Shown here: piece by piece, positions 1-64,000 of the stretch
Position numbering within the stretch: position 1 is the first letter of the stretch
How the letters are laid out: each line of letters begins with the position of its first letter
Virus record (IMG/VR): IMGVR_UViG_3300023184_000086
Location: 1-64,000 of that record
Direction: 5' to 3' (one strand)
Source: a virus
DNA: 64,000 bases
Position numbers and translations under genes: made by a program
The notes under the pieces: model-generated
The model's database searches: none
What the model was told of the DNA's origin: nothing
What the model saw: only the letters and a program-made list of their open reading frames with translations

Positions 1-528
1 TATTTCATTTTGAAGGCGAGTACGTTCTTTCTGCTGGGACTTTCGCATAGCCACAGCTTTTTCGGCACCCGTTTCTGTTGTTGAGCGGCCCAGTACTTGG
101 TCCACTCCCTCATCCATCTGTTTAAGTGCCTTACGGTTTGCTTCAATATTCTCTTTCTCGGTTTTGATCTTTTCATCATATACAGCAATTTTACTTTGAA
201 CATCACCACTAACTAAATTTTGATCCATATGTGCTTTACTTAGGAATCCAAATATACCCATGCTGGTAATAATCATTAATACTACAATAGCAGCAAAGAG
301 ATATGTTTTAATTAGCAGTGGAGCAGTCTTCCAATTTTGTTTAAGCCATACTGTGGCTACTAATTTACTAATCTCTAATGTAGTTCCCATGATGATGATG
401 GGAACAACTGCGGCGGCAAAGATAGCAGTAAGCCCTACTACGCTATAGTAAACAGCCACCGCTGATATACTTAGACCGCTTAGTAGTGCAAGGTATGCTA
501 TAAATTTTTCATTTAATGTGGGTTTCAT
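1..528 (-). CDS. Membrane protein with coiled-coil tail (3' end cut by window edge)
   Basis: The reading frame opens with ATG at 528 and is still open at base 1, giving 176 residues of a longer protein. Residues about 9-29 and 31-48 are hydrophobic and a third hydrophobic stretch lies near 72-96, so two or three membrane segments precede a charged, probably coiled-coil region (KIKTEKENIEANRKALKQ and onward). A TATAAATA late-promoter octamer sits only a few bases upstream, overlapping the stop of the neighbouring HNH gene. Similar membrane-plus-coiled-coil proteins occur in T4-like phages of aquatic bacteria, but I assign no function. The architecture would fit an inner-membrane or tape-like role; this is not shown. 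Confidence 0.75.
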   Translation of the reverse strand, partial: MKPTLNEKFIAYLALLSGLSISAVAVYYSVVGLTAIFAAAVVPIIIMGTTLEISKLVATVWLKQNWKTAPLLIKTYLFAAIVVLMIITSMGIFGFLSKAHMDQNLVSGDVQSKIAVYDEKIKTEKENIEANRKALKQMDEGVDQVLGRSTTETGAEKAVAMRKSQQKERTRLQNEI

Positions 529-533
529 AAGAA

Positions 534-541
534 TATTTATA
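534..541 (-). promoter_or_regulatory. Putative T4-type late promoter (TATAAATA)
   Basis: This is an exact TATAAATA octamer on the minus strand. It ends 5 bases before the ATG at 528 and overlaps the stop codon of the upstream HNH gene. With normal late-promoter spacing, transcription would begin at or next to the start codon, so the message would have almost no leader. The octamer matches the consensus used by T4 gp55/gp33/gp45-dependent transcription; use here is inferred. Confidence 0.45.
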
Positions 542-965
542 GTCGAGAATAGTCGGCAATCTCACAGCACATTTGAATAAATTCATCAACAGACATTTCT
601 CCTCTTGCCTTGTTAATTTGCTGGCTAACTACTTGTACATTCTTCATACTATATCCGTTGTTATTATCTATTCTATCTAAACTCGGCCCGTCTCTATGAT
701 TGATTTCTAGAACTAATTCTCTTCCTGATAATTGACAAGTTTTAGTTTCTTTAATTAATTTATGTACATCGTCTTCAGTTAGATTCCAATCATATCCTCG
801 ACTTAGTGCGCCGGCCTTTTGTTTAGAATATTTCATCTGAGCAAACTTAGTTGGATCTGAATTAGTCTGTTTAACTCGACGATCATATTTCTCGTCCATA
901 AGTTTTCGATATGCTATAGGATCTTCTTCTCTTAATTTTTTATACCAATCACCTGATTTAGACAT
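537..965 (-). CDS. HNH homing-type endonuclease
   Basis: The 142-residue protein carries an HNH-like core: TCQLSGREL, then EINHRDGPSLDRIDNNNGY, then NVQVVSQQINKARG and a C-terminal MSVDEFIQMC. This order (Cys-containing strand, His-x-Asp, S-L-D-R-I-D-N-x-x-GY, N-x-x-x-V, N-K) is typical of small phage HNH nucleases that act as free-standing homing endonucleases or in DNA processing. The N-terminal 50 residues are basic and polar, which suits DNA contact. It lies between a small unknown gene and a membrane-protein gene with 1-8 base gaps, so it is probably part of the same operon. A packaging-associated nicking role is an alternative. Confidence 0.8.
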   Translation of the reverse strand: MSKSGDWYKKLREEDPIAYRKLMDEKYDRRVKQTNSDPTKFAQMKYSKQKAGALSRGYDWNLTEDDVHKLIKETKTCQLSGRELVLEINHRDGPSLDRIDNNNGYSMKNVQVVSQQINKARGEMSVDEFIQMCCEIADYSRL

Positions 966-966
966 A

Positions 967-1359
967 TTATCTCCTCATCTTAGAAATGTCAATTGCTTCT
1001 TCATCACTAAAAACAGGCACAGCATTGCTCTTATGCATAGTAGCAATGCCTTTAACTTTGGTGCCAGTATATACTTTAGCAGGTGCCAAGGTTGCTACCC
1101 CACCAACTGTATTAAGACTCGGTATATGTTTGGTATTAGTACGACCTACCGGTGTCTCAAGTTTATATACCAACGGCTCAGCAGCCATAGCACGTTTTCT
1201 TTTTCGTTCTTCTTGTTCAACGCCTTGTCGTTTAAGAAGTTCTTTCCATGCGAAATCAAGTTCACGAGCACGTTGAGCCTCGGCGGCATTACGGAATTTA
1301 ATCTTGCCTTTTTTCTTTCCAGTCGTGGTAAGGGCAGGCCCACATAGATGCATGGACAT
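967..1359 (-). CDS. Conserved-looking phage protein of unknown function
   Basis: The 130-residue protein starts MSMHLCGPALTTTGKKKGK, has a basic, helical middle (AQRARELDFAWKELLKRQG, EERKRKRA) and a flexible C-terminus. I recognise no catalytic motif. Its start codon overlaps the stop of the upstream gene by one base (TAATG), which indicates translational coupling. The long, lysine/arginine-rich helix suggests nucleic-acid or protein binding only in a general way. The pattern resembles short proteins of aquatic T4-like phages. ATG at 1359 and an in-frame ATG two codons later are both usable starts. Confidence 0.7.
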   Translation of the reverse strand: MSMHLCGPALTTTGKKKGKIKFRNAAEAQRARELDFAWKELLKRQGVEQEERKRKRAMAAEPLVYKLETPVGRTNTKHIPSLNTVGGVATLAPAKVYTGTKVKGIATMHKSNAVPVFSDEEAIDISKMRR

Positions 1360-1670
1360 TATGCTATCTCTTTATCAAAAATAATTGAATTAACAGATTC
1401 AAACGTAACTTGTAGTTTGCGAGGCATACCAGTCCAACGCAGAATTGTTCCATTGGGACTAATCTTAAGAGAACCAGCAACAACCCAGATTTGGTGCCCG
1501 CTGGGATCGATACCTGCTAGTTTACGAACCACACCATTGATCAAACCATTAGCAGTATCCTTGCCTCGATTCCAATGATAGGTAGTACCTTTGTTTGTCC
1601 AGATTTGGAAGTCTTTGGAATCGGATAAACAATATTGTTTTACGTTAAGTAGAGTAGTTTCAGCATTCAT
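1359..1670 (-). CDS. Small protein of unknown function, first gene of early operon
   Basis: The 103-residue protein has alternating hydrophobic and polar strands (FQIWTNKGTTYHWNRG, HQIWVVAGSLKISPNGTILRW), which points to a compact beta-rich fold. No catalytic residues are recognised. Its ATG at 1670 follows an AGGAG ribosome site and a consensus promoter about 25 bases upstream, so it is the first gene of an operon that continues through the 130-aa protein and the HNH gene to the left edge. The stop overlaps the next start by one base. Confidence 0.7.
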   Translation of the reverse strand: MNAETTLLNVKQYCLSDSKDFQIWTNKGTTYHWNRGKDTANGLINGVVRKLAGIDPSGHQIWVVAGSLKISPNGTILRWTGMPRKLQVTFESVNSIIFDKEIA

Positions 1671-1692
1671 AAAGTTAATCTCCTATGCAATA

Positions 1693-1721
1693 ATTATAAC
1701 TACTTTTTACCAGTTTGTCAA
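1693..1721 (-). promoter_or_regulatory. Consensus sigma70-type promoter
   Basis: On the minus strand this reads TTGACA, 17 bases, TATAAT: a perfect match at both boxes with ideal spacing. The spacer contains GGTAAAA at the same offset as the promoter at 8953-8981. It lies upstream of the 1359-1670 gene and downstream of the porin terminator, so it starts a new unit. Host polymerase would read it without phage factors, suggesting early expression. Confidence 0.85.
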
Positions 1722-1730
1722 TGTTAATTT

Positions 1731-1760
1731 TTACCAAAAGAAAAGGCCCCGAAGGGCCTT
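1731..1760 (-). terminator. Rho-independent terminator of the porin gene
   Basis: A 7-bp perfect stem (AAGGCCC/GGGCCTT) closes a TTCG tetraloop on the minus strand and is followed by TTTTCTTTT. It begins 22 bases past the porin stop codon and isolates the porin from the operon that follows. Confidence 0.85.
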
Positions 1761-1781
1761 ACTTACAAATCTAATTTTGGA

Positions 1782-2669
1782 TTAGAAACTGTATTCTAGA
1801 CCAACGCCATAACGTGTGGTATCTGTGGCTGCTGTCTCTTTCAAGTAACGAGCCAATACTTTGGTATTTTTACCCAAAGTATAGTTAGCACCTACGTTGT
1901 AAGCGGTACGGTCACCATTTACACCATAACTAGCCATTGCGGATAGGGTTGGAGTTACAGTTTGAGTAATACCCATGCTCTTACCTTGACTGGTTACATT
2001 GGCTACTTTGTTGTCAGAGTATAGACCAAAAACTGTTGTACCTGTTTTAGCAAGTTCAAACTTAGCACCAACTGCATCGCTTACACTAGTTGTTCCGTTA
2101 TCGAAACGAGCATAAGTAACACCTAGAGGGCCAGTAGAATATACTAGGCTAAGAGATTGAGGATTTGGTGTTCCAGCAACTTCACTATTGGAAATTACAT
2201 AATTACCTGTAAGTCCTTGAACAAGTGTAGCAGATGCAAATACTGCATTGCTTAAACGTGCTCCATGATACGAATGGATAGCGGCTGCGCTAGAACCAAA
2301 CACATCTCCGCCCATAGCATCAAATGAATCCAATGATCTAGTTAGAGCAGTTTTGTCACGACCAAAACCAATTGATCCCATCTTGTGTGATAGGCCGACA
2401 ATAGCGTTACGATCACCAAGGGTGCTGGCTGCTGGAGCATCTACACCAACATTGGTTTCAACAATAGCAAATGCTGTTAAACCATTGCCGACAGCGTCGG
2501 ATGCTTTGAAACCAATACGACTTTTGTCATTGGTTAGAGATGTTACAGATGCTGCTGTGCCTACTGTAGAAGATTCTTCATAGACACGTGCCATTCCGTA
2601 AACGGATACATCAGCCTGGGCGAATCCCATAAGACCGATTAATAACGCAGAGATTGCGATTTTTTTCAT
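1782..2669 (-). CDS. Gram-negative outer-membrane porin (Porin_4 / OmpC-like)
   Basis: The 295-residue protein begins with a clear signal peptide (residues 1-19, cut after AQA) and mature DVSVYGMARV. It continues with amphipathic beta strands and porin hallmarks: SRIGFKASDAVGNGLTAF, RNAIVGLSHKMGSIGFGRD, and a last strand RYGVGLEYSF ending in the terminal Phe recognised by the BAM machinery. The order matches betaproteobacterial general porins, though those are usually about 330-390 residues; the loops are short here. It would form an outer-membrane diffusion channel. It has its own consensus promoter, an AAAGGAAA ribosome site and its own terminator, so it behaves as a self-contained accessory cassette. 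Possible roles are changing host permeability or masking a receptor; neither is shown. Confidence 0.92.
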   Translation of the reverse strand: MKKIAISALLIGLMGFAQADVSVYGMARVYEESSTVGTAASVTSLTNDKSRIGFKASDAVGNGLTAFAIVETNVGVDAPAASTLGDRNAIVGLSHKMGSIGFGRDKTALTRSLDSFDAMGGDVFGSSAAAIHSYHGARLSNAVFASATLVQGLTGNYVISNSEVAGTPNPQSLSLVYSTGPLGVTYARFDNGTTSVSDAVGAKFELAKTGTTVFGLYSDNKVANVTSQGKSMGITQTVTPTLSAMASYGVNGDRTAYNVGANYTLGKNTKVLARYLKETAATDTTRYGVGLEYSF

Positions 2670-2712
2670 ATTAAATTTCCTTTTGTTTTATACAGTCTTA
2701 CGACCATACTAT

Positions 2713-2741
2713 ATTATATATCTCTTTTAGACAAAGGTCAA
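2713..2741 (-). promoter_or_regulatory. Consensus sigma70-type promoter of the porin
   Basis: The minus strand reads TTGACC, 17 bases, TATAAT. The extent of the transcript is fixed by this box upstream and the hairpin at 1731-1760 downstream. The leader is about 35 bases and carries AAAGGAAA before the ATG. Confidence 0.85.
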
Positions 2742-2751
2742 TATATTTCTT

Positions 2752-3393
2752 TTACTTGTTAGCCAAAGGATTATCGATTGCTTTTTGGATTTTTTGATCA
2801 ATTTCTTTCTTCAAAACTTCCACATCTTTGGTAACTTCCTTCTTCAACTGCTGAGTTTCAGCGTTGATCTCTCTACGTGCTTGAGCCATTTCGGTACGTA
2901 CAGCATTGGCCTCTGCACGGGCTTTGTCCAAATCTTCTCTAACACCTTTACGCATTTCACGCATTTCACCTTCGGAATCACGCTGTGCTGCTTTAACAAA
3001 CCGTTCAACTTGCTCAGTAACTGATTCGTTTCTGCGTAGATCACTTTTTAGATCATTTTTAATATCACGTGTATATCCATTTGCCTCTGTAACTGAATCT
3101 TCGGCCTTCTTAATCTTTTGGTCAAGTATGGATATACGCTTATCGAACTCAGTCAAGTCTGGTGCTGAATATTCGGATATCTTTTTCTTCATACCCACGT
3201 AGTCTTTATAAACTTCAAAGGCTCCATACAATCCACCAAGTAATGATGATACCAATGTAAATGCTACCATTAGTTTAGCAGGAGTAAATTCATATCCACC
3301 AATGCTGATCACTGTATCCTTGCTAGCGTACTGTTTTACTGCTGCTTCTGCTTCGTCAATCTTAGCATTGACGTCTTTAATTTGTTCTGTCAT
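2752..3393 (-). CDS. Membrane-anchored coiled-coil protein
   Basis: The 213-residue protein has one hydrophobic segment near residues 40-60 (KLMVAFTLVSSLLGGLYGAF) and then a long, charged heptad-rich region to the C-terminus (for example EVTKDVEVLKKEIDQKIQKA). That is the layout of an inner-membrane anchor with an extended rod. Comparable proteins occur in T4-like phages of aquatic bacteria, without known function. It sits three bases after the 610-aa secreted protein gene, so the two are probably co-transcribed. A role in spanning or stabilising the cell envelope is inference. Confidence 0.75.
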   Translation of the reverse strand: MTEQIKDVNAKIDEAEAAVKQYASKDTVISIGGYEFTPAKLMVAFTLVSSLLGGLYGAFEVYKDYVGMKKKISEYSAPDLTEFDKRISILDQKIKKAEDSVTEANGYTRDIKNDLKSDLRRNESVTEQVERFVKAAQRDSEGEMREMRKGVREDLDKARAEANAVRTEMAQARREINAETQQLKKEVTKDVEVLKKEIDQKIQKAIDNPLANK

Positions 3394-3395
3394 TT

Positions 3396-5228
3396 TTATC
3401 TCCTGTATTGTAGGTCTATCATATCTTGATGTAACCTGTCGCTGCTTAATGATCGTAACGCACGAGCGTTATCGATTGTCTTTTGATTTCCGTATATATC
3501 TTTAGGTGGATAAAATATACCATCCTTCATTATTGTTGTTGCATATACATCAAACCCTTTTGGCTGTGCGGCTATTGCTGCAATATCTACACCACCTGCT
3601 AACTCATTTGGTTCTACATTCTTTTTAACTGTTTCAGTTTTTTGTTCAGTTTGATTTGTTTCTATATTAACTTTTGTTTCTACTATTTCAGTAACTGATG
3701 CACTACGTGATATTGAACTAGTAACAGGCATTACAGGCACATCAGGCTCGAGTGATTTAGTTTCTATTTTTGTTGTTTGTACAGGTGCAGTTTCTGCAAC
3801 AGGTTGTATAGATAATATCGAACTCAATTGTTGATTATTGTATGTAGGTCCCAATTGATTTCTATTTGCAGAATTAGCCGCCGTTAAAAAAGACGAATTT
3901 GAATTAGCGGGTGCTTGATAACTAATTTGATTGGTTTGCTGTGCGGTATTAACAGTGGTTGAATTCATTGATTGAGTTGAAGCAGTCATTAAACTTTGTA
4001 ATGATGTTGTTGTAGGACCTTGCAATTGAACTGCTGAAGTACTAGTTGGCTGTGCAGGTGGGGCAGACATCTGTGCAGTAGATGCAGTTTGAACCTGTGA
4101 TGCTTGACTGCTGGCCATGCTCATAGCATTTAGATTATCCACTGTGGCCATTGCTTGTTCTTGTGCCTTGGCACTACTTGTAGCAGCAACTTGATTGGCA
4201 TTTTGTACAGCCGCTGCCTGTGTGGCTTTATCTGCCGCTTGTATTTGTCCAATTAGATTCATAATCAAACTCATGTTAGGAGCAGACTTATTTGACTGCT
4301 GTTGAGATTGCACAGCACTTGATGCTGGCGGTTGTTGAATCTGTGTTGGTTGAGATTGCTGTGTTATTGCCTGTACATCCTTTAACACTTGTGGAACATT
4401 ATCAGGGGCAGTAATAACTCCAGTTGTTGATAACTGAACACCTCCTACATTTATTATAGGGGTACCAGATGATCCAGCATCATTAGTTGTTAAACCTGCT
4501 AGAGATATTCCAGACGGAACAACCACATTGGTTGATTTAATTAAATTGTTAAACCCAGGACATGTTGGGCTAGACGCCGGATTGGCTACACATGGATCTA
4601 CTCTATAGTTTAAACTAAAACTTACATTCATAATTTCTGGACCATAGTTACCAGCCCAAAAATTATTATCTTTACCTACAAACCCAAACTGTGCTGCGCC
4701 TAATTTATTAATATTATAAGGTTTGTCAAATGTTTCAGTAAAATTAAAATCACTCCAATTATATTTCCTATTGGTGTATTGTGTATAATCGTAATTTTCA
4801 ACAACCTTGCCAGCACTATTGTATATATTAACATATGCTGCAAGGTAGTCTTGTCTGCCGTCATCCCAGCCGTTACCATTCTTAGCACGGAAGCCAAAAT
4901 TAAACCCGCTTAGTTGAACTCCTGTACCTGCTGCTGCAAGAGCATTGTTTATATTAACCACTTGATTGAGATTTACATTACCATAAGAGAAATTAATACT
5001 TCCCGATTCCGCACGTATGCTAGGATTTGGGCCGCAGTTACCTGGCTCACCAGCATGAAAACATAACTGATTAACCAAGACACCATTGACCCAATTGCCC
5101 GTCGTGGCAGTAGGACTACCGGTAAAATTTACTAGGTTACCAGTAGTTGAATCTACTTGAGCATTAGAATAGTTTGAACACAAGAGCACCAAGCAAAGCG
5201 CCAATGCCCACTTTCTGATAAGTGTCAT
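3396..5228 (-). CDS. Secreted Gln/Ser/Thr-rich protein of unknown function
   Basis: The 610-residue protein has a signal peptide (residues 1-23, ...CSNYSNA) and a folded N-terminal region to about 215 with beta-rich sequence (GSINFSYGNVNLNQV, FGFRAKNGNGWDDGRQDYLAAY, several Cys). A long Gln/Ala/Ser/Thr-rich segment follows (residues about 285-500), then a C-terminal block ending KTIDNARALRSLSSDRLHQD. Cysteines in pairs (CFHAGEPGNC, CVANPASSPTC) suggest disulfides in the periplasm. The start overlaps the end of the preceding gene by 65 bases in another frame; I keep ATG at 5228 because it gives an intact signal peptide. No enzyme motif is seen. An envelope or decoy function is possible. Confidence 0.75.
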   Translation of the reverse strand: MTLIRKWALALCLVLLCSNYSNAQVDSTTGNLVNFTGSPTATTGNWVNGVLVNQLCFHAGEPGNCGPNPSIRAESGSINFSYGNVNLNQVVNINNALAAAGTGVQLSGFNFGFRAKNGNGWDDGRQDYLAAYVNIYNSAGKVVENYDYTQYTNRKYNWSDFNFTETFDKPYNINKLGAAQFGFVGKDNNFWAGNYGPEIMNVSFSLNYRVDPCVANPASSPTCPGFNNLIKSTNVVVPSGISLAGLTTNDAGSSGTPIINVGGVQLSTTGVITAPDNVPQVLKDVQAITQQSQPTQIQQPPASSAVQSQQQSNKSAPNMSLIMNLIGQIQAADKATQAAAVQNANQVAATSSAKAQEQAMATVDNLNAMSMASSQASQVQTASTAQMSAPPAQPTSTSAVQLQGPTTTSLQSLMTASTQSMNSTTVNTAQQTNQISYQAPANSNSSFLTAANSANRNQLGPTYNNQQLSSILSIQPVAETAPVQTTKIETKSLEPDVPVMPVTSSISRSASVTEIVETKVNIETNQTEQKTETVKKNVEPNELAGGVDIAAIAAQPKGFDVYATTIMKDGIFYPPKDIYGNQKTIDNARALRSLSSDRLHQDMIDLQYRR

Positions 5229-6420
5229 CTATTTTTACCTCATCCATTTTAGGAATTTGATCTTTATTTTCATTCCACGCCGCACGGGCTGCTTCACCAA
5301 TTTTGCCATCATATGGGCAAGGTGTTCCTGCTGCCAACATAGCATCAAACACTCTACGGTCTTGGCACATGGTAGCAACTGCTGCTACTTTCATACCCAT
5401 ATCATATAATGTTTTGCTTAGTTTTAGTCGTTCGCAATTCATGTCACGTACAGTACCACCGCTACTAACACCAAATATCTGTGTTTGTACGCTGCCACTT
5501 GTACCGGTACTACATAGGTCAGCATTGCCGCCACTCATCATTGTTGGAGCAACTGCGGTTGGTGGTGGTTGAATAATACGCTGTGTAATCTCAGTGGTAT
5601 TGATGTTACGATTAGTCATATCACCTGTATTGACATTGTTGTTTTGATTAACATTGTTGTTTTTGTTTTCACTGGTACTTGTGTTAGTATTGGTATTTTT
5701 GTTGTCGCTAGTGGATGTATTATTGTTATTGTTGGTCATTGTACCAGTATTAACATTGTTGTTATTGTTGGTCATCGTGCCGCTATTAACATTATTGTTT
5801 GTATTAACATTAGTAGAAGTACTAGTATTGGCATTAACATTGTTGTTGTTATTAGTCATTGTACCGCTGTTTATGTTATTATTGGTATTGACATTAGTAG
5901 CAGTGCTAGTATTGGAATTTTGATTAATGTTGGTCATTGTACCACTATTAATGTTATTGTTTGTATTAACATTGGTATTAGCACTAGTGTTTTGATTAAT
6001 GTTGGTCATTGTACCACTATTAATGTTATTGTTTGTATTAACATTAGTGCTGCTACTAGTATTCTGATTGATGTTGGTCATTGAGCCTGTATTAACATTA
6101 TTATTGTTATAGGTCATTGTGCCGGTATTAACATTGTTGTTATTATTGGTCATTGTGCCAGTATTAACATTGTTGTTATTATTGGTCATTGTGCCAGTAT
6201 TAACATTGTTGTTATTATTGGTATTGACACTTGTACTGCCAACAGTAGTTTGATTAATATTGGTTATTGTACCACTATTAACATTGTTGGTATTGACTGT
6301 GCTAGTGCTAGTAGATGTGTTGTTAGTATCTACTAGTGTTTTGCTATCATATGTAGTTTGCGCCCAAACCATACACATAAAAAACATGGCCGCTAGCCAT
6401 GATAGAACTTTCTTGAACAT
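5164..6420 (-). CDS. Secreted Asn-rich repeat protein with C-terminal hydrophobic end
   Basis: The 418-residue protein has a signal peptide (1-20, ending VWA), then about 250 residues made almost only of Asn, Thr, Ser, Val, Gly and Met in irregular copies of a VNTGTMTNNNN-type unit. A compact C-terminal region from about 300 to 418 contains cysteines (DLCSTG, NCERLKL, CQDRRVFDAMLAAGTPCPYDG) and ends with the hydrophobic GIGALLGALVFKLF. This is a plausible exported, membrane-tethered protein with a flexible linker. The C-terminal domain resembles small periplasmic domains in other aquatic phages, but I cannot name it. The 65-base overlap with the next gene suggests coupling. Confidence 0.75.
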   Translation of the reverse strand: MFKKVLSWLAAMFFMCMVWAQTTYDSKTLVDTNNTSTSTSTVNTNNVNSGTITNINQTTVGSTSVNTNNNNNVNTGTMTNNNNNVNTGTMTNNNNNVNTGTMTYNNNNVNTGSMTNINQNTSSSTNVNTNNNINSGTMTNINQNTSANTNVNTNNNINSGTMTNINQNSNTSTATNVNTNNNINSGTMTNNNNNVNANTSTSTNVNTNNNVNSGTMTNNNNNVNTGTMTNNNNNTSTSDNKNTNTNTSTSENKNNNVNQNNNVNTGDMTNRNINTTEITQRIIQPPPTAVAPTMMSGGNADLCSTGTSGSVQTQIFGVSSGGTVRDMNCERLKLSKTLYDMGMKVAAVATMCQDRRVFDAMLAAGTPCPYDGKIGEAARAAWNENKDQIPKMDEVKIDDTYQKVGIGALLGALVFKLF

Positions 6421-6487
6421 TGTATATAACCCCCGTTATGATATATTTACTTAGGGGTTTGCTACAATTAACCTAGTAGATTACAAA

Positions 6488-6523
6488 TAATAAACCCGCA
6501 CTAGGCGGGTTCATTATTTTTTT
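6488..6523 (-). terminator. Hairpin terminator, probably bidirectional
   Basis: A 7-bp stem AACCCGC/GCGGGTT closes a five-base loop, with AT-rich flanks on both sides (TTATTATTTG on the minus side, seven Ts on the plus side). It overlaps the stop codon of the 85-aa gene and separates it from the Asn-rich protein gene downstream. Confidence 0.65.
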
Positions 6524-6758
6524 GATATAGTCTCATAGCCTTTGCTCGGGCTAGTGCTAACCTAACTATAACATAATCGGACAATTCATCTTCATCATGA
6601 TGACATTTATCATCACATGTTATTAGAGTTGGACGACGATATGCAACATGAAAATCAACGTCGTCATATTCATCGTCGTCGTCGTCATCTATTTCGGATG
6701 GATTACTTCTTTGCAGGCTCAGCAGTTTTTGCTTCGACCTTGGCAGCAGGTGCTTCAC
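6501..6758 (-). CDS. Small acidic protein of unknown function
   Basis: The 85-residue frame holds a run of Asp (EIDDDDDDEYDDVDF) and a tail rich in His and charged residues (DDKCHHDEDELSDYVIVRLALARAKAM). The start is uncertain: the ATG at 6758 lies inside the preceding 78-aa gene in another frame, a 56-base overlap, and a later non-ATG start is possible. The acidic run could bind metals or mimic nucleic acid; nothing shows which. The terminator at its stop supports it as the last gene of a unit. Confidence 0.5.
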   Translation of the reverse strand: MKHLLPRSKQKLLSLQRSNPSEIDDDDDDEYDDVDFHVAYRRPTLITCDDKCHHDEDELSDYVIVRLALARAKAMRLYQKNNEPA

Positions 6759-6939
6759 TTTTGACAGGCGTTGCCTTTGCCTCTACCTTGCAAGTTTTGT
6801 CTTTAGCAGGATCACACTTTGCTGGAGCAGCAGCGGCACTAGCAGCAGGTGCCGGAGCAGGTGTAGCAGTCTTAGCAGGCTCAGTAGCGAAAGCAGCGGT
6901 TGCTACCAAAGTAGCGATAAGAGTAGCGATTGTTTTCAT
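6703..6939 (-). CDS. Small exported Ala/Pro/Lys-rich peptide
   Basis: The 78-residue protein starts with a signal peptide (about residues 1-18, KTIATLIATLVATAAFA) followed by a low-complexity Ala/Pro/Lys region with one pair of cysteines (KCDPAKDKTCK). It resembles short secreted host-type peptides of Burkholderiales. A good AAAGGAAA ribosome site precedes the ATG. No enzymatic role is expected; it may be a periplasmic linker or metal-binding peptide. Confidence 0.65.
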   Translation of the reverse strand: MKTIATLIATLVATAAFATEPAKTATPAPAPAASAAAAPAKCDPAKDKTCKVEAKATPVKSEAPAAKVEAKTAEPAKK

Positions 6940-6957
6940 TTGAAGTTTCCTTTAAAG

Positions 6958-7125
6958 TTAATGAAATTTATGCTTGACATTATCAACTCGACGACATGGA
7001 ACACTACGTCTTTCATCACAATTGGATAATCTCCAATCATAACTAGTAGGCAAATATTGTTCCAAAAACGGTTCGGTTTTATCCTTTTCCGGTTTATCGT
7101 AGTCAAGTTGTTTTTTGTCTTGCAT
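6958..7125 (-). CDS. Small hypothetical protein
   Basis: This 55-residue frame begins MQDKKQLDYDKPEKDKTEP and has a sensible polar composition with two cysteines (NCDERRSVPC). An upstream in-frame TTG at 7146 would add seven residues but has no better ribosome site. An overlapping frame here (6936-7151) has poor composition, so I prefer this one. No function is recognised. It lies between the rubredoxin gene and the small exported peptide gene. Confidence 0.45.
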   Translation of the reverse strand: MQDKKQLDYDKPEKDKTEPFLEQYLPTSYDWRLSNCDERRSVPCRRVDNVKHKFH

Positions 7126-7172
7126 ATATATATAACGCGGTAGCAAGACAAAAAGTTTACAATATTTCTAAA

Positions 7173-7307
7173 TTAAATATCCATTTCTTCGTAATCTGCT
7201 TTACCTACACCGCATTCCGGGCAAGCAAAATCATCATGTAACTCTTCCCATTTTCCTTCAGTTTCTTCATTGTGTACATGGCCACATACTACGCAAACGT
7301 GTTTCAT
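7173..7307 (-). CDS. Rubredoxin
   Basis: The 44-residue protein is MKHVCVVCGHVHNEE followed by a spacer and FACPECGVGKADYEE. The two CxxCG motifs (residues 5-9 and 29-33) are the iron-binding ligands of rubredoxin, at the length of a rubredoxin domain without extensions. Its ATG overlaps the stop of the rubrerythrin gene by one base (TAATG), so the two are translationally coupled. It likely passes electrons to the adjacent diiron protein. In classical rubrerythrins this domain is fused to the C-terminus; here it is a separate gene. Confidence 0.92.
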   Translation of the reverse strand: MKHVCVVCGHVHNEETEGKWEELHDDFACPECGVGKADYEEMDI

Positions 7308-7756
7308 TATAGTTTCTCCAATACTGCTTGATATGCTTGAGCGTGACGTTTTTCAACACTCTTCAAAGCCGCAAAACGCTTTTCTGCTTTGGCAAGAACT
7401 TGTGCAAATTGTTTTGCATGTTCTTTACTTTCGGCAATTTGTTCTTTTGCTTCTTCTTCTGCTCTCCAATTTTTTTCAACTGTAGCATCTGCTAGCATAT
7501 TTGGATACATTGTGGTAAATTCAAATGTTTCACCTTCAATGGCTTTTTCCAAACATTCCTTAGTTGATGGTTTGCCAATAAGCAATTCCAAATGACCCCA
7601 CGCATGTAATAGTTCTTGATCTGCGGTATGTTCGAAATGTTTTGCAATATCTTCATGCCCTTCTTCTCGAGCAATCTTTGCAAAGTAGCGATATTTAATA
7701 TGTGCTTGGCTTTCTCCTGCCAATGCACTTTCCAAGTTTCTAACGGTAATTGACAT
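7307..7756 (-). CDS. Rubrerythrin (diiron, ferritin-like)
   Basis: The 149-residue protein is a four-helix ferritin-like domain. Visible ligands include E15 (LAGESQAH), E48 and H51 (ADQELLHAW), and later EGETFEFTTMYPNML and AESKEHAKQF. Rubrerythrins reduce hydrogen peroxide using electrons from a rubredoxin centre. The usual C-terminal rubredoxin domain is missing and is supplied by the next gene, with a one-base overlap. The ribosome site AAGGAG lies ahead of ATG at 7756. The pair probably protects the infected cell against peroxide. The 100-base upstream region is AT-rich, without a clear consensus promoter. Confidence 0.9.
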   Translation of the reverse strand: MSITVRNLESALAGESQAHIKYRYFAKIAREEGHEDIAKHFEHTADQELLHAWGHLELLIGKPSTKECLEKAIEGETFEFTTMYPNMLADATVEKNWRAEEEAKEQIAESKEHAKQFAQVLAKAEKRFAALKSVEKRHAQAYQAVLEKL

Positions 7757-7865
7757 CTTTTCTCCTTGTGTGTGATTGTCTTACAATGTTAATTGTACAT
7801 TTATTTACTATAGTAATCAACTATAAAATGATATTTTTCAATTGTAAATTCCTATTACAATAATA

Positions 7866-7892
7866 GGCAAGAGAAACCCGCCGAAGCGGGTT
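7866..7892 (-). terminator. Rho-independent terminator after the tmRNA
   Basis: The stem AACCCGC/GCGGGTT with a TTCG tetraloop on the minus strand is followed by TTTCTCTT. It ends the transcription unit that starts at the promoter at 8953-8981 and contains the two small peptides, the SGNH hydrolase and the tmRNA. Confidence 0.85.
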
Positions 7893-7935
7893 CTGGTTGT
7901 TTCTTTTATACAGTAAGTCCTACTGCACCTTAGCC

Positions 7936-7968
7936 TTAAGCGGCCATGGAATATAAACTATCGTTTGC
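7936..7968 (-). other. tmRNA proteolysis-tag reading frame (ANDSLYSMAA)
   Basis: Ten sense codons starting GCA AAC GAT and ending ATG GCC GCT TAA give ANDSLYSMAA. The AND start and the small hydrophobic AA end are standard for tmRNA tags recognised by ClpXP/ClpAP and SspB. The penultimate Met and SLYS core differ from the ANDENYALAA-type tag of E. coli. Confidence 0.88.
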
Positions 7969-8055
7969 CTTTAGTTTGATTTGCTTGATTTACGGTCATC
8001 GCCTACCGAGTTGCCGTCGCTGACTATTTGCCCAATCGATTACCAGAGCAGGCCC

Positions 8056-8140
8056 ATTATAAAACATACTACAAGGTATCCAGACTTCCAACCCCGGGTA
8101 ATCAACGTTTTACCGGTCGCCGATTTAGTAATATGCTTTA
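8056..8140 (-). other. tmRNA intervening segment between acceptor and coding pieces
   Basis: These 85 bases lie between the encoded CCA of the acceptor piece and the 5' end of the coding piece. In permuted tmRNAs the corresponding segment is removed by tRNA-processing nucleases, giving two RNA pieces. No reading frame of note lies within it. Confidence 0.75.
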
Positions 8141-8222
8141 TGGTGGACCTGGCCGGATTCGAACCGGCGTCTTGAACACATCCTCTTTGAAGGGATTACA
8201 ACTATTAACTTACAGTATATAT

Positions 8223-8654
8223 TTATTTTGTAGCGTCTGCAAGTTCTTTATATCCAGCCCAACTTGGATGAATATTATCTGTTTGCACACGGGTAATTGG
8301 TAATACTATATCACCATTTTCACCAGCAACTACTTTAACAAAACTTTGTATCCAATCTATTTCTAAACTACTAGATGGATTGTTACCGTGCGGAAGTATC
8401 CAAAATACACGATCGGCTTTAACAGCCTTGCGTATCTGTTGTAGTTCTAAAATAGTTCTTACACCTGTGTGATCGTTAGAACCCAAACTGATGATTACAG
8501 TCTTGGCAACAGGCAAGGCACCTTGATCACTTTCGAGATATTTCTTACGCCATTGTTGGCTATTGATACCGCCACGAGCATAGGCCACACATTCTGGTCT
8601 ATATTTGGCTGTACCTACGGCTATGCTATCACCTAGAATTAAACAGTCCAACAT
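8223..8654 (-). CDS. SGNH/GDSL-family hydrolase
   Basis: The 143-residue protein shows the SGNH blocks in order: GDS at residues 8-10 (nucleophile Ser10), Gly28-29 in ARGGIN, GSND at 58-61, and DNIHPSWAGY near 129-138 with the catalytic Asp and His. This is a complete single-domain esterase or acetylhydrolase core. It lacks a signal peptide, so it acts in the cytoplasm or on virion or cell glycans after lysis. The stop codon lies three bases before the tmRNA, within one transcription unit. Related small SGNH proteins occur in T4-like phages; the substrate is unknown, with deacetylation of sugars a reasonable guess. Confidence 0.85.
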   Translation of the reverse strand: MLDCLILGDSIAVGTAKYRPECVAYARGGINSQQWRKKYLESDQGALPVAKTVIISLGSNDHTGVRTILELQQIRKAVKADRVFWILPHGNNPSSSLEIDWIQSFVKVVAGENGDIVLPITRVQTDNIHPSWAGYKELADATK

Positions 8655-8656
8655 GA

Positions 8657-8761
8657 TTATTTTTTCTTCTTAGCGGCTCGTTTAGCCATAGTCTTTACAG
8701 TTTTTGGCTTAGGTGGTTTTTTACCTTTAAGGATCTGACTTACTCTACGGGGGCTTGGCAT
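8657..8761 (-). CDS. Very small basic peptide (34 aa)
   Basis: The frame reads MPSPRRVSQILKGKKPPKP and ends in a run of Lys/Arg/Ala (AKRAAKKKK). Fifteen of 34 residues are basic, so it probably binds nucleic acid or another acidic partner. It lies two bases before the SGNH hydrolase gene and 15 bases after the 48-aa gene in the tmRNA transcription unit. No family is recognised. Confidence 0.6.
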   Translation of the reverse strand: MPSPRRVSQILKGKKPPKPKTVKTMAKRAAKKKK

Positions 8762-8776
8762 AATGATATTTCCTAA

Positions 8777-8923
8777 TTAGTCAATACGAGAATAGTTAAG
8801 AACCATACCGGAACCGTACTGTGCTTCGGCAATCATTTTGGCTTGCCAATCGTTATCGGCACTGACTACAACATTAGCAGTTTGATATTGATTAAGACGA
8901 ACCCAAACAGTGTAACGGTACAT
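8777..8923 (-). CDS. Small hypothetical protein (48 aa)
   Basis: The frame MYRYTVWVRLNQYQTANVVV continues with SADNDWQAKMIAEAQYGSG and resembles a short ferredoxin-like beta-alpha unit seen in many small phage proteins. A strong AAAGGAG ribosome site lies seven bases upstream of the ATG, and a perfect promoter about 30 bases upstream, making it the first gene of the tmRNA unit. Function unknown. Confidence 0.75.
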   Translation of the reverse strand: MYRYTVWVRLNQYQTANVVVSADNDWQAKMIAEAQYGSGMVLNYSRID

Positions 8924-8952
8924 AGTAGACTCCTTTGTGTTGTTAAGTACTA

Positions 8953-8981
8953 ATTATAACAAGGTTTTACCTATTTGTCAA
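8953..8981 (-). promoter_or_regulatory. Perfect consensus sigma70 promoter of the tmRNA unit
   Basis: The minus strand reads TTGACA, 17 bases, TATAAT, with GGTAAAA in the spacer at the same offset as the promoter at 1693-1721. It drives four genes ending at the terminator at 7866-7892. Its strength suggests early, host-polymerase expression of the tmRNA. Confidence 0.88.
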
Positions 8982-9000
8982 CAGATATTTCACCAAAAAG

Positions 9001-9080
9001 TGGAGAAATCTGCAAGAATTGGCTTCTCCTGCCTCCCGGACTTGCACCTTCCAAAATGCTATGCATTATACCCTTGCAGA
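9001..9080. other. Intergenic inverted repeats, possible terminator or decayed tRNA
   Basis: This spacer holds CTGCAAG (9010-9016) and CTTGCAG (9073-9079), a perfect 7-bp pair 70 bases apart, and a nested GGAGAA/TTCTCC hairpin (9003-9030) that on the minus strand is followed by a short T run. The minus strand also contains GGTGCAAGTCC, which resembles a tRNA T loop, but no complete cloverleaf can be folded. It lies between the end of the 287-aa gene and the next promoter, so a terminator role is likeliest. Confidence 0.35.
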
Positions 9081-9089
9081 CTATAATAC

Positions 9090-9953
9090 TTATGTTTTTG
9101 TCGGTCGCCAGCAACTAACCCAATTTGCATTACTAGCAGCAGTCCCGCCCGGATAAGAAATAGTTATATCTCCATCGTCGGGATTATTCTTACCACCACT
9201 AGGAGTTTGATTACCGCCAACAAAACTATATTTTCCATTAGCGGCGGTATAAACAAAATTTACATGTCTATAACTCCAAAATGCAATATCTCCGGGTCTT
9301 GCTTCGGCTTTAGGTACTTGTACTGCTCCCCACTTTTCTGGATTGGTAGTGATAAGTGCAGCACTGGCAGTTTGAACATATCTGTAACCTGAGTTTTTAA
9401 GAGCAAAATTAATAAATCCCATACACCAAGCAGTTTGATCTGTAGTCCATGGGTTAGCAGAAGGATATCCAAGATTGGCCCATATGCTAGTAATTTTAGG
9501 ATTACTCGGTTTACCACCTTGTCCTGTCTCTCTCCAGGTACCCGATCCCGTTTCTGCAATTCTTGCTTCTAAGAATGGTATGATATCAGATGCAGTGGGA
9601 TCAGTTGCTATTGTTCCGTCTGGAACAGAAGCAGGATCGGATACTTCTGGAGTACCTGCATAGTTACCTTTAACACCATCGGCAGCAGCCGCAGGTTTAT
9701 AATACGCATTAGGTTCTCCATTTTGAGCAGCAATAGTATCATTGACCAATGTTTCAGCCGCTGCCTGATCACCTGGGGGAATAGTAACAGTAACTGATAC
9801 TGATGCCATTCCGAAAATTCCTGCACTACCGGGGGAACCGTAGGGTACTACAGGAACATTATTTACAAATACATTTGAACTTTGATAAACGTCTTCAACA
9901 CCGATCCCGCCATAAATTGCTTGGGCGGCATTTCCTGGTTTATATCCTGGCAT
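9090..9953 (-). CDS. PAAR-like spike tip fused to peptidoglycan hydrolase (NlpC/P60-like)
   Basis: In this 287-residue protein, residues 1-60 have a PAAR-like pattern (SSNVFVNNVPVVPYGSPGS), as found at the tips of contractile tail spikes. A Pro/Ala linker follows. Residues about 125-287 match the small NlpC/P60-like phage hydrolase type (TIGR02594): C177 in AWCMGFINFALKNSGY, PGDIAFW, H230 in RHVNFVY and GGNQT near 246-250. The Cys and His would be the catalytic pair for peptidoglycan cleavage during DNA injection. No signal peptide is present, as expected of a virion component. Functionally it could parallel the gp5/gp5.4 spike lysozyme of T4 with a different catalytic fold. Confidence 0.8.
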   Translation of the reverse strand: MPGYKPGNAAQAIYGGIGVEDVYQSSNVFVNNVPVVPYGSPGSAGIFGMASVSVTVTIPPGDQAAAETLVNDTIAAQNGEPNAYYKPAAAADGVKGNYAGTPEVSDPASVPDGTIATDPTASDIIPFLEARIAETGSGTWRETGQGGKPSNPKITSIWANLGYPSANPWTTDQTAWCMGFINFALKNSGYRYVQTASAALITTNPEKWGAVQVPKAEARPGDIAFWSYRHVNFVYTAANGKYSFVGGNQTPSGGKNNPDDGDITISYPGGTAASNANWVSCWRPTKT

Positions 9954-9974
9954 ACCATTCTCCTAATCTAATAT

Positions 9975-10262
9975 TTACCTTAGGGCAATATCAGTAGTAC
10001 TGTCTCTATATTGGTCTGCGGCCTCGTGCTTGCTAGTCATCATGGCAAATATATGTGACTTGTTTAAAGTTACTTCTTTGCCATTGCCGAGAAACATCCA
10101 AGGCATTAGTCCAACACCTTGACCATTAAGTGTAACACATAATGGTTTAATAATTTTAACCGTATCAGCAGTTTCGCTTTCAAAACGTGCTATAAGTTCC
10201 TCACCGTTGATTAGTTTTAAACTAACAACATCGGCAGATGTAAATCCTCTTTCTATTAACAT
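9975..10262 (-). CDS. Small conserved phage protein, Sm-like beta fold suspected
   Basis: The 95-residue protein contains VVSLKLINGEELIARFESET and then VKIIKPLCVTLNGQGVGLMPW, ending with KSHIFAMMTSKHEAADQYR. The alternating strands and the K-L-I-N-G-E-E-L-I-A-R motif look like a small SH3/Sm-like barrel. Proteins of this pattern occur in many T4-like phages, near structural or nucleotide-metabolism genes, without an assigned function. It lies two bases after the 153-aa gene. Confidence 0.65.
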   Translation of the reverse strand: MLIERGFTSADVVSLKLINGEELIARFESETADTVKIIKPLCVTLNGQGVGLMPWMFLGNGKEVTLNKSHIFAMMTSKHEAADQYRDSTTDIALR

Positions 10263-10263
10263 T

Positions 10264-10725
10264 TTATTCCTTTTCTTCTTTTGGTAATTCGCATAAAGCC
10301 TCTAAGGTCTTATAGTGATTGTATGCTTTCTTCAACGCTTCAAAGTGTTCTAATTTTTCTGGGTCTGGTACTAGTATGGCCAAACGCTTGGATATTGTTT
10401 CCATAAACTCGCCGAGATCGTGACCGTTTACTTTAACCTTGCCTTCAAACTCTGCATCACCCTTAACATTCAGTGATGATTGACTGTTACTGTTATTGAT
10501 AGTTGCCCAACTTGGCAGGCCGCTACCGTTGGTGGTAAAAACAGTACCGTTCATATTAGTAGTTGGAATTGTTCCGCCACTGCTGCCCGCAGCACCCACA
10601 TTGTATTGCGGGTATGGACCTATCATACTAGAAGTTAGATAGGGTATATTAGTTGTGTCTAATGTAATAGTATCAGCACCTATACTGGATATAGTTATGA
10701 TATCTTCGGGGATAGGAGAACTCAT
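10264..10725 (-). CDS. Putative virion-associated protein
   Basis: In this 153-residue protein the N-terminal half is Ser/Thr/Gly-rich (SMIGPYPQYNVGAAGSSGG, NGSGLPSWATINN) and the C-terminal half is a beta segment followed by helix: LNVKGDAEFEGKVKVNGHDL, then LGEFMETISKRLAIL and EHFEALKKAYNHYKTLEALC. The mix of fibre-like repeat and helical end is typical of minor structural proteins in T4-like phages. It overlaps the glutaredoxin gene by four bases (ATGA type). No enzyme motif. Confidence 0.6.
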   Translation of the reverse strand: MSSPIPEDIITISSIGADTITLDTTNIPYLTSSMIGPYPQYNVGAAGSSGGTIPTTNMNGTVFTTNGSGLPSWATINNSNSQSSLNVKGDAEFEGKVKVNGHDLGEFMETISKRLAILVPDPEKLEHFEALKKAYNHYKTLEALCELPKEEKE

Positions 10726-10943
10726 TTTAGATATTCCCTAAGTTCAGTAAATCCACCAACATGAGCCTCTTCAATAAAAATTTGAGGAAGAGTTCGTGCA
10801 TTAGGTACTGCTTCTAATAGTTCTTCTTTTGTATAACCATCACCAATCTTACGTTCTTCAATTTGATAACCTTTAGACTTTAGTAATGCGTGTGCTTGAT
10901 CACAGTAAGGGCAGTGATACTTACTCCATAATATTGCTTTCAT
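10722..10943 (-). CDS. Glutaredoxin
   Basis: The 73-residue protein starts MKAILWSKYHCPYCDQAHAL and has the CPYC redox centre, a cis-proline block (RTLPQIFIEEAHVGGFTEL) and the glutathione-side GG. I start it at ATG 10943, after AAAGGA, and not at an upstream in-frame start that would add 18 residues unlike the family. It is the likely electron donor for the ribonucleotide reductase encoded just upstream, as with T4 NrdC. It overlaps the next gene by four bases. Confidence 0.9.
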   Translation of the reverse strand: MKAILWSKYHCPYCDQAHALLKSKGYQIEERKIGDGYTKEELLEAVPNARTLPQIFIEEAHVGGFTELREYLK

Positions 10944-10945
10944 TT

Positions 10946-11575
10946 TTATCCTTTTATATATGATGCTTTGTAATAGGTTGATGCAACCATTGACCAACCT
11001 GCGTTTAAAAGATGTGATCTAATGACATTGTGATCATAATAATCTACAACATCGTCGTAAACAAATATTGCTCCTTTAGGTGCCCTTGGTTCAAAAAATA
11101 ATGTTTCATTAAGTGTGGTCTCTAAACTATGAGGCCCATCAAAATGTACTAATGAGTATTCATTAATTATCTGCTTACCCTTATCAAAATAAACAGGAAC
11201 ACCATCTGCAAATCTTTTAAAAAATTCTGTATCTTCCATTGGATACAGATAAAAATTAATGTTAGGATTTTCTATACAATATTGCGACATAGAAATCATA
11301 ATTCTATCACGCATATTATTTGTGTAATCTGTTTCTGCTGGAATAATATTCTCTTTCCAGAAATATGGAATCTCACCATAGGGGTCTATAGCAATATGTG
11401 TACGCGGCGCTATTTTTGTTTGAAGTGCATCTAATATACGTTTTGTTCCACCTCCGGCACGTAATCCTATTTCACAAGTAATACCAGGAACATCTCTAAC
11501 CATCATAGCAGCATCATACAATATGTAATAATCGCCACAACCGTCTTCAAATTCTCCTGCTTTGAAATCACTCAT
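10946..11575 (-). CDS. Class I SAM-dependent methyltransferase-like protein
   Basis: The 209-residue protein has a Rossmann-type entry (ITCEIGLRAGGGTKRILDAL), an acidic strand end (HIAIDPYGEIPYF), an active-site style HFDGPHSLETTLNETLFFEP and IFVYDDVVDYYDH. This is the pattern of the Methyltransf_24 group, which often modify sugars or small molecules. The G-rich loop EIGLRAGGG stands in for the usual E/DxGxGxG. It lies between the coiled-coil peptide after nrdB and glutaredoxin in one operon. The substrate is unknown. Confidence 0.7.
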   Translation of the reverse strand: MSDFKAGEFEDGCGDYYILYDAAMMVRDVPGITCEIGLRAGGGTKRILDALQTKIAPRTHIAIDPYGEIPYFWKENIIPAETDYTNNMRDRIMISMSQYCIENPNINFYLYPMEDTEFFKRFADGVPVYFDKGKQIINEYSLVHFDGPHSLETTLNETLFFEPRAPKGAIFVYDDVVDYYDHNVIRSHLLNAGWSMVASTYYKASYIKG

Positions 11576-11577
11576 TC

Positions 11578-11742
11578 TTATCCTCGTCTATTAATTGCTG
11601 AGGCTATCTGATTAACCTCGCTGCGTCTGCGACTGTTTTCTCTTTCTAATAAACCAATACGTTGATTTAATTCTTGATTTTGTTTAATCAATTGTTCAAC
11701 ATGTTGTTCAAGTTTTTTAATTTTATCAGTTTCGGTAGACAT
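11578..11742 (-). CDS. Small coiled-coil protein (54 aa)
   Basis: The frame MSTETDKIKKLEQHVEQLIK runs on through QNQELNQRIGLLEREN with clear heptads and a basic tail (SRRRSEV). The ATG shares one base with the nrdB stop (TAATG), showing coupling, and the stop lies three bases before the methyltransferase start. It is probably a dimeric adaptor; no function is known. Confidence 0.7.
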   Translation of the reverse strand: MSTETDKIKKLEQHVEQLIKQNQELNQRIGLLERENSRRRSEVNQIASAINRRG

Positions 11743-12845
11743 TATAGATCCGGTAGTTCGTCATAACTAACATTATCACTCATTACACCGATTACATAAT
11801 TAGTGCTTTCGGTTTCTTGTAATGCACTTTGTTTCTTGCCAATATTGACATGTTTATTAAACCATGGAATAGGACTTGAACGTGGATGCTCTTCAGCATA
11901 TTTGATACCAATGTCTTTTAGTCTAACGAATGCTGTATAATCCACAAAGTCTTTAAGGATAGCAGCATTGAGGCCAATCACTGGACCTTTCTTGAACAAG
12001 TAATCTGCCCAGGCCTTTTCTTCCGCTATGACCTCCATATACATAGCATACACTTCTTCCTTGCATTCTTCTACCACTTCGGCAAACCGTTCATCATCTT
12101 TTACCACATTATTAATTAACCAAGCAGTCCATTCTGCATGTAATAACTCATCCTGCAAAATTAAACTAATAATATTGCCGTTGCCAATATAGATTTTATT
12201 TTCAACCATGGCTAAACTTGTAGCAAATGAAACCATAAAGCGGAATGCCTCTAATGCATAACTAGCATTTAATGCTAGCCAAATTGCTTTAATATGACTT
12301 TTTTCGTTTACTGTTTTTGGATTGAGTTCTTTAAAACAATTTAGTTCATGCAGTTTGTCATAGTAGCGTCCAATGCTGGCAGACATGTCTACAATTTCTT
12401 TAGTGTCGTGAATCTTGTTAAATTCTTCTTTGGGCACACTATATACATTACGTATGATGTGACTATAACTCTTGCTATGTATATTAGTTTCAAAGAAACT
12501 CCAATTGCTTACCAAGGCTTCAAGTTCTGGTATGCTGATAACTGGACTAAAGATTTGACTTGGAGCACGACCTTGTATACTGTCCAATGCTGTTTGACGT
12601 AATAGATTGCTGGTGAAAATATGTTTGACAGCATCACTGGCATCCTTGTGATCCATCTTGTCTTTGGTCAAACTGATTTCTTCTGGTACCCAAAAGAATC
12701 CACGGGCTAATTCTTCAAACTTAGCGATCTTAGGATATTTGACTTCTTCAAAACGCTGGACGGTTACTGGACCCTCTATGTCCAAAAACATCTTGCGTTT
12801 GAGATAGTTTGTTTGTTTTGATAAATCGTATTGTTCTTTACTCAT
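11742..12845 (-). CDS. nrdB: Ribonucleoside-diphosphate reductase, beta subunit (class Ia)
   Basis: The 367-residue protein holds the diiron and radical site. Ligands are visible in LDSIQGRAP (Asp), FFETNIHSKSYSHI (Glu and His, with the radical Tyr four residues after the His), ALEAFRF (Glu) and LQDELLHAEW (Glu and His). NrdB generates the tyrosyl radical used by NrdA to reduce ribonucleotides for phage DNA synthesis. I start at ATG 12845, which overlaps the nrdA stop as ATGA; a GTG nine bases upstream is less likely. The length is near that of T4 NrdB (388 aa). Confidence 0.95.
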   Translation of the reverse strand: MSKEQYDLSKQTNYLKRKMFLDIEGPVTVQRFEEVKYPKIAKFEELARGFFWVPEEISLTKDKMDHKDASDAVKHIFTSNLLRQTALDSIQGRAPSQIFSPVISIPELEALVSNWSFFETNIHSKSYSHIIRNVYSVPKEEFNKIHDTKEIVDMSASIGRYYDKLHELNCFKELNPKTVNEKSHIKAIWLALNASYALEAFRFMVSFATSLAMVENKIYIGNGNIISLILQDELLHAEWTAWLINNVVKDDERFAEVVEECKEEVYAMYMEVIAEEKAWADYLFKKGPVIGLNAAILKDFVDYTAFVRLKDIGIKYAEEHPRSSPIPWFNKHVNIGKKQSALQETESTNYVIGVMSDNVSYDELPDL

Positions 12846-15166
12846 AATTTGCACGCCTCGCAGTCATCTTCATCACTATATATTGTAATAGGTTCTACAG
12901 CCAATAGTCGTTCGCTTTGGGTGTTTAATATATTCTTACTACCTACTTTATCTATTAGGCTATAATACATAGTCTTTAATCCCCACTTGTATGCCAACAT
13001 TAAATTTTTGGCAATCAATGTGCCCGGAACTTTTCCGTCTCTAAAATGTCGAGGACTGTAGAATGTATTTGTACTTAGACTTTGATCGATGTACGCTGCT
13101 AATACTGCTGATGTTTTTAAGTAGTCAACACAATCAGATTGTTCCCACATTAGTTGATATCGATTCTTTAAACGTTTATATTCAGGAACAACTTGTGTAA
13201 ATGAACCTGCTTTGCTTTCTTTAACACTAATTAGTTCCATGGGCATTTCAATACCATTGGTACTGTTTAATACAACACTACTAGATTCAACGGGAGCAAC
13301 TGCCATAAGTGTAGCATTACGTATGCCATATTTCTTCATACGTTCACGCAATGGTTCCCAATCTATACTAGGTGTAAAGTCAGTTAATTCATTAACACCT
13401 GCTGCTCTACGTTCCCAAGGAAATATTCCCTTACCGTAGTAAGTGTGTTCGCTACGCTTACATGGGCCACGCTCTTGGGCCAGTTCCACACTTGCTTCGG
13501 TAAGGTAATATGCTTGATGTTCCATCCAGCGTTTGACTTCTGCCAATGCATCTGCTTCGCCATATTTAAAACTCTTACGTGCATGCCAGTATGCTAAGTT
13601 TGTAATGCCAACACCTAGCGGCTCAAAATCTTCGTTGGCTAATTTACTTTGTATGCTCAGGAAGTCTTGATATTGTAACAAGTTACTTAGACTGCGAACC
13701 AATACACGACACGCTTTACGCATTTCTTGTGGGTTACGGAAAGCACCCCAATTTACGGACCCAAGAGTACAAAGAGCAATGCGTCCCTCTGGATCTTCAA
13801 TTCTCTGGAAAGGTTTCGTGGGTAAAAGTATTTCTTGGCATAAATTTGATTGATATATTGGGTCAAGCCTAGTGTCAAACGGCCCCTGGTTGATAACGTT
13901 GTCGATATTGACAAGATAGATGCGCCCAGTATCAGTACGTTCTTTAAGGATACCATTTTTGAATATCTCATCTGCCGATATGCGTTTCTTTTTAATTGTC
14001 GGATGCTTCTCATAGTTTACATACAATGTTTCAAATTCTTTACTGTCTCTGTAATAAGATTCATATAAATCAGGCACTTCTGCAGGATCAAACAATGTGA
14101 TCATTTCGCCACGTTTATAACGATTCCAAAACATGGCGTTGACCACTACGCTGTAATCCATTTGACGCACACGGGTTTCGTCAGTACCTTGATTGTTTTT
14201 TAATACAATAAGATCTTCAAACTGATAATGCCACACAGGAAATGTTACAGTACAACTAGCATTACGAATACCACCCTGACTACAACTACGGAGGTCGGCA
14301 AACCATTTCTTCAAGAACGGAATCATACCAGTGTGTTTAATTTCACCATTACGTATTGGGGCACCTAATGGACGAATACGTCCGATCTCTAATCCTATAC
14401 CAGCACGTTTACTGGCATATTTGGCCATCATTTCACCACTTGCAAAGATACTGTCCAAAGTATCATCGCTACTGATAAGCACACAACTACTGAACTGCTT
14501 AGTAGTAGTACCGAGACCAGCAAGCACAGGTGTAGCCAACGTAAAATGACCCGCGCTAGCACATTCGTAATATTCTTTGACATATTTTAATCTTGCCTCC
14601 TTAGATTCATTATGGAATGCTGTGGCAGAAGCAACAGCATAGCGTACCTGAGGAGTTTCAAATATCTGTCCAGTGGCACGATTCTGTACTAGATACTTTT
14701 CACATAACTGTGCTATAGCAGCATAGGTATATGTTTCATCTTTATCGTGATCAATAAAGAGATCTATAATATTCCATTCATCTTCTGTATACCACTCTAG
14801 TAGTTCAGGAGTATACATACCTAACTCTACATTTTTCTGTATAATGCTATATAATTTAGGAGGTTCATATTGTCCATATACTTCTTTACGTAGCATACTA
14901 ACACGTTGTCTACCTGCTACATATTGATAGTTGACATTATTAATTTCTGGATTTTCACTTTCATCAACTAAATCTACCATTGCTTTGAGCAATAGTTCAT
15001 CAATTGTTTCAGTAGTCATACCATCATGTAGTTCAATTTGCGCTTTGATTTCGATCATACTAGGACTAACTCCGTCTATACCCTTACAAGAGTATGCTAC
15101 CTGTCTTTGTATTTTTTCAATATCAATGGGGACGCGATTCCCATTACGCTTTACTACTGTAATCAT
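12842..15166 (-). CDS. nrdA: Ribonucleoside-diphosphate reductase, alpha subunit (class Ia)
   Basis: The 774-residue protein begins with an ATP-cone (VVKRNGNRVPIDIEKIQRQV, residues 1-90) and has all catalytic parts: the redox Cys in FSSCVLISSDD, the radical Cys in SNLCQEILLP, its redox partner in RIALCTLGSVNWG, the Tyr pair of the radical path in LKTMYYSLI, and the C-terminal CEAC at the end for re-reduction by glutaredoxin. The length matches T4 NrdA and E. coli NrdA (about 750-760). It is coupled to nrdB, with the glutaredoxin gene three genes downstream. The start at ATG 15166 follows an AAAAGG ribosome site. Confidence 0.96.
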   Translation of the reverse strand: MITVVKRNGNRVPIDIEKIQRQVAYSCKGIDGVSPSMIEIKAQIELHDGMTTETIDELLLKAMVDLVDESENPEINNVNYQYVAGRQRVSMLRKEVYGQYEPPKLYSIIQKNVELGMYTPELLEWYTEDEWNIIDLFIDHDKDETYTYAAIAQLCEKYLVQNRATGQIFETPQVRYAVASATAFHNESKEARLKYVKEYYECASAGHFTLATPVLAGLGTTTKQFSSCVLISSDDTLDSIFASGEMMAKYASKRAGIGLEIGRIRPLGAPIRNGEIKHTGMIPFLKKWFADLRSCSQGGIRNASCTVTFPVWHYQFEDLIVLKNNQGTDETRVRQMDYSVVVNAMFWNRYKRGEMITLFDPAEVPDLYESYYRDSKEFETLYVNYEKHPTIKKKRISADEIFKNGILKERTDTGRIYLVNIDNVINQGPFDTRLDPIYQSNLCQEILLPTKPFQRIEDPEGRIALCTLGSVNWGAFRNPQEMRKACRVLVRSLSNLLQYQDFLSIQSKLANEDFEPLGVGITNLAYWHARKSFKYGEADALAEVKRWMEHQAYYLTEASVELAQERGPCKRSEHTYYGKGIFPWERRAAGVNELTDFTPSIDWEPLRERMKKYGIRNATLMAVAPVESSSVVLNSTNGIEMPMELISVKESKAGSFTQVVPEYKRLKNRYQLMWEQSDCVDYLKTSAVLAAYIDQSLSTNTFYSPRHFRDGKVPGTLIAKNLMLAYKWGLKTMYYSLIDKVGSKNILNTQSERLLAVEPITIYSDEDDCEACKL

Positions 15167-15198
15167 TGCCTAACCTTTTTATTGTTCTTAGATGATAT

Positions 15199-15633
15199 TT
15201 ACCTAGGACCTAAAACTTCTATTATATTTTCAAGTTTAAATCCGTCATTTATTTCTAATACAGAAACCGGACCATTATCATTATAATTAATAGCCCAAGT
15301 ATTATCAACACATATTACATTGTACTGTCTAGTCCGATTAGAATCAACCATTGTTTTAATTTCTATTTTAGAATCTTTAAATTTTTTTGTCAATTTCAAA
15401 GTCCAACTAATCATCAATGCTTTAGTAAAATCATCGTATAGATTAGTCTCTATGATCTCCCAGGGTGTAGGCCAACTTTTTTGATGGTACGGATCGATAT
15501 TTCTATTATGTGGAATGAATGGAGCAGTTTGCCAAAATTCCCAAACTGCCTGCAATGGATCGGAACTGTTATCCAATTTTTTTCTATGTTTGATCCACTC
15601 TGTTAGTCTTTGATCAACAGGTTGGTTAAACAT
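15199..15633 (-). CDS. Hypothetical protein, T4-like phage type
   Basis: The 144-residue protein starts MFNQPVDQRLTEWIKHRKKL, has a Trp-rich helix (DPLQAVWEFWQTAPFIPHNR), then DPYHQKSWPTPWEIIETN, and a beta-rich C-terminus (IEIKTMVDSNRTRQYNVICV). No catalytic motif is recognised. Proteins with this WPTPWEI pattern accompany structural genes in T4-like phages of aquatic bacteria. It lies two bases after the tailspike gene and 32 bases before nrdA, so it marks the end of the structural block. Confidence 0.6.
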   Translation of the reverse strand: MFNQPVDQRLTEWIKHRKKLDNSSDPLQAVWEFWQTAPFIPHNRNIDPYHQKSWPTPWEIIETNLYDDFTKALMISWTLKLTKKFKDSKIEIKTMVDSNRTRQYNVICVDNTWAINYNDNGPVSVLEINDGFKLENIIEVLGPR

Positions 15634-15635
15634 AA

Positions 15636-17321
15636 TTAAAGCATTATTATTGGGTGTATATTCATACTAGCGCCATTAGTATATCCTGCTGGTGGTGTGT
15701 AAGTGCATTGTATATCAAAACGGCCTTTTCCATAATCTACATACATACTCCAAATTACAAGTCCAGGGTCTACATTAAATGAATAATCATCAACTATATT
15801 ACCAGTTTGTAATGTTATTCTTAGAGTTCCCATTCTGTCAACAGATGCCGTTGGTATCTTAGTGACCGGATCATACGATGCGGCAAAAATATTATATTTT
15901 ATAATTATCTGTTGTGCATCAAATGATGTTGGTAATCTTAGTATTCTGTTGAGGGCATTGTCATTAAGTGATGCTCTAAGAACTGGAAGTTCTAATATTG
16001 TTGGTCCCTGAACTAACGGTTGGTAATAAAAATCTTCAGCTATTCCGTTATTACGTTTATAAAATCTATCAAAGTAATCATTAACAGTACGATTTCCGGT
16101 TGTTTTATAATTTATAACCGGAGCGGTAGCAACCAATTCACTTTGTCCTAAATTACCTACATTATAAAATTTATTATTTGAACTAACATGGTTTGTATCA
16201 CTAGTTCCATCACCTGCATAAATTGCTTCTAACTCTATATTCTTAAATAGATTATTATCAATTGTTGCATATTTTGGTCCAGTATCTGCTTGGGAATTTT
16301 TTGGGTTATTGAATATAATTCCGTAAAGTGAATTATAAAATCTGCTATTTTGAATAGTGGTATAATACACATCATAATTTGATTGGATACTATTTCTAAG
16401 TCCAGTAAATTCGCATTCATCAATTAATATATTACTAGCAGATACTGTGTCACCGCCGTAACATCTTATATCAATCCCCACGTATGTTGATGTAGTTTGT
16501 CCACCCTGAGCACGATTTCCTAAAAATTTAACATTTCTAATTACAGAATTATCAGCACAATCTAAACTCATAAGAGACAGTGAAGTGGAGGTATTTGTTA
16601 GACTGCTATCATACCGAATTGTTAGTCCTTCAATATAAATGTCAGTTGGTTGACTTCCGCCGGAATTTATTCCACCAAACGCTAGATTATCAAATGTTGT
16701 TCTACCTGGTTCGTTTACGTTGTCCGGGTCTGCATCAATTGTTTGAAAAACATGACTAACATTAGATATTAGATTTATAATAGTTTTATCAGGACCTTCG
16801 CCTACAATTGTGGTATGTTTAGGGATAAAAATAGTAGTATCTATGTTGTATACTCCGGCAGGTAAATGTAATACCTTGGCAGAATTTTTCCCGTAATCGC
16901 TAGTTGTTTTTAAAGGATCTAAAAATAAATTATCAATGGCAACCTGCATAAGAGCAGATACTACTTCGTCACCACCCACACCGCTAACACCAAAGTCTGT
17001 GATACTAACTATATCATCGTTCTTTTTGTTTATAGGTCTTTCAAAAGGTACGCCGCCAAATGAGGGTGCTGTAATAGCAGGAGATGTGTCTCCTCTATAG
17101 GTATATCCTAAATCGGCTGTTGTTACTACATTGAATAGATCATTCTCTGTTAATATTCTAACATTGGCATCTCTTGCCCCGCCGTCATCTCTACGTAGAC
17201 CTATATATAGATGTTCAGTGTCAGCCGCCCAACCAAATTCGCCACCTGCTAATGTTGGTACGCCTGTTTGATTTTCTTGCCCACGACGGACCTGAATTCT
17301 TGAAATTTCTACTACAGCCAT
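15636..17321 (-). CDS. Tailspike-like protein with beta-helix (pectate-lyase fold)
   Basis: The 561-residue protein begins with a virion-attachment segment (ISRIQVRRGQENQTG, LAGGEFGWAADTEHLYIG), a widespread N-terminal motif of phage fibres. It continues with VSITDFGVSGVGGDEVVSAL and LPAGVYNIDTTIFIPKHT, the start of a right-handed beta-helix of the pectate-lyase type, with many short strand repeats (VIRNVKFLGN, ILIDECEFTG, TIQNSRFYNS). A C-terminal beta domain completes it. Such proteins bind or cut host surface polysaccharides. A GATAAATA late-promoter variant lies 21 bases upstream. Confidence 0.82.
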   Translation of the reverse strand: MAVVEISRIQVRRGQENQTGVPTLAGGEFGWAADTEHLYIGLRRDDGGARDANVRILTENDLFNVVTTADLGYTYRGDTSPAITAPSFGGVPFERPINKKNDDIVSITDFGVSGVGGDEVVSALMQVAIDNLFLDPLKTTSDYGKNSAKVLHLPAGVYNIDTTIFIPKHTTIVGEGPDKTIINLISNVSHVFQTIDADPDNVNEPGRTTFDNLAFGGINSGGSQPTDIYIEGLTIRYDSSLTNTSTSLSLMSLDCADNSVIRNVKFLGNRAQGGQTTSTYVGIDIRCYGGDTVSASNILIDECEFTGLRNSIQSNYDVYYTTIQNSRFYNSLYGIIFNNPKNSQADTGPKYATIDNNLFKNIELEAIYAGDGTSDTNHVSSNNKFYNVGNLGQSELVATAPVINYKTTGNRTVNDYFDRFYKRNNGIAEDFYYQPLVQGPTILELPVLRASLNDNALNRILRLPTSFDAQQIIIKYNIFAASYDPVTKIPTASVDRMGTLRITLQTGNIVDDYSFNVDPGLVIWSMYVDYGKGRFDIQCTYTPPAGYTNGASMNIHPIIML

Positions 17322-17342
17322 AATAATATCCCCTATATAGGA

Positions 17343-17350
17343 TATTTATC
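17343..17350 (-). promoter_or_regulatory. Putative late promoter (GATAAATA)
   Basis: A one-base variant of the T4 late octamer lies 21 bases upstream of the tailspike start, in the 38-base gap after the exonuclease gene. Its position fits start-site spacing of late promoters. Confidence 0.5.
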
Positions 17351-17359
17351 ATAACTGGA

Positions 17360-18061
17360 TTACTTAATTAAGGCGTAATACTCTTCAACTTTGTTTAACC
17401 AAGCATCTTGCCATTTGTTAAAGTCTTTAGGTTCTAGTGTAAATTGTTGATATTGTAAATCTCTGCTACACATGAATATAACACCCTTGCGTATGTCGGT
17501 TTTATATACTTCATTATGTGCTAGTATATAGGCCATGAGTTGTATATAGTAGTCATCAACCCATTCTAGTTTTTTAGGTTTATTAGTTTGCTTGTGGTCG
17601 CAAACTGCTGGCTCGCCTTCGTGTATACCAATTAGGTCAGTAGTACCACTATATAGTCCGGGAAAGTAAAGACTTTGTTCCATAGCCCAAACTTCACTCA
17701 TTTTACTAAGACCGTTTTCAATAATGATGTCAGCCATTTTGTTAGCCTGTACATGTACTGGATTGCTGCCGGGTTGACGTTGTTCACCAATTAAAAAACG
17801 TTCTAAATTGGCATGCATTGCTGTTCCAACTCCCGCCGCTTCAGAAGTAATTTGTTGTGCCTTATCGTGTCCAACACGATCTCTCCATGCATTAAGATGA
17901 GTTTGATCTTTAGTAGCACCTAGGATGGTAGTTACGCTAGGTAACTTTTCTCCATCGGGTGTGCGATACACTCTTTTTCGAGTTACCGGGTCGTTAATTT
18001 GAACACAGTTTTTATATTGGAAACGTTCAACGAACGCAGGAGGAGTATAGGTTGTTGTCAT
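17360..18061 (-). CDS. RecB-family PD-(D/E)XK exonuclease
   Basis: The 233-residue protein shows the Cas4/RecB-like nuclease blocks: LPSVTTILGATKD, GVGTAMHANLERFL (His-containing motif I), AMEQSLYFPG, then YSGTTDLIGIHEGEPAVCDHKQTNK with the metal-binding Asp and the D-x-K pair, and YIQLMAYILAHN (Q-x-x-x-Y). These nucleases process DNA ends in recombination-dependent replication. It is preceded by a strong sigma70-type promoter, unlike the late-promoted genes around it, which fits an early role in DNA metabolism. Confidence 0.82.
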   Translation of the reverse strand: MTTTYTPPAFVERFQYKNCVQINDPVTRKRVYRTPDGEKLPSVTTILGATKDQTHLNAWRDRVGHDKAQQITSEAAGVGTAMHANLERFLIGEQRQPGSNPVHVQANKMADIIIENGLSKMSEVWAMEQSLYFPGLYSGTTDLIGIHEGEPAVCDHKQTNKPKKLEWVDDYYIQLMAYILAHNEVYKTDIRKGVIFMCSRDLQYQQFTLEPKDFNKWQDAWLNKVEEYYALIK

Positions 18062-18070
18062 ATAGTGTTA

Positions 18071-18099
18071 ATTATAACACTACAGATTATAAAGGTCAA
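18071..18099 (-). promoter_or_regulatory. Consensus sigma70-type promoter of the exonuclease gene
   Basis: The minus strand reads TTGACC, 17 bases, TATAAT, ten bases before the exonuclease start. The -35 box overlaps the stop codon of the upstream 115-aa gene, so the exonuclease can be read early and separately. Confidence 0.82.
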
Positions 18100-18443
18100 A
18101 TATCTGGCTTTAAATTCTTAGCATTTCTTGATGCCATAGCATCTACTGTTGAACTTGTTCCGCCTGCTTGTGCGGCTTTATCTTTATTTGGATTTTCTGT
18201 TTTAGTTTTAAGTAATACTGTACCGTCATCTAATATATCAGAAATAACATCACCTGCTGGATCGACTGCATTCTTAAGTGCTATCAAACCATCAGGTGTG
18301 CTTATACCCAATCCATAGGGTTTTAAAATATTCATTACTACAGGGAAAGGCAATGAAGAAGGTTGATCGGCTCTATTAGCCTGTCCTTGTAATACGGCTA
18401 AAACATCCCTAGCCGATCCTAGATCAACTTCAAATAATCTCAT
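18096..18443 (-). CDS. Hypothetical protein, T4-like phage type
   Basis: The 115-residue protein starts MRLFEVDLGSARDVLAVLQG and contains PFPVVMNILKPYGLGISTPDG and a C-terminal Lys/Asn/Thr-rich tail. No known domain is recognised. It starts at the base after the stop of the 436-aa protein gene, with which it is probably coupled. Proteins beginning MRLFE are common in this gene neighbourhood of T4-like phages, but their role is unknown. Confidence 0.6.
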   Translation of the reverse strand: MRLFEVDLGSARDVLAVLQGQANRADQPSSLPFPVVMNILKPYGLGISTPDGLIALKNAVDPAGDVISDILDDGTVLLKTKTENPNKDKAAQAGGTSSTVDAMASRNAKNLKPDI

Positions 18444-19754
18444 TTACTTTGCCAATGAGGCCATGATGTCATGCGATTCTTTAAGTTTTTTAACAAACTT
18501 GTTTTCACGCATTTCACGTCCAGTTGTTCCCATACCTGCTGCTGCATCTGCTGCACCAAATTCATCCCCCCCTGGTGCTGGATTCATTGCGTCAGGGGCA
18601 CCGATATCCATTCCTGGTTCTGGAGGCATCTCTGGTTCCATACCCATTGCTGCATCCGGCGTGGCTTCTCCTGCTAATGCTGCAACTGCTCCACTCACCG
18701 CTTCACGTTGTTGAGTTAGTGTCTCAAGTGTAGCGGATAGTGCCGGACCAACTGCGGCTTTAAATGCTTCTGCTTCTTGCGCTCCAAAGTCTGCTTTAAT
18801 CGCGTCTGCTAATTCAATCATAGTTTTAGTTTGATATTGGCCAACACGTTGCATCCAACTTGTGAAATCATTAACCATATCACCTGCGCTTGTAATGGCC
18901 TTTGCCTTACCTTCTTCATCTTCCGCTAATAGATAGCCTAAACTTTCATTAACAAATTGAACATTGTGTTTAAAGGTATTGAAAGCCTCTTTAACTTTCT
19001 TTTTAGCACGTAGTTTTGCAAAATCGCTTTTCTCTAATTTGCCGTCATGATCAGCGTCAAGTTTACCCTGCTTGCCTTTTAAGCCTTCCATTGTACCCAT
19101 GCACTCTTTGCAATCGCAGCCCTTAGGATGTTTACCTGTTTCACCTAGTGGCTTCTTATCTTTTTTAGCAGGCATTGTCTTTGCTGGACGACGTGCATCT
19201 TCCGGTGGCTTCTTGTAATCAGATTGATTACCATATGAACTGCCTTTAACTGTTCTACTTGGTAGATCAGCCATCTTAACTTCTTTAATATTATCAGAGG
19301 TTGCTTTGGCAATAGCCTTCTTTTTAGGAACACCTCCTGCTGTCATACGAGCAACTTGAACATCGTCAAAGTTTTTCTTACCATCGCCGGTCTTGTCGTC
19401 GCCTGAGCCTTTGGCTTTTTTAGTATGTTTAACATCACGAACACCTTTTTTAGCCTCGCTCAATTGATCCATTTTGTCACGTAGTTTTTTAATGTCTTCG
19501 CCTAGCATTTCTTTAATCCTTGTATTAAGCAAGTCCAACATGGCCTTGTCTTTTTGATATGTTTCGTTGGTTAGCAAATCATTGATACCTGCTGAACCCT
19601 CTTGTTGGAAAACCCGGGTACGTAATTTGTTACGCATGTCTTCTAGTTGTTCTCTAGAATAATTCTCTAACTTAACTCTTACACCGAACATCTTGTTCAT
19701 GTTTTCGTTTAGTTTTTTGCTTGTTAGCGGAGATGTAAAATCAGTTGTTTTCAT
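18444..19754 (-). CDS. Large Lys/Ala-rich protein with one EF-hand-like loop
   Basis: The 436-residue protein has helical ends and a disordered, basic middle (KKGVRDVKHTKKAKGSGDDK). Near residue 235 lies DADHDGKLEKSDF, a canonical EF-hand calcium loop (D-x-D-x-D-G-x-L-x-x-x-D/E-F), preceded by a possible metal site CDCKEC. The C-terminal part is Ala/Pro/Met/Gly-rich (AAMGMEPEMPPEPGMDIG) and ends KFVKKLKESHDIMASLAK. Similar proteins in T4-like phages of aquatic hosts are annotated only as hypothetical or virion-associated. The single loop may bind calcium. Confidence 0.65.
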   Translation of the reverse strand: MKTTDFTSPLTSKKLNENMNKMFGVRVKLENYSREQLEDMRNKLRTRVFQQEGSAGINDLLTNETYQKDKAMLDLLNTRIKEMLGEDIKKLRDKMDQLSEAKKGVRDVKHTKKAKGSGDDKTGDGKKNFDDVQVARMTAGGVPKKKAIAKATSDNIKEVKMADLPSRTVKGSSYGNQSDYKKPPEDARRPAKTMPAKKDKKPLGETGKHPKGCDCKECMGTMEGLKGKQGKLDADHDGKLEKSDFAKLRAKKKVKEAFNTFKHNVQFVNESLGYLLAEDEEGKAKAITSAGDMVNDFTSWMQRVGQYQTKTMIELADAIKADFGAQEAEAFKAAVGPALSATLETLTQQREAVSGAVAALAGEATPDAAMGMEPEMPPEPGMDIGAPDAMNPAPGGDEFGAADAAAGMGTTGREMRENKFVKKLKESHDIMASLAK

Positions 19755-19784
19755 AATTAATCCCAGAAAGATCGATAGTATTAT

Positions 19785-20255
19785 TTAGTTAAATCGAATA
19801 AGTTTATTAAAACTTCTCATAACAGTTTTCATATATTCTTCTTTCTTTTCTTTAGAAATTCTAGATTTAACCGTCATAATATCCATGCGATCTAATGATT
19901 TTGATGCCAAGTTTTTCTCTGCTAGTTTATTATGTAGTTCCTCATCAAACAATGCGTATCCGTATTTTGTATCGGCCTCAAGCAGATCATCATTTACAAA
20001 TTTGCCCAATGCTAGCCTATTGGCTAGCACAGCCGCAGTTTGTGGAAGATTTATATTATCTATAATTATATCTTTTTCAAAATCTAATATACAATAAAAT
20101 CCGTTTTTTTTGCGTTTAATGTAATAACGTCCTACACTAATAGTGCCATCGTTATTTTTTACAGGAATTATTACTCCTTGTTGAAGCAATTTTTCTTTTG
20201 AATTTTTACTTAGTTCTTCTATTTTTGAATAGAGGTCATTTGGTCGTAGTTTCAT
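19785..20255 (-). CDS. Hypothetical protein, T4-like phage type
   Basis: The 156-residue protein starts MKLRPNDLYSKIEELSKNSK, has a short beta part (ISVGRYYIKRKKNGFYCILD) and a helical end (KEKKEEYMKTVMRSFNKLIR). No catalytic motif is visible. It overlaps the end of the 70-aa gene by 20 bases. The arrangement in a run of small genes with short overlaps suggests co-translation. Confidence 0.6.
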   Translation of the reverse strand: MKLRPNDLYSKIEELSKNSKEKLLQQGVIIPVKNNDGTISVGRYYIKRKKNGFYCILDFEKDIIIDNINLPQTAAVLANRLALGKFVNDDLLEADTKYGYALFDEELHNKLAEKNLASKSLDRMDIMTVKSRISKEKKEEYMKTVMRSFNKLIRFN

Positions 20256-20448
20256 CTAGTTGTTTTATTAAAGTTGTACTATCATTACTTATTGCGTAAA
20301 GTCCCTTGCGAACAAGGTTTTGAGCAAGCCATTGATCATGCTCATCTAAACTAGTAATAGATACATTATCTTTATGTCTACGGAGGAAAGATTGTTCTTC
20401 ATTGGTGAGAACAATATGCATCCCCGATAATAACTGACCTATTTTCAT
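20236..20448 (-). CDS. Small hypothetical protein (70 aa)
   Basis: The frame MKIGQLLSGMHIVLTNEEQS continues with FLRRHKDNVSITSLDEHDQW and a C-terminal AQNLVRKGLYAISNDST. The order of short helices and a strand resembles a small winged-helix or adaptor fold, but no family is recognised. It overlaps the Pro-rich gene upstream by four bases (ATGA) and the next gene by 20. Confidence 0.6.
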   Translation of the reverse strand: MKIGQLLSGMHIVLTNEEQSFLRRHKDNVSITSLDEHDQWLAQNLVRKGLYAISNDSTTLIKQLDETTTK

Positions 20449-20819
20449 ACTGTCGGTGGTTGCTGCATCTGCTGCTGCATCTGTTGTTGTTTTTGTTTTA
20501 GACCTACAATCTGTGCGGCAATCTTATCAAGGTCTGTCATTGTATCTTTCATACCTTGTTGCATTGCGGGAGGTTGTCCTATTGGTTGTCCTGCTGGCTG
20601 CTGATTGCCTAATGTTGGAGCAGGTTGTCCAGGAGCAGGTGGAGGTGTTTGTCCAGGTGGAGGTGTTTGTCCAGGTGGAGGTGTTTGTCCAGGTGGAGGT
20701 GTTTGTCCAGGTGGAGGTGTTTGTCCAGGTGGAGTTGATTTTGATAATCCATTAGGATTAACAGGATCAGTTGTTGTTCCTACTGGTGCTACTGCTTCAA
20801 CTAACTCTGATATACGCAT
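20445..20819 (-). CDS. Pro/Gln-rich repeat protein
   Basis: The 124-residue protein has a short N-terminal helix (MRISELVEAVAP), then five exact copies of PPGQTP and a Pro/Gln/Gly stretch (GQPAPTLGNQQPAGQP), and a helix with glutamine repeats at the end (IVGLKQKQQQMQQQM). It is a flexible, extended linker-like protein. The repeat is exact at DNA level and is therefore prone to slippage. Its first residues resemble other genes in this block (MRISEL, MRLFEV), which suggests a shared N-terminal signal. Confidence 0.6.
   Translation of the reverse strand: MRISELVEAVAPVGTTTDPVNPNGLSKSTPPGQTPPPGQTPPPGQTPPPGQTPPPGQTPPPAPGQPAPTLGNQQPAGQPIGQPPAMQQGMKDTMTDLDKIAAQIVGLKQKQQQMQQQMQQPPTV
20641..20730. repeat. 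Five exact 18-bp tandem repeats
   Basis: The plus-strand unit GGAGGTGTTTGTCCAGGT occurs five times without change, encoding six-residue units (PPGQTP) on the minus strand. The reading frame is kept whatever the copy number because 18 is a multiple of three. Confidence 0.95.
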
Positions 20820-20820
20820 A

Positions 20821-21141
20821 TTATTTTAAAATGCCTAGTATTGTTTCAGCATGTGCTGTAATCCAACCTAACGCTGCTAATGCTCCTGCACCAAGATAGA
20901 CCCATTTTGTTTTAAATTGCTCAAGTTCTTTAATTTTACCGGCCATATCAGTGTGTTGATCAACATTTACTTTATGCATTACGGCAAGTTGATCCATGAT
21001 ACTGTCACGAGTACGATCTAGGCAATCATGCATATCTTTGACATCTGTTTTGAGATTGTCAATCTTTTCTTCAATGTTATCTACTTTTGTTTCTAGTACG
21101 CTAACACGTTCTGGAACGGTTGCCAGTGCTGCTCGAGCCAT
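20821..21141 (-). CDS. Coiled-coil protein with C-terminal membrane segment
   Basis: The 106-residue protein has an N-terminal coiled coil (VSVLETKVDNIEEKIDNLK, DVKDMHDCLDRTRDSIMDQL) and one hydrophobic segment near residues 82-103 (WVYLGAGALAALGWITAHAE). The layout matches small phage membrane proteins that act as holin partners or tail anchors. Nothing here proves lysis. An endolysin-like gene is not adjacent; the nearest cell-wall hydrolase is at 9090-9953. Confidence 0.65.
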   Translation of the reverse strand: MARAALATVPERVSVLETKVDNIEEKIDNLKTDVKDMHDCLDRTRDSIMDQLAVMHKVNVDQHTDMAGKIKELEQFKTKWVYLGAGALAALGWITAHAETILGILK

Positions 21142-21184
21142 TTAAGTCATCTCCTTTAAGGTGTACGAATTTCCGACTAGTTGC

Positions 21185-21610
21185 CTAAATTGTGCCTTTG
21201 ATTGCCTTAATGACTGTATTCTTGGAAGACGCATCTATTAGTTCGAAAATGGCCTTCTCGATATTTATCGTTTCAGTTAACTTTTTAATAATTGGAACAC
21301 CCTGCATATCTTCGTACAAACATCCTAGTTCATGTAGACCATCTGAGTACACATCGGATCTGTCTGGATTAAATCTAAATGTCCATACGGCATGTTTGCC
21401 TTTGAACTTAGTTCCAAACCCTAAATCTTTAATATCAATAACTTGCATCTCCGGAGCAAAGTCATAAGATATAATTGATCTAATTTCAATACATTGTTTT
21501 AATGTAACAAAATTTCTATACTGGTCATGTTCTAATGTGGTACCTTGATTAGGTCTTGCAACCTTTGTATCAGTGATATCTATTAAAGTTTTAATTTCTA
21601 TTGTTTGCAT
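21185..21610 (-). CDS. Hypothetical protein
   Basis: The 141-residue protein starts MQTIEIKTLIDITDTKVARP and is a mixed alpha/beta protein (AVWTFRFNPDRSDVYSDG, EDMQGVPIIKKLTETINIE). An upstream in-frame start at 21670 would begin inside the terminator hairpin of the preceding gene, so I choose ATG at 21610, which follows a CATAAATA late-promoter variant by 17 bases. The sequence NQGTTLEHDQYRNFVTLKQC recalls T4-like hypothetical proteins. No function is assigned. Confidence 0.65.
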   Translation of the reverse strand: MQTIEIKTLIDITDTKVARPNQGTTLEHDQYRNFVTLKQCIEIRSIISYDFAPEMQVIDIKDLGFGTKFKGKHAVWTFRFNPDRSDVYSDGLHELGCLYEDMQGVPIIKKLTETINIEKAIFELIDASSKNTVIKAIKGTI

Positions 21611-21627
21611 AATATACCTATATAATA

Positions 21628-21635
21628 TATTTATG
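21628..21635 (-). promoter_or_regulatory. Putative late promoter (CATAAATA)
   Basis: A one-base variant of the T4 late octamer stands between the terminator hairpin and the start of the 141-aa gene, giving that gene its own late start. Confidence 0.5.
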
Positions 21636-21636
21636 T

Positions 21637-21667
21637 CAAAGAAAAAGGGAGTTAAAAAACTCCCTTT
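21637..21667 (-). terminator. Rho-independent terminator
   Basis: A ten-base perfect stem (AAAGGGAGTT/AACTCCCTTT) with a four-base loop on the minus strand is followed by a T-rich tract. It lies 20 bases past the stop of the 142-aa gene. Confidence 0.85.
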
Positions 21668-21686
21668 CATTTTCTAATAGTTTAGA

Positions 21687-22115
21687 TTAGAATGTTGTGC
21701 CGTTAACACCAAGTGCTGTAGTTACAGTACCAAGGTCAAAACCTTGCCATGTACCTTGAGCGCGGATTAAACGCTTAACGTAATCAATGAATGACTCGCT
21801 GTTTGTACCATCCCACTTGATTGTTCCAGCAAATGCGCCGCCTGGTGCTGAAAGAGCAATTGCAAGAATTGTGTTACCAGAACTACCTAAATTGTATTGT
21901 GGTGTACCAATTAGTTCAATTGTTGCTACTTGAGTAACTGCTTCCAATGCTACTGCGATTGGGCTGCGTGATGCACTTGGATAAGTTGTTGTATCGGTAT
22001 CTAACATTGCTGTCAAGTCGCTGCTTGGGAAAGTAATAGTAAGAAACTGTAAAGTTACGCCGTTCTTGTAAAACGGTGCTACTACCGTTTCATTCTTTTT
22101 TGTTAATGTTGCCAT
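21687..22115 (-). CDS. Putative virion structural protein
   Basis: The 142-residue protein is Thr/Ala/Val-rich and beta-rich (TLQFLTITFPSSDL, IAVALEAVTQVATIELIG, AFAGTIKWDGTNSESF) with a helical end (IDYVKRLIRAQGTWQGFD). It carries its own late-type promoter variant (22171-22178) and a strong terminator, so it is a separately expressed late gene and is likely abundant. The size and composition would fit a head decoration or tail protein; this is inference. Confidence 0.6.
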   Translation of the reverse strand: MATLTKKNETVVAPFYKNGVTLQFLTITFPSSDLTAMLDTDTTTYPSASRSPIAVALEAVTQVATIELIGTPQYNLGSSGNTILAIALSAPGGAFAGTIKWDGTNSESFIDYVKRLIRAQGTWQGFDLGTVTTALGVNGTTF

Positions 22116-22170
22116 TTTAAATATCTCCTGATCTTGTTTTTAAGTTTCCCTATGAAACTTATTATGTTTT

Positions 22171-22178
22171 TATTTATC
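22171..22178 (-). promoter_or_regulatory. Putative late promoter (GATAAATA)
   Basis: A one-base variant of the T4 late octamer lies about 55 bases upstream of the 142-aa virion-type gene. With the terminator behind that gene it defines a single-gene late unit. Confidence 0.45.
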
Positions 22179-22209
22179 TCAATTGAAAGAAATTAAGCCA
22201 AATGCCCTA

Positions 22210-22548
22210 TTAATCGTCGTTTTTGACATCACCTTCTATGATTTTAAGATGTTTAGCGGTTTCTTTATTATCCCTTAATTTACGTATGCCACGAGTAAAT
22301 TTGTTAGGATCTGATGCTTTAATACTGTTAATAAGCCTGCGTTCTAACTCATAAGCATCTTCTGGGGAGAAATTTTCTTTAATAAGTGCTAATAGATTGA
22401 TAGCACTATCAATAACATGTGTAGCCCTTGATTCAATAATGGCTTCGCTATTCTTCTTTTCCGTTATGGAATTAAGTTCTTCTAACAGACTACGAGTTGT
22501 TCTTTTCAAGATGTTATCCTTGTTATGGTATTTAGTAGAGTATAGCAC
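22210..22548 (-). CDS. Hypothetical helical protein, T4-like phage type
   Basis: The 112-residue protein is mostly helical (TTRSLLEELNSITEKKNSEA, SAINLLALIKENFSPEDAYE, ERRLINSIKASDPNKFTRGI). The start is GTG at 22548 with AAAGG upstream; no ATG lies near. A small helix bundle with charged surfaces is likely. Similar proteins in T4-like phages have no assigned role. It is transcribed away from the plus-strand island that begins just to its right. Confidence 0.6.
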   Translation of the reverse strand: MLYSTKYHNKDNILKRTTRSLLEELNSITEKKNSEAIIESRATHVIDSAINLLALIKENFSPEDAYELERRLINSIKASDPNKFTRGIRKLRDNKETAKHLKIIEGDVKNDD

Positions 22549-22600
22549 ATACCTTTGGAGAAATAAAGACTTGTAAATTGTGCGGTCGCAGCATACAATG

Positions 22601-22608
22601 TATAAATA
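22601..22608 (+). promoter_or_regulatory. Late promoter (TATAAATA) of the plus-strand island
   Basis: An exact TATAAATA on the plus strand lies 64 bases upstream of the first plus-strand gene. It is followed at once by an 8-bp inverted repeat, so the transcript begins with a hairpin. Confidence 0.6.
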
Positions 22609-22613
22609 CTTTA

Positions 22614-22642
22614 CTCAGTAGAAACCATGAGAGACTACTGAG
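22614..22642 (+). repeat. 8-bp inverted repeat in leader (CTCAGTAG/CTACTGAG)
   Basis: CTCAGTAG and CTACTGAG are separated by 13 bases. Because it starts just after the late promoter, it would cap the transcript with a stem-loop, as T4-like phages do to stabilise messages. A protein-binding operator is an alternative. Confidence 0.7.
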
Positions 22643-22671
22643 AATATGTTATATACAAAGGAAAATAAAAT

Positions 22672-22845
22672 ATGTTAAACACAATCACTGAATACTTCCA
22701 AAAGATGTTTCAGAATTTCAGTAAGCCACAAACTTACAGTTCCGCATTAGAAGAATACATTGTTAGACACGCACCCACAGATTCTTGTGATGTAGATCGT
22801 CTAACCCGTCAATTTGATATAATACATTCACGCAGAGGATGGTAA
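22672..22845 (+). CDS. Small protein resembling DUF3563 (57 aa)
   Basis: The frame MLNTITEYFQKMFQNFSKPQ continues with YSSALEEYIVRHAPTDSCDV and ends DRLTRQFDIIHSRRGW. The order (amphipathic N-terminus, L-E-x-Y-I, D-V-x-R-L-x-R-x-F) resembles DUF3563 proteins of Burkholderiales and their phage relatives; their function is unknown. The ribosome site AAAGGAAA precedes the ATG. It is the first of four small genes on the plus strand. Confidence 0.7.
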   Translation: MLNTITEYFQKMFQNFSKPQTYSSALEEYIVRHAPTDSCDVDRLTRQFDIIHSRRGW

Positions 22846-22847
22846 TC

Positions 22848-22982
22848 ATGAAAATAGTAAAAGCAATCTATAACTTTTTAGGCGAGATGGGTAAGGCCCA
22901 TGCTGCTTCAAATTTAGCACGTAGCGGAGATTATAAGGGCGCAAAACGTCTTATGATGGAAGATTTTAAGGGCTGGATTTAA
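22848..22982 (+). CDS. Small hypothetical protein (44 aa)
   Basis: The frame MKIVKAIYNFLGEMGKAHAA continues with SNLARSGDYKGAKRLMMEDF and ends KGWI. It is a short amphipathic, basic helix pair. It begins two bases after the previous stop, so the two are co-translated. No family is recognised beyond its likeness to tiny proteins of Burkholderiales and phage genomes. Confidence 0.65.
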   Translation: MKIVKAIYNFLGEMGKAHAASNLARSGDYKGAKRLMMEDFKGWI

Positions 22983-23001
22983 TTGCTCATTAAATTTGCA
23001 A

Positions 23002-23009
23002 TATAAATA
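23002..23009 (+). promoter_or_regulatory. Late promoter (TATAAATA), internal to plus-strand island
   Basis: An exact TATAAATA on the plus strand lies 46 bases before the third gene. The same arrangement of octamer then inverted repeat is seen at 22601-22642. Confidence 0.6.
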
Positions 23010-23014
23010 ACAAT

Positions 23015-23030
23015 GCAGTACAATTACTGC
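23015..23030 (+). repeat. Inverted repeat in leader (GCAGTA/TACTGC)
   Basis: GCAGTA and TACTGC are separated by four bases and lie six bases after the late octamer. The stem core CAGTA is shared with the hairpin at 22614-22642, suggesting a common 5'-end structure. Confidence 0.65.
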
Positions 23031-23055
23031 TAGACACATACACAAGGAAATAAAA

Positions 23056-23337
23056 ATGTTTAATAAAATGTTCGCACCATACCTAACGCTTGAAGCACAT
23101 ATCGAAGCGTTCCAAGAAACCAAGCGAGGCCTAACAGATAAGATCATTACTGATCCTACGCTGAACAAGGCAGCACACGATTATATTGATGCTCAGACTG
23201 AATTTGCTAAAATGTTAGCACATAACTTTACTGACATCGCAAAGTATTCTATGGATTCCATTGCTGGTAAATGGTTTCCTAAGAATGAAGAAGCAGTTGA
23301 GGCTAAGACTGCACGTAGCAAGACGGCTGCTGCCTAA
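23056..23337 (+). CDS. Phasin-like small protein (tentative)
   Basis: The 93-residue protein is helical (EAHIEAFQETKRGLTDKIIT, HDYIDAQTEFAKMLAHNFTD) with a C-terminal FPKNEEAVEAKTARSKTAAA tail. The central FAKMLAHNFTDIAKYSMDSI resembles the helix of phasins, which coat polyhydroxyalkanoate granules in betaproteobacteria, but the match is weak. AAGGAAA precedes the ATG. The neighbouring small genes are probably in the same late transcript. Confidence 0.6.
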   Translation: MFNKMFAPYLTLEAHIEAFQETKRGLTDKIITDPTLNKAAHDYIDAQTEFAKMLAHNFTDIAKYSMDSIAGKWFPKNEEAVEAKTARSKTAAA

Positions 23338-23362
23338 GACATACACACACAAGGAGAAAATT

Positions 23363-23638
23363 ATGTCAAACACAATTAAAGCACCTGAAGTAAAATTCAA
23401 CAAGAACGGTTATGAAATCCGTACAGACATTCTAGACATGGCTAAAGGACTAGTTAGTGAACAATATCACTCTAAGTTCCGCGGCTGGGAAATGTCAGTT
23501 CAGAAAGATCCAAAGACTGGCCAAGTGGTTACTACTGTAGCAATGCCAGAATTTCCAGGACTTGAAAAAGTTTTAGAAACAGCAGAAAAAATGTATTCAT
23601 TTGTTAATGCTGGTAGTACTACCACATCTAAAAAATAA
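23363..23638 (+). CDS. Conserved small phage protein (91 aa)
   Basis: The frame begins MSNTIKAPEVKFNKNGYEIR after AAGGAG at ATG 23363; an earlier in-frame start is disregarded because it lies inside the preceding gene. The protein contains FRGWEMSVQKDPKTGQVVTT and PEFPGLEKVLETAEKMYSFV. This N-K-N-G-Y-E-I-R pattern is found in small proteins of many T4-like phages of aquatic bacteria, with no known role. The terminator follows 30 bases later. Confidence 0.75.
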   Translation: MSNTIKAPEVKFNKNGYEIRTDILDMAKGLVSEQYHSKFRGWEMSVQKDPKTGQVVTTVAMPEFPGLEKVLETAEKMYSFVNAGSTTTSKK

Positions 23639-23668
23639 TATAATAAAAATATATAGGACGTAGTCCAG

Positions 23669-23698
23669 AAGCCCCGGCATTAGATCGGGGCTTTTTTA
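23669..23698. terminator. Bidirectional terminator between convergent genes
   Basis: The stem AGCCCCG/CGGGGCT with a nine-base loop is followed by TTTTTTATT on the plus strand, with A-rich flanks that give a T tract on the minus strand too. It separates the plus-strand island from the minus-strand methyltransferase gene that ends at 23699. Confidence 0.85.
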
Positions 23699-24430
23699 TT
23701 ACCAAGTCATTTGTTTATGATATTTCCATTTAACTATCTTCCACCCAAAGAAGTCAGATAATGCACCAGTACCGTCAATTTTAAGAGTGTTCATTAAATT
23801 AACATAATATTCTCTGTAAGATATTTTACAAAGATATAATTTATTATGTCCCATAGCAAATGGTACAAGTGTGGGATTCATACTGTTAAATTTTACCCAA
23901 CCCTCGAGCACTCCTGTCCACCAGTGGTTCATTATATCATCTAATATAACTACACCCTCATTACTAATAATAGTATTAGCAAGTGCTAGATCATTCATTA
24001 CATGGATAGGCGTATGCCCACCATCTATTGAAAAGAATTTAATTGAGCCCGGCTGAATCATTTTAGTTAATTGTAAACTAGAATCGGTGCTATCACCCTG
24101 TATGATAAGTGTATTGCGTCCTTGGTGTCTATCAAGAGTTTCTAAATTTTTTCTAAAAGAAACAAGTTGTCCTGCACCTGATTTATCTACGTTAAGATGT
24201 TGATCATTGAATATATCAATAGCATATGATTTAAAATTTTCATCTACAGTTTGATTTAACAGTAAAAATAATTTGCCATCTTGTATACCAATTTCAGCAA
24301 CCCCACCTCTTTGATTTATGGGTTGTGTGGATAATATATCAAGTGTGTTAAAAATATCATCATAACACCATCCGTGTACTGTTTCAAAATGAGGGTAATA
24401 TTGTTCTATGTAGGGATTGATAAATGCCAT
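23699..24430 (-). CDS. Class I SAM-dependent methyltransferase-like protein
   Basis: The 243-residue protein has the Methyltransf_24-type order: VAEIGIQDGKLFLLL (SAM loop), SYAIDIFNDQHLNVDKSGAG, LIIQGDSTDSSLQL, SIKFFSIDGGHTPIHVMNDL and VVILDDIMNHWWTGV. The DGGH and DD residues are metal-binding positions in this group, which often acts on sugars. It is the first of a block of modification enzymes running to 32.9 kb. The substrate is not predictable. Confidence 0.75.
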   Translation of the reverse strand: MAFINPYIEQYYPHFETVHGWCYDDIFNTLDILSTQPINQRGGVAEIGIQDGKLFLLLNQTVDENFKSYAIDIFNDQHLNVDKSGAGQLVSFRKNLETLDRHQGRNTLIIQGDSTDSSLQLTKMIQPGSIKFFSIDGGHTPIHVMNDLALANTIISNEGVVILDDIMNHWWTGVLEGWVKFNSMNPTLVPFAMGHNKLYLCKISYREYYVNLMNTLKIDGTGALSDFFGWKIVKWKYHKQMTW

Positions 24431-24433
24431 TTT

Positions 24434-24838
24434 TTAAATTGGGTTACTTCGAAGAAATTCAGGATGCCGTTTATTGAAGTGACGCATAATAACGCCAGCA
24501 ATTTCGTGTGCTTGATTTTCTTCTGGAGATCCTGTTTCACCACTATTGTCATTTAATTCATTACGTATATCTTGTCTAAAATGTACGAGTTCGTGAGCAA
24601 CAGTTCTAAGTATATCTACAGGATGACGATTAAGTATAGCAACATGTAAAGTTTTTTCATCATTAACATACATACCAAAACTAGGCTGGCCGCCCGAATC
24701 TATTTCTGATTCAAAGTTCATTTTAGGTAATCTGTTAATTTCTAATATCTGCATAGCCAAGGGAAGAAACTTCTTGAACATATCAACGAATGTTGCTTTG
24801 GATTCTCTACCTTCAACTAATAACTCAACAATTTGCAT
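24434..24838 (-). CDS. Zinc metallopeptidase-like protein (HELVH)
   Basis: The 134-residue protein contains AHELVHFRQD with His82, Glu83 and His86 in the HExxH zinc motif, and a downstream acidic block GSPEENQAHEIAG whose Glu would be a third ligand. The length is short, as in minimal phage metallopeptidases. It has no signal peptide. Similar genes in T4-like phages are thought to be structural-maturation or unknown peptidases. Its partners in this neighbourhood are unclear. Confidence 0.75.
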   Translation of the reverse strand: MQIVELLVEGRESKATFVDMFKKFLPLAMQILEINRLPKMNFESEIDSGGQPSFGMYVNDEKTLHVAILNRHPVDILRTVAHELVHFRQDIRNELNDNSGETGSPEENQAHEIAGVIMRHFNKRHPEFLRSNPI

Positions 24839-24920
24839 ACTGTATTTAGTGCCGGTTACTTTATCCGGCGCACACTAACGAGGTGCAGTTCAATTGCTCG
24901 GACGCCTATAACCGTGACGA
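24839..24920. other. Short gene-free gap with GC-rich hairpin
   Basis: The 82 bases between the metallopeptidase and oxygenase genes hold a hairpin GCCGG/CCGGC with a nine-base loop and no T tract. Two copies of GTTAGT are also present. It may be a leader or processing signal; no RNA gene was found. Confidence 0.35.
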
Positions 24921-25580
24921 CTAACGTGCCCTAAGGTGGGTTCTTAAATATTCTTCTGTTTTATCAGTATATATACCTGTGACCTGTAAAGTTGCCCTAG
25001 GTACATGCCCTGCATTGGCAGTAGAATGCGGTACATTCATCCAGTCAAACGTAGTTACAGAGCCTGCTTCCCAGCGTGACCACATGTAATTACCATAACT
25101 CCAAAAGTGTCCCATTTGCCAATCTGTTAATTGTATAAAATAACGTACCACTTGGCTAGGATCTTCCGGCATCCATTTTTCTAATTTATCTAAGTGCAGA
25201 TTCCAAACTTGTCCCGGATGCTGAACATGTATGCGTGCCATACATGAATCAAGACCAAATTGATCTGCAATGTTTTGAAACACAGGTGCTAGTTCATAGT
25301 TTAGATTTGTTACTATATAATCCTTACTCATGCCGTATGATTCTAAATCATATTCTTCGCGATCGTGTTCTTCACTACTACGAACTTTAGCATCGTTGGG
25401 TTTGCCTCTTGTACGCCATGTTACAGGTTTACTAGTTTCTATTGCTTCTGCAAGTTCTACTTTCCAGTTAGGTTCTATGTGTCCAAGACGTTCAACTCTA
25501 TCCCATTTTGGATTCCAACGTTCTGTATCAAAATGATACTGGCTACGCTGTTTAGTTAATTCCCAATTTGAATCAGACAT
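24921..25580 (-). CDS. 2OG-Fe(II) oxygenase-like protein
   Basis: The 219-residue protein shows the iron triad: H129 and D131 in NLHLDKLEK and H185 in VPHSTANAGHVPR, with R195 (PRATLQVTG) as the 2-oxoglutarate contact, on a cupin-like core (ARIHVQHPGQVW, YFIQLTDWQ, FWSYGNYMWSRWEAGSVTTF). The arrangement fits the aspartyl/asparaginyl beta-hydroxylase-like or prolyl hydroxylase-like groups common in aquatic phages. It probably hydroxylates a protein side chain or small molecule. It overlaps the next gene by eight bases. Confidence 0.8.
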   Translation of the reverse strand: MSDSNWELTKQRSQYHFDTERWNPKWDRVERLGHIEPNWKVELAEAIETSKPVTWRTRGKPNDAKVRSSEEHDREEYDLESYGMSKDYIVTNLNYELAPVFQNIADQFGLDSCMARIHVQHPGQVWNLHLDKLEKWMPEDPSQVVRYFIQLTDWQMGHFWSYGNYMWSRWEAGSVTTFDWMNVPHSTANAGHVPRATLQVTGIYTDKTEEYLRTHLRAR

Positions 25581-26277
25581 ATGATTTTAATCTTTCTAAT
25601 GTTGATATATATTTTTGATAGAATGGGCGTATTAAATCATATTTATAATTTTCCAACTCTACAAATTCATAGCAAGTTCTCAATGAAGATTCAAACTTCT
25701 CTTCATTGAGAAAATCAGTTGAATCCCATTCAAACTTTGAACTTGAAAATACATTTATTTTTTCACAAAGAGTTTTTTCAGAGGCTCTTAGTTTTTCAAA
25801 ATTAGGAAATACTTTTAAGTGTGGATACTTTTTTTTAAGATCGAGTATATCGGTTGCTCCCCATCTCCATTTAACAAAGTTAAAATTATTTTTAAATATA
25901 AGCAATTTTGGTTGAGACCAAATATTTAAAAAATTATCAACCATTGACGTATTATGTGCAACTACAAAAAACTTTTTATCTTCTTTTGATATCTTATCAA
26001 TCGTACCAGGATATGACTCGGGAGATTCTGGGGTGTTACCATATAAAAATCTACATCCTAAATCTAAATCATTCCATATATTTCCAACTTTATCCAGTCT
26101 ATTCAACAATTCTATTTGTTTTGCTTCTGGAGTAAGATTACCTAATATTTGTTTTTCAACTAATTTTACATCTTGCAAATATGCTTGATCACTTATACCT
26201 AAACAGTTTATTAAAAATCTCCCACCACTCCATTGTGGATATATTGCCATAACTAGTGAGGTAGACTGTTTGTTCAT
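25573..26277 (-). CDS. P-loop sulfotransferase-like protein
   Basis: The 234-residue protein begins with a beta strand and glycine loop (VMAIYPQWSGGRFLINCLGI), has FVVAHNTSMVDNFLNIW and LLIFKNNFNFVKWRWGATDI, and a long helical C-terminus. The loop after the first strand and the overall order recall sulfotransferase-like P-loop proteins of phages, though the PAPS-binding signature is divergent. It is coupled by four bases to a second such gene. Activity is unproven; a divergent kinase or nucleotide-binding role remains possible. Confidence 0.55.
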   Translation of the reverse strand: MNKQSTSLVMAIYPQWSGGRFLINCLGISDQAYLQDVKLVEKQILGNLTPEAKQIELLNRLDKVGNIWNDLDLGCRFLYGNTPESPESYPGTIDKISKEDKKFFVVAHNTSMVDNFLNIWSQPKLLIFKNNFNFVKWRWGATDILDLKKKYPHLKVFPNFEKLRASEKTLCEKINVFSSSKFEWDSTDFLNEEKFESSLRTCYEFVELENYKYDLIRPFYQKYISTLERLKSYV

Positions 26278-26903
26278 ATTACTGTTACCCTTATATCTGA
26301 TTTGATATAATCTTGATAATCATCTGGAGGGGCATCAATGTTTAATATTGTTGCCAGTTGTTGATTAGTCTGTGGCTGCTGCCCCGGGTAGTTCAAAGTG
26401 CCTTTGACAATACCGATGTTTTGTGCTTCAATGATCTTGGCCATGACACGTAGGTTTTGATAATTTTGATAGTTTGGATAGGTAATATCAAAATGTCCGC
26501 ATTTTACCCACCACCCTAAACAAGCGTCATCGGGCCTGTGTACCAGGACCAATGGACATTCGGGCCAGGTCTTTTTTATAAACTCAATGTGTTGAGTATA
26601 ACTGAACCAATGACTTTTGATTATGCGAATGCCTTCACCGCTAAATGGGCGGTCAAATTCTAATTCGTGTTCTTCTTTACTACGTTGTCCTAGTCCTGGA
26701 TAATTCAAAAACCAATCGCCGAATTCCATACCCGGATCAAAGTATGCACCCATGTGCATGAGTTCTGTGCGACCAGTTGCATCATGAAAATAGGTGCGTT
26801 CAAGACTGTAGTCGCTGCGATCAATGCTGGAACTATAGTAGATGTTTTTAACTACGCTTGACCATTTACTTCCTGGAGCGCCGGCTACAAATATATATTT
26901 CAT
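26274..26903 (-). CDS. P-loop sulfotransferase-like protein
   Basis: The 209-residue protein starts MKYIFVAGAPGSKWSSVVKN, with a P-loop-like GAPGSKWS at residues 8-15, then RIIKSHWFSYTQHIEFIKKT (position of the sulfotransferase catalytic His/Lys region) and CPLVLVHRPDDACLGWWVKC (the 3'-phosphate-binding R-x-P type strand). I start at ATG 26903, which overlaps the TctC stop as ATGA. The fold points to a sulfuryl transfer enzyme acting on sugars, but the substrate is unknown. Confidence 0.65.
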   Translation of the reverse strand: MKYIFVAGAPGSKWSSVVKNIYYSSSIDRSDYSLERTYFHDATGRTELMHMGAYFDPGMEFGDWFLNYPGLGQRSKEEHELEFDRPFSGEGIRIIKSHWFSYTQHIEFIKKTWPECPLVLVHRPDDACLGWWVKCGHFDITYPNYQNYQNLRVMAKIIEAQNIGIVKGTLNYPGQQPQTNQQLATILNIDAPPDDYQDYIKSDIRVTVI

Positions 26904-27856
26904 TCTGGTTTGAACTTTCTGGCAATAGGTTGCCAATCGTTTCTTAATTTTGTCATACTATTATTTAATCCCTCAGGAGTATGCTCTTTAGGAGTTATAA
27001 ACATCATATTCTCATCAAACTTTTCTTTTGCTTCTTTGCTATTGATAGCAGGAATAAAGTTTGTTCTATACCATTCCTGTATATCTTTAGGAGTTCCTTT
27101 GGGTAATATTAAATTCCAGCAACCATATATGTTTAATCCCGGTAGGTAATCTTTCATTAAAGGAACCTTTTCCAAACCGCGTAACGGAACTTCTCCGGCA
27201 ATTCCGATTAGTTTTAGTTTACCTGCTTGTAGGTGTGGATATCCTACTGCTACCGGTGTAACTCCAAATTCAACATGCCCTCCCATTACATCCATCAAAG
27301 CCTGTGCTGGGCCCTTATACATAGCAGTTTCAACTCGATCTCCACCCGGCACATTTAGTTTAGTGGTTAAGTATTCTACAGCAAGTTTATGTCCACCCCC
27401 GCCGATAGCAAAATTAATTTGTCGTTGTTTTGATCTAATTTCATTTATTAATTCTTCAGGTGTGTTTACTTTACTGTTAGGAGTGGCCCAAAATGCTAAA
27501 GGACTTTTAGCAATATTGGCTACAGGTTCGAAATCAAATATGTTAAATTTAATCATTTGTGGATACCATACTTCGGCTGTTACCCATTGACTATTACAAG
27601 CAGGTACTGATATAGTATATCCATCATTTGCCACAGTATTAAAATGGTTAGTGGCCAGATTACCATCAGCACCTGGTTTATATTCGGATACAAACTTAGC
27701 ACCTGTATTCTTTTCTATCATATCCGCTACAATACGAAAACTGATTTCGTTGCCCGCACCTGGGCCGTTTGGAAATATTACAGTAATTGGTTTGGTTGGT
27801 TGCCAAGCAAATGCTAGTGCCGGTATTAGTAATAATATGCCTAAAATCTTCTTCAT
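26900..27856 (-). CDS. TctC/Bug-family periplasmic solute-binding protein
   Basis: The 318-residue protein has a signal peptide (1-17, ending AFA) and then WQPTKPITVIFPNGPGAGNE, the start of the tripartite tricarboxylate receptor family, followed by GADGNLATNHFNTVANDGYT, FAIGGGGHKLAVEYL, GPAQALMDVMGGHVEFGVTP and VPLMKDYLPGL. The length is normal for the family (about 320). Such proteins bind carboxylates, amino acids or aromatic acids for TctAB transporters and are very abundant in Burkholderiales. I start at ATG 27856 after AGGAGAT. The phage copy would use the host TctAB. It has its own late octamer at 27892-27899. Confidence 0.93.
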   Translation of the reverse strand: MKKILGILLLIPALAFAWQPTKPITVIFPNGPGAGNEISFRIVADMIEKNTGAKFVSEYKPGADGNLATNHFNTVANDGYTISVPACNSQWVTAEVWYPQMIKFNIFDFEPVANIAKSPLAFWATPNSKVNTPEELINEIRSKQRQINFAIGGGGHKLAVEYLTTKLNVPGGDRVETAMYKGPAQALMDVMGGHVEFGVTPVAVGYPHLQAGKLKLIGIAGEVPLRGLEKVPLMKDYLPGLNIYGCWNLILPKGTPKDIQEWYRTNFIPAINSKEAKEKFDENMMFITPKEHTPEGLNNSMTKLRNDWQPIARKFKPE

Positions 27857-27869
27857 GTTGTATCTCCTA

Positions 27870-27899
27870 TATAAATATTCACAACTGCAAATATTTATA
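27870..27899. promoter_or_regulatory. Divergent late promoter pair
   Basis: TATAAATA occurs on the plus strand at 27870-27877 (toward the methyltransferase gene) and on the minus strand at 27892-27899 (toward the TctC gene), 14 bases apart. The two would drive divergent late transcription of the two genes. Confidence 0.6.
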
Positions 27900-27939
27900 G
27901 CATTGCTACAAAAAAATGCTAGAATGTGAAGAAAATTAT

Positions 27940-28668
27940 ATGAACACAAAAATTTTTAACTTAATCAAAGAAAATTTACAACTTGCTTTTAATTTACCCA
28001 AATATAGTAAAATTTCTATAGATGAATCTACTCTAGTAGATCAATTGCCTTGGACGCCTGCACGTTATTCTAAATTTAAAGATGCTATAGAAGCAGAACT
28101 TAGTTTGCCCTGCGAATACAGAGGCACACTAAAAGAGATTGTTAACGATCTATCTGAACGCTATATTCTACGTTTCTTTAGTGAGATTTGGAAACCTAGA
28201 ACAGGTGATTATGAGCATACTGGTTGGGATCTTGCTGACGAGATTAACAAACTAAATCCAACTAAAGTTTTAGATGTTGGGTGCGGATATCATCCATTTA
28301 AAGGACGTATACAGAATTTGATTGGGATTGATCCGTATAACAACTGTTCTGATTACGAAGTAGATATACTAGACTATAAAGTAAAACCCAACAGTCATGA
28401 TGTTATCATAGCCCTGGGCAGCATTAATTTTAATAGTAGAGATGAAATTGAAGCACGATTTGAACACTGTGTCAATATACTGAAGGAAGGTGGGAAATTC
28501 TTTCTAAGAGCCAATCCAGGAATTCCACACAAAACTGGTCCGTATGTTGATATATTTCCTTGGACATTTGAAGTGGTTAATGATTTTGCTGAAAAATACA
28601 ATCTAAAGTTAGACACATTTAAACGTGATGCTAATGATAGATTATACTTTGTATATACTAAACTTTAA
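27940..28668 (+). CDS. Class I SAM-dependent methyltransferase
   Basis: The 242-residue protein contains the SAM motif VLDVGCGYHPFKG, then LIGIDPYNNCSDYEVDIL, DVIIALGSINFNSRDEIEAR and LKEGGKFFLRANPG, in the order of a class I methyltransferase. The ATG at 27940 gives MNTKIFNLIKENLQ; an ATG at 27916 would add eight residues without a ribosome site. This is the only large gene on the plus strand in the right half, transcribed from its own late octamer and convergent with the nuclease gene. The substrate is unknown. Confidence 0.78.
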   Translation: MNTKIFNLIKENLQLAFNLPKYSKISIDESTLVDQLPWTPARYSKFKDAIEAELSLPCEYRGTLKEIVNDLSERYILRFFSEIWKPRTGDYEHTGWDLADEINKLNPTKVLDVGCGYHPFKGRIQNLIGIDPYNNCSDYEVDILDYKVKPNSHDVIIALGSINFNSRDEIEARFEHCVNILKEGGKFFLRANPGIPHKTGPYVDIFPWTFEVVNDFAEKYNLKLDTFKRDANDRLYFVYTKL

Positions 28669-29480
28669 TCTGCATTCTTTCCGCATTTAGTACGTTTAGC
28701 ATTTGTAAGTGCTCCGAAATCTACAGGCCATTCTTGTCCTGGATTGAGTTCTTTGTATCCCGGTGGAAGTGCATATATCACACCTGCTTCGGTTTGAATC
28801 TGTGAAACTGGAATACGAAACGCTTTGAGATCATTACCTAAATTGGGATAAGGTGCAACATGGGGGAAACGCCAGCCTGCAACTTCTTTGGTTGTGTTAT
28901 TAATAACAATTTTATAATATCCATGAGGAACAATTACACCATTTCCTATTCTTTTATCGCCAGCACCGTAAAATGCACCAACAAAGATTGTAAATGGTTG
29001 GTTTAATTGAACTGTCCAACCACGAACACTAGTTTCTAATAGTTTCCAGATTCCTCTATTTAATGATCCTGCTTGTGGATACATATTAGTCATTAAGAAA
29101 CTTTCGTACTCTACAATTTGACTCCAACTTAGATCGCCGTCTGGAGCAGCATGTCCTTTGTCATAGCCTGTGCCAGCATAGTCATCTGGACGAGCACCGC
29201 CCTGTATGCTTTGATCTACAACAAAAGCATTTGTGCGCGGCCAGCATCCTATAGCATTTTGTGGTAGCAATGTATATGCTACATATATTGGAATCTTGAC
29301 AGGAGCATCATATGCTACTAAGTATGCTTCACGGCAGATAGGCTGTGCTGCTCGTTGGGTAGTGGCAAATCCGTATGGGCTATGTACTTGACATGCGACC
29401 GGTTGTAATGGAGCACGTTGGTCCCAGGCTTGTGCCAATCCTGCTACGAATAGCAGAGCAATTATTAATAGTTTTTTCAT
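28665..29480 (-). CDS. Secreted DNA/RNA non-specific endonuclease
   Basis: The 271-residue protein has a signal peptide (1-18, ending AQA) and the beta-beta-alpha-metal core of the NUC1/Serratia nuclease family: D107-K-G-H110 in YDKGHAAPDGDLSW, with H110 as general base, N140 as metal ligand and E148 in MYPQAGSLNRGIWKLLE. The canonical DRGH is DKGH here. Cysteines in the mature part fit the oxidising periplasm. It would degrade nucleic acid in the periplasm or outside the cell. A CATAAATA late variant lies 22 bases upstream of the start. Confidence 0.9.
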   Translation of the reverse strand: MKKLLIIALLFVAGLAQAWDQRAPLQPVACQVHSPYGFATTQRAAQPICREAYLVAYDAPVKIPIYVAYTLLPQNAIGCWPRTNAFVVDQSIQGGARPDDYAGTGYDKGHAAPDGDLSWSQIVEYESFLMTNMYPQAGSLNRGIWKLLETSVRGWTVQLNQPFTIFVGAFYGAGDKRIGNGVIVPHGYYKIVINNTTKEVAGWRFPHVAPYPNLGNDLKAFRIPVSQIQTEAGVIYALPPGYKELNPGQEWPVDFGALTNAKRTKCGKNAD

Positions 29481-29501
29481 GGTAGTCCTTTAAACTACCA
29501 G

Positions 29502-29509
29502 TATTTATG
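29502..29509 (-). promoter_or_regulatory. Putative late promoter (CATAAATA) of the nuclease
   Basis: A one-base variant of the late octamer stands 22 bases before the nuclease ATG, with AAAGGA between. It sits in the 29-base gap after the glycosyltransferase fusion gene. Confidence 0.45.
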
Positions 29510-32500
29510 TTATCTACGTACAAAATGATAGTCACCATCGGGGCCGTTGTTACTAAACAATCCTAAACAATCATATCCCAATGAATCCATATATTCTATA
29601 ACAACATCTTTTAAAGGAGCACCCTTGTTATATTCTACTACCTGTAATTCTAATATAATATGTTTTGCAGTTTTAATAGTTTCCTGTGCACCTTTAAGTA
29701 CATCCATTTCTGCCCCTTGCACATCCATTTTAATCAAGTCAGGGGGTGGATATTGTTTAAGATTTACTATAGCATCTAATGTAATTGTACGTAATCTTTT
29801 ACGATGTGATTCATTAAAATATTGAGGTGCTTCAGGATTAACTATTTCGTTTTCTATGTAATAACTATTCCCTCCAGGGTGATTATCATTTTGATAAAAA
29901 TCTACTTCTTTACCGCTTTCGTTACTGAGCAATCCCATGTGATATTTTAAACCGCGTTCTTGATATAAGAATTCGCAACTATCCATTGCTTCAAATGCTA
30001 TATATTCCGAGTCTGGCCATATACGTTGTGCTTCATTAGTCCAATGTAATACACACGAACCAATATCAAATATAATCTTTGGTTCGAACCCTGAATTTTT
30101 TAAGTTTGCAAGATAATTAACATGATCTGCCGGAATCAATCTTTGACTGCCTAGTTCACGTAATCTTGTTTTAATATCAATAACAACATCTTCTGTTTCT
30201 ATTACTGGTATAGTACTATCCACATTAAATGTAAAACTTCCTATATGTCTGCATAATACGCTAGGATCTGCCCAAATTTTAAAACCATTGTCTTTAGCCT
30301 TTCTACAGAAATCTACATCTTCTGATACAGTTTCATTCATGCTAATAGCACTATAATATTTAAATTGAGGATATCCTATTTTACGCATAACTTCTGCTTT
30401 GATAAGAGCACAACCAAATCCACAACCTGCTACTTCTACTAAAGGTCTACCTTTTAATTTTCCATAAGGCATATTAGTAACCCCACCTGTAGCAGTATGT
30501 TCATATATTTCTAAAATGTGTTGTCCCGGTTTACGCTGTATATATAACCCACTTACAACATCTTTATCATGTGCTAACATCTTACTCAATGTATCGGGTG
30601 TGAATGCGATATCACTATCTACAGAAAATAGATAATCATATCCGCTGACTACCCAATCTGCAATTAGGTTACGTATTTGATCTATATTGTATCCATAAAA
30701 ATATTGAAATGTAGTTTCATAGCCTTCGGGGACAATTAAATCGTATATACTTTTAAATGTATCGGGTTCAATATTTTTAGCAGTAGGTATTGCTATCAGT
30801 ATCTTTTTTTTAGGTTGATTCATTTTATTAACTATTTCTTTCGCATTTTTAGTTTGTTCGTCGCCATTAACCTTATAATCATTTAATGGACTTGCATCAT
30901 TATAATTATATACTATATCTTGTATACATTTTATTTTATTAGGATCTGCTGATTCTATCAGTGCATAAAATACACTACCATCTCCTCCTGCTTTATACCA
31001 GTTACCTGTTGAGTCTTGAAATTGACTATCATCGATATTATTAAGCAGACTTTTCTTAAATGTTCTTAGATGTGTATAGGGTAATATCCAATTGAAGTGA
31101 TGGCTTCTGTATGATTTATTTTGTTTTACTTCATCCGGATAAGGTTGACTAATTAAAGGAATGCTATCAACCATACTCCAACATGACCCATAGGTAAATT
31201 CTGTTGTACCATCATATATGGAATTGTAATAGGATAATACAGTATTATCACTGATTAAACTATCATCACCGTCAAGCAACATCACTATGCTATCATCGCT
31301 AATTAGTGATCTAATATTTTGTATCTGATTCCTAACTGCACCTAAATTTTCACTATTAGATATAACAGTAAATTTATTTTTAACATCTGTAGGTAATAAA
31401 TTTAATGTTGCTAGTATAACTTCTAAGGTGTTATCTGTACTTGCATCATCAATGAGAATGTGTTGATAATTATCATAGTCTTGGGATGCTACACTAATTA
31501 TGCAACGAGCAATATAATTAGCACAATTATAGAATGGGCTAATTATTGCTATCTTTTGTTCGTTACCTGATTTATAATTTTCTAACTCAATTGGATTAGT
31601 AAATCTTCTATTCCAAACTTTATGTACTCTGCGATTAATCTTTGATACTGCACGGAATTCATCTCTAGGCAAATACATGCCTAACCGCTGTACCATTAAT
31701 TGTTTCCACTGTAATGCTACACTATCCCATCCTGCGATGTCTTTGACAATATTACAGTAGTATTGTTTTTGTTGATGTAGATACTTGTTATGATATGCCT
31801 GTATTGTTAAATTTACAAACTTATCAATTTGTTCAGATGTATTGATGTCGGGAAATAGCCCATTAGGTTCAATAGCGTAATCAATTAGATAGCAAGCACC
31901 TTCTAATGCAATCTCTTCCAATGCACCAAATCTACAAGTAATAATAGGAGTATTGTATAGTAGACTTTCTAATGATGATATACCAAACGTTTCTGGAAAG
32001 AGTGCAGGATATATCATATAACTAGCAGTTGTTAGTATATCGGCAATTTCTTTTTGAGGTATAACTCCTGTATATTCTATACCTAGTTCTTGATTACGTG
32101 GATCGGCGGCCATAATACGCCAATCTTTTTCTTGTTGATCTGGTTCTGAATTTTGACTGAATCTGTAATAGCCGCCGATGACTTTTAATCTTGCACTAGG
32201 TATATGTGCTTTAACACGAGGCCATATTTGTTTGATAAGTGGAACCATACCTTTAGTCACACTAGCATTGTAAACAAACAGATTAGGATCTTTGGCTTTT
32301 ATATCAACTTCAGTTTTATAATTACGGGCACCATTACGTGTGATAAACAATTTACGTTTTAGTACTTCAAAGTTACGTCTGCGTCCGTGATTGCAATTGG
32401 CCACATAGGTTAGATGGAAATCGCTGAGTGTGAATATATCCGTGATGCGATTTTCCACAGCAAGTTCTTCTATGAGATTATCCCCAAGACAAAAGGTATC

Positions 32501-32881
32501 ATGCATCCATAATATACGCATTTTAGCCTTGCTAACAACCCTATCATATAAATTCATGCTTTGGAATGGCATTGCCCTACCATCACCTAATTTATGATAG
32601 TCTTCTGGTTTGGTAAATGGTATTATTGTTCTAGAACTGATAATAATATCAAACTCATGATCTAATGCTAAATCAGCAAGTAACCGATACTCTACTCCGT
32701 TATAGTTACCCGCTTGAGCATGATCTATTCCGCAGTTGTTAAAAATGGTAACAGAGAATCCAATGTTATTGAGTTCTCTGGCCATTAGGGTAACAGCACT
32801 TTCGCTGCCGCCGAGTCCTTGATTATCTACGGTATTACCATCGTAAGGTATACCAATTATATCTATAATAGCAAGTTTCAT
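29510..32881 (-). CDS. Glycosyltransferase (GT4)-GT2-GT-A-FkbM methyltransferase fusion
   Basis: The 1123-residue protein has four enzyme domains. Residues 1-400 form a GT-B (GT4) transferase: GGSESA (24-29), FPETFG (296-301) and SSLESLLYNTPIITC. Residues 443-670 form a GT-A (GT2) domain: AIISPFYNCANYIARC, DDASTDN (479-485), LDGDDS (537-542). Residues 693-890 form a further GT-A-like domain with SVDSD (753-757) and SEDVDFCRKAKDNGF (853 on). Residues 930-1123 are an FkbM-type methyltransferase: FDIGSCVLHW and IKMDVQGAEMDVLKG (D1053-E1058). One gene may thus build and cap (O-methylate) a glycan. It has its own consensus promoter. The acceptor could be host or virion. Confidence 0.88.
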   Translation of the reverse strand: MKLAIIDIIGIPYDGNTVDNQGLGGSESAVTLMARELNNIGFSVTIFNNCGIDHAQAGNYNGVEYRLLADLALDHEFDIIISSRTIIPFTKPEDYHKLGDGRAMPFQSMNLYDRVVSKAKMRILWMHDTFCLGDNLIEELAVENRITDIFTLSDFHLTYVANCNHGRRRNFEVLKRKLFITRNGARNYKTEVDIKAKDPNLFVYNASVTKGMVPLIKQIWPRVKAHIPSARLKVIGGYYRFSQNSEPDQQEKDWRIMAADPRNQELGIEYTGVIPQKEIADILTTASYMIYPALFPETFGISSLESLLYNTPIITCRFGALEEIALEGACYLIDYAIEPNGLFPDINTSEQIDKFVNLTIQAYHNKYLHQQKQYYCNIVKDIAGWDSVALQWKQLMVQRLGMYLPRDEFRAVSKINRRVHKVWNRRFTNPIELENYKSGNEQKIAIISPFYNCANYIARCIISVASQDYDNYQHILIDDASTDNTLEVILATLNLLPTDVKNKFTVISNSENLGAVRNQIQNIRSLISDDSIVMLLDGDDSLISDNTVLSYYNSIYDGTTEFTYGSCWSMVDSIPLISQPYPDEVKQNKSYRSHHFNWILPYTHLRTFKKSLLNNIDDSQFQDSTGNWYKAGGDGSVFYALIESADPNKIKCIQDIVYNYNDASPLNDYKVNGDEQTKNAKEIVNKMNQPKKKILIAIPTAKNIEPDTFKSIYDLIVPEGYETTFQYFYGYNIDQIRNLIADWVVSGYDYLFSVDSDIAFTPDTLSKMLAHDKDVVSGLYIQRKPGQHILEIYEHTATGGVTNMPYGKLKGRPLVEVAGCGFGCALIKAEVMRKIGYPQFKYYSAISMNETVSEDVDFCRKAKDNGFKIWADPSVLCRHIGSFTFNVDSTIPVIETEDVVIDIKTRLRELGSQRLIPADHVNYLANLKNSGFEPKIIFDIGSCVLHWTNEAQRIWPDSEYIAFEAMDSCEFLYQERGLKYHMGLLSNESGKEVDFYQNDNHPGGNSYYIENEIVNPEAPQYFNESHRKRLRTITLDAIVNLKQYPPPDLIKMDVQGAEMDVLKGAQETIKTAKHIILELQVVEYNKGAPLKDVVIEYMDSLGYDCLGLFSNNGPDGDYHFVRR

Positions 32882-32890
32882 ATGCTATTA

Positions 32891-32918
32891 ATTATACATT
32901 CTTTAATCCCAATGTCAA
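32891..32918 (-). promoter_or_regulatory. Consensus sigma70-type promoter of the glycosyltransferase fusion
   Basis: The minus strand reads TTGACA, 16 bases, TATAAT, nine bases before the ATG. It is placed between a fibre gene and the glycosyltransferase gene and lets the latter be expressed early, independent of late transcription. Confidence 0.82.
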
Positions 32919-32919
32919 A

Positions 32920-35900
32920 TTATTTGAGTTGTGGTTTATAAGTAGGTGCGGTAAATGTAGAAGTATAACGTGCAATACCATTAGTGATTCTTAAATCATC
33001 CATATATCCATTCCAACATAAATTGTCATATGACCCACCAACAGTTATGAACGGGCTTGTATAACCTGTAGTATTTGACGCAGTATTGTTTGATACTACA
33101 CCATTAACGTACATATACATTATTCCGCTTCTTCTAACTACTGCTACATGATTCCACGCATTCGTTGTTACGGTAGCAGTTACAACATATGATGTATTTT
33201 CTTTCCAACCTATTACGGCACCTTCTGTTAAAATAGTTCCATTATATCCAAAACGTACTAACCCTGCTCCATTTCCAGTAGTCCTTGCGTCTAACAATGC
33301 AGGAGCATTTCCTGTATTATATACTGTTGTCGGATACATCCACATTTCTACTGTAAAATCACCACCTCCTAAACTAACTGAAGTATTGGTGCTTAAACTT
33401 ATTATATCACTTGCTCCGTCAAAAAACATACTCATATTATTATATTTTTTTACATCGGATACTAAACCAGTATCTCCGGATGTAGACATATCAATGTTTA
33501 AAGACGCATCTACAATTTTAGCATTGGTAAAATTAAGTAATAAATTAGTAGTGGTTGAACTAGCAACTACTGGTGCTGTGGGAATTGTATATGTCTGTAT
33601 ATTATCAACAAGTGTTCCGGATGCAAGGAATGTATGTACAGTATATCCACTTATATTGGTTGTTACATCACCACCAACTGCTCGTTGTGGTCCTGAATAG
33701 CGTATAATAACTATACCAGAACCGCCTGACCCGCCTGCACCACCTCCTCCGGTATTTGTGCCGCCAGCAGTTGTAGCGGCGTTTCGGCCGCCGGTGCCAG
33801 GGGAGCCAAAGGAAAATCCAACACCGTATCCACCACCTCCAATACCACCATCACCTCCCATACCGCCACCACCGGCGCCACCACCGCCACCTGAATAATA
33901 ATATCCCAGGCCATCTATGTTTGAATATGCTCCAGGTCCTCCGGTGAGTCCCGATGAAACGCCACCGGCACCTCCACCTCCGCCACCTCCGTCGTATCCC
34001 TGAGCAGGAATGGTAGCAGGTGTATTACCAGCAGCACCAGATCCACCGGATCCTCCAGCAATGCCACCACCACCGCCACCTGCTGATACTATGTTTATAC
34101 CGCCGCCAACTAAAGATGAATTACCACCGCTAGAAGCACCACCATTTCCCACAGTAATAGTATAAATTGCTCCTGATTGCGTAGTGATAACAGTACCTGT
34201 TCTAAATCCACCACCACCACCAGTATTACCGCCGCCGCCTGCAACTATTAGGTATTCGAAAGTTGTACCTAAACTAAGGTTAGTAGTAACAACACTATCA
34301 GATATCACACCTTTTAATACTCTTAGGTTAGACATGTAACCTGGATAAAAATAAATAGAACTTGAACTTCCAGCCGGTTTCCCAATAGTCAATGGATAAC
34401 TAGCAGATGTAGCAGTAAATGTTGCTGTAGTAGTAGCAGTGGTTGCTACCTTAACTCCATTTACATATAAATTTGTTGTCTTATTGCTGCTAGCAAATGT
34501 ACATGCAATATGACTCCAGGCATTAGGTTTAATAATACTGCCATTGCTAGACACAAAAGCATAACTACTACCGTCACCTTTGCATATTTCCCAGTAAAAA
34601 CTGCCATTATTATAATAATTTAGACTTATTCCTGCACCACTAAGAACACCCGAAGTACTAATTAATGTTTTTTGACCAGAAGTTGTTAGAGGATATACCC
34701 AACCTTCTATAGTATAGTCAGTGGTGCCATCGTGTAAATATGTCCAATTTGGGGTAAGTGTATTAATAGTACTTGTACTGTTAATGGCGATCCAATCTGA
34801 ACTTCCATTAAAATATGCACTGCCGCCTACCAATGTTGGATTGTATGAACCTACATTGGCAAAGGGTGAAAATTTCTTAACAACAGGTATGCCAGACTGA
34901 TTTATTTTCCAACTGTAACTACTTTTATCTATTAAATTACTACCAGCACAAGTTAATAGTAATGTGTTATTAACTAATGACAATGGAGCAATTGCTGGGG
35001 TAAAATTACTTGTATAGTATGCTGTGCCTTTTAATATACGTATGTTTGATAAGTATCCGTTGAAATAAGTACTGGTTGATATACCTATATTTAAAGCAGT
35101 AGTGGTAGCATATATAGTAGATGCACTTGTAACAGATGCGCCTACTACACCATTTAAATAACTAGTGAATGTTGAACCATTACGTACTAATGCAATATGA
35201 TACCATCTTCCAGCAGTTACATATCCAAATCCATTACCATTAAACATATTATAACTGGTACCATTTGAACTAATATAAAAACTTAAATAACCAGATGAAC
35301 TAAACGCTATTTGCCATGCATAACCACCATGTCCTATTAATTGTCCAGATGATATATCATTAAAATATACCCAACCTTCAATGGTAAAATTACTATTGCC
35401 TAAATTTAATCCCGTTGTGCCGTATGATGCACTATTTGGTATTGATAGATTACTACTTCCATTAAAATATGTACTCCAATTTGCGGTGTATGGATTAAAT
35501 GATCCTTGAGTTAGTTGAGTGGCAGGTGATGCTATATAACTATTAGCACTGCTATCTGTCACTAGATTATTGCTCAATGATGGATTAAACACTATTCCAC
35601 CTGAACCATTGAATATATAAACCCTAAAACCGCTGGTTGTAATTATAACAGGATTTCCAAGTAACGTAGGAATTGAATTAGAAACAGGTTCCCAAAGTAT
35701 AGCAATACCCGAACCTCCAGCACTACTATAACCACCACCACCATTACCTAAGTTTGCAGCAGCAGTCCCATTATAGTTTCCAACGCCACCAGCAGCATAT
35801 ATTTTTGTATAATCTGCACTTGGTGTATTGACGAATAATCCGGCACCAGCAGCATAGTTAGCCCCGCCGGCGCCGCCAGCACCACCACCACCACCGGAAT

Positions 35901-37995
35901 TAGAACCATTACCACCACCCGCATTGCCATATCCTCCATACACCGTGGATGGTTGTGTTGCTGCGCCGCCGGCTGCACCTGTTCGTGCATAACTCCCACC
36001 ACCACCACCACCAGAACCACCTGCGCCGCCGGCGGCGCCTGTGCCACCACCTGGATCACCGTTGCCGCCCGCACCACCACCAAATGCTATTTTATTTGCA
36101 TAATTACCACCAAACAATGTATTGCCACCTGTGGCAGCAACTCCGCCTCCTGCGCCCACCGTTATTGTTAATAAATTAGAAATATTTGTTATAGTAAATG
36201 TACCTGTAATGAGTCCGCCAGAACCTCCGCCACCGCCGTTCACCTGACCCGCGTAGCCGCCGCCGCCTCCACCGCCAACTAATAGATAACGTATAGGAGA
36301 TGATACAATACCTGCACCTGTAACTGCACCTAATGCACCATCAACTGGTGCAAATGTTTGCAGTACCGCAGTCGTTGTAAATGTATGATAAACATAATTT
36401 GATACTGTAGAAATAGTTCCACCTGTAGCCAGTACATTGGTTCCAGAATAACGGACTATAACAACACCACTACCACCGGCACGTCCTGCGTAACTTGAAG
36501 GTCCACCATTATTACCACCACCGGCACCACCATTTCCTGTATTTGCGGTCCCATTTAAATTAGTAGTATCGGTATTTTGCCCAGTACCTCCAGCAGCATA
36601 CGAGTTACCATCTAACCATTGCAGACCAGAACCAGGTGCGCCGCCTGTGTTATTACCACCCGCACTACCTACACTACCAGCTCCACCACCACCACCGCCT
36701 ACAGCCAATGTGTAATCTGCTGGTCTATAACCGCCAGTTCCTCCAAAATTTCCTCTACTTATATCCACTGATGATACTTGGATGCTAGTTCCGGAAGTTC
36801 GATCACCGCCCCAAGAGCCGCCGCCTCCACCGCCGGAACCACCTGCTTTACCTGGTGATCCAGAACTATCATTACCAGTTCCGCTGTTTCCACCTCCACC
36901 GCCGCCATAGGCGACAATAGTTGAAGTGGTAAAATTCCACATTCCTGAATTTACAATAGATGTGTTATTTCCAGTTACACTAGTTGTTGCGCCTCCAGCA
37001 CCAATAGTAACACGAATTATATTTGTAGATGTTAATAAAACATTAGTAATAGTTCCATAGACTAATCCGCCAGCACCACCACCACCGCCAATGTGACCAG
37101 CACCAAATGAACCTATTTGACTACTTCCCCCCGCACCACCACCGCCTACTGCTATATATTCAATTTTTGGAATTACATTAGTACTAATTGCTGCAGGAGT
37201 GGTTACATTCAAGTCTTGATTGCTGAGTAAAAGACTAACATAATTAAAATATGGATCATTTAGTGGAACTAGGCTAACAACTGGGGTTGGATATCTTATA
37301 ACAATAATACCAGATCCACCAGATCCACCTGCAAACGGTCCGTTAACATTAAGATCGCTGGCACCGCCACCGCCACCGCCAAAGCCGGCAGTACCATTGC
37401 TACCCGCAGTACCTCCATTGCCGCCTGTACCGCCACCACCTAGGCCGCCGCTTCCACTTACACCATTTTTCGATCCCCCGCCACCACCACCATAATAAGT
37501 GGCAGAACCATTCAAATAATTATTAGTAATACCATCGCCGCCCGTTGGGTTACCAACAGTTCCATATGCTCCGCTAGCACCTAATCCTGTACTACCAGAT
37601 CCGCCGGTGGCGGTGGTTGCATATGAAACAGTACTTCCTACAATAGAACTTGAACCGCCGGCAGCAAGGTTACTAGCACCGCCTGCTCCAACTGTGACTA
37701 GATATTGTCCAGATAATAAGGTAGTACTAGTTGTACGAACTTGCCCTGCATCTCCACCTGCGCCATAAGATAGACCTCCATACGATGTGGTTCCACCTTG
37801 GCCGCCGCCTACTAATAATATATCAGCCTGTATCGGAGCAAATATTGTTAAAAGACTGCTGGCATATGTTGATAAAAAAGAATGTACAGTATAAGAAATA
37901 CCACCACTGGTGTAATAGGAGATAGTTCCACCTATGGCAGAATAGGTGGGATATGTATATCGTTGCCGTTTAATTACACCAAGGTCGAACGTCAT
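32920..37995 (-). CDS. Giant Gly-rich adhesin with three LamG-like domains
   Basis: The 1691-residue protein alternates long glycine-rich blocks (GGGGGASDLN, GGGGGGGYAGQV, TGGGGAGGSGGSG) with three LamG/concanavalin-like beta-sandwiches marked by FTIEGWVYF, YTIEGWVYP and FTVEMWMYP, each followed by WYHIALVR or WNHVAVVR and LYVNGV/MYVNGV. The Gly blocks resemble the polyglycine-II adhesins at the tips of T-even fibres (S16 gp38 type). LamG modules often bind carbohydrate. The N-terminus (TFDLGVIKRQRY) is probably the attachment site. It is a likely receptor-binding fibre tip. Gly-codon bias makes the opposite strand look coding. Confidence 0.82.
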   Translation of the reverse strand: MTFDLGVIKRQRYTYPTYSAIGGTISYYTSGGISYTVHSFLSTYASSLLTIFAPIQADILLVGGGQGGTTSYGGLSYGAGGDAGQVRTTSTTLLSGQYLVTVGAGGASNLAAGGSSSIVGSTVSYATTATGGSGSTGLGASGAYGTVGNPTGGDGITNNYLNGSATYYGGGGGGSKNGVSGSGGLGGGGTGGNGGTAGSNGTAGFGGGGGGASDLNVNGPFAGGSGGSGIIVIRYPTPVVSLVPLNDPYFNYVSLLLSNQDLNVTTPAAISTNVIPKIEYIAVGGGGAGGSSQIGSFGAGHIGGGGGAGGLVYGTITNVLLTSTNIIRVTIGAGGATTSVTGNNTSIVNSGMWNFTTSTIVAYGGGGGGNSGTGNDSSGSPGKAGGSGGGGGGSWGGDRTSGTSIQVSSVDISRGNFGGTGGYRPADYTLAVGGGGGGAGSVGSAGGNNTGGAPGSGLQWLDGNSYAAGGTGQNTDTTNLNGTANTGNGGAGGGNNGGPSSYAGRAGGSGVVIVRYSGTNVLATGGTISTVSNYVYHTFTTTAVLQTFAPVDGALGAVTGAGIVSSPIRYLLVGGGGGGGYAGQVNGGGGGSGGLITGTFTITNISNLLTITVGAGGGVAATGGNTLFGGNYANKIAFGGGAGGNGDPGGGTGAAGGAGGSGGGGGGSYARTGAAGGAATQPSTVYGGYGNAGGGNGSNSGGGGGAGGAGGANYAAGAGLFVNTPSADYTKIYAAGGVGNYNGTAAANLGNGGGGYSSAGGSGIAILWEPVSNSIPTLLGNPVIITTSGFRVYIFNGSGGIVFNPSLSNNLVTDSSANSYIASPATQLTQGSFNPYTANWSTYFNGSSNLSIPNSASYGTTGLNLGNSNFTIEGWVYFNDISSGQLIGHGGYAWQIAFSSSGYLSFYISSNGTSYNMFNGNGFGYVTAGRWYHIALVRNGSTFTSYLNGVVGASVTSASTIYATTTALNIGISTSTYFNGYLSNIRILKGTAYYTSNFTPAIAPLSLVNNTLLLTCAGSNLIDKSSYSWKINQSGIPVVKKFSPFANVGSYNPTLVGGSAYFNGSSDWIAINSTSTINTLTPNWTYLHDGTTDYTIEGWVYPLTTSGQKTLISTSGVLSGAGISLNYYNNGSFYWEICKGDGSSYAFVSSNGSIIKPNAWSHIACTFASSNKTTNLYVNGVKVATTATTTATFTATSASYPLTIGKPAGSSSSIYFYPGYMSNLRVLKGVISDSVVTTNLSLGTTFEYLIVAGGGGNTGGGGGFRTGTVITTQSGAIYTITVGNGGASSGGNSSLVGGGINIVSAGGGGGGIAGGSGGSGAAGNTPATIPAQGYDGGGGGGGAGGVSSGLTGGPGAYSNIDGLGYYYSGGGGGAGGGGMGGDGGIGGGGYGVGFSFGSPGTGGRNAATTAGGTNTGGGGAGGSGGSGIVIIRYSGPQRAVGGDVTTNISGYTVHTFLASGTLVDNIQTYTIPTAPVVASSTTTNLLLNFTNAKIVDASLNIDMSTSGDTGLVSDVKKYNNMSMFFDGASDIISLSTNTSVSLGGGDFTVEMWMYPTTVYNTGNAPALLDARTTGNGAGLVRFGYNGTILTEGAVIGWKENTSYVVTATVTTNAWNHVAVVRRSGIMYMYVNGVVSNNTASNTTGYTSPFITVGGSYDNLCWNGYMDDLRITNGIARYTSTFTAPTYKPQLK

Positions 37996-38009
37996 TATTT
38001 TTGATCGAT

Positions 38010-38384
38010 TTATTCAGTGGTGATAGTTTGCATGTCATGAGAGACCCAAGATAAATTTGGCTCGTCCCAAGTATAATACTTACCTTCAACTACGTCTGGC
38101 ATAGCGACTGGCGCCGCCCATTGGCATGTTTCTTCATTCAATACCCAACTAACATATGGTTTAGGAGCATAAAAAGCATCTCGTTCTTTATCATATGTAT
38201 ATCCAATTCCCGCATAGTTTTTACGTAAAGGAGTTCCACCTAACTTGTGCTCACCGGCGTAGGTATTATAACTAGTTTGAACCCACATACTAGGGTCTCC
38301 CCAATATCCTGTGTTAAGCACGTCTTGTTCAATAACAATTACCTGTGTAACTATGCCGTTTTCAACTTTTGCAAAATGACTCAT
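38010..38384 (-). CDS. Small phage protein, fibre-region type
   Basis: The 124-residue protein reads MSHFAKVENGIVTQVIVIEQ, then GYWGDPSMWVQTSYNTYAGE, GYTYDKERDAFYAPKPYVSW and a Trp-rich end. Repeated W and Y at exposed positions suggest a beta-rich module. This Y-D-x-x-R-D-A-F-x-x-P-x-P-Y type protein accompanies fibre genes in many aquatic T4-like phages. An assembly or capsid-attachment role is possible. It has an exact TATAAATA upstream (38419-38426). Confidence 0.65.
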   Translation of the reverse strand: MSHFAKVENGIVTQVIVIEQDVLNTGYWGDPSMWVQTSYNTYAGEHKLGGTPLRKNYAGIGYTYDKERDAFYAPKPYVSWVLNEETCQWAAPVAMPDVVEGKYYTWDEPNLSWVSHDMQTITTE

Positions 38385-38418
38385 ATTAAAATTCCTTATT
38401 ATAAAATAATGTTATAGT

Positions 38419-38426
38419 TATTTATA
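38419..38426 (-). promoter_or_regulatory. Late promoter (TATAAATA)
   Basis: An exact octamer on the minus strand lies 34 bases upstream of the 124-aa gene, in the 92-base gap after the next fibre gene. Confidence 0.6.
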
Positions 38427-38476
38427 ACATTGTAATTTATCCATTTGTTAATATTTAAATTCACATTTTTGAATAA

Positions 38477-41400
38477 TTAATACCACATTTGACCACCTGA
38501 TGTTACTGCTGTAACAAATTGCGAATCACTTCCAGTTACACCAACAACGAAATTTTGAACACGTACAGTAATTAATCTAGGATCATTGGCAGGTGTAATT
38601 TCCTGTATAAATTGATAATTTCCAGGTTGATCCCAACTAGCAATCAATTGCGGATCACTATTTTTCAACATCATTTCGTGATCCGTAATATAAGTTGTAA
38701 TTTGAATGTTACTAGCAAGTACAGATAACGATTGTGATTCTTTAGTTGCTGTTAACTCCTGTACATTATATACCACAGGTACCTTAGTTGTAATACTTTG
38801 ATAGTTTAATCCTTGATATGGAGTTACAATATTATCAATTTGATTCACTAATACTCGATTTGAAGTAGTTGAAGCCACTAACAATATACTACTAGCAGTA
38901 TTAACAGTATTTGATACTAATGGCATAATATTTGGATATGAATAAGTAGATGCTGTAGTATTATATACTATCAATAAAGCACCCGATGCCCCATTTCCTG
39001 TGGTGGTATCAACTGATGATACCGCTGCACCAGCGCCACCACCACCATATAATCCACCGTTGCCACCAACTCCGGGTTTACCACCACCGTTAGAGATGAA
39101 TGTTGATCCAGCAGTTCCCGGTGAATTAACAGCACCAGCACTACCACTATTGCTTAAACCGTAGATATCTACACCACCACCACCGCTAGTAGATGTGGTA
39201 ACTGATGTTCCACCACCACCACCACTACCACTCGACCCTGGATATCCACTACCCAATGACGATCCAGGTGATCCAAGGCCACCTGAACTACCAACCCAAT
39301 TCCCGCCACCGCCACCGCCACCACCGTATGGACCGCCCGGTCCTCCATTCTGTTGAGGATTTACGGGCGAGGGGTTTAATGTAAGAACATCACTTGAGAA
39401 AAATGCATGTGCTGTATAAACAGTAGTTCCAGAAGTATATGAATATACAGTTCCTCCAGTGGCTTTTTGTAGTCCTGCATAACGTATAATAACAGCACCA
39501 CTACCACCACTACCACCGGGGTTAGTTAAGTTATAGTGTGAACTACCACCGCCACCACCACCAGTATTAGCACCAGCACTACCACCTGCTACGTTTGTTT
39601 GAGCAACCAAAGTACCTGCTATTGCATTGGATCCAGCATTTATACCCTGTGTATTACCATAACCACCTCCAGTACCGGAGACGCTGCCTCCATTAAGTGG
39701 AGCACCACCACCACCTCCGCCTGCACCGCCATTACCGGCAATATTGCTGTAGCCAGCACCACCACCACCACCTGCCCAGTAATATGTAGTTCCTAATAAA
39801 GAACTTGAAAAACCATCACCACCTTTGGCACCTGTACCTACTCCACTTGTACCGACTAAAACGGCGCCGCCACCTCCACCTGGATAATAACTACCACCTG
39901 AAGCACCACCTTGATTACCTTGACCTGTTATACCTAGTCCAAAAGTTACACTGGAAGATCCAGCAACCCCGCCACCTGATCCACCAAAAGCGGCTGGACT
40001 ATTATTATTAACATATTCTGAAGCCCCACCACCACCACCGACTACAGTATTATATGCATTAAATGGATTCCATAATAATGAGGTAGGACTTCCTGCTAAC
40101 AAACCATTTGCTACTAATGCAAAACTACTGGTACTATAATCTTTAGTATATGTACTACTTGAACATGCTAATAAAATTGTATTGGTAACAGTGGTTAATG
40201 GTATAGATGATGGAGTAAAAGTTCCTGTATATAATGCAGTGCCATTAGTAACTCTAACATTTGAAATATAACCCTGTGTGCTACCTGAGGCTTGGACTCC
40301 TAACGCTCCTATATAGAAAATAGCATTGTATCCAAGAGTAGTTACATTTGATGCTGTTGTAGCAGAGGCAATACCGTTTAAATAAACTGAAATAATACCA
40401 CTTCTACGAACTAATGCCACATGATTCCAAGTTTGAATTGCAGGGACTCTATCAGTTACAACAAGATTAGCAGTAGCATTATTTAAATAAATGTTAAAAC
40501 CTGTTCCTGGGTTAACATTTATTGCAAAATACGGACTTACGCCTTGAAGTATCATAGAAGCATCACCGGTTGCAAATCTATATAGCCAACCTTCAACAGT
40601 AAAATCTCCAGCCAATAAAAATGCCGCAGAAGCCGGCGTGCTTATTGATTGTGACCCTTGAAACATAACACTATATGAAACAGTATTAGCAGTACTAATA
40701 AGCATACTATCAGTACCATTAGTACCACGTATCTGACTAACACCTGCTGGTGCTCCACTACCTCCACTACCTACTGTTATAGCATATGTACCGGGGCTTA
40801 GATATTGATTACTAGTAGTTAGACCACCCGCGCCACCGCCGCCACCCATATCGGATCCACCACCGCCGCCACCGGCTACCAGCAAAACATCTACTAATGC
40901 TCCATAATTTGCTAAAGGTGCTGAAGACGATACCGGTGTACCAAAATTTATGTAGCCTGATGCTGTAAAAATATATGTTGTATAAGTACCGGATGATACA
41001 GAAAAATTAGCATTAGTAATAACAGACGCAGAAGTTGTTATAGTTCTTAGTAAGACTACTCCAGTGCCACCATTACCTCCAAGTAGACCAGCAGCATTAC
41101 CGCCACCACCGCCGCCGCCACCGGTATAGTTAATTCCACTAGTTCCACTACCCCCGGCGGCACCGGCACCGCCAGCACCTCCACCACCAACACCACCGAT
41201 AGCAGGAGTAGCACCTTGACTAGTACCACCGCCACCACCACCGCCAGCAAAGTATACAGCATTAGTAGCAGTTACATATTGTCCTATACCCAATGATATC
41301 GCAGTAGTTGTACTAATTAAAGTTGTAAAAGTTCCAGTACCACCTTTACCAGATACTGAGCCGGTTCCCGCTATACCAGCAGCACCGGCACCACCACCAC

Positions 41401-41803
41401 CCCCCGCAGGGTACGGACTTGTAACATTATTATTACCACCTGCATAACCTTCAACTGGGCTATATGATCCGATATTTCCAGAACCACCTGCAAAACTACT
41501 ACTTGATCCAGGACCACCTGCACCTGATCCACCAGACCCACCTGCTGCATTAAGAGATCCAGCACCACCACCCGAAGCAGATATTGTAGCAAATGTACTG
41601 GTAGAACCTGCAAAAGAAGAAACAGCAGTTGTGCCTGTACCGCCTTTTCCCACAGTAACATTATATGTTAAACCTTGTACTACGGTGGATAATGTACCTG
41701 AACGAACACCACCAGCACCACCGGGAGAACCGCCGTTGGCGCCGCCGGTGCCGCCACCGCCACCACCAACTATAAAATAATCAACATTTACATAATTAGG
41801 CAT
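38477..41803 (-). CDS. Gly-rich adhesin with one LamG-like domain
   Basis: The 1108-residue protein begins VNVDYFIVGGGGGGTGG and has Gly-rich blocks separated by short Thr/Ser strands, one LamG-like module (DFTVEGWLYRFATGD, WNHVALVRRSGIISVYLNG), and a compact C-terminal domain (VQNFVVGVTGSDSQFVTAV). It is closely allied to the adhesins at 32920-37995 and 41809-43626, suggesting gene duplication and domain exchange. It shares 83 identical bases with its neighbour. It is probably a receptor-binding fibre. Confidence 0.8.
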   Translation of the reverse strand: MPNYVNVDYFIVGGGGGGTGGANGGSPGGAGGVRSGTLSTVVQGLTYNVTVGKGGTGTTAVSSFAGSTSTFATISASGGGAGSLNAAGGSGGSGAGGPGSSSSFAGGSGNIGSYSPVEGYAGGNNNVTSPYPAGGGGGAGAAGIAGTGSVSGKGGTGTFTTLISTTTAISLGIGQYVTATNAVYFAGGGGGGGTSQGATPAIGGVGGGGAGGAGAAGGSGTSGINYTGGGGGGGGNAAGLLGGNGGTGVVLLRTITTSASVITNANFSVSSGTYTTYIFTASGYINFGTPVSSSAPLANYGALVDVLLVAGGGGGGSDMGGGGGAGGLTTSNQYLSPGTYAITVGSGGSGAPAGVSQIRGTNGTDSMLISTANTVSYSVMFQGSQSISTPASAAFLLAGDFTVEGWLYRFATGDASMILQGVSPYFAINVNPGTGFNIYLNNATANLVVTDRVPAIQTWNHVALVRRSGIISVYLNGIASATTASNVTTLGYNAIFYIGALGVQASGSTQGYISNVRVTNGTALYTGTFTPSSIPLTTVTNTILLACSSSTYTKDYSTSSFALVANGLLAGSPTSLLWNPFNAYNTVVGGGGGASEYVNNNSPAAFGGSGGGVAGSSSVTFGLGITGQGNQGGASGGSYYPGGGGGAVLVGTSGVGTGAKGGDGFSSSLLGTTYYWAGGGGGAGYSNIAGNGGAGGGGGGAPLNGGSVSGTGGGYGNTQGINAGSNAIAGTLVAQTNVAGGSAGANTGGGGGGSSHYNLTNPGGSGGSGAVIIRYAGLQKATGGTVYSYTSGTTVYTAHAFFSSDVLTLNPSPVNPQQNGGPGGPYGGGGGGGGNWVGSSGGLGSPGSSLGSGYPGSSGSGGGGGTSVTTSTSGGGGVDIYGLSNSGSAGAVNSPGTAGSTFISNGGGKPGVGGNGGLYGGGGAGAAVSSVDTTTGNGASGALLIVYNTTASTYSYPNIMPLVSNTVNTASSILLVASTTSNRVLVNQIDNIVTPYQGLNYQSITTKVPVVYNVQELTATKESQSLSVLASNIQITTYITDHEMMLKNSDPQLIASWDQPGNYQFIQEITPANDPRLITVRVQNFVVGVTGSDSQFVTAVTSGGQMWY
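41262..41344 (-). repeat. 83-bp exact repeat, copy 1
   Basis: These 83 bases are identical to 42149-42231, inside two adjacent fibre genes. They encode the shared peptide around TTLISTTTAISLGIGQYVTA in the minus-strand proteins. Surrounding sequence is diverged, so this looks like recent gene conversion or recombination. Confidence 0.9.
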
Positions 41804-41808
41804 AATTT

Positions 41809-43626
41809 TTAATTAAATATAATTGATCCGGTACTAGTGAAAACATATGTTCTAAACCCACCTGACACTATATATGTCGGATTCCCTAAGGGTGTTGTTG
41901 CAGCAGCCGCTGTATCAGCGTAACTAATAATAACGATTCCACCAGCACCAGCACCCCCGCCGCCACCACCACCAGCAGTGTATCCCCCGCCGCCACCTCC
42001 GCCACCTGTATAACCCTGAGCAGCAGTACCACGCACACCCTGTCCACCTGTTGCGTTACCTCCACCCCCTGGACCACCAACACCTGGTATTGTTCCATTA
42101 CTATATTGGTATGATGCACCTCCCCCGCCGCCAGCAAAATATATAGCGTTAGTAGCAGTTACATATTGTCCTATACCCAATGATATCGCAGTAGTTGTAC
42201 TAATTAAAGTTGTAAAAGTTCCAGTACCACCATTACCACCTCTAGTACTGGCTACAGCAGGTTGTCCGACACTAAAAGCCCCACCACCACCACCTGCAAC
42301 ATAACCATTTACGCCTAATCCAGCACCACCATTATTACCTTGACCAGCAGTACCACCAGCACCAGCATATGTGGTGTTAGTTTCACTTGAGCCGCCGCCG
42401 CCGCCCGAACCGCCTGATGTATTGGATCCGCCGGCATTTAGGTATGAACCACCACCACCCCCACCTAGTGCAGTTAAACCAAGCGCAGAAGAACTTTGTC
42501 CAGTTAATCCAATAGTAGAATCTGCTGCTGCTGATTGTGCTGCGCCTCCACCGACAGTAATAGTATATGTAGCTCCAGGAGTAATATTAGCAGTACCACT
42601 TAAAAGTCCGCCAGCACCGCCACCACCACCGAATGATGCGCCACCACTTCCACCTCCACCAACTATCAAGTAACTTGCTAGTCTTACCTTAAGAATTTTA
42701 AGAGTAAACGGTTTTGTTATAGTTTGAGTTCCATTTGTTGCAGAAATGTTAAAAGGCGTATATTCAGTATCTGCTAATAAATTTTGAAATGTCCATGATA
42801 TAGCACCTGTACTGGTATTAAAACTAGCACCGCTAGGTAATGAGCCGGAACTAATTGAATATGTAATGTTACCTCCAGCAGGATCATATGCTGATTGAGT
42901 AGTAACTATTCCGCTAGCATCTGTATATGATGCTGTACCAATACTATTTGATAGCCAATATATAGAATCCCCACCAGCACCACCTTGTGCAATAACTATG
43001 GGCACATTACTGCCCGGTAATAGCATATATGTACTGCTACCGTTAAGTCCAAAAGTTGACCCAGTTACACCGCCGCCACCTACCACAATGGTACAAGTTG
43101 TACCTGGTGTTACTGATATTGAATTTGAATAACTTATTAAGCCTCCGCCACCACCACTTCCACCTGTTGTTTTTTGTGAGCCGCCGCCGCCCCCACCAAC
43201 TCCTGCTACACTTATACTAGTAACACCCTCTGGAACTGTCCAACTATATGTTCCAGGTGTATTGAATAATTGACTACTAAAATTAGTAGCAGTTGCGGTC
43301 AATGATCCAAAATCTGTTCCAACTTGTTTATTAAAACTTGAATAACCACTAGCGGGTGGTGTACTGTAAAATGATAAAGGGGTATCTACAGGGTTAAACA
43401 GTTGTGTTCCGCCCATGTTATCAGCAATGGATCTAGTTACATTTAATTCTGCTGATATTTGAGTGCCGACTTGTTTTATTCCAACTGATTTATTATAAAC
43501 AGTAATTTGTGTATTACCAGGGGCAATATCTCCCACCAATCTATCAGAGGGATTAATACCAACTCTTGCAAAGATAGTTACTTGATTTTGTGTTACAAGA
43601 TCAATGGCACCTAAGTATGTTCCCAT
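41809..43626 (-). CDS. Gly-rich adhesin with Ig/cadherin-like middle
   Basis: The 605-residue protein has an N-terminal domain (IFARVGINPSDRLVGDIAPG), two long Gly-rich regions, and between them a beta-sandwich module of the putative-Ig type (YSISSGSLPSGASFNTSTGAISW, TPFNISATNGTQ). It shares the 83-bp block with the preceding adhesin. Its start overlaps the stop of the 721-aa gene by one base (TAATG). It is probably an outer fibre part. Confidence 0.78.
   Translation of the reverse strand: MGTYLGAIDLVTQNQVTIFARVGINPSDRLVGDIAPGNTQITVYNKSVGIKQVGTQISAELNVTRSIADNMGGTQLFNPVDTPLSFYSTPPASGYSSFNKQVGTDFGSLTATATNFSSQLFNTPGTYSWTVPEGVTSISVAGVGGGGGGSQKTTGGSGGGGGLISYSNSISVTPGTTCTIVVGGGGVTGSTFGLNGSSTYMLLPGSNVPIVIAQGGAGGDSIYWLSNSIGTASYTDASGIVTTQSAYDPAGGNITYSISSGSLPSGASFNTSTGAISWTFQNLLADTEYTPFNISATNGTQTITKPFTLKILKVRLASYLIVGGGGSGGASFGGGGGAGGLLSGTANITPGATYTITVGGGAAQSAAADSTIGLTGQSSSALGLTALGGGGGGSYLNAGGSNTSGGSGGGGGSSETNTTYAGAGGTAGQGNNGGAGLGVNGYVAGGGGGAFSVGQPAVASTRGGNGGTGTFTTLISTTTAISLGIGQYVTATNAIYFAGGGGGASYQYSNGTIPGVGGPGGGGNATGGQGVRGTAAQGYTGGGGGGGGYTAGGGGGGGAGAGGIVIISYADTAAAATTPLGNPTYIVSGGFRTYVFTSTGSIIFN
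42149..42231 (-). repeat. 83-bp exact repeat, copy 2
   Basis: This copy matches 41262-41344 without a mismatch and lies 887 bases away, in the neighbouring adhesin gene. Direct orientation in both genes would allow recombination that fuses or swaps adhesin ends. Confidence 0.9.
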
Positions 43627-45791
43627 TATGAAACTACAGCACTGGCAATGATATTGCTCACGCCGCCTCCGGTAATAGTAATAGGAACTACGGTATCGCC
43701 TGAAGCGGAAGTTGTTATAGTTTTAGTCAGGTTACTACCAGCAAATGTCATTGCGCCGCCATCAATAACCAATTTAACTGAAGTTGCAATCCTTGCCCCA
43801 CTATAACTAAATGCATTCACAGTCAAGTTTGAACTGACAGTTGTACCTGCAAAATTATAACTAGTTGCATCAGGAGTAACTACAATTGATATAGGTACGT
43901 TTAATGTTAATAAATGTACTCTACCCCAACCTAATCCAGTATCCTGTGCCCATATACGACCTAAATTATCTCGACCTACAGCATTAAATTGATATGGGAA
44001 GTTTCCGGTCTGTGTCCAACCGCTGCTAGAACTAAAAGTATATACATAGAAGTTAGCATGACAGAATATACCTAAAATAGTTCTATCATCGCTAAGCCAT
44101 ACTATATTTTTAGCAGTCGCCGGTACTTCAATTTTACCAGTGTATGTTAATGTCTTATATGTTGATGTATCAACACTATATGTAGGGAATGTACGCATTA
44201 ACGGATAATTATCAAACACGCCACCAGCACCATGCAATTGCATGAATATTAGATATCTAATACCACCAGACACAAATGTTTCATTATACCAAACACGTTG
44301 CATTCCGTATTGACTATCAAGTGAAGTACCACTGAAGGTATCATTAGTCCAATAAGAACTTTGACTATTTCCTGTAGGATATACTACTGTTATGTCAGTT
44401 AAACGAGTAAAGATATCATTACTCTGATTCCATCGATAATACAATGGATTATAAAATCCTTTATTATCTACAAATGGAATATAAAATCCCAGTGTAGTAG
44501 CGGTACTAGTATCTGTAAATGTTTTACTAGCAAACTTTGGAATATATCCACCAAAACTCGATGTTCTATCTCCTCCTGCATTAGTTCCTTGCCCTAAAGA
44601 AACAATTGTAGTACCTGTATAAGCAGGATATGATATAGAACCGATAGTAGTACCAGTAGAGAAATTAGCCGATATTTGAGTAATAGTCATCCCTACTGCT
44701 AATGTACCAGTAGTTGCACCAACCACGTTTAATACACTGCCCGATACTGTAGCGGTTCCAGAAAAAGTAGAAGTATAATTGGTAGCGGTAAACACAAACC
44801 ACCATGTAGATGTACTGAAGTTTAACGCAGCAGTACTAGTAGAAGTACTAAGATTATAAGTACCAACTCCACCAACGCCTGCTGCTGTTGGTTGAGAAGT
44901 AAAACTATTTAATGTTGAGTATGTATTATTTGTATCAAAATATTTGTAAAAATAAGAAACACCGTCATATTGTACAGACTGGTGTAATTGAATTGTAAAA
45001 TTATCTAATTTACTAACACCCACTAATTGATTAGAATAATTTCTACTAACACCCACTGCTTGTCTATTTGCTGATGCGGTAAATATAGGAGCAAATGCAG
45101 CACCAACAATGGCAGTAGGAGTCCAACCATAACTAGAGGTATATTGGTCATTGTTACCCCAGTAGTCATGTGCAATCCATACTAGGTTATTAGTTGCTGG
45201 ATTTCTATATACAGGAAATCCGCCACACCCAGTACCACCTGCAACGTTTGATCCAAAATTACCACCTGACGAGTAAATGCCAGTTAGATATCCAGATGAA
45301 TATAAATCCTTGCTGCTGGTATTTAATTTTGTCCAAGTTACCGGGAAACAGGCGTTATATATAGTTTGAGTAGCACCTGTAGGGTTTGCATAGTTATAAT
45401 TTGATATTACAAGATTGTTAGTGCCATCTGTAAAATATTTTACAGGAAATGGTTTATTAACGCCATCCATGACAACAAATGGTGCGAAATCTAAATTATT
45501 GGCCTGAGTGTTAACTGTATTAAATGTACTATGTCTTACATGAGTAGTTTCGCCATTTAACTGCAAAATACCACCAATTCTGTATTGGTCAGGTAAACCA
45601 GAATATCCAAAAGTATTACCAGTACCTATAGTACCAGCGGTAGAATAAATCATTCCGATATCATGCAATGGTGCTAAAGTAGTCTTAGTATATGCATCAT
45701 ACTGAAAATAAAGATAATCAGATCCTGGAACAGGATCTTCAAATACAGAATTTACATTTATTGGATTTCTAATTGTTTTAATTACAGCCAT
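43626..45791 (-). CDS. Fibre protein, paralogue 1 of 3
   Basis: The 721-residue protein begins MAVIKTIRNPINVNSVFEDP and has signature blocks ETTHVRHSTFNTVNTQANNL, FTDGTNNLVISNYNY, RYLIFMQLHGAGGVFDN, KNIVWLSDDRTILGIFCHAN and YQFNAVGRDNLGRIWAQDTG. Alternating W/Y/N-rich strands suggest a beta-propeller or repeated beta-sheet. It belongs to a set of three tandem paralogues (with 46079-48211 and 48237-50264). The C-terminal Ig-like part (ISIVVTPDATSYNFAGTTVS) is shared. It is a likely structural or receptor-binding fibre component. Confidence 0.75.
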   Translation of the reverse strand: MAVIKTIRNPINVNSVFEDPVPGSDYLYFQYDAYTKTTLAPLHDIGMIYSTAGTIGTGNTFGYSGLPDQYRIGGILQLNGETTHVRHSTFNTVNTQANNLDFAPFVVMDGVNKPFPVKYFTDGTNNLVISNYNYANPTGATQTIYNACFPVTWTKLNTSSKDLYSSGYLTGIYSSGGNFGSNVAGGTGCGGFPVYRNPATNNLVWIAHDYWGNNDQYTSSYGWTPTAIVGAAFAPIFTASANRQAVGVSRNYSNQLVGVSKLDNFTIQLHQSVQYDGVSYFYKYFDTNNTYSTLNSFTSQPTAAGVGGVGTYNLSTSTSTAALNFSTSTWWFVFTATNYTSTFSGTATVSGSVLNVVGATTGTLAVGMTITQISANFSTGTTIGSISYPAYTGTTIVSLGQGTNAGGDRTSSFGGYIPKFASKTFTDTSTATTLGFYIPFVDNKGFYNPLYYRWNQSNDIFTRLTDITVVYPTGNSQSSYWTNDTFSGTSLDSQYGMQRVWYNETFVSGGIRYLIFMQLHGAGGVFDNYPLMRTFPTYSVDTSTYKTLTYTGKIEVPATAKNIVWLSDDRTILGIFCHANFYVYTFSSSSGWTQTGNFPYQFNAVGRDNLGRIWAQDTGLGWGRVHLLTLNVPISIVVTPDATSYNFAGTTVSSNLTVNAFSYSGARIATSVKLVIDGGAMTFAGSNLTKTITTSASGDTVVPITITGGGVSNIIASAVVS

Positions 45792-45808
45792 TTTAAGTAT
45801 CTCTTAGT

Positions 45809-46063
45809 TTATGATAAGAATGAGTCTTTAACTGATTCTAACCAAGCGGCAGCATCTTCTTCAGTAGTGAAATTTTCTCTGCTACCGTCGGGGTGGCATT
45901 TCCAAGGTTGTTGCATTATTAATACTTCAATCTCTTGCTCGGCTTCATCAGTTCTAACCTCACTGATGTTTAATACTGTTCCATTAAGTCTGGACACATA
46001 TTTTTTTATATGTACTTGATTTAAAGCATCAACATGTATAACTTTTTCAGTTGTAAACGCCAT
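45809..46063 (-). CDS. Small hypothetical protein between fibre paralogues
   Basis: The 84-residue protein reads MAFTTEKVIHVDALNQVHIK, then NGTVLNISEVRTDEAEQEIE and a helical end DAAAWLESVKDSFLS. No family is recognised. It sits between the first and second fibre paralogues, with gaps of 15-17 bases, and may be an assembly or capping factor for one of them. Confidence 0.6.
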   Translation of the reverse strand: MAFTTEKVIHVDALNQVHIKKYVSRLNGTVLNISEVRTDEAEQEIEVLIMQQPWKCHPDGSRENFTTEEDAAAWLESVKDSFLS

Positions 46064-46078
46064 TTTTATTATATCCTT

Positions 46079-48211
46079 TTATATTGTTATTGTGGTTGTA
46101 ATATTGCTATAACCATTAGTGATCACAGTTCCATATGCTACTGTACTAGTCGAATTACTAGTAACTACAGTTAGCGAATTAAAATAGTTTGTACTTCCAC
46201 TACTTGTTGTTAATTTTAGAGAATTTCCTACTACAGACAGATTAATAGTTGCAGTCATTCTGCTACCGGTTAAATCGTATGCATCAACTAAGAAAGATGT
46301 AGGAATTGCGGTACCAGCATAATTGTATGAACTTGCTGTTGATACTACAGAAACAGTTGCCGGTACCCCGGACAATAGATGCAATCTACCATAACCTGTA
46401 AATCCAGCATCGTGTGCCCATACTCTACCTAAATTATCTCTACCTACAGCATTGTATTGATATGGGAATGTTGCTGTATTAGTCCAACCAGTGGATGTAT
46501 TAAAAGTATATATATATGTTGCGCTATGACAAATTACTGATAATAATGTACGATCATCAGTTAGCCAACATATATTTTTAGGTGTCTGAGGAATAATAAG
46601 ATTGCTATGGAAAAATAATTGTCTATAACTGGACGTATTAATAGTATACGTCATAAACGTTCTTTGTTTTTCGTTTGAATCAGCAACACCACCAGCACCA
46701 TGCAATTGCATAAATGTTAGATATCTTTTATTATCACTACCTACGAATGTTTCATTATACCAAGCACGTTGCATTCCATATTGAGTATCAACTGATGTAG
46801 CACTATAGGTATCATGTAACCAATAAGTTGCAAGATTTGTAGTAGTATTTGTTGCAGTATAATACATTCCTATGTCTGTATAACGTGCAATAAAATCTCT
46901 AGTTTTATCCCAATTAAAATACATAGGGTGATATCTACCAGCCGCATCAACGTATGGAACATAGAATCCCACTGAATTGGTAACTGTGGTACTGATAGTA
47001 TCTGTAAATAGTTTACTGGCAAACTTCGGAATATACCCACCATAGTTTGTTGTTCTATCACCTGTTATAATTGTACTTGTAGTAAATGACAATACTGTAG
47101 TACCAGTGATTATTCCAGTTCCGGACAATGTTTGTCCCACAGCAATTAATCCAGAGGAAGTACTAGTAACGGTAAGAAAGTTACCATTAATAAAACCAGT
47201 CACACTGGCTGCACCTACACCTGTACCGGTAATTGTTGTGCTAGCCACAGATCCTTGGTATCTACTAACTACATAAGTACCAATACCACCTGTACCTGAC
47301 GGATATGGTTGAGTAGTATAACTGTTTAATGTTGAGTATGTATTATTACTGTCATTATATTTGTAAAAGTAATGATAGTAATCATACTGTACAGAAGTAT
47401 TCAATTGTAGGGTAAAGTTATCTAATACACTGGGCCCCATGAATTGCCCAGTATAATTTCTATTAACACCTACTGCTTGTCTTGAATAACTAGCGGCAAA
47501 AATAGGAGTTGTTGCGGCACCGAGAATGGCAGTCGGAGTCCAAGCATAGTTAGAAGTATATTGGTTATTGTCACCCCAGTAGTCATGTGCAATCCATACT
47601 AGGTTATTAGTTGCCGGATTTCTATATATAGGATATCCGCCGCACCCAGTACCACCTGCAACGGTTGATCCAAAATTACCACCACTACTGGCAATCCAAG
47701 TTAGATATCCAGAATTTGCTAGATCAGATGGGGTAGTATTTAATTTTGCCCAAGTTACTGGGTAGCAATTGTTATATATAGTTTGAGTACCTGGAGTTGG
47801 ATCTATGTAATTATAATTTGCCACTACAAGATTGTTAGTACCATCTGTGAAATACTTCATCGGTGTTGGTTTATAATTTGTATCCATAGATACAAATGGT
47901 GCAAAATCTAAATTGTTTTGATGGTTATTAACTGTATTGAATAAAGAGTGACGTACATGAGTTGTTTCACCTGCAAGCATTAATATCCCACTCATTCTAT
48001 AAGAAGTTATTAGGGGATTAGAATAGCCAAAACCATTACTGGTACTTATAGTACCATTAGTAGAAAGAACAAGTCCTCCATTAAATATAGGATTCAATGT
48101 AGTTTTACTATATTGATCATGCTGTATATATATGTAATCCGATCCAGGCTGCGGATCTTCAAACATAGATGCTACATTTACTGGATTCCTAATAGTTTTA
48201 ATTATAGCCAT
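46079..48211 (-). CDS. Fibre protein, paralogue 2 of 3
   Basis: The 710-residue protein begins MAIIKTIRNPVNVASMFEDP and carries the same blocks as its neighbours: ETTHVRHSLFNTVNNHQNNL, FTDGTNNLVVANYNY, RYLTFMQLHGAGGVADS, KNICWLTDDRTLLSVICHS and YQYNAVGRDNLGRVWAHDAG. It is nearest to paralogue 1 in sequence. A GATAAATA late variant lies just upstream of its start, overlapping the stop of paralogue 3. The ends and several loops differ between copies, as expected for diversified receptor binding. Confidence 0.75.
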   Translation of the reverse strand: MAIIKTIRNPVNVASMFEDPQPGSDYIYIQHDQYSKTTLNPIFNGGLVLSTNGTISTSNGFGYSNPLITSYRMSGILMLAGETTHVRHSLFNTVNNHQNNLDFAPFVSMDTNYKPTPMKYFTDGTNNLVVANYNYIDPTPGTQTIYNNCYPVTWAKLNTTPSDLANSGYLTWIASSGGNFGSTVAGGTGCGGYPIYRNPATNNLVWIAHDYWGDNNQYTSNYAWTPTAILGAATTPIFAASYSRQAVGVNRNYTGQFMGPSVLDNFTLQLNTSVQYDYYHYFYKYNDSNNTYSTLNSYTTQPYPSGTGGIGTYVVSRYQGSVASTTITGTGVGAASVTGFINGNFLTVTSTSSGLIAVGQTLSGTGIITGTTVLSFTTSTIITGDRTTNYGGYIPKFASKLFTDTISTTVTNSVGFYVPYVDAAGRYHPMYFNWDKTRDFIARYTDIGMYYTATNTTTNLATYWLHDTYSATSVDTQYGMQRAWYNETFVGSDNKRYLTFMQLHGAGGVADSNEKQRTFMTYTINTSSYRQLFFHSNLIIPQTPKNICWLTDDRTLLSVICHSATYIYTFNTSTGWTNTATFPYQYNAVGRDNLGRVWAHDAGFTGYGRLHLLSGVPATVSVVSTASSYNYAGTAIPTSFLVDAYDLTGSRMTATINLSVVGNSLKLTTSSGSTNYFNSLTVVTSNSTSTVAYGTVITNGYSNITTTITI

Positions 48212-48230
48212 TTATTTTATCTCTTTTCCA

Positions 48231-48238
48231 TATTTATC
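48231..48238 (-). promoter_or_regulatory. Putative late promoter (GATAAATA)
   Basis: A one-base variant of the late octamer lies 19 bases before the second fibre paralogue's ATG and overlaps the stop codon of the third paralogue. Confidence 0.5.
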
Positions 48239-50264
48239 ATAGAGCAATAGTGGTTGATATGCTACTCGGACCAGCAGCAATAATAGCAGCATTAATTATT
48301 GTACTTGTACTAGCACTTGTGGAAGTGGTGTACGAAGTATACTGATTATTTGCTCCATCTAATATTCTTAAAGAATTTCCAGTTACAGTTAAAGTAACCG
48401 ATACCGCTATTCTAGCACTTAACGAATTGAATGCATCTAATGTAAATGTAAATAATTGATTAGTTCCAGTGTAGTTAAACATTTGTTGACTTGGAACCAA
48501 CGATATAGTAGCAGGTATTGAGGTTGCATCACTTAAAATTACATGTGCTCTACCACCACCTAGCGGGCCAGAGTCCATACCCCATACTCTACCTAAACTA
48601 TCTCTACCTACAGCACTAAACGCATATGGTTCAGTTTTAACCAAAGTCCAACCGGCTGCTGTGAAACTATAAATCCAGAACGCTGTGTGACCAAATACAC
48701 CAACAGATGTTCTAGTGTCATTTAACCAAACTATATTTTTAGGAGTAGCAGGAATTACAACACTACTATGATATGTCAATGTTTTATAAGTTGATGTATC
48801 AACCACATAGGTCATAAACGTTCTTTGTTTATCACTTGCATCCAGGACTGTACCAGCACCATGCAACTGCATGAATGTTAGGTATCTAACATTGTTATAT
48901 ATAAATGATTCATTATACCAAGCACGTTGTGAACCATACGTTACATTCACTGAAGTACCGCTGGCAGTTTCAGGTGTCCAATATGTTAACATGTTAGATG
49001 CAGTATATAATACTCTAATATCTTGATTTCTAACAAAGTTATCAGTTATGGTATTCCATTGATAATAGAATGGTTGGAAAGTGCTATTTGTATCAAAGAA
49101 AGGAAGATAGAATCCACGGGTTGTTGAAGTAGATAAATCAACAAATGTCGAACTAGCATATTTTGGTAGATATGCATTAGTTCTAATACCACCCGCATTA
49201 GTAGTAACATTAGTACCTGTAGAAACTATAGTAGTACCTGTAATTATACCAGTACCTGATATAGTTTGACCAACAGCTATGAATCCAGAGGTAACGCCTG
49301 TAACGCTAAGTGTTCTTCCAACTACATATCCAGTTACGCTGGCTGCGGGGCTTGTACCTGTAACTGTAATACTACCTGTAAGGGTTTGATGATAAGTGCT
49401 TATTTGATAAACACCGATACCGTTTGTACTAGTTGTTTGTATCGGAAGGTTATATGTATTAAGAGTAACAGCAGTATTAGCACTGTCATTATATCTATAA
49501 AATGTTTGAGTGTAATCATTGTTAACATCATTAACTAATGTAAGACCCAATCCACCAACTCCGACACCGACAAATTGGCAGGATGCGTTGGTTACAGCAG
49601 TAACCCCATTAACAGTTGGAGTGGAAACAGTGAAGGCATTGTTTATATTATATCCAGCATATGCACCGGGATGATATGCACTAGCATTATAATTCCCCAC
49701 ACATACTATATTATTAGTTGTTGGATTTCTATATACAGGAAATGCTGTATTACTAGTGGAAGACGGATTTGCATTATATGTAGGATTTCCAACGTTTAAA
49801 TTGAATGCGGTATTTTGTCTACGTAGCCAGACTGTATAATTATTTCCACCCGCAGTACCTTGAACATTTTGAAACGCCTGTACTAAATTATTAGTTCCAT
49901 TGGTATAATATTGTATGGGTTTTATCTTATTGGTAAGATCCATTGATGCCCAGGGCGAATGATCTAAATTATTTCTATAATCATTAACTGCCACACTTAA
50001 ATGTTTACAGTGAGTAACTTCGCCATTGAGTACCAGTGCGCCTTGCCAGTACCAACCATCTGTATTTTGTTGAAAGTTTGAAGTACCCCAGGTGCTATAC
50101 CCGGTACCTGCTACATTATATGATATGGTAGTATTGAAAATAGCACCTAATGTGCTTGATTTATAGCCCTCATTTTGAAAAAATATAAGATCAGCACCGG
50201 GAGTAGGATCCTCTATCACAGTAGGAAGGTTTGCTGAGTAATAATTTGTTCTTAAAATTGTCAT
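48237..50264 (-). CDS. Fibre protein, paralogue 3 of 3
   Basis: The 675-residue protein begins MTILRTNYYSANLPTVIEDP and shares with the other two EVTHCKHLSVAVNDYRNNLD, RYLTFMQLHGAGTVLDASDK, KNIVWLNDTRTSVGVFGHTA and YAFSAVGRDSLGRVWGMDSG. It is the most divergent of the three and lacks part of the middle. It has an exact TATAAATA upstream (50283-50290). The three copies stand in one orientation, consistent with tandem duplication. Confidence 0.75.
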   Translation of the reverse strand: MTILRTNYYSANLPTVIEDPTPGADLIFFQNEGYKSSTLGAIFNTTISYNVAGTGYSTWGTSNFQQNTDGWYWQGALVLNGEVTHCKHLSVAVNDYRNNLDHSPWASMDLTNKIKPIQYYTNGTNNLVQAFQNVQGTAGGNNYTVWLRRQNTAFNLNVGNPTYNANPSSTSNTAFPVYRNPTTNNIVCVGNYNASAYHPGAYAGYNINNAFTVSTPTVNGVTAVTNASCQFVGVGVGGLGLTLVNDVNNDYTQTFYRYNDSANTAVTLNTYNLPIQTTSTNGIGVYQISTYHQTLTGSITVTGTSPAASVTGYVVGRTLSVTGVTSGFIAVGQTISGTGIITGTTIVSTGTNVTTNAGGIRTNAYLPKYASSTFVDLSTSTTRGFYLPFFDTNSTFQPFYYQWNTITDNFVRNQDIRVLYTASNMLTYWTPETASGTSVNVTYGSQRAWYNESFIYNNVRYLTFMQLHGAGTVLDASDKQRTFMTYVVDTSTYKTLTYHSSVVIPATPKNIVWLNDTRTSVGVFGHTAFWIYSFTAAGWTLVKTEPYAFSAVGRDSLGRVWGMDSGPLGGGRAHVILSDATSIPATISLVPSQQMFNYTGTNQLFTFTLDAFNSLSARIAVSVTLTVTGNSLRILDGANNQYTSYTTSTSASTSTIINAAIIAAGPSSISTTIAL

Positions 50265-50282
50265 TTTGGAAGTTCTTTTAAA

Positions 50283-50290
50283 TATTTATA
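50283..50290 (-). promoter_or_regulatory. Late promoter (TATAAATA)
   Basis: An exact octamer on the minus strand lies 18 bases before the ATG of the third fibre paralogue, in a 30-base gap. Confidence 0.6.
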
Positions 50291-50294
50291 CCAT

Positions 50295-51002
50295 TTATGC
50301 CGCTTGATATTTAAACTGTACATACAAATTAGTTGCTGTAGTAGTCTGCGGAAGAATGGGAGTAACATCTACCGTAAGATAATCATCCTCAACCATGTAT
50401 AACGGTGTTGTATAAGTTGTTCCACTAGTTGCTGCACCATTAATTGTTATATTAATAGTAGCTGTAGAGTTGCGATTTATAGTAATAAGATTAGCGTTAC
50501 TACCTGCAGTTCCAACTTTGGTTTTAATAGAAGTAATATTTAAATTATAAGGTGCATACCAACGCTGTGTTCCCTGTGTAACACTTAAAAATCCAGATTG
50601 GTACATGGTTATTGAACCAGATGCCGATCCAGCAGCAGTAGCAACTGCAACACCATTTTGATAAATGGTACCTGCTACATATAAATTTTTACCAATTCCA
50701 GCCCCACCTGCAACTACCAATGCACCTGTATTACTCGAAGTTGAACTGGCAGTATTTGTAATACTAATAGTACCTGCAACAGTGCCGCCATTAAATGTTG
50801 TACCGCTAGTTAATACAGGTAAACCACCGCTATAAATGGTATTACCATAGATAGTACCACCAACATATAAATCTTTGCCTACCCCTGCACCACCTGCTAC
50901 AATTAATGCACCTGTACTAGTAGAATTACTAGCCGTGGTTGTTGTGATCGTTATCTGACCCGCAACATTATCAATAAAGGATAATTGACTGGCTTGACTC
51001 AT
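50295..51002 (-). CDS. Fibre protein with two GxGxG-type repeats
   Basis: The 235-residue protein has two copies of the repeat (ALIVAGGAGVGKDLYVGGTI, ALVVAGGAGIGKNLYVAGTI) that occurs about 21 times in the 2675-aa fibre gene, then a C-terminal beta-sandwich (SGFLSVTQGTQRWYAPYNLN, TTPLYMVEDDYLTVDVTP). Its ATG overlaps the 1068-aa gene stop by one base. It is likely a short fibre or the distal end of one. Confidence 0.72.
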   Translation of the reverse strand: MSQASQLSFIDNVAGQITITTTTASNSTSTGALIVAGGAGVGKDLYVGGTIYGNTIYSGGLPVLTSGTTFNGGTVAGTISITNTASSTSSNTGALVVAGGAGIGKNLYVAGTIYQNGVAVATAAGSASGSITMYQSGFLSVTQGTQRWYAPYNLNITSIKTKVGTAGSNANLITINRNSTATINITINGAATSGTTYTTPLYMVEDDYLTVDVTPILPQTTTATNLYVQFKYQAA

Positions 51003-54000
51003 TATGCTTGTGCCTCACCCCAACGTAAAACTAAGTTAGTTTGTATACTTGGACCAGAGGTTAAGTAAACATTAATAAACAATGTGTCTGGTCCGTTTGG
51101 ATATGTACCTCTACCACCTAATGGTGTATTAGTTAATTCTTTCAATGATGTTAATTCTAATGTATCTTTATTAGCAGGACTGGATATGAATGAGAAAATT
51201 GTTTCTCCGGGAACTGCCCAATTATTTCGATAGAATGTTATTGGCGTGTTATTTTGTAAAGTACTCAGCAATGGTTGTGTTAATAAAATCGTATTATTAC
51301 CGATAGCCTGTACTAGGGTATTTCCTTGAATACCTGTACCACCTGGTGTTGAATTTGTAGTAACAATTGCATCACCTATAGCAATACTAGCCGTACTTGC
51401 TACAGATATTGTATATGTACCAGTTGACATAGTTTGACTTAATTGTGTACCTGTAGTAAAACTTCCATCAAAGTTAATATAATTACTAGGAGCAATTTGT
51501 GCAAAACTAGGTTGTCCTGAACCAATTTGACTACCACCCGCTACTCCACCTTGTAATGAGTACCATGTAATATTAGTTACTGTGTTAGGAAAATTACTCG
51601 GATTTAAAACCCCTTCAATAACAATAGCCTGACTACCTGCGGCAACACCCGCTGTATTTTCAATTGTCTGTAACAACAATTGGCTTCGATTAATTAAATC
51701 TCTTACTCCTAAATCACCTACAGTAGCATTACTTACGCTAGGTGCTAGTCTAATTGCAAAGGCCGCTTTCTTTACAGTACTTACGGTGATGTTAGGCGAC
51801 TGATAGTTAAAAATATATCCACGATCTTGATCAAATCCGCCATCTGTTAAGAATGCACTTCCCCAATGACTAATAGTCGGACTAGCAGTTTGACTAACTA
51901 ATATTACTCCAGTTCCGGCAGTATGTGATGCTGCGGTACCTGCTGTGAAATTTTGTGTACTACCATTTACCCACGGTGTTAATGCTGCTGCTCTAGTTAA
52001 TCCATTTAATGTGTTAGTAGCGGTAGTTTTACTTGTGTAACTAATTAATTCATTGTCAACATAGACTGTTCCCGAAGCAGGAAAATATGTAACATTAGTC
52101 AATGTCATTGCAGTAGTCACATTGTTAATTGCTACTGACAGCATATCACGGGCACCTTCATTGATAACTTCATAACGAACAGGTTGATTACCAGTACGCA
52201 TATATGCTTCTTTATTAATATTACTATTTTTTATACGATGGACGGTCATGTAATTACCATCTGGGCCACGTAACATCCAATCAATAAATCCAGCACCGTA
52301 CCATGTCCACTGTAATCCGATCATTTGCAATGAATAGGGTAATAAATTATATCCGCTGGGATTAAATGCGTTATTGGTGCCATCGCAACGATCCATATTC
52401 CATTGACTCTGTGGAACTAAAATATCAGTAACTTTAACCATTTTAGCGTTAGTACTAGTAGTACTACCTCGATAATCTGGATTTACATACATATATGTTG
52501 CGCTAGTGATAGCAGATACTGTATGAGTCATGCCTTTAATAACCACGCGGTCGCCTGCAACTAATTGGTTAGTAAATTGTGTATTATATCCAGTGATCAA
52601 ATTTGAATCAGGCGTAGCAGTCACTGTTCCCGTTAATTGTAATGTACTAGTTCTTAGTCCAATAGCCATTTGCATACCATCATATTGCCAATATATTCCA
52701 TTCTGTTCATCAAATGTACCTGCTCTAACTGTAGATCCATGCCATGTTGTATGAGACAAATATGTGTTAACACCAAACACTGCGGTTGTTGTACTAAGAA
52801 CAGAAGTAGCGGTAACAGTAATAGAACGTTCATCTACTATACTTGCTACTGTATATATACCGTTATATCCGGTGCTAGTAATATTATTTAAAATAACACC
52901 AGACCCTGCTTGCAATCCATGATCTAAATCATCGACTGTAACAGTGATGGTACTACCTGTAGTAAGTCCTGTTGAAATAATACTTCTAATATTATAATTA
53001 GGAGCAAAAAGAGCAGCAGTATTATAGTTAATGGCTTTGCCTGATTGATAACGTATATATTTTTTACTCATACGTGCTGCTTGACTACCGTGATTAGGAC
53101 CGCCTGCACCTAAACTCACCCCGCCGTCAAATGGTCTATGTGTATAGAAACTATCTGCTCTTGAATATAAAACACCTGTTGGAGTGCCGGTAAATGCACC
53201 TACGTTTCTTGCTTTATATGTTAATGTAGTCGGACTAGGTACTGATTGTACATAAAATGGTCCTTGAGCAAGTGTATGATTATTACTACCATTATCACTA
53301 TTAATCACTGCAAGTATACCCGACCCCGGTGTTAATCCGTGATTGTTAACAAATGTTACTGTAATAGTGGCTGTGGTACTGGAGCCGCCAGTTCCGTTAT
53401 CACTAAATGTTGTTGAGCCAATAGCAGAACCGGTATAGAATCCACCTCGACGTACAATAGTATACGCAGTTAAAATACTAGAACCCACTGTTGTTGATAC
53501 CTGTGCTCTAGCATAATATGTAAATGTATAAGTATTAATTATAGAATTTACAATAAATGAACCCTGAGCACGATCTGCTCCTGATATAGTTGCATCTAAA
53601 TTTTGTATAGTTATTGCTGTTCCTGTGCTTAATTGATGTGGAACTGAAGAAGTTACTGTGATTAGACTTTCAACATTTGGATTAGAGCCACCACCACTAG
53701 CATTTGTAGTTATAGATAATATGGTTAAATCAGTACCTGGAATTTCATAAATGCCCGGATAACCACGCACAGTACTAATGGTTTGCCATTTTGTGGGTTG
53801 TAGTCCATATTCAAAGTCAGCATCCAACATACTTTGTGGGCTAGCGGTACGTGTACGTTCAAACGCATCTGTGCCCATAGCCCACGGTCTTGTAATAGTT
53901 TCAGCACGTTCGACAAATATTTGTAGAGAATCACCACTACTATAACCAGTAGTGTTTATTGCTAGATTAATTGTAGTAGTTCCATCACTACCTTGTAATG

Positions 54001-54208
54001 CTTGTGGAAAATTAGTGCTATTGGCACGATTAAATGTTACACTAGTTCCAATAAAAGCAGCATCTGCAAAATTATATAAAAAAGTATTTCGTGTGACATT
54101 AGTGATCAAAGTGATCTGTTCCAGGGCCCATCTGCCCATTATTTCCACAGTTCCACTTCCGGCAATGCCTGGAGTGAATACATATGATCTTATCAATTGT
54201 TTTGACAT
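51002..54208 (-). CDS. Large virion structural protein (baseplate/fibre type)
   Basis: The 1068-residue protein begins SKQLIRSYVFTPGIAGSGTV and contains GRWALEQITLITNVTRNTFL, WAMGTDAFERTRTASPQSML, FEYGLQPTKWQTISTVRGYP, KKYIRYQSGKAINYNTAALF and AGFIDWMLRGPDGNYMTVHR. A DxxFEYGLQPTKWQ-type segment is conserved in large structural proteins of T4-like phages of aquatic hosts. Repeated Ig-like modules (VTFVNNHGLTPGSGILAVIN, VTVDDLDHGLQAGSGVILNN) fill the middle. A baseplate-proximal or fibre-stem position is likely. Confidence 0.75.
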   Translation of the reverse strand: MSKQLIRSYVFTPGIAGSGTVEIMGRWALEQITLITNVTRNTFLYNFADAAFIGTSVTFNRANSTNFPQALQGSDGTTTINLAINTTGYSSGDSLQIFVERAETITRPWAMGTDAFERTRTASPQSMLDADFEYGLQPTKWQTISTVRGYPGIYEIPGTDLTILSITTNASGGGSNPNVESLITVTSSVPHQLSTGTAITIQNLDATISGADRAQGSFIVNSIINTYTFTYYARAQVSTTVGSSILTAYTIVRRGGFYTGSAIGSTTFSDNGTGGSSTTATITVTFVNNHGLTPGSGILAVINSDNGSNNHTLAQGPFYVQSVPSPTTLTYKARNVGAFTGTPTGVLYSRADSFYTHRPFDGGVSLGAGGPNHGSQAARMSKKYIRYQSGKAINYNTAALFAPNYNIRSIISTGLTTGSTITVTVDDLDHGLQAGSGVILNNITSTGYNGIYTVASIVDERSITVTATSVLSTTTAVFGVNTYLSHTTWHGSTVRAGTFDEQNGIYWQYDGMQMAIGLRTSTLQLTGTVTATPDSNLITGYNTQFTNQLVAGDRVVIKGMTHTVSAITSATYMYVNPDYRGSTTSTNAKMVKVTDILVPQSQWNMDRCDGTNNAFNPSGYNLLPYSLQMIGLQWTWYGAGFIDWMLRGPDGNYMTVHRIKNSNINKEAYMRTGNQPVRYEVINEGARDMLSVAINNVTTAMTLTNVTYFPASGTVYVDNELISYTSKTTATNTLNGLTRAAALTPWVNGSTQNFTAGTAASHTAGTGVILVSQTASPTISHWGSAFLTDGGFDQDRGYIFNYQSPNITVSTVKKAAFAIRLAPSVSNATVGDLGVRDLINRSQLLLQTIENTAGVAAGSQAIVIEGVLNPSNFPNTVTNITWYSLQGGVAGGSQIGSGQPSFAQIAPSNYINFDGSFTTGTQLSQTMSTGTYTISVASTASIAIGDAIVTTNSTPGGTGIQGNTLVQAIGNNTILLTQPLLSTLQNNTPITFYRNNWAVPGETIFSFISSPANKDTLELTSLKELTNTPLGGRGTYPNGPDTLFINVYLTSGPSIQTNLVLRWGEAQA

Positions 54209-54244
54209 TTTATTAGTTGTCCTCGGTTACTACTTAATTATCCA

Positions 54245-57200
54245 TTATCCGCCCATTGCTACACTCATTGCGATACTAAATGCCTTAATATTGTTAACGC
54301 CCGTGCTACTAACCCCTGCAATAACCCTAATAATATCACCTGTAGTTCTACCTTGATACAGAACAATAGTAGTACCATTTGATGCTGTAAAATCTCCGTT
54401 ACCTAAAGCAACACCGTTAGCAAAAACTTGTACTGTTCCCACAGTATATGCGCTACTAGGAGTGAATATAGTTTGCCCGCTAGTAGCAGTAAATTCTTGT
54501 ATAGTAGTTGGTATTACTTGTGAACCATTACTTACATATAAATTATTACCTATATATACAGAACCGCCAATTCCAACTCCACCTTGTACTATCAATGCAC
54601 CTGTAGTGGTTGATCCCCCAGTTGTAGTATTTAATACACTAAACGGAGTGGTTGTAGCAGTACTATATGATCCAGTATATCCTGTAGCAGTACTAGCAGA
54701 TCCAGTATAACCTACTGATCCCCAATACCCCGATTCCCCTTGTGTACCAGTTGAACCTGTAAATCCTATTACACCTTGTGTACCAGTTGAACCAGTATAA
54801 CCACTGATACCTTGTGTACCTGTTGAACCTGTGTAGCCTACAGAACCCCAATATCCTTGTGAACCAGCATAACCGGCAGTATAAGTAGCAGGTCCAGCAA
54901 ATGTCCATTCATTTACTCCAATTTTTATCAAAGTACCGATACTATACTGATTTGTTAATATAGGACTATCGCTACTATGTAATGTAACACCTGAAACTGG
55001 ACTAACAATTACAGGACCTGTATTACCCTGTGTTAAATCAATACGTTGACCAACATTAAAATTAACACTACTATCCAAAGGAATAGCAACAGTGGTACCA
55101 ACTGAGTTAATAAAATTAATTAAATAACCAGCATCTGTTAATACCAAGGTATATGCGGTACCTGTTTGCGTACTAATAACCTGCGTGGCTTCAAAACCAC
55201 CTCTACTGCCAGTATAACCAATTGTACCAGTTGACCCTGTATAGCCAGCACTACCTTGGTATCCAGCAGCAGTAGCCGAAGGTCCGGCAAAGGTCCATTC
55301 ATTTGCTCCGATTTTTATCAAAGTACCGATACTATACTGATTTGTTAATATAGGACTATCGGTACTATGTAATGTAACACCGGCACCTGGACTAACAACT
55401 ACGGGACCTACATTGTATTGTTCTAAATCAATACGTTGACCAATATTAAAGTTAACACTACTATCAGCCGGTACTGTAACCGTAGTTCCTGCTGCATTAG
55501 AAAAGTTAATTAATACACCTGCATCTGCTAATGCTAGGGTATATGAGGTACCTGTCTGTGTACTAATAACTTGTGTGGCGTCAAAACCACCTCTACTTCC
55601 ACTATAACCCAACGTACCAGTTGACCCTGTATAGCCAACACTACCTTGATATCCTGCTGCACTAGTTGCAGGGCCGGCAAATGTCCATTCATTTGCTCCA
55701 ATTTTTATCAAAGTACCGATACTATACTGATTTGTTAATATAGGACTATCGGTACTATGTAATGTAACACCGACACTTGGACTAACAACTACGGGTCCTA
55801 CATTGTATTGTTCTAGATCTACACGTTGACCAATATTAAAGTTAACACTACTATCGGCCGGTATTGTAACCGTAGTTCCTGCTGCGTTAGAAAAGTTAAT
55901 TAAATAACCAGCATCTGTTAATGCTAGGGTATATGAGGTACCTGTCTGTGTACTAATAACTTGTGTGGCATCAAAACCACCTCTGCTACCGGTATAACCT
56001 TGACTACCGGTATATCCAGATGCTGTACTTGCGGACCCGGTGTATCCAGTACCTGTTGAACCTGTATAACCTTGTGTACCGGTAGAACCTGTATAACCAG
56101 CACTACCTGTCCAACCTTGAATACCTTGAGTACCAGTTGAACCAGTAAAACCGGCACCGTCTGCACCTTTACTTCCTGTGTAACCAACAAATGGGCCAGA
56201 ATCTGTAAATCCTACAATGTTTCCAGCGGCTGTAGTAGTAGTATATGTCCAAAGATGTCCATTAAAGGTAACGATGATACCATCACCCTTTTTAGGGATA
56301 GGATCAATAGCATTAAATGCTCCCGAAGTTGCAGTACTAGTACTACCAACAAGATTAACACTTACGCCTTCTGGACCAGTATCGCCTTTACTACCAGTAT
56401 AACCAGTTGCTGTGCTAGCACTACCAGTATAACCTGCACTACCTGTCCATCCTTTATCACCTTGAATACCTTGTGTACCTGTACTACCTGTGTACCCTAG
56501 TCCTACACTTTGTCCATTGATAAAAACTGCGGTTGCGGTAAAAGTTCCGCCAACAAATAAATTGCCGCCAATTCCAACCCCACCTGCAACTTGTAAAGCA
56601 CCTGTGTTAGTTGAAGTTGCATTAACTTTACTAGTAATTGTAGCAGTATTACCAACTACTAAATTTCCACCGATTCCAACCCCACCGACTACTTGTAGGG
56701 CACCAGTTGTAGTTGAAGTTGCAGTAGTTTCTCCTGCAATTCTTAAAACACTAGTACCTGGATTATAAGTAAAGTTAGAACCAGCATCTGATATAATACC
56801 CAATTGCCCCGATGAAGTCGAAACAAAAGTTACATAATAATTAGCATTATTACTTGCAGTAGATACTACGACATTTGTAGAAGTAACAGCATAACTTGCA
56901 GTTGATGCTAATCCAGTAAATGTTCCAACAAATGTTGTAGCAGTTATAATCCCGCCAACAACTAAATTTCCACCAATACCAACACCACCTACTATTTGTA
57001 AAGCACCTGAATTAGTTGAAGTTGCATTTAAAGTATTAGTAATTAAAATTGTATTAGTAGTTGAATTTCCTCTATCAGTAATGCTTTGTAATGTACTGGT
57101 ATTCCAAATATAAATTTGTGTACCGGAATTAGCACTAACTGCTGTATCAGTACCTGCATAAATTGCAGTTTGATTTGCATATTGATTAACACTGGCAGTA

Positions 57201-60200
57201 GTTAATACTTGTTGACCATTTTGATATAAGGAGCCACCGAGATACAAATCGCCGCCAATACCAACTCCGCCACGTACTGTTAATGCACCAGTAGATGTGC
57301 TGATAGAAGAAGTAGTGTTAGTTAATATTATACCACCAGTTTTGAATATTCCATATTCAGTTCCAGTAAATATGCCACCTATCTCAGTACCATTAGAATA
57401 CCATTCTAAATATCCCGAATCGTTGGCTAACCCTAAGAACGCATCTTTATCTTGGCTATTTTTATAATAGTGAAAAATGTAGCCAATATCTTTACCATCA
57501 TCTACTGTCCAAGTATGATCTGTAGTTGTACTATAATCTCTAGGTGTATGTATATTGATTAAGTTATCAGTATAGGACGTATTTGTAGAATATACATAAG
57601 TAGATGTACCGGCAAAAGTTACATTATTCAAGAACAATGCTTCGCCGGTGACCATTAATGATTTGCCAATGCCTAATCCACCTGCTATGTAAACAGCATT
57701 TTCTGTTACAGTTGCGGTGCTTGATAATGTGTTAGAAAATACAAATGTGCTAGATGTTGTGGTAGTTAGACCTTGTATACCTTGAGCGCCAGTAGCACCA
57801 GTAGCACCCCTCGGACCTTGACCACCTTGAATAGATTTTTCAAGGGCAACATAATCAATCCAGGTTCTATGTGCAGTATTACCAAAACTAACGTGATAAA
57901 TTCTAACCCAAACTTTTCCACCTGAAATATATGGTTGATCATCAATAACACCTTCGATGAATTGGAACCAACCAGTAGATCCAGAATATGAAGAAAATGT
58001 ATCCCAACTTAATGTTGTCCAATTGTATAAATCAATTTGTTGGGTATGCCCTGAATTTTGAGTATAGTTAATATTCAACACCATACGGTTAAAATCAACA
58101 ATACCAGTAAATCCTATATAGGTAATTGCTCCTGGGATAGTTGCTGCATCATGAATACTATAAAATCCAGTATTAGTTGCAGTATTATAGTCATTGAAAG
58201 TTGAAATATCAGCAGCACTACCGAAATCATATGTTCCATAAATTGTACTTGTTCCGGCAACTGCTATCAATCCAGTAACTACCCCGGGATTATTTGTAAT
58301 ATATGCTGCTGTATACGTAATTGTTTCTAAATCTGCTGCCGTTAGTATTTTTGCCCCATTTATGTAACTGGTATTTGCTACATTTAAAGTGCCACCAATA
58401 CCCACTCCGCCGTCAACTACTAATGCACCAGTAGTTGTCGATGTTGAAATTGTTGTATTAGTAATACGTACAGCATTAGTAGTAGTAGAACCTCTATTGG
58501 TAATAGTTTGTAATGTGCTAGTATTCCAAATTGTAATATTACCGGTGCTGGTGTTAATTGCTGTATCAGTACCTGCTGTAATTATTGTAGGAGTTACATA
58601 AGAAGTAATAGAAGATGTGGTAATTACCAACGATCCGTTAATATTAACATCACCACCAACAAATAAATTGCCGCCAATACCAACACCACCTGCTACTTGT
58701 AATGCACCTGAAGTAGTTGAAATTGCACTAGTTGTGTTGGTTATTAAAATTGTATTAGTAGTTGAATTACCTCTGCCAGTTACTGATTCTAATGTGCTGG
58801 TATTCCAAATAGTAATATTACCGGTGCTAGTATTAATTGATGTATCTGTGCCTGCTACAATTGTAGTCTGATTAGCAAATTGATTAACACTGGCAGTAGT
58901 TAATACTTGTTGACCATTTTGATACAAGGCCCCACCAATATATAAGTCACCACCAATACCAGCGCCGCCTGCGATTTGTAAAGCACCAGAATAGGTGTTA
59001 CTAGCATTAGTAGTATTATATGTTTGAATTACATCATCTGTTTTAATTAATGTAGTGGTAATTGTTGTATATTGAATAGTTAATTTTTGTGCAACTATTT
59101 CGCCACCAACAAATAAATTGCCGCCAATACCAATACCACCTGCTACTTGTAATGCACCTGAAGTAGTTGAAATTGCACTGGCTGTATTAGTAATTAAAAT
59201 TGTATTGGTAGTTGAATTTCCTCTGCCAGTAACTGATTCTAATGTGCTGGTATTCCAAATAGTGACATTACCAATTAATGATGATACAGCAGTATCAGTA
59301 CCCGCAGCAATTGATGTTACTGCTGAATTAGAAATAGATGAAGTAGTAATTACCAACGCACCATCAACAGTTAATGATCCACCTACATATAAATTTCTTC
59401 CAATACCAACACCACCTGTAATCGTTAATGCACCTGTATTGGTTGATGTTGAATTTGTAGTATCAGTAATTGATATAGCATTAGTTGTTGTATTTCCTCT
59501 ATCAGTAACTGATTGTAGTGTGCTGGTATTCCAAACAGTAATAGCACCAGTGCTGCTGCTTATTGCAGTATCAGTTCCAGCAGTTATAGTTGTAGCAACA
59601 ACACGTTGATCACCAGAGAATATTCCCCCACCAACATATAAATCGCCACCGATGCCAGCACCACCTGCTACTTGTAATGCACCTGAAGTAGTTGAAATTG
59701 CACTAGTTGTGTTGGTTATTAAAATTGTATTAGTAGTTGAATTTCCTCTGCCAGTAACTGATTCTAATGTGCTGGTGTTCCAAACAGTAAGTTCACCGGT
59801 GCTGGTACTTACTGCTGTATCAGTACCTGCTCTAATTAATGTTGCTGCTAACTTACTAATAGTTGCAGTAGTAACTACCAATGCACCGCCTACAATAGCA
59901 CCAGTAACATTTAAGTCACCACCAATAAAAACATTACCACCAATACCAACACCACCACCTACTTGTAACGCACCTGAAGTAGTTGAAATTGCACTAGTTG
60001 TGTTGGTTATTAAAATTGTATTAGTAGTTGAATTTCCTCTGCCAGTAACTGATTCTAATGTGCTGGTGTTCCAAATAGTAATGCTACCAGTACTAGTATT
60101 AATTGATGTATCTGTACCTGCTACAATTGTAGTCTGATTAGCAAATTGATTAACACTGGCAGTCGTTAATACTTCAGCGCCATTAATGAATATACGTTCA

Positions 60201-62272
60201 CCAACGTTTACTGTACCACCAATACCAGCGCCACCTGCTACTACTAATGCACCAGTAGTAGTTGACGTTGATGCATCAGTGCTCAATATCAATACGGCGT
60301 TGGTGGTGCTGCTGCCCCTATCAGTTACTGTTTGTAATGTACTAGTATTCCAAATCGTAATACTACCGATACTTCCAGATATTGCGGTGTCAGTGCCTGC
60401 CGTGATCGAAGTTACCGCAGATGAACTAATAGAAGCAGTGGTAACTACTAATGAACCATTTACGTTTAAATTCCCACCAATATTAACATTGCCGCCAATA
60501 CCAACCCCGCCTACCACAATCAACGCACCAGTGTCAGTCGATGTGCTAGGAGTAGCATTAAATGTTTTGATTATATCATCAGTTTCAACTATAGTAGTAG
60601 TTATAGTGGTATATTCAATGGTTAACTTTTGAGCAACTATTTCTCCGCCAACAAATAGATCGCCGCCAATACCAACACCACCTGCTACTTGTAACGCACC
60701 TGAATCAGTTGAAATTGCACTAGTTGTGTTGGTTATTAAAATTGTATTAGTAGTTGAATTACCTCTGCCAGTTACTGATTCTAATGTGCTGGTATTCCAA
60801 ATAGTAATATTACCGGTGCTGGTATTAATAGCAGTATCAGTACCGGCTGTTATAATCGTGGCAAATATCTGTTTATCGTTATTAAATAAATTACCTCCAA
60901 CTACTAAATTACCACCAATACCAACACTACCAACTACTTGTAACGCACCGGAATTAGTTGAAATTGTATAGGAAGTATCGGTAATTATTATAGCATTAGT
61001 AGTTGAATTGCCCCTATCAGTAACTGATTGTAATGTGCTAGTATTCCAAATGGTAATATTACCGGTACTGGTGCTTATTGCAGTATCAGTGCCCGCATTT
61101 ATACTTGTTTGATTTGCGTATTGATTGATAGTAGCAGTAGATAATATCTGCTGGTCATTTTGATATAATATGCCACCAACATATAAATCACCACCAACGC
61201 CAACACCACCTGATATAGTCAACGCACCCGAAGTGGTTGAAATTGCACTAGTTGTATTAGTAATTGATATAGCATTGGTTGTTGAATTACCCCTATCGCT
61301 TACAGTTTGTAGTGTGCTGGTATTCCATATCGTGATAGTTCCAGTATTGCTACTTACTGCGGTATCAGTACCAGCCGTTAAAGTTTGTACACCTAGATTA
61401 ATTATTGTAAAACTAGTTGAAGTCCCAGTTGATATTAAATCATCGATACCAATATACATTGACCCGGATGGAGTTACATTTGTAACTACTCTATTACCCA
61501 GGTCATAAATTTGATTTGCATATAATGCACCACCAACTCCTGCACCACCTATTACTTGTAATGCTCCCGAATCAGTTGAAGTTGCATCAGTTGTATTAGT
61601 AATTAAAATTATGTTAGTAGTTGAATTACCTCTGCCAGTTACTGATTCTAATGTGCTGGTATTCCAAATAGTAACTGCACCGGTGCTAGTACTAACTGCT
61701 GTATCGGTTCCAGCAGTAATTATAGTTACTGCTGATCCTGATATTGAAGCAGTTGTAAGTACCAATGCACCATTAACAGTTAATGTACCGCCGACAAATA
61801 AATCTCTTCCAATACCGATACCACCATTAACAATTAAAGCACCTGTATTAGTTGATGTTGAATTTGTAGTTGTACTAATTAATAATATTCGATTAATAAC
61901 AGATACACCTAATATACTGTTTAATCCGCTTTGTGTAGTTAAAACTTCAGCATTATTAAAATATGCTTTACCAGCAACATTTAAATATCCACCAATGGTA
62001 ACGCCACCAGATACCTGTAATGCATTACTAGAGGTAAATCCAAAATTTGATAAAGTAGATAATATGTTAACTGTTTCTGTATTAGCAGTTATTATATTCG
62101 ACCAAGTGCGTATTGCAGTTGAAGTTGAGCCAGTTAATAAACTACCTTCTAGAAAAGGTAATCCCAAATCTGGTTCTGCTTGGCTTGAATCTAGATATTC
62201 GTAGCGATCAACGGTGAGATTACCACCGCTTAATTTTTTTATCTTACCACTGAATAATCTACTTTTACTCAT
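54245..62272 (-). CDS. Giant fibre protein with ~21 GxGIGGxL repeats and collagen-like segments
   Basis: The 2675-residue protein starts SKSRLFSGKIKKLSGGNLTV and contains about 21 units built round SGALQVAGGVGIGGNLFVGG, often preceded by ITIWNTSTLESVTGRGNSTT. A carbohydrate-module-like insert lies midway (TYDFGSAADISTFNDYNTAT, WIDYVALEKS). Towards the C-terminus come Gly-x-Tyr collagen-like runs (GYTGSTGTQGIQGWTGSAGY) and three tandem 130-residue modules (GGFDATQVISTQTGT, LHSTDSPILTNQYSIGTLIK). The last repeat is followed by TTIQEFTATSGQTIFTPSSA, a likely trimerisation end. It is a very long, flexible tail fibre. It overlaps the 111-aa gene by eight bases. Confidence 0.82.
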   Translation of the reverse strand: MSKSRLFSGKIKKLSGGNLTVDRYEYLDSSQAEPDLGLPFLEGSLLTGSTSTAIRTWSNIITANTETVNILSTLSNFGFTSSNALQVSGGVTIGGYLNVAGKAYFNNAEVLTTQSGLNSILGVSVINRILLISTTTNSTSTNTGALIVNGGIGIGRDLFVGGTLTVNGALVLTTASISGSAVTIITAGTDTAVSTSTGAVTIWNTSTLESVTGRGNSTTNIILITNTTDATSTDSGALQVIGGAGVGGALYANQIYDLGNRVVTNVTPSGSMYIGIDDLISTGTSTSFTIINLGVQTLTAGTDTAVSSNTGTITIWNTSTLQTVSDRGNSTTNAISITNTTSAISTTSGALTISGGVGVGGDLYVGGILYQNDQQILSTATINQYANQTSINAGTDTAISTSTGNITIWNTSTLQSVTDRGNSTTNAIIITDTSYTISTNSGALQVVGSVGIGGNLVVGGNLFNNDKQIFATIITAGTDTAINTSTGNITIWNTSTLESVTGRGNSTTNTILITNTTSAISTDSGALQVAGGVGIGGDLFVGGEIVAQKLTIEYTTITTTIVETDDIIKTFNATPSTSTDTGALIVVGGVGIGGNVNIGGNLNVNGSLVVTTASISSSAVTSITAGTDTAISGSIGSITIWNTSTLQTVTDRGSSTTNAVLILSTDASTSTTTGALVVAGGAGIGGTVNVGERIFINGAEVLTTASVNQFANQTTIVAGTDTSINTSTGSITIWNTSTLESVTGRGNSTTNTILITNTTSAISTTSGALQVGGGVGIGGNVFIGGDLNVTGAIVGGALVVTTATISKLAATLIRAGTDTAVSTSTGELTVWNTSTLESVTGRGNSTTNTILITNTTSAISTTSGALQVAGGAGIGGDLYVGGGIFSGDQRVVATTITAGTDTAISSSTGAITVWNTSTLQSVTDRGNTTTNAISITDTTNSTSTNTGALTITGGVGIGRNLYVGGSLTVDGALVITTSSISNSAVTSIAAGTDTAVSSLIGNVTIWNTSTLESVTGRGNSTTNTILITNTASAISTTSGALQVAGGIGIGGNLFVGGEIVAQKLTIQYTTITTTLIKTDDVIQTYNTTNASNTYSGALQIAGGAGIGGDLYIGGALYQNGQQVLTTASVNQFANQTTIVAGTDTSINTSTGNITIWNTSTLESVTGRGNSTTNTILITNTTSAISTTSGALQVAGGVGIGGNLFVGGDVNINGSLVITTSSITSYVTPTIITAGTDTAINTSTGNITIWNTSTLQTITNRGSTTTNAVRITNTTISTSTTTGALVVDGGVGIGGTLNVANTSYINGAKILTAADLETITYTAAYITNNPGVVTGLIAVAGTSTIYGTYDFGSAADISTFNDYNTATNTGFYSIHDAATIPGAITYIGFTGIVDFNRMVLNINYTQNSGHTQQIDLYNWTTLSWDTFSSYSGSTGWFQFIEGVIDDQPYISGGKVWVRIYHVSFGNTAHRTWIDYVALEKSIQGGQGPRGATGATGAQGIQGLTTTTSSTFVFSNTLSSTATVTENAVYIAGGLGIGKSLMVTGEALFLNNVTFAGTSTYVYSTNTSYTDNLINIHTPRDYSTTTDHTWTVDDGKDIGYIFHYYKNSQDKDAFLGLANDSGYLEWYSNGTEIGGIFTGTEYGIFKTGGIILTNTTSSISTSTGALTVRGGVGIGGDLYLGGSLYQNGQQVLTTASVNQYANQTAIYAGTDTAVSANSGTQIYIWNTSTLQSITDRGNSTTNTILITNTLNATSTNSGALQIVGGVGIGGNLVVGGIITATTFVGTFTGLASTASYAVTSTNVVVSTASNNANYYVTFVSTSSGQLGIISDAGSNFTYNPGTSVLRIAGETTATSTTTGALQVVGGVGIGGNLVVGNTATITSKVNATSTNTGALQVAGGVGIGGNLFVGGTFTATAVFINGQSVGLGYTGSTGTQGIQGDKGWTGSAGYTGSASTATGYTGSKGDTGPEGVSVNLVGSTSTATSGAFNAIDPIPKKGDGIIVTFNGHLWTYTTTTAAGNIVGFTDSGPFVGYTGSKGADGAGFTGSTGTQGIQGWTGSAGYTGSTGTQGYTGSTGTGYTGSASTASGYTGSQGYTGSRGGFDATQVISTQTGTSYTLALTDAGYLINFSNAAGTTVTIPADSSVNFNIGQRVDLEQYNVGPVVVSPSVGVTLHSTDSPILTNQYSIGTLIKIGANEWTFAGPATSAAGYQGSVGYTGSTGTLGYSGSRGGFDATQVISTQTGTSYTLALADAGVLINFSNAAGTTVTVPADSSVNFNIGQRIDLEQYNVGPVVVSPGAGVTLHSTDSPILTNQYSIGTLIKIGANEWTFAGPSATAAGYQGSAGYTGSTGTIGYTGSRGGFEATQVISTQTGTAYTLVLTDAGYLINFINSVGTTVAIPLDSSVNFNVGQRIDLTQGNTGPVIVSPVSGVTLHSSDSPILTNQYSIGTLIKIGVNEWTFAGPATYTAGYAGSQGYWGSVGYTGSTGTQGISGYTGSTGTQGVIGFTGSTGTQGESGYWGSVGYTGSASTATGYTGSYSTATTTPFSVLNTTTGGSTTTGALIVQGGVGIGGSVYIGNNLYVSNGSQVIPTTIQEFTATSGQTIFTPSSAYTVGTVQVFANGVALGNGDFTASNGTTIVLYQGRTTGDIIRVIAGVSSTGVNNIKAFSIAMSVAMGG
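54890..55990 (-). repeat. Three tandem 390-bp repeats in the fibre gene
   Basis: Near-identical 390-bp units are anchored at 54901, 55291 and 55681, where the plus strand reads aTGTCCATTCATTT or a one-base variant. Each encodes a 130-residue module with GGFDATQ or GGFEATQ at its start and NEWTFAGP near its end. Period and frame are kept, so copy number can change without breaking the protein. Confidence 0.88.
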
Positions 62273-62600
62273 TGCTGGTTTCTAATATGCTTAAAACTAA
62301 GTTAACACTGTTGTTTGCACCAGCACTAGCAGTAATAGATGCACCACTTTCAATTACTAATTTTCCCGTAGTAACTTCGCAAGCATCATTAACTGGGATT
62401 TCAAAATCTTTAAGCATAACGAAATCAGTGGCATTTTTTACCAAAGTAAATTTTACAGTAACAGGAACTGCTCCAATATTAGTAGCCTGTGCACCGAGAA
62501 CAATAGTGGTAACAAGTTCAGGCGTGGTATAGATAGTTTGAGTACTAGTAGTTAATTCAAATGCTTTAGTTTTAAACGAGTTTAAGGGTAGTGTTGCCAT
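62265..62600 (-). CDS. Small structural-region protein
   Basis: The 111-residue protein is a beta-rich chain (FELTTSTQTIYTTPELVTTI, VLGAQATNIGAVPVTVKFTL, VIESGASITASAGANNSVNL). The composition and the strands suggest a jelly-roll or beta-sandwich virion protein. Its stop overlaps the start of the 2675-aa fibre gene by eight bases, so the two are probably made together; it may be a fibre-connector. Similar genes sit beside fibre genes in T4-like phages. Confidence 0.65.
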   Translation of the reverse strand: MATLPLNSFKTKAFELTTSTQTIYTTPELVTTIVLGAQATNIGAVPVTVKFTLVKNATDFVMLKDFEIPVNDACEVTTGKLVIESGASITASAGANNSVNLVLSILETSNE

Positions 62601-62608
62601 ATGTTATG

Positions 62609-64000
62609 TTATCCTCCGATTGCCAAAATATAAGGTGTCATAACCGCAAATAAACTTTTTGTAAATGTTCTTCCAGAAATTGTTCCTATACTGTTATTTA
62701 TAACCAAGTCATTTCCAATTCTAAAATCTCCCTGTTGGTCTGTACCTGTAAAATAAACTTTCCCGCCATTAATAGACACTGCTTGATGATCATTTAATGG
62801 TTCTCCTCCCAAGTAAGGCAATGCAGAGTTGATATTTGTACCTGCTCCGATCCATTCAAAATTATGTGCAGAACTTTGTATTTGACTATATTGATGGAAA
62901 GTTACAACTGTATTATCATTGATGGAAGATAGAACCGATGATTGTAATACAATAGTACTTGAATAATCGTTTTCTACTATATTAGAAACTATATCTACCA
63001 ATGATTGTGCTCTTGCAGATTCAGCCGGGGTAGCAGCAGGATAAGATATAACTTGAGATAATCCACTTACTAAAGGTGATACAATTGTATTAACTACTAC
63101 CTCGTCAATGATATCTTTAATGTATTCATATGCAGCAATAGTGGCTAATTTTTCGTTATTTGAAATCTGTAATACAGTTCCGTTATAATATGCATCAGCA
63201 GTCTTAGCAGTTTGACTATTGCCACCATACAATAAATCGTAACTCACAGCATCTATAATATATCCCACATCTCGCTTACATGTTGCTGTACTATAAACTA
63301 GTCCAACATAACTTGTATTAACATATGCAATAGTTTCTGCTTGTATAAATGCTCTATTGGCTAATAATAAATTAAATGCGTTTAGTACATTTGTAGTAGT
63401 ATTTGGTGTAAGAGAAATAGGTATTCTAGATGGAGCAACACTTGGACCATACTTAATAATATTTGTGATCGTAGATATTTTACTATTAATTAATCCAACT
63501 TCTACATTAGTAGCAGTATTGATACTTACTGTTTGTGTAACAGTAGATTGATAGGTGCCTGTTATTAAATTACCTTTAATAATATTTGCAGAAATATCTC
63601 TAATAAAGTTGTAAGCAGCGGTAGTTTGTGGGATTTCGTTAGCGATTACTGTAGAAGTACTGTCAAAACCATAATAATAAACGCCGCTCATTATACTTTG
63701 TCTATTACCACCATGCAAAAGATCAAATGCCACACTATCAACAATATATCCTACATCTCTATAACAAGTTGATGTATTGTAAGTAAAATCTGGATAATTA
63801 CTATCAATCCAAGAAACTGTATTACCTTGGATTGTAGATTTGTTGGCAATAATATCATTATAAGCAGCAACAATATATGTATCTGTACTAATAGCACCAT
63901 TAGGAACAATTAAATCACTAACACCAGCAGTACCTGAATTTAGAATAGTTAATAGTGTATTAAAATTATCAGTAACTGAAGTAGTAGCAGGTACTCCGCC
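62609..64000 (-). CDS. Virion structural protein with repeated CxRDVGYIxDxV motif (5' end cut)
   Basis: The reading frame is open from the right edge to a stop at 62609 (463 residues). An internal start at 63733 is in frame but the sequence before it continues the same protein (STCYRDVGYIVDSVAFDLLH). Two copies of a motif C-(Y/K)-R-D-V-G-Y-I-(I/V)-D-(A/S)-V, followed by DLL-x-GGN, lie about 130 residues apart, each in a helical module. The C-terminus (KVYFTGTDQQGDFRIGNDLV) resembles conserved ends of large T4-like structural proteins. It probably belongs to the tail or head of the virion. Confidence 0.78.
   Translation of the reverse strand, partial: GGVPATTSVTDNFNTLLTILNSGTAGVSDLIVPNGAISTDTYIVAAYNDIIANKSTIQGNTVSWIDSNYPDFTYNTSTCYRDVGYIVDSVAFDLLHGGNRQSIMSGVYYYGFDSTSTVIANEIPQTTAAYNFIRDISANIIKGNLITGTYQSTVTQTVSINTATNVEVGLINSKISTITNIIKYGPSVAPSRIPISLTPNTTTNVLNAFNLLLANRAFIQAETIAYVNTSYVGLVYSTATCKRDVGYIIDAVSYDLLYGGNSQTAKTADAYYNGTVLQISNNEKLATIAAYEYIKDIIDEVVVNTIVSPLVSGLSQVISYPAATPAESARAQSLVDIVSNIVENDYSSTIVLQSSVLSSINDNTVVTFHQYSQIQSSAHNFEWIGAGTNINSALPYLGGEPLNDHQAVSINGGKVYFTGTDQQGDFRIGNDLVINNSIGTISGRTFTKSLFAVMTPYILAIGG

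Follow-up and report, generated by a model that had tools for sequence, protein, structure and literature searches.

Of the phage genes rbr and rd, the first encodes a rubrerythrin of a phage-specific lineage in which the diiron site is remodelled, and the second, strictly coupled to it, a true rubredoxin. This is not the main point of the sequence-only reading, in which the pair was a neat fission of classical rubrerythrin or the capture of a split form. The genes lie in the 64,000-nucleotide stretch of DNA analysed here (the window), the source of which is a 77-kb virus record. We consider it probable that they form a phage-specific two-gene redox cassette, that is, a two-component peroxide (or O2) reductase that draws its electrons from the rubredoxin and whose diiron site is remodelled. 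Computation establishes the genes and their coupling, the fold, the linkage, the ligand map, and purifying selection.

Organization of the gene pair

Both open reading frames (ORFs) are on the minus strand (Table 1), and the two translationally coupled genes and their overlap are present, as was originally read from the letters. The A at position 7307 is common to the rbr stop TAA and the rd start ATG, and the order, diiron part followed by rubredoxin, is indeed that of classical rubrerythrin. The rbr protein matches PF02915 (Rubrerythrin) over residues 7-145 with 52.1 bits (cut-off 22.8) and scores 65.6 bits against the NCBIfam rubrerythrin equivalog NF045767, below the cut-off of 200. It lacks the fused C-terminal rubredoxin-like domain (RUBY_RBDX), with the chain ending at residue 149 in helix D. 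The rd protein contains two CxxC motifs and matches PF00301 (Rubredoxin) with 32.1 bits (cut-off 23). PHROGs contains no family for either protein. Strong purifying selection is evident from the median dN of 0.18 versus a median dS of 1.63.

Table 1. Features of the rbr-rd locus, with positions in the window
Feature	Position	Strand	Basis
rbr, 149-aa rubrerythrin-type diiron protein, single domain	7307..7756	-	PF02915 match
rd, 44-aa rubredoxin, Cys ligands C5, C8, C29, C32	7173..7307	-	PF00301 match
TAATG, rbr stop and rd start sharing one base	7305..7309	-	sequence reading
GGAG, Shine-Dalgarno-like, inside the rbr 3' end, 8 nt before the rd start	7316..7319	-	sequence reading
AAGGAG, Shine-Dalgarno-like, 5 nt before the rbr start	7762..7767	-	sequence reading
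sigma70-like promoter match TTTACA-17-TATAGT between tmRNA and rbr, 10/12	7820..7848	-	weak: match count near shuffled mean
Ser110 codon, place of the second bridging Glu	7427..7429	-	profile and structural alignment
His113 codon, helix-D metal ligand (His129 of sulerythrin)	7418..7420	-	profile and structural alignment, conservation
Helix-D extension past the bundle, residues 129-149	7310..7372	-	models, ends of structural matches, conservation
Permuted two-piece betaproteobacterial-type tmRNA, outside the cassette	7870-8255	-	Rfam RF01850 beta_tmRNA 127 bits, RF04321 118 bits

Distribution and linkage among viral contigs

When IMG/VR was scanned with the 149-aa protein, rbr relatives were identified on at least 350 viral contigs, the best 80 of which are full length and 75-82% identical; with a looser pattern, the number of viral contigs carrying a relative rose to at least 594. 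Several of the rbr-bearing contigs exceed 340 kb, some being about 350 kb, so some of the carriers are very large phages. We refer to this family as freshwater, a label chosen by contrast with a marine family described below and not from sample metadata.

Among the best 80 loci found with rbr, rd starts no more than 8 nt from the rbr stop in 79, and in the 80th the contig end falls inside the rubredoxin gene. A chance pair of ORFs is thereby ruled out, given that the rbr product is full length throughout. The junction is a 1-nt overlap in 66 of the 79 loci, -4 in six, and 0 in four. A reverse search from rd, again covering 80 loci, found rbr directly upstream in 78, and the tail of rbr is visible in a truncated 79th. 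Because the linkage was found from the rbr side as well as from the rd side, the pair is a strictly linked cassette and no local accident. The sole exception among the 80 rd loci (L369, 1501-1626) is a rubredoxin of the same family that follows a different phage ORF, without rbr; here, rd may be used or kept alone, with another role.

Predicted fold and relationship to known rubrerythrins

The first AF2 model of the rbr protein was uneven over five runs (89.6 to 64.4), and a second, obtained with a broader alignment, was consistent (pLDDT 95.3, pTM 0.76; runs 95.3 to 87.9). The predicted structure is a four-helix bundle with an extended helix D, and both models contain a helix spanning residues 97-148. 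The model matches the Burkholderia pseudomallei rubrerythrin 8fxd with a Z score of 14.6 and an rmsd of 1.4 over 126 residues, versus at most 9.8 for unrelated structures, and TM scores are 0.63-0.71 for the group of sulerythrin, B. pseudomallei and Pyrococcus furiosus proteins, compared with 0.39 for Desulfovibrio vulgaris rubrerythrin. A search of BFVD gave no match at E <= 0.001.

The one-domain rubrerythrins of the aerobic type (sulerythrin 1j30, B. pseudomallei 4di0/8fxd, ferriperoxin) have the same bundle arrangement (Z 14.2-14.6), like phage rbr carry no fused rubredoxin, and share six of the seven metal ligands with it. The phage protein differs from them in having Ser110 at the second bridging glutamate, a helix D about 20 residues longer that includes E135/H138, and no 9-11-residue insertion in the 60s loop. 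As for gene context, the aerobic-type cellular genes are co-localized with DUF3501 and an Fe-S oxidoreductase (PMC5114695), and phage rbr is paired with a rubredoxin gene. The P. furiosus rubrerythrin (1nnq) aligns with the phage protein by profile without gaps over 125 residues. In the classical and classical-B fused proteins, to which it belongs together with D. vulgaris rubrerythrin (1ryt) and the 164-aa cellular proteins L083-L103, the diiron part is likewise followed by a rubredoxin-type partner; in the phages, unlike in these, the partner is a separate PF00301 rubredoxin and not a fused RUBY_RBDX domain, and Ser110 and the extension are further differences.

The diiron site

Structural alignment to sulerythrin 1j30 places residues 1-127 of the model on residues 6-143 of the chain, the 11 chain residues left unpaired agreeing with the insertion that the profile alignment shows in the loop after helix B, and yields the ligand correspondence (phage = sulerythrin) E15 = E20, E48 = E53, H51 = H56, E76 = E92, E79 = E95, S110 = E126, and H113 = H129. 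Six of these, E15, E48, H51, E76, E79, and H113, are invariant in 149 unique near-full-length phage sequences, as are the active-site tyrosines Y22 and Y84. The canonical site comprises seven ligands, with two ExxH motifs and two bridging glutamates, which in sulerythrin are Glu53 and Glu126 (PMC12851003); the phage site departs from it in that the second bridging glutamate is replaced by Ser110. Both the profile and the structural alignment match Ser110 with Glu126 of sulerythrin and with Glu124 of the B. pseudomallei rubrerythrin, a residue mutated together with Glu53 in the solved variant E53A E124A (9onr), and the profile alignment to solved structures is gapless through helices C and D.

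Serine occupies position 110 in all 149 phage sequences, and in 42 unique genes it is encoded by all six serine codons, of both the AGY and TCN classes, at the median dS of 1.63. In our tree, the 31 sequences outside the freshwater family, which come from gut records, marine phages, plasmids, and cellular genomes, all have glutamate there. From the invariance, the six codons at this divergence, and the glutamate in all others, it follows that serine became fixed here long ago and is maintained by selection. A missing iron ligand had been named beforehand as a refutation of the sequence-only reading. Such a loss does occur, at Ser110, but as the serine is invariant and selected, the site is a changed one, not a dead one.

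The neighboring residue offers a way to keep the chemistry conventional. Glu109, conserved in 148 of the 149 sequences and replaced by Asp in one, adjoins Ser110, and since helix positions i and i+4 face a similar side, it might swing in as the bridging carboxylate, with ExxxH substituting for ExxH, so that rbr would be an ordinary rubrerythrin peroxidase with a canonical site. We regard this as somewhat unlikely: it is Ser110, not Glu109, that falls on the ligand position without a gap in both alignments, the invariance of a serine spelled by six codons would be needless if Glu109 did the work, and the 31 other sequences all retain glutamate at position 110 itself.

We also considered, and rejected, E135/H138 as the canonical ligands in place of S110/H113; the turn between helices C and D at residues 94-96, in both models, and the gapless alignments put H113 at the site.

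The helix-D extension

Structural matches of rbr end at residues 125-129, and helix D runs about 20 residues further. In or near this extension, F128, L131, E135, H138, and Y142 are invariant, and R137 is conserved in 148 of 149 sequences. Conservation along the extension has a period of 102 degrees, near that of a heptad, a signal matched by 43 of 2000 shuffles; this pattern fits a packing surface. Because the extension sits where fused proteins have the linker to the rubredoxin domain, the simplest guess is that it docks the separate rubredoxin or makes a dimer contact.

The second invariant ExxH-type motif, E135/H138, together with the ligand lost in the main site, could also be taken to mean that rbr does not catalyse redox reactions but binds metal or has a structural role, for example as an iron store or a scaffold, with E135/H138 binding another metal between subunits. 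This seems very unlikely, given the strict linkage of rbr to the gene of an electron-transfer protein and the invariance of the six other diiron ligands and of Y22 and Y84.

An apparent internal duplication of 25 residues within helix D (SxxHAxxF versus ExxHAxxY) was not significant: the offset of 25 was not the best, and 46 of 1000 shuffles reached the top score.

The rubredoxin and the origin of the pair

Residues C5, C8, C29, and C32 are invariant in the rd alignment, and all 49 rd relatives match PF00301. The spacing of the cysteine pairs is 20 in 51 sequences and 17 in eight. By profile, rd is nearest to Pseudomonas aeruginosa rubredoxin 2, an electron donor in alkane hydroxylation, and to short rubredoxins. 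In several loci (L040, 2353-2478; L041, L044, L046, L081), CPECD replaces CPECG after the second CxxC, and the four cysteines are retained.

The gene order of the pair, which is that of fused rubrerythrins, and the fact that the nearest cellular matches in our pattern scan are fused proteins of about 164 aa would suit an origin by fission of a classical rubrerythrin, or by the recent capture from a host of a form that was already split. The domain types already contradict this: the C-terminal domain of the fused cellular relatives is RUBY_RBDX in 18 of 18 cases and PF00301 in none, whereas rd is a true PF00301 rubredoxin, and its cysteine spacings of 20 and 17 fall outside the two classes described for fused rubrerythrins, 10-14 and 27-32 (PMC5114695). 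Nor does a host source emerge. A scan of 84,980 cellular species recovered 21 loci, none of them more than 49% identical to phage rbr, by exact 8-residue patterns that could miss homologues below about 60% identity; the highly similar, identically split host copy that would mark a simple transfer was thus absent from the scan. Maximum-likelihood analysis of the shared core sets the freshwater phages apart on a deep, separate branch of the tree, the fused cellular, classical, and aerobic-type groups being united by a branch with ultrafast bootstrap 97. We accordingly abandon both fission and capture, which together appear highly improbable. Judged by sequence comparison, phage rbr is a distinct and so far phage-only lineage.

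A second set of phage rubrerythrins, from the Pelagibacter phage Mosig (a pelagiphage) and related contigs (at least 177 viral contigs; L082, L174-L253), constitutes the marine family. These proteins are phage-borne like rbr but keep glutamate at position 110, and in the tree they group with the aerobic-type proteins of Burkholderia; a rubredoxin within 2 kb was found in none of 80 loci. As the marine family groups elsewhere and comes without rubredoxin, rubrerythrins appear to have been acquired by phages at least twice.

Comparison with engineered sulerythrin

The sulerythrin variant E126A lacks the carboxylate at the same bridging position as phage rbr. It retains both irons, which come to be bridged by a water or hydroxide and lie closer together (Fe-Fe distance 3.27 A instead of 3.89 A), and reactivity with O2 rises from 3.1 M-1 s-1 to 11.4 M-1 s-1 (PMC12851003). 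E126A is a laboratory alanine mutant, whereas the phage residue is a serine, invariant in nature; by this analogy, phage rbr is a natural counterpart of E126A, with serine for alanine. The loss of the bridging carboxylate could lower metal affinity or move the chemistry away from peroxide.

By the same analogy, opening of a coordination site through the lost bridge might make rbr an oxygen-activating diiron protein, serving as an oxygenase or O2 reductase rather than primarily as a peroxidase. The profile proximity of rd to the alkane-hydroxylation donor rubredoxin 2 points in this direction. So do the observations that every bridging-ligand variant of sulerythrin is faster with O2 than the wild type and that E126A forms a cis-mu-1,2-(hydro)peroxo state (PMC12851003). 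E126A is, on the other side, the least O2-reactive of these variants, no substrate gene is nearby, and the scaffold and all other ligands of rbr are those of peroxidases, so that we consider oxygen activation as the main function unlikely.

Genomic neighborhood

The immediate neighbors of rbr-rd in the window are the tmRNA, a GDSL-like ORF, and small ORFs. The rbr gene is 113 nt downstream of the tmRNA on the same strand; ARAGORN made no call for this tmRNA. Permuted two-piece tmRNAs are known in aquatic phages (PMC9004378). The adjacency to the tmRNA, earlier described as another stress-related element, is real, but a functional connection is not indicated: among 17 relative loci examined, a tmRNA is located upstream within 4 kb in five, in a region rich in tRNA genes. 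At one locus (L008, 1072-1536), a GOLLD RNA is found near the cassette in a tRNA-bearing region (Rfam, 202 bits).

Farther away in the window, all on the minus strand, are a 295-aa ORF (1782-2669) with a signal-like N-terminus and a match to PF13609 (Gram-negative porin, 77 bits), which is a phage-encoded outer-membrane porin; a 418-aa ORF (5164-6420) that looks secreted and contains a long repeat rich in Asn and Thr (NTNNNVNTGTMTN...); genes for a class Ia ribonucleotide reductase (10722-15166) with a glutaredoxin-like ORF (10722-10997) nearby; and a 561-aa ORF (15636-17321), possibly encoding a receptor-binding protein, which has a pectate-lyase-like domain and weakly matches the N-terminus of the major tropism determinant.

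Proposed mechanism

In the rubredoxin-fed cassette that we favor, the rbr product would be a dimeric, domain-swapped rubrerythrin-type diiron protein; sulerythrin is such a domain-swapped dimer (PMC12851003). A host NAD(P)H:rubredoxin or flavin reductase presumably reduces the rd product, which would pass electrons to the rbr protein. The diferrous site would then reduce hydrogen peroxide, possibly also O2, and be re-reduced by the rubredoxin after turnover. Within the site, Ser110 would stand in for the bridging glutamate, with water or hydroxide probably bridging the irons, possibly with Glu109 nearby, and the helix-D extension with its E135/H138 stripe may provide a dimer or rubredoxin docking surface in lieu of the fused domain. 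The likely outcome would be protection of the infected cell and of the phage's own iron enzymes, for instance the class Ia ribonucleotide reductase encoded nearby.

A division of labor of this kind has a precedent in ferriperoxin, a rubrerythrin that lacks a rubredoxin domain and functions as a peroxidase, receiving its electrons from a separate donor (PMC3317640). Neither FAD_binding_6 nor Pyr_redox_2, the families searched for as a rubredoxin reductase, had a match over the cut-off in the related phage records searched, so the electron source would be the host's. The peroxide-reducing pair initially proposed survives as a plausible, electron-fed one.

A more detailed version is that freshwater phages have evolved, and still maintain, their own rubrerythrin lineage with one carboxylate bridge and a serine/hydroxide position, a natural counterpart of E126A adapted to different O2/peroxide chemistry, a dedicated rubredoxin, and a helix-D docking or second metal site. 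We advance it tentatively, as a combination that is possible but short of probable.

Implications

How diiron proteins react is believed to be governed by their bridging carboxylates, which until now have been altered through mutagenesis. With a large family in nature that has serine for one of the bridges, this question of reactivity becomes testable by evolution. We found no description of a phage rubrerythrin-rubredoxin pair in the open-access literature. The pair adds a redox cassette, widespread and strictly linked, to the freshwater phages and prompts one to ask why a phage should come equipped to deal with peroxide or oxygen itself.
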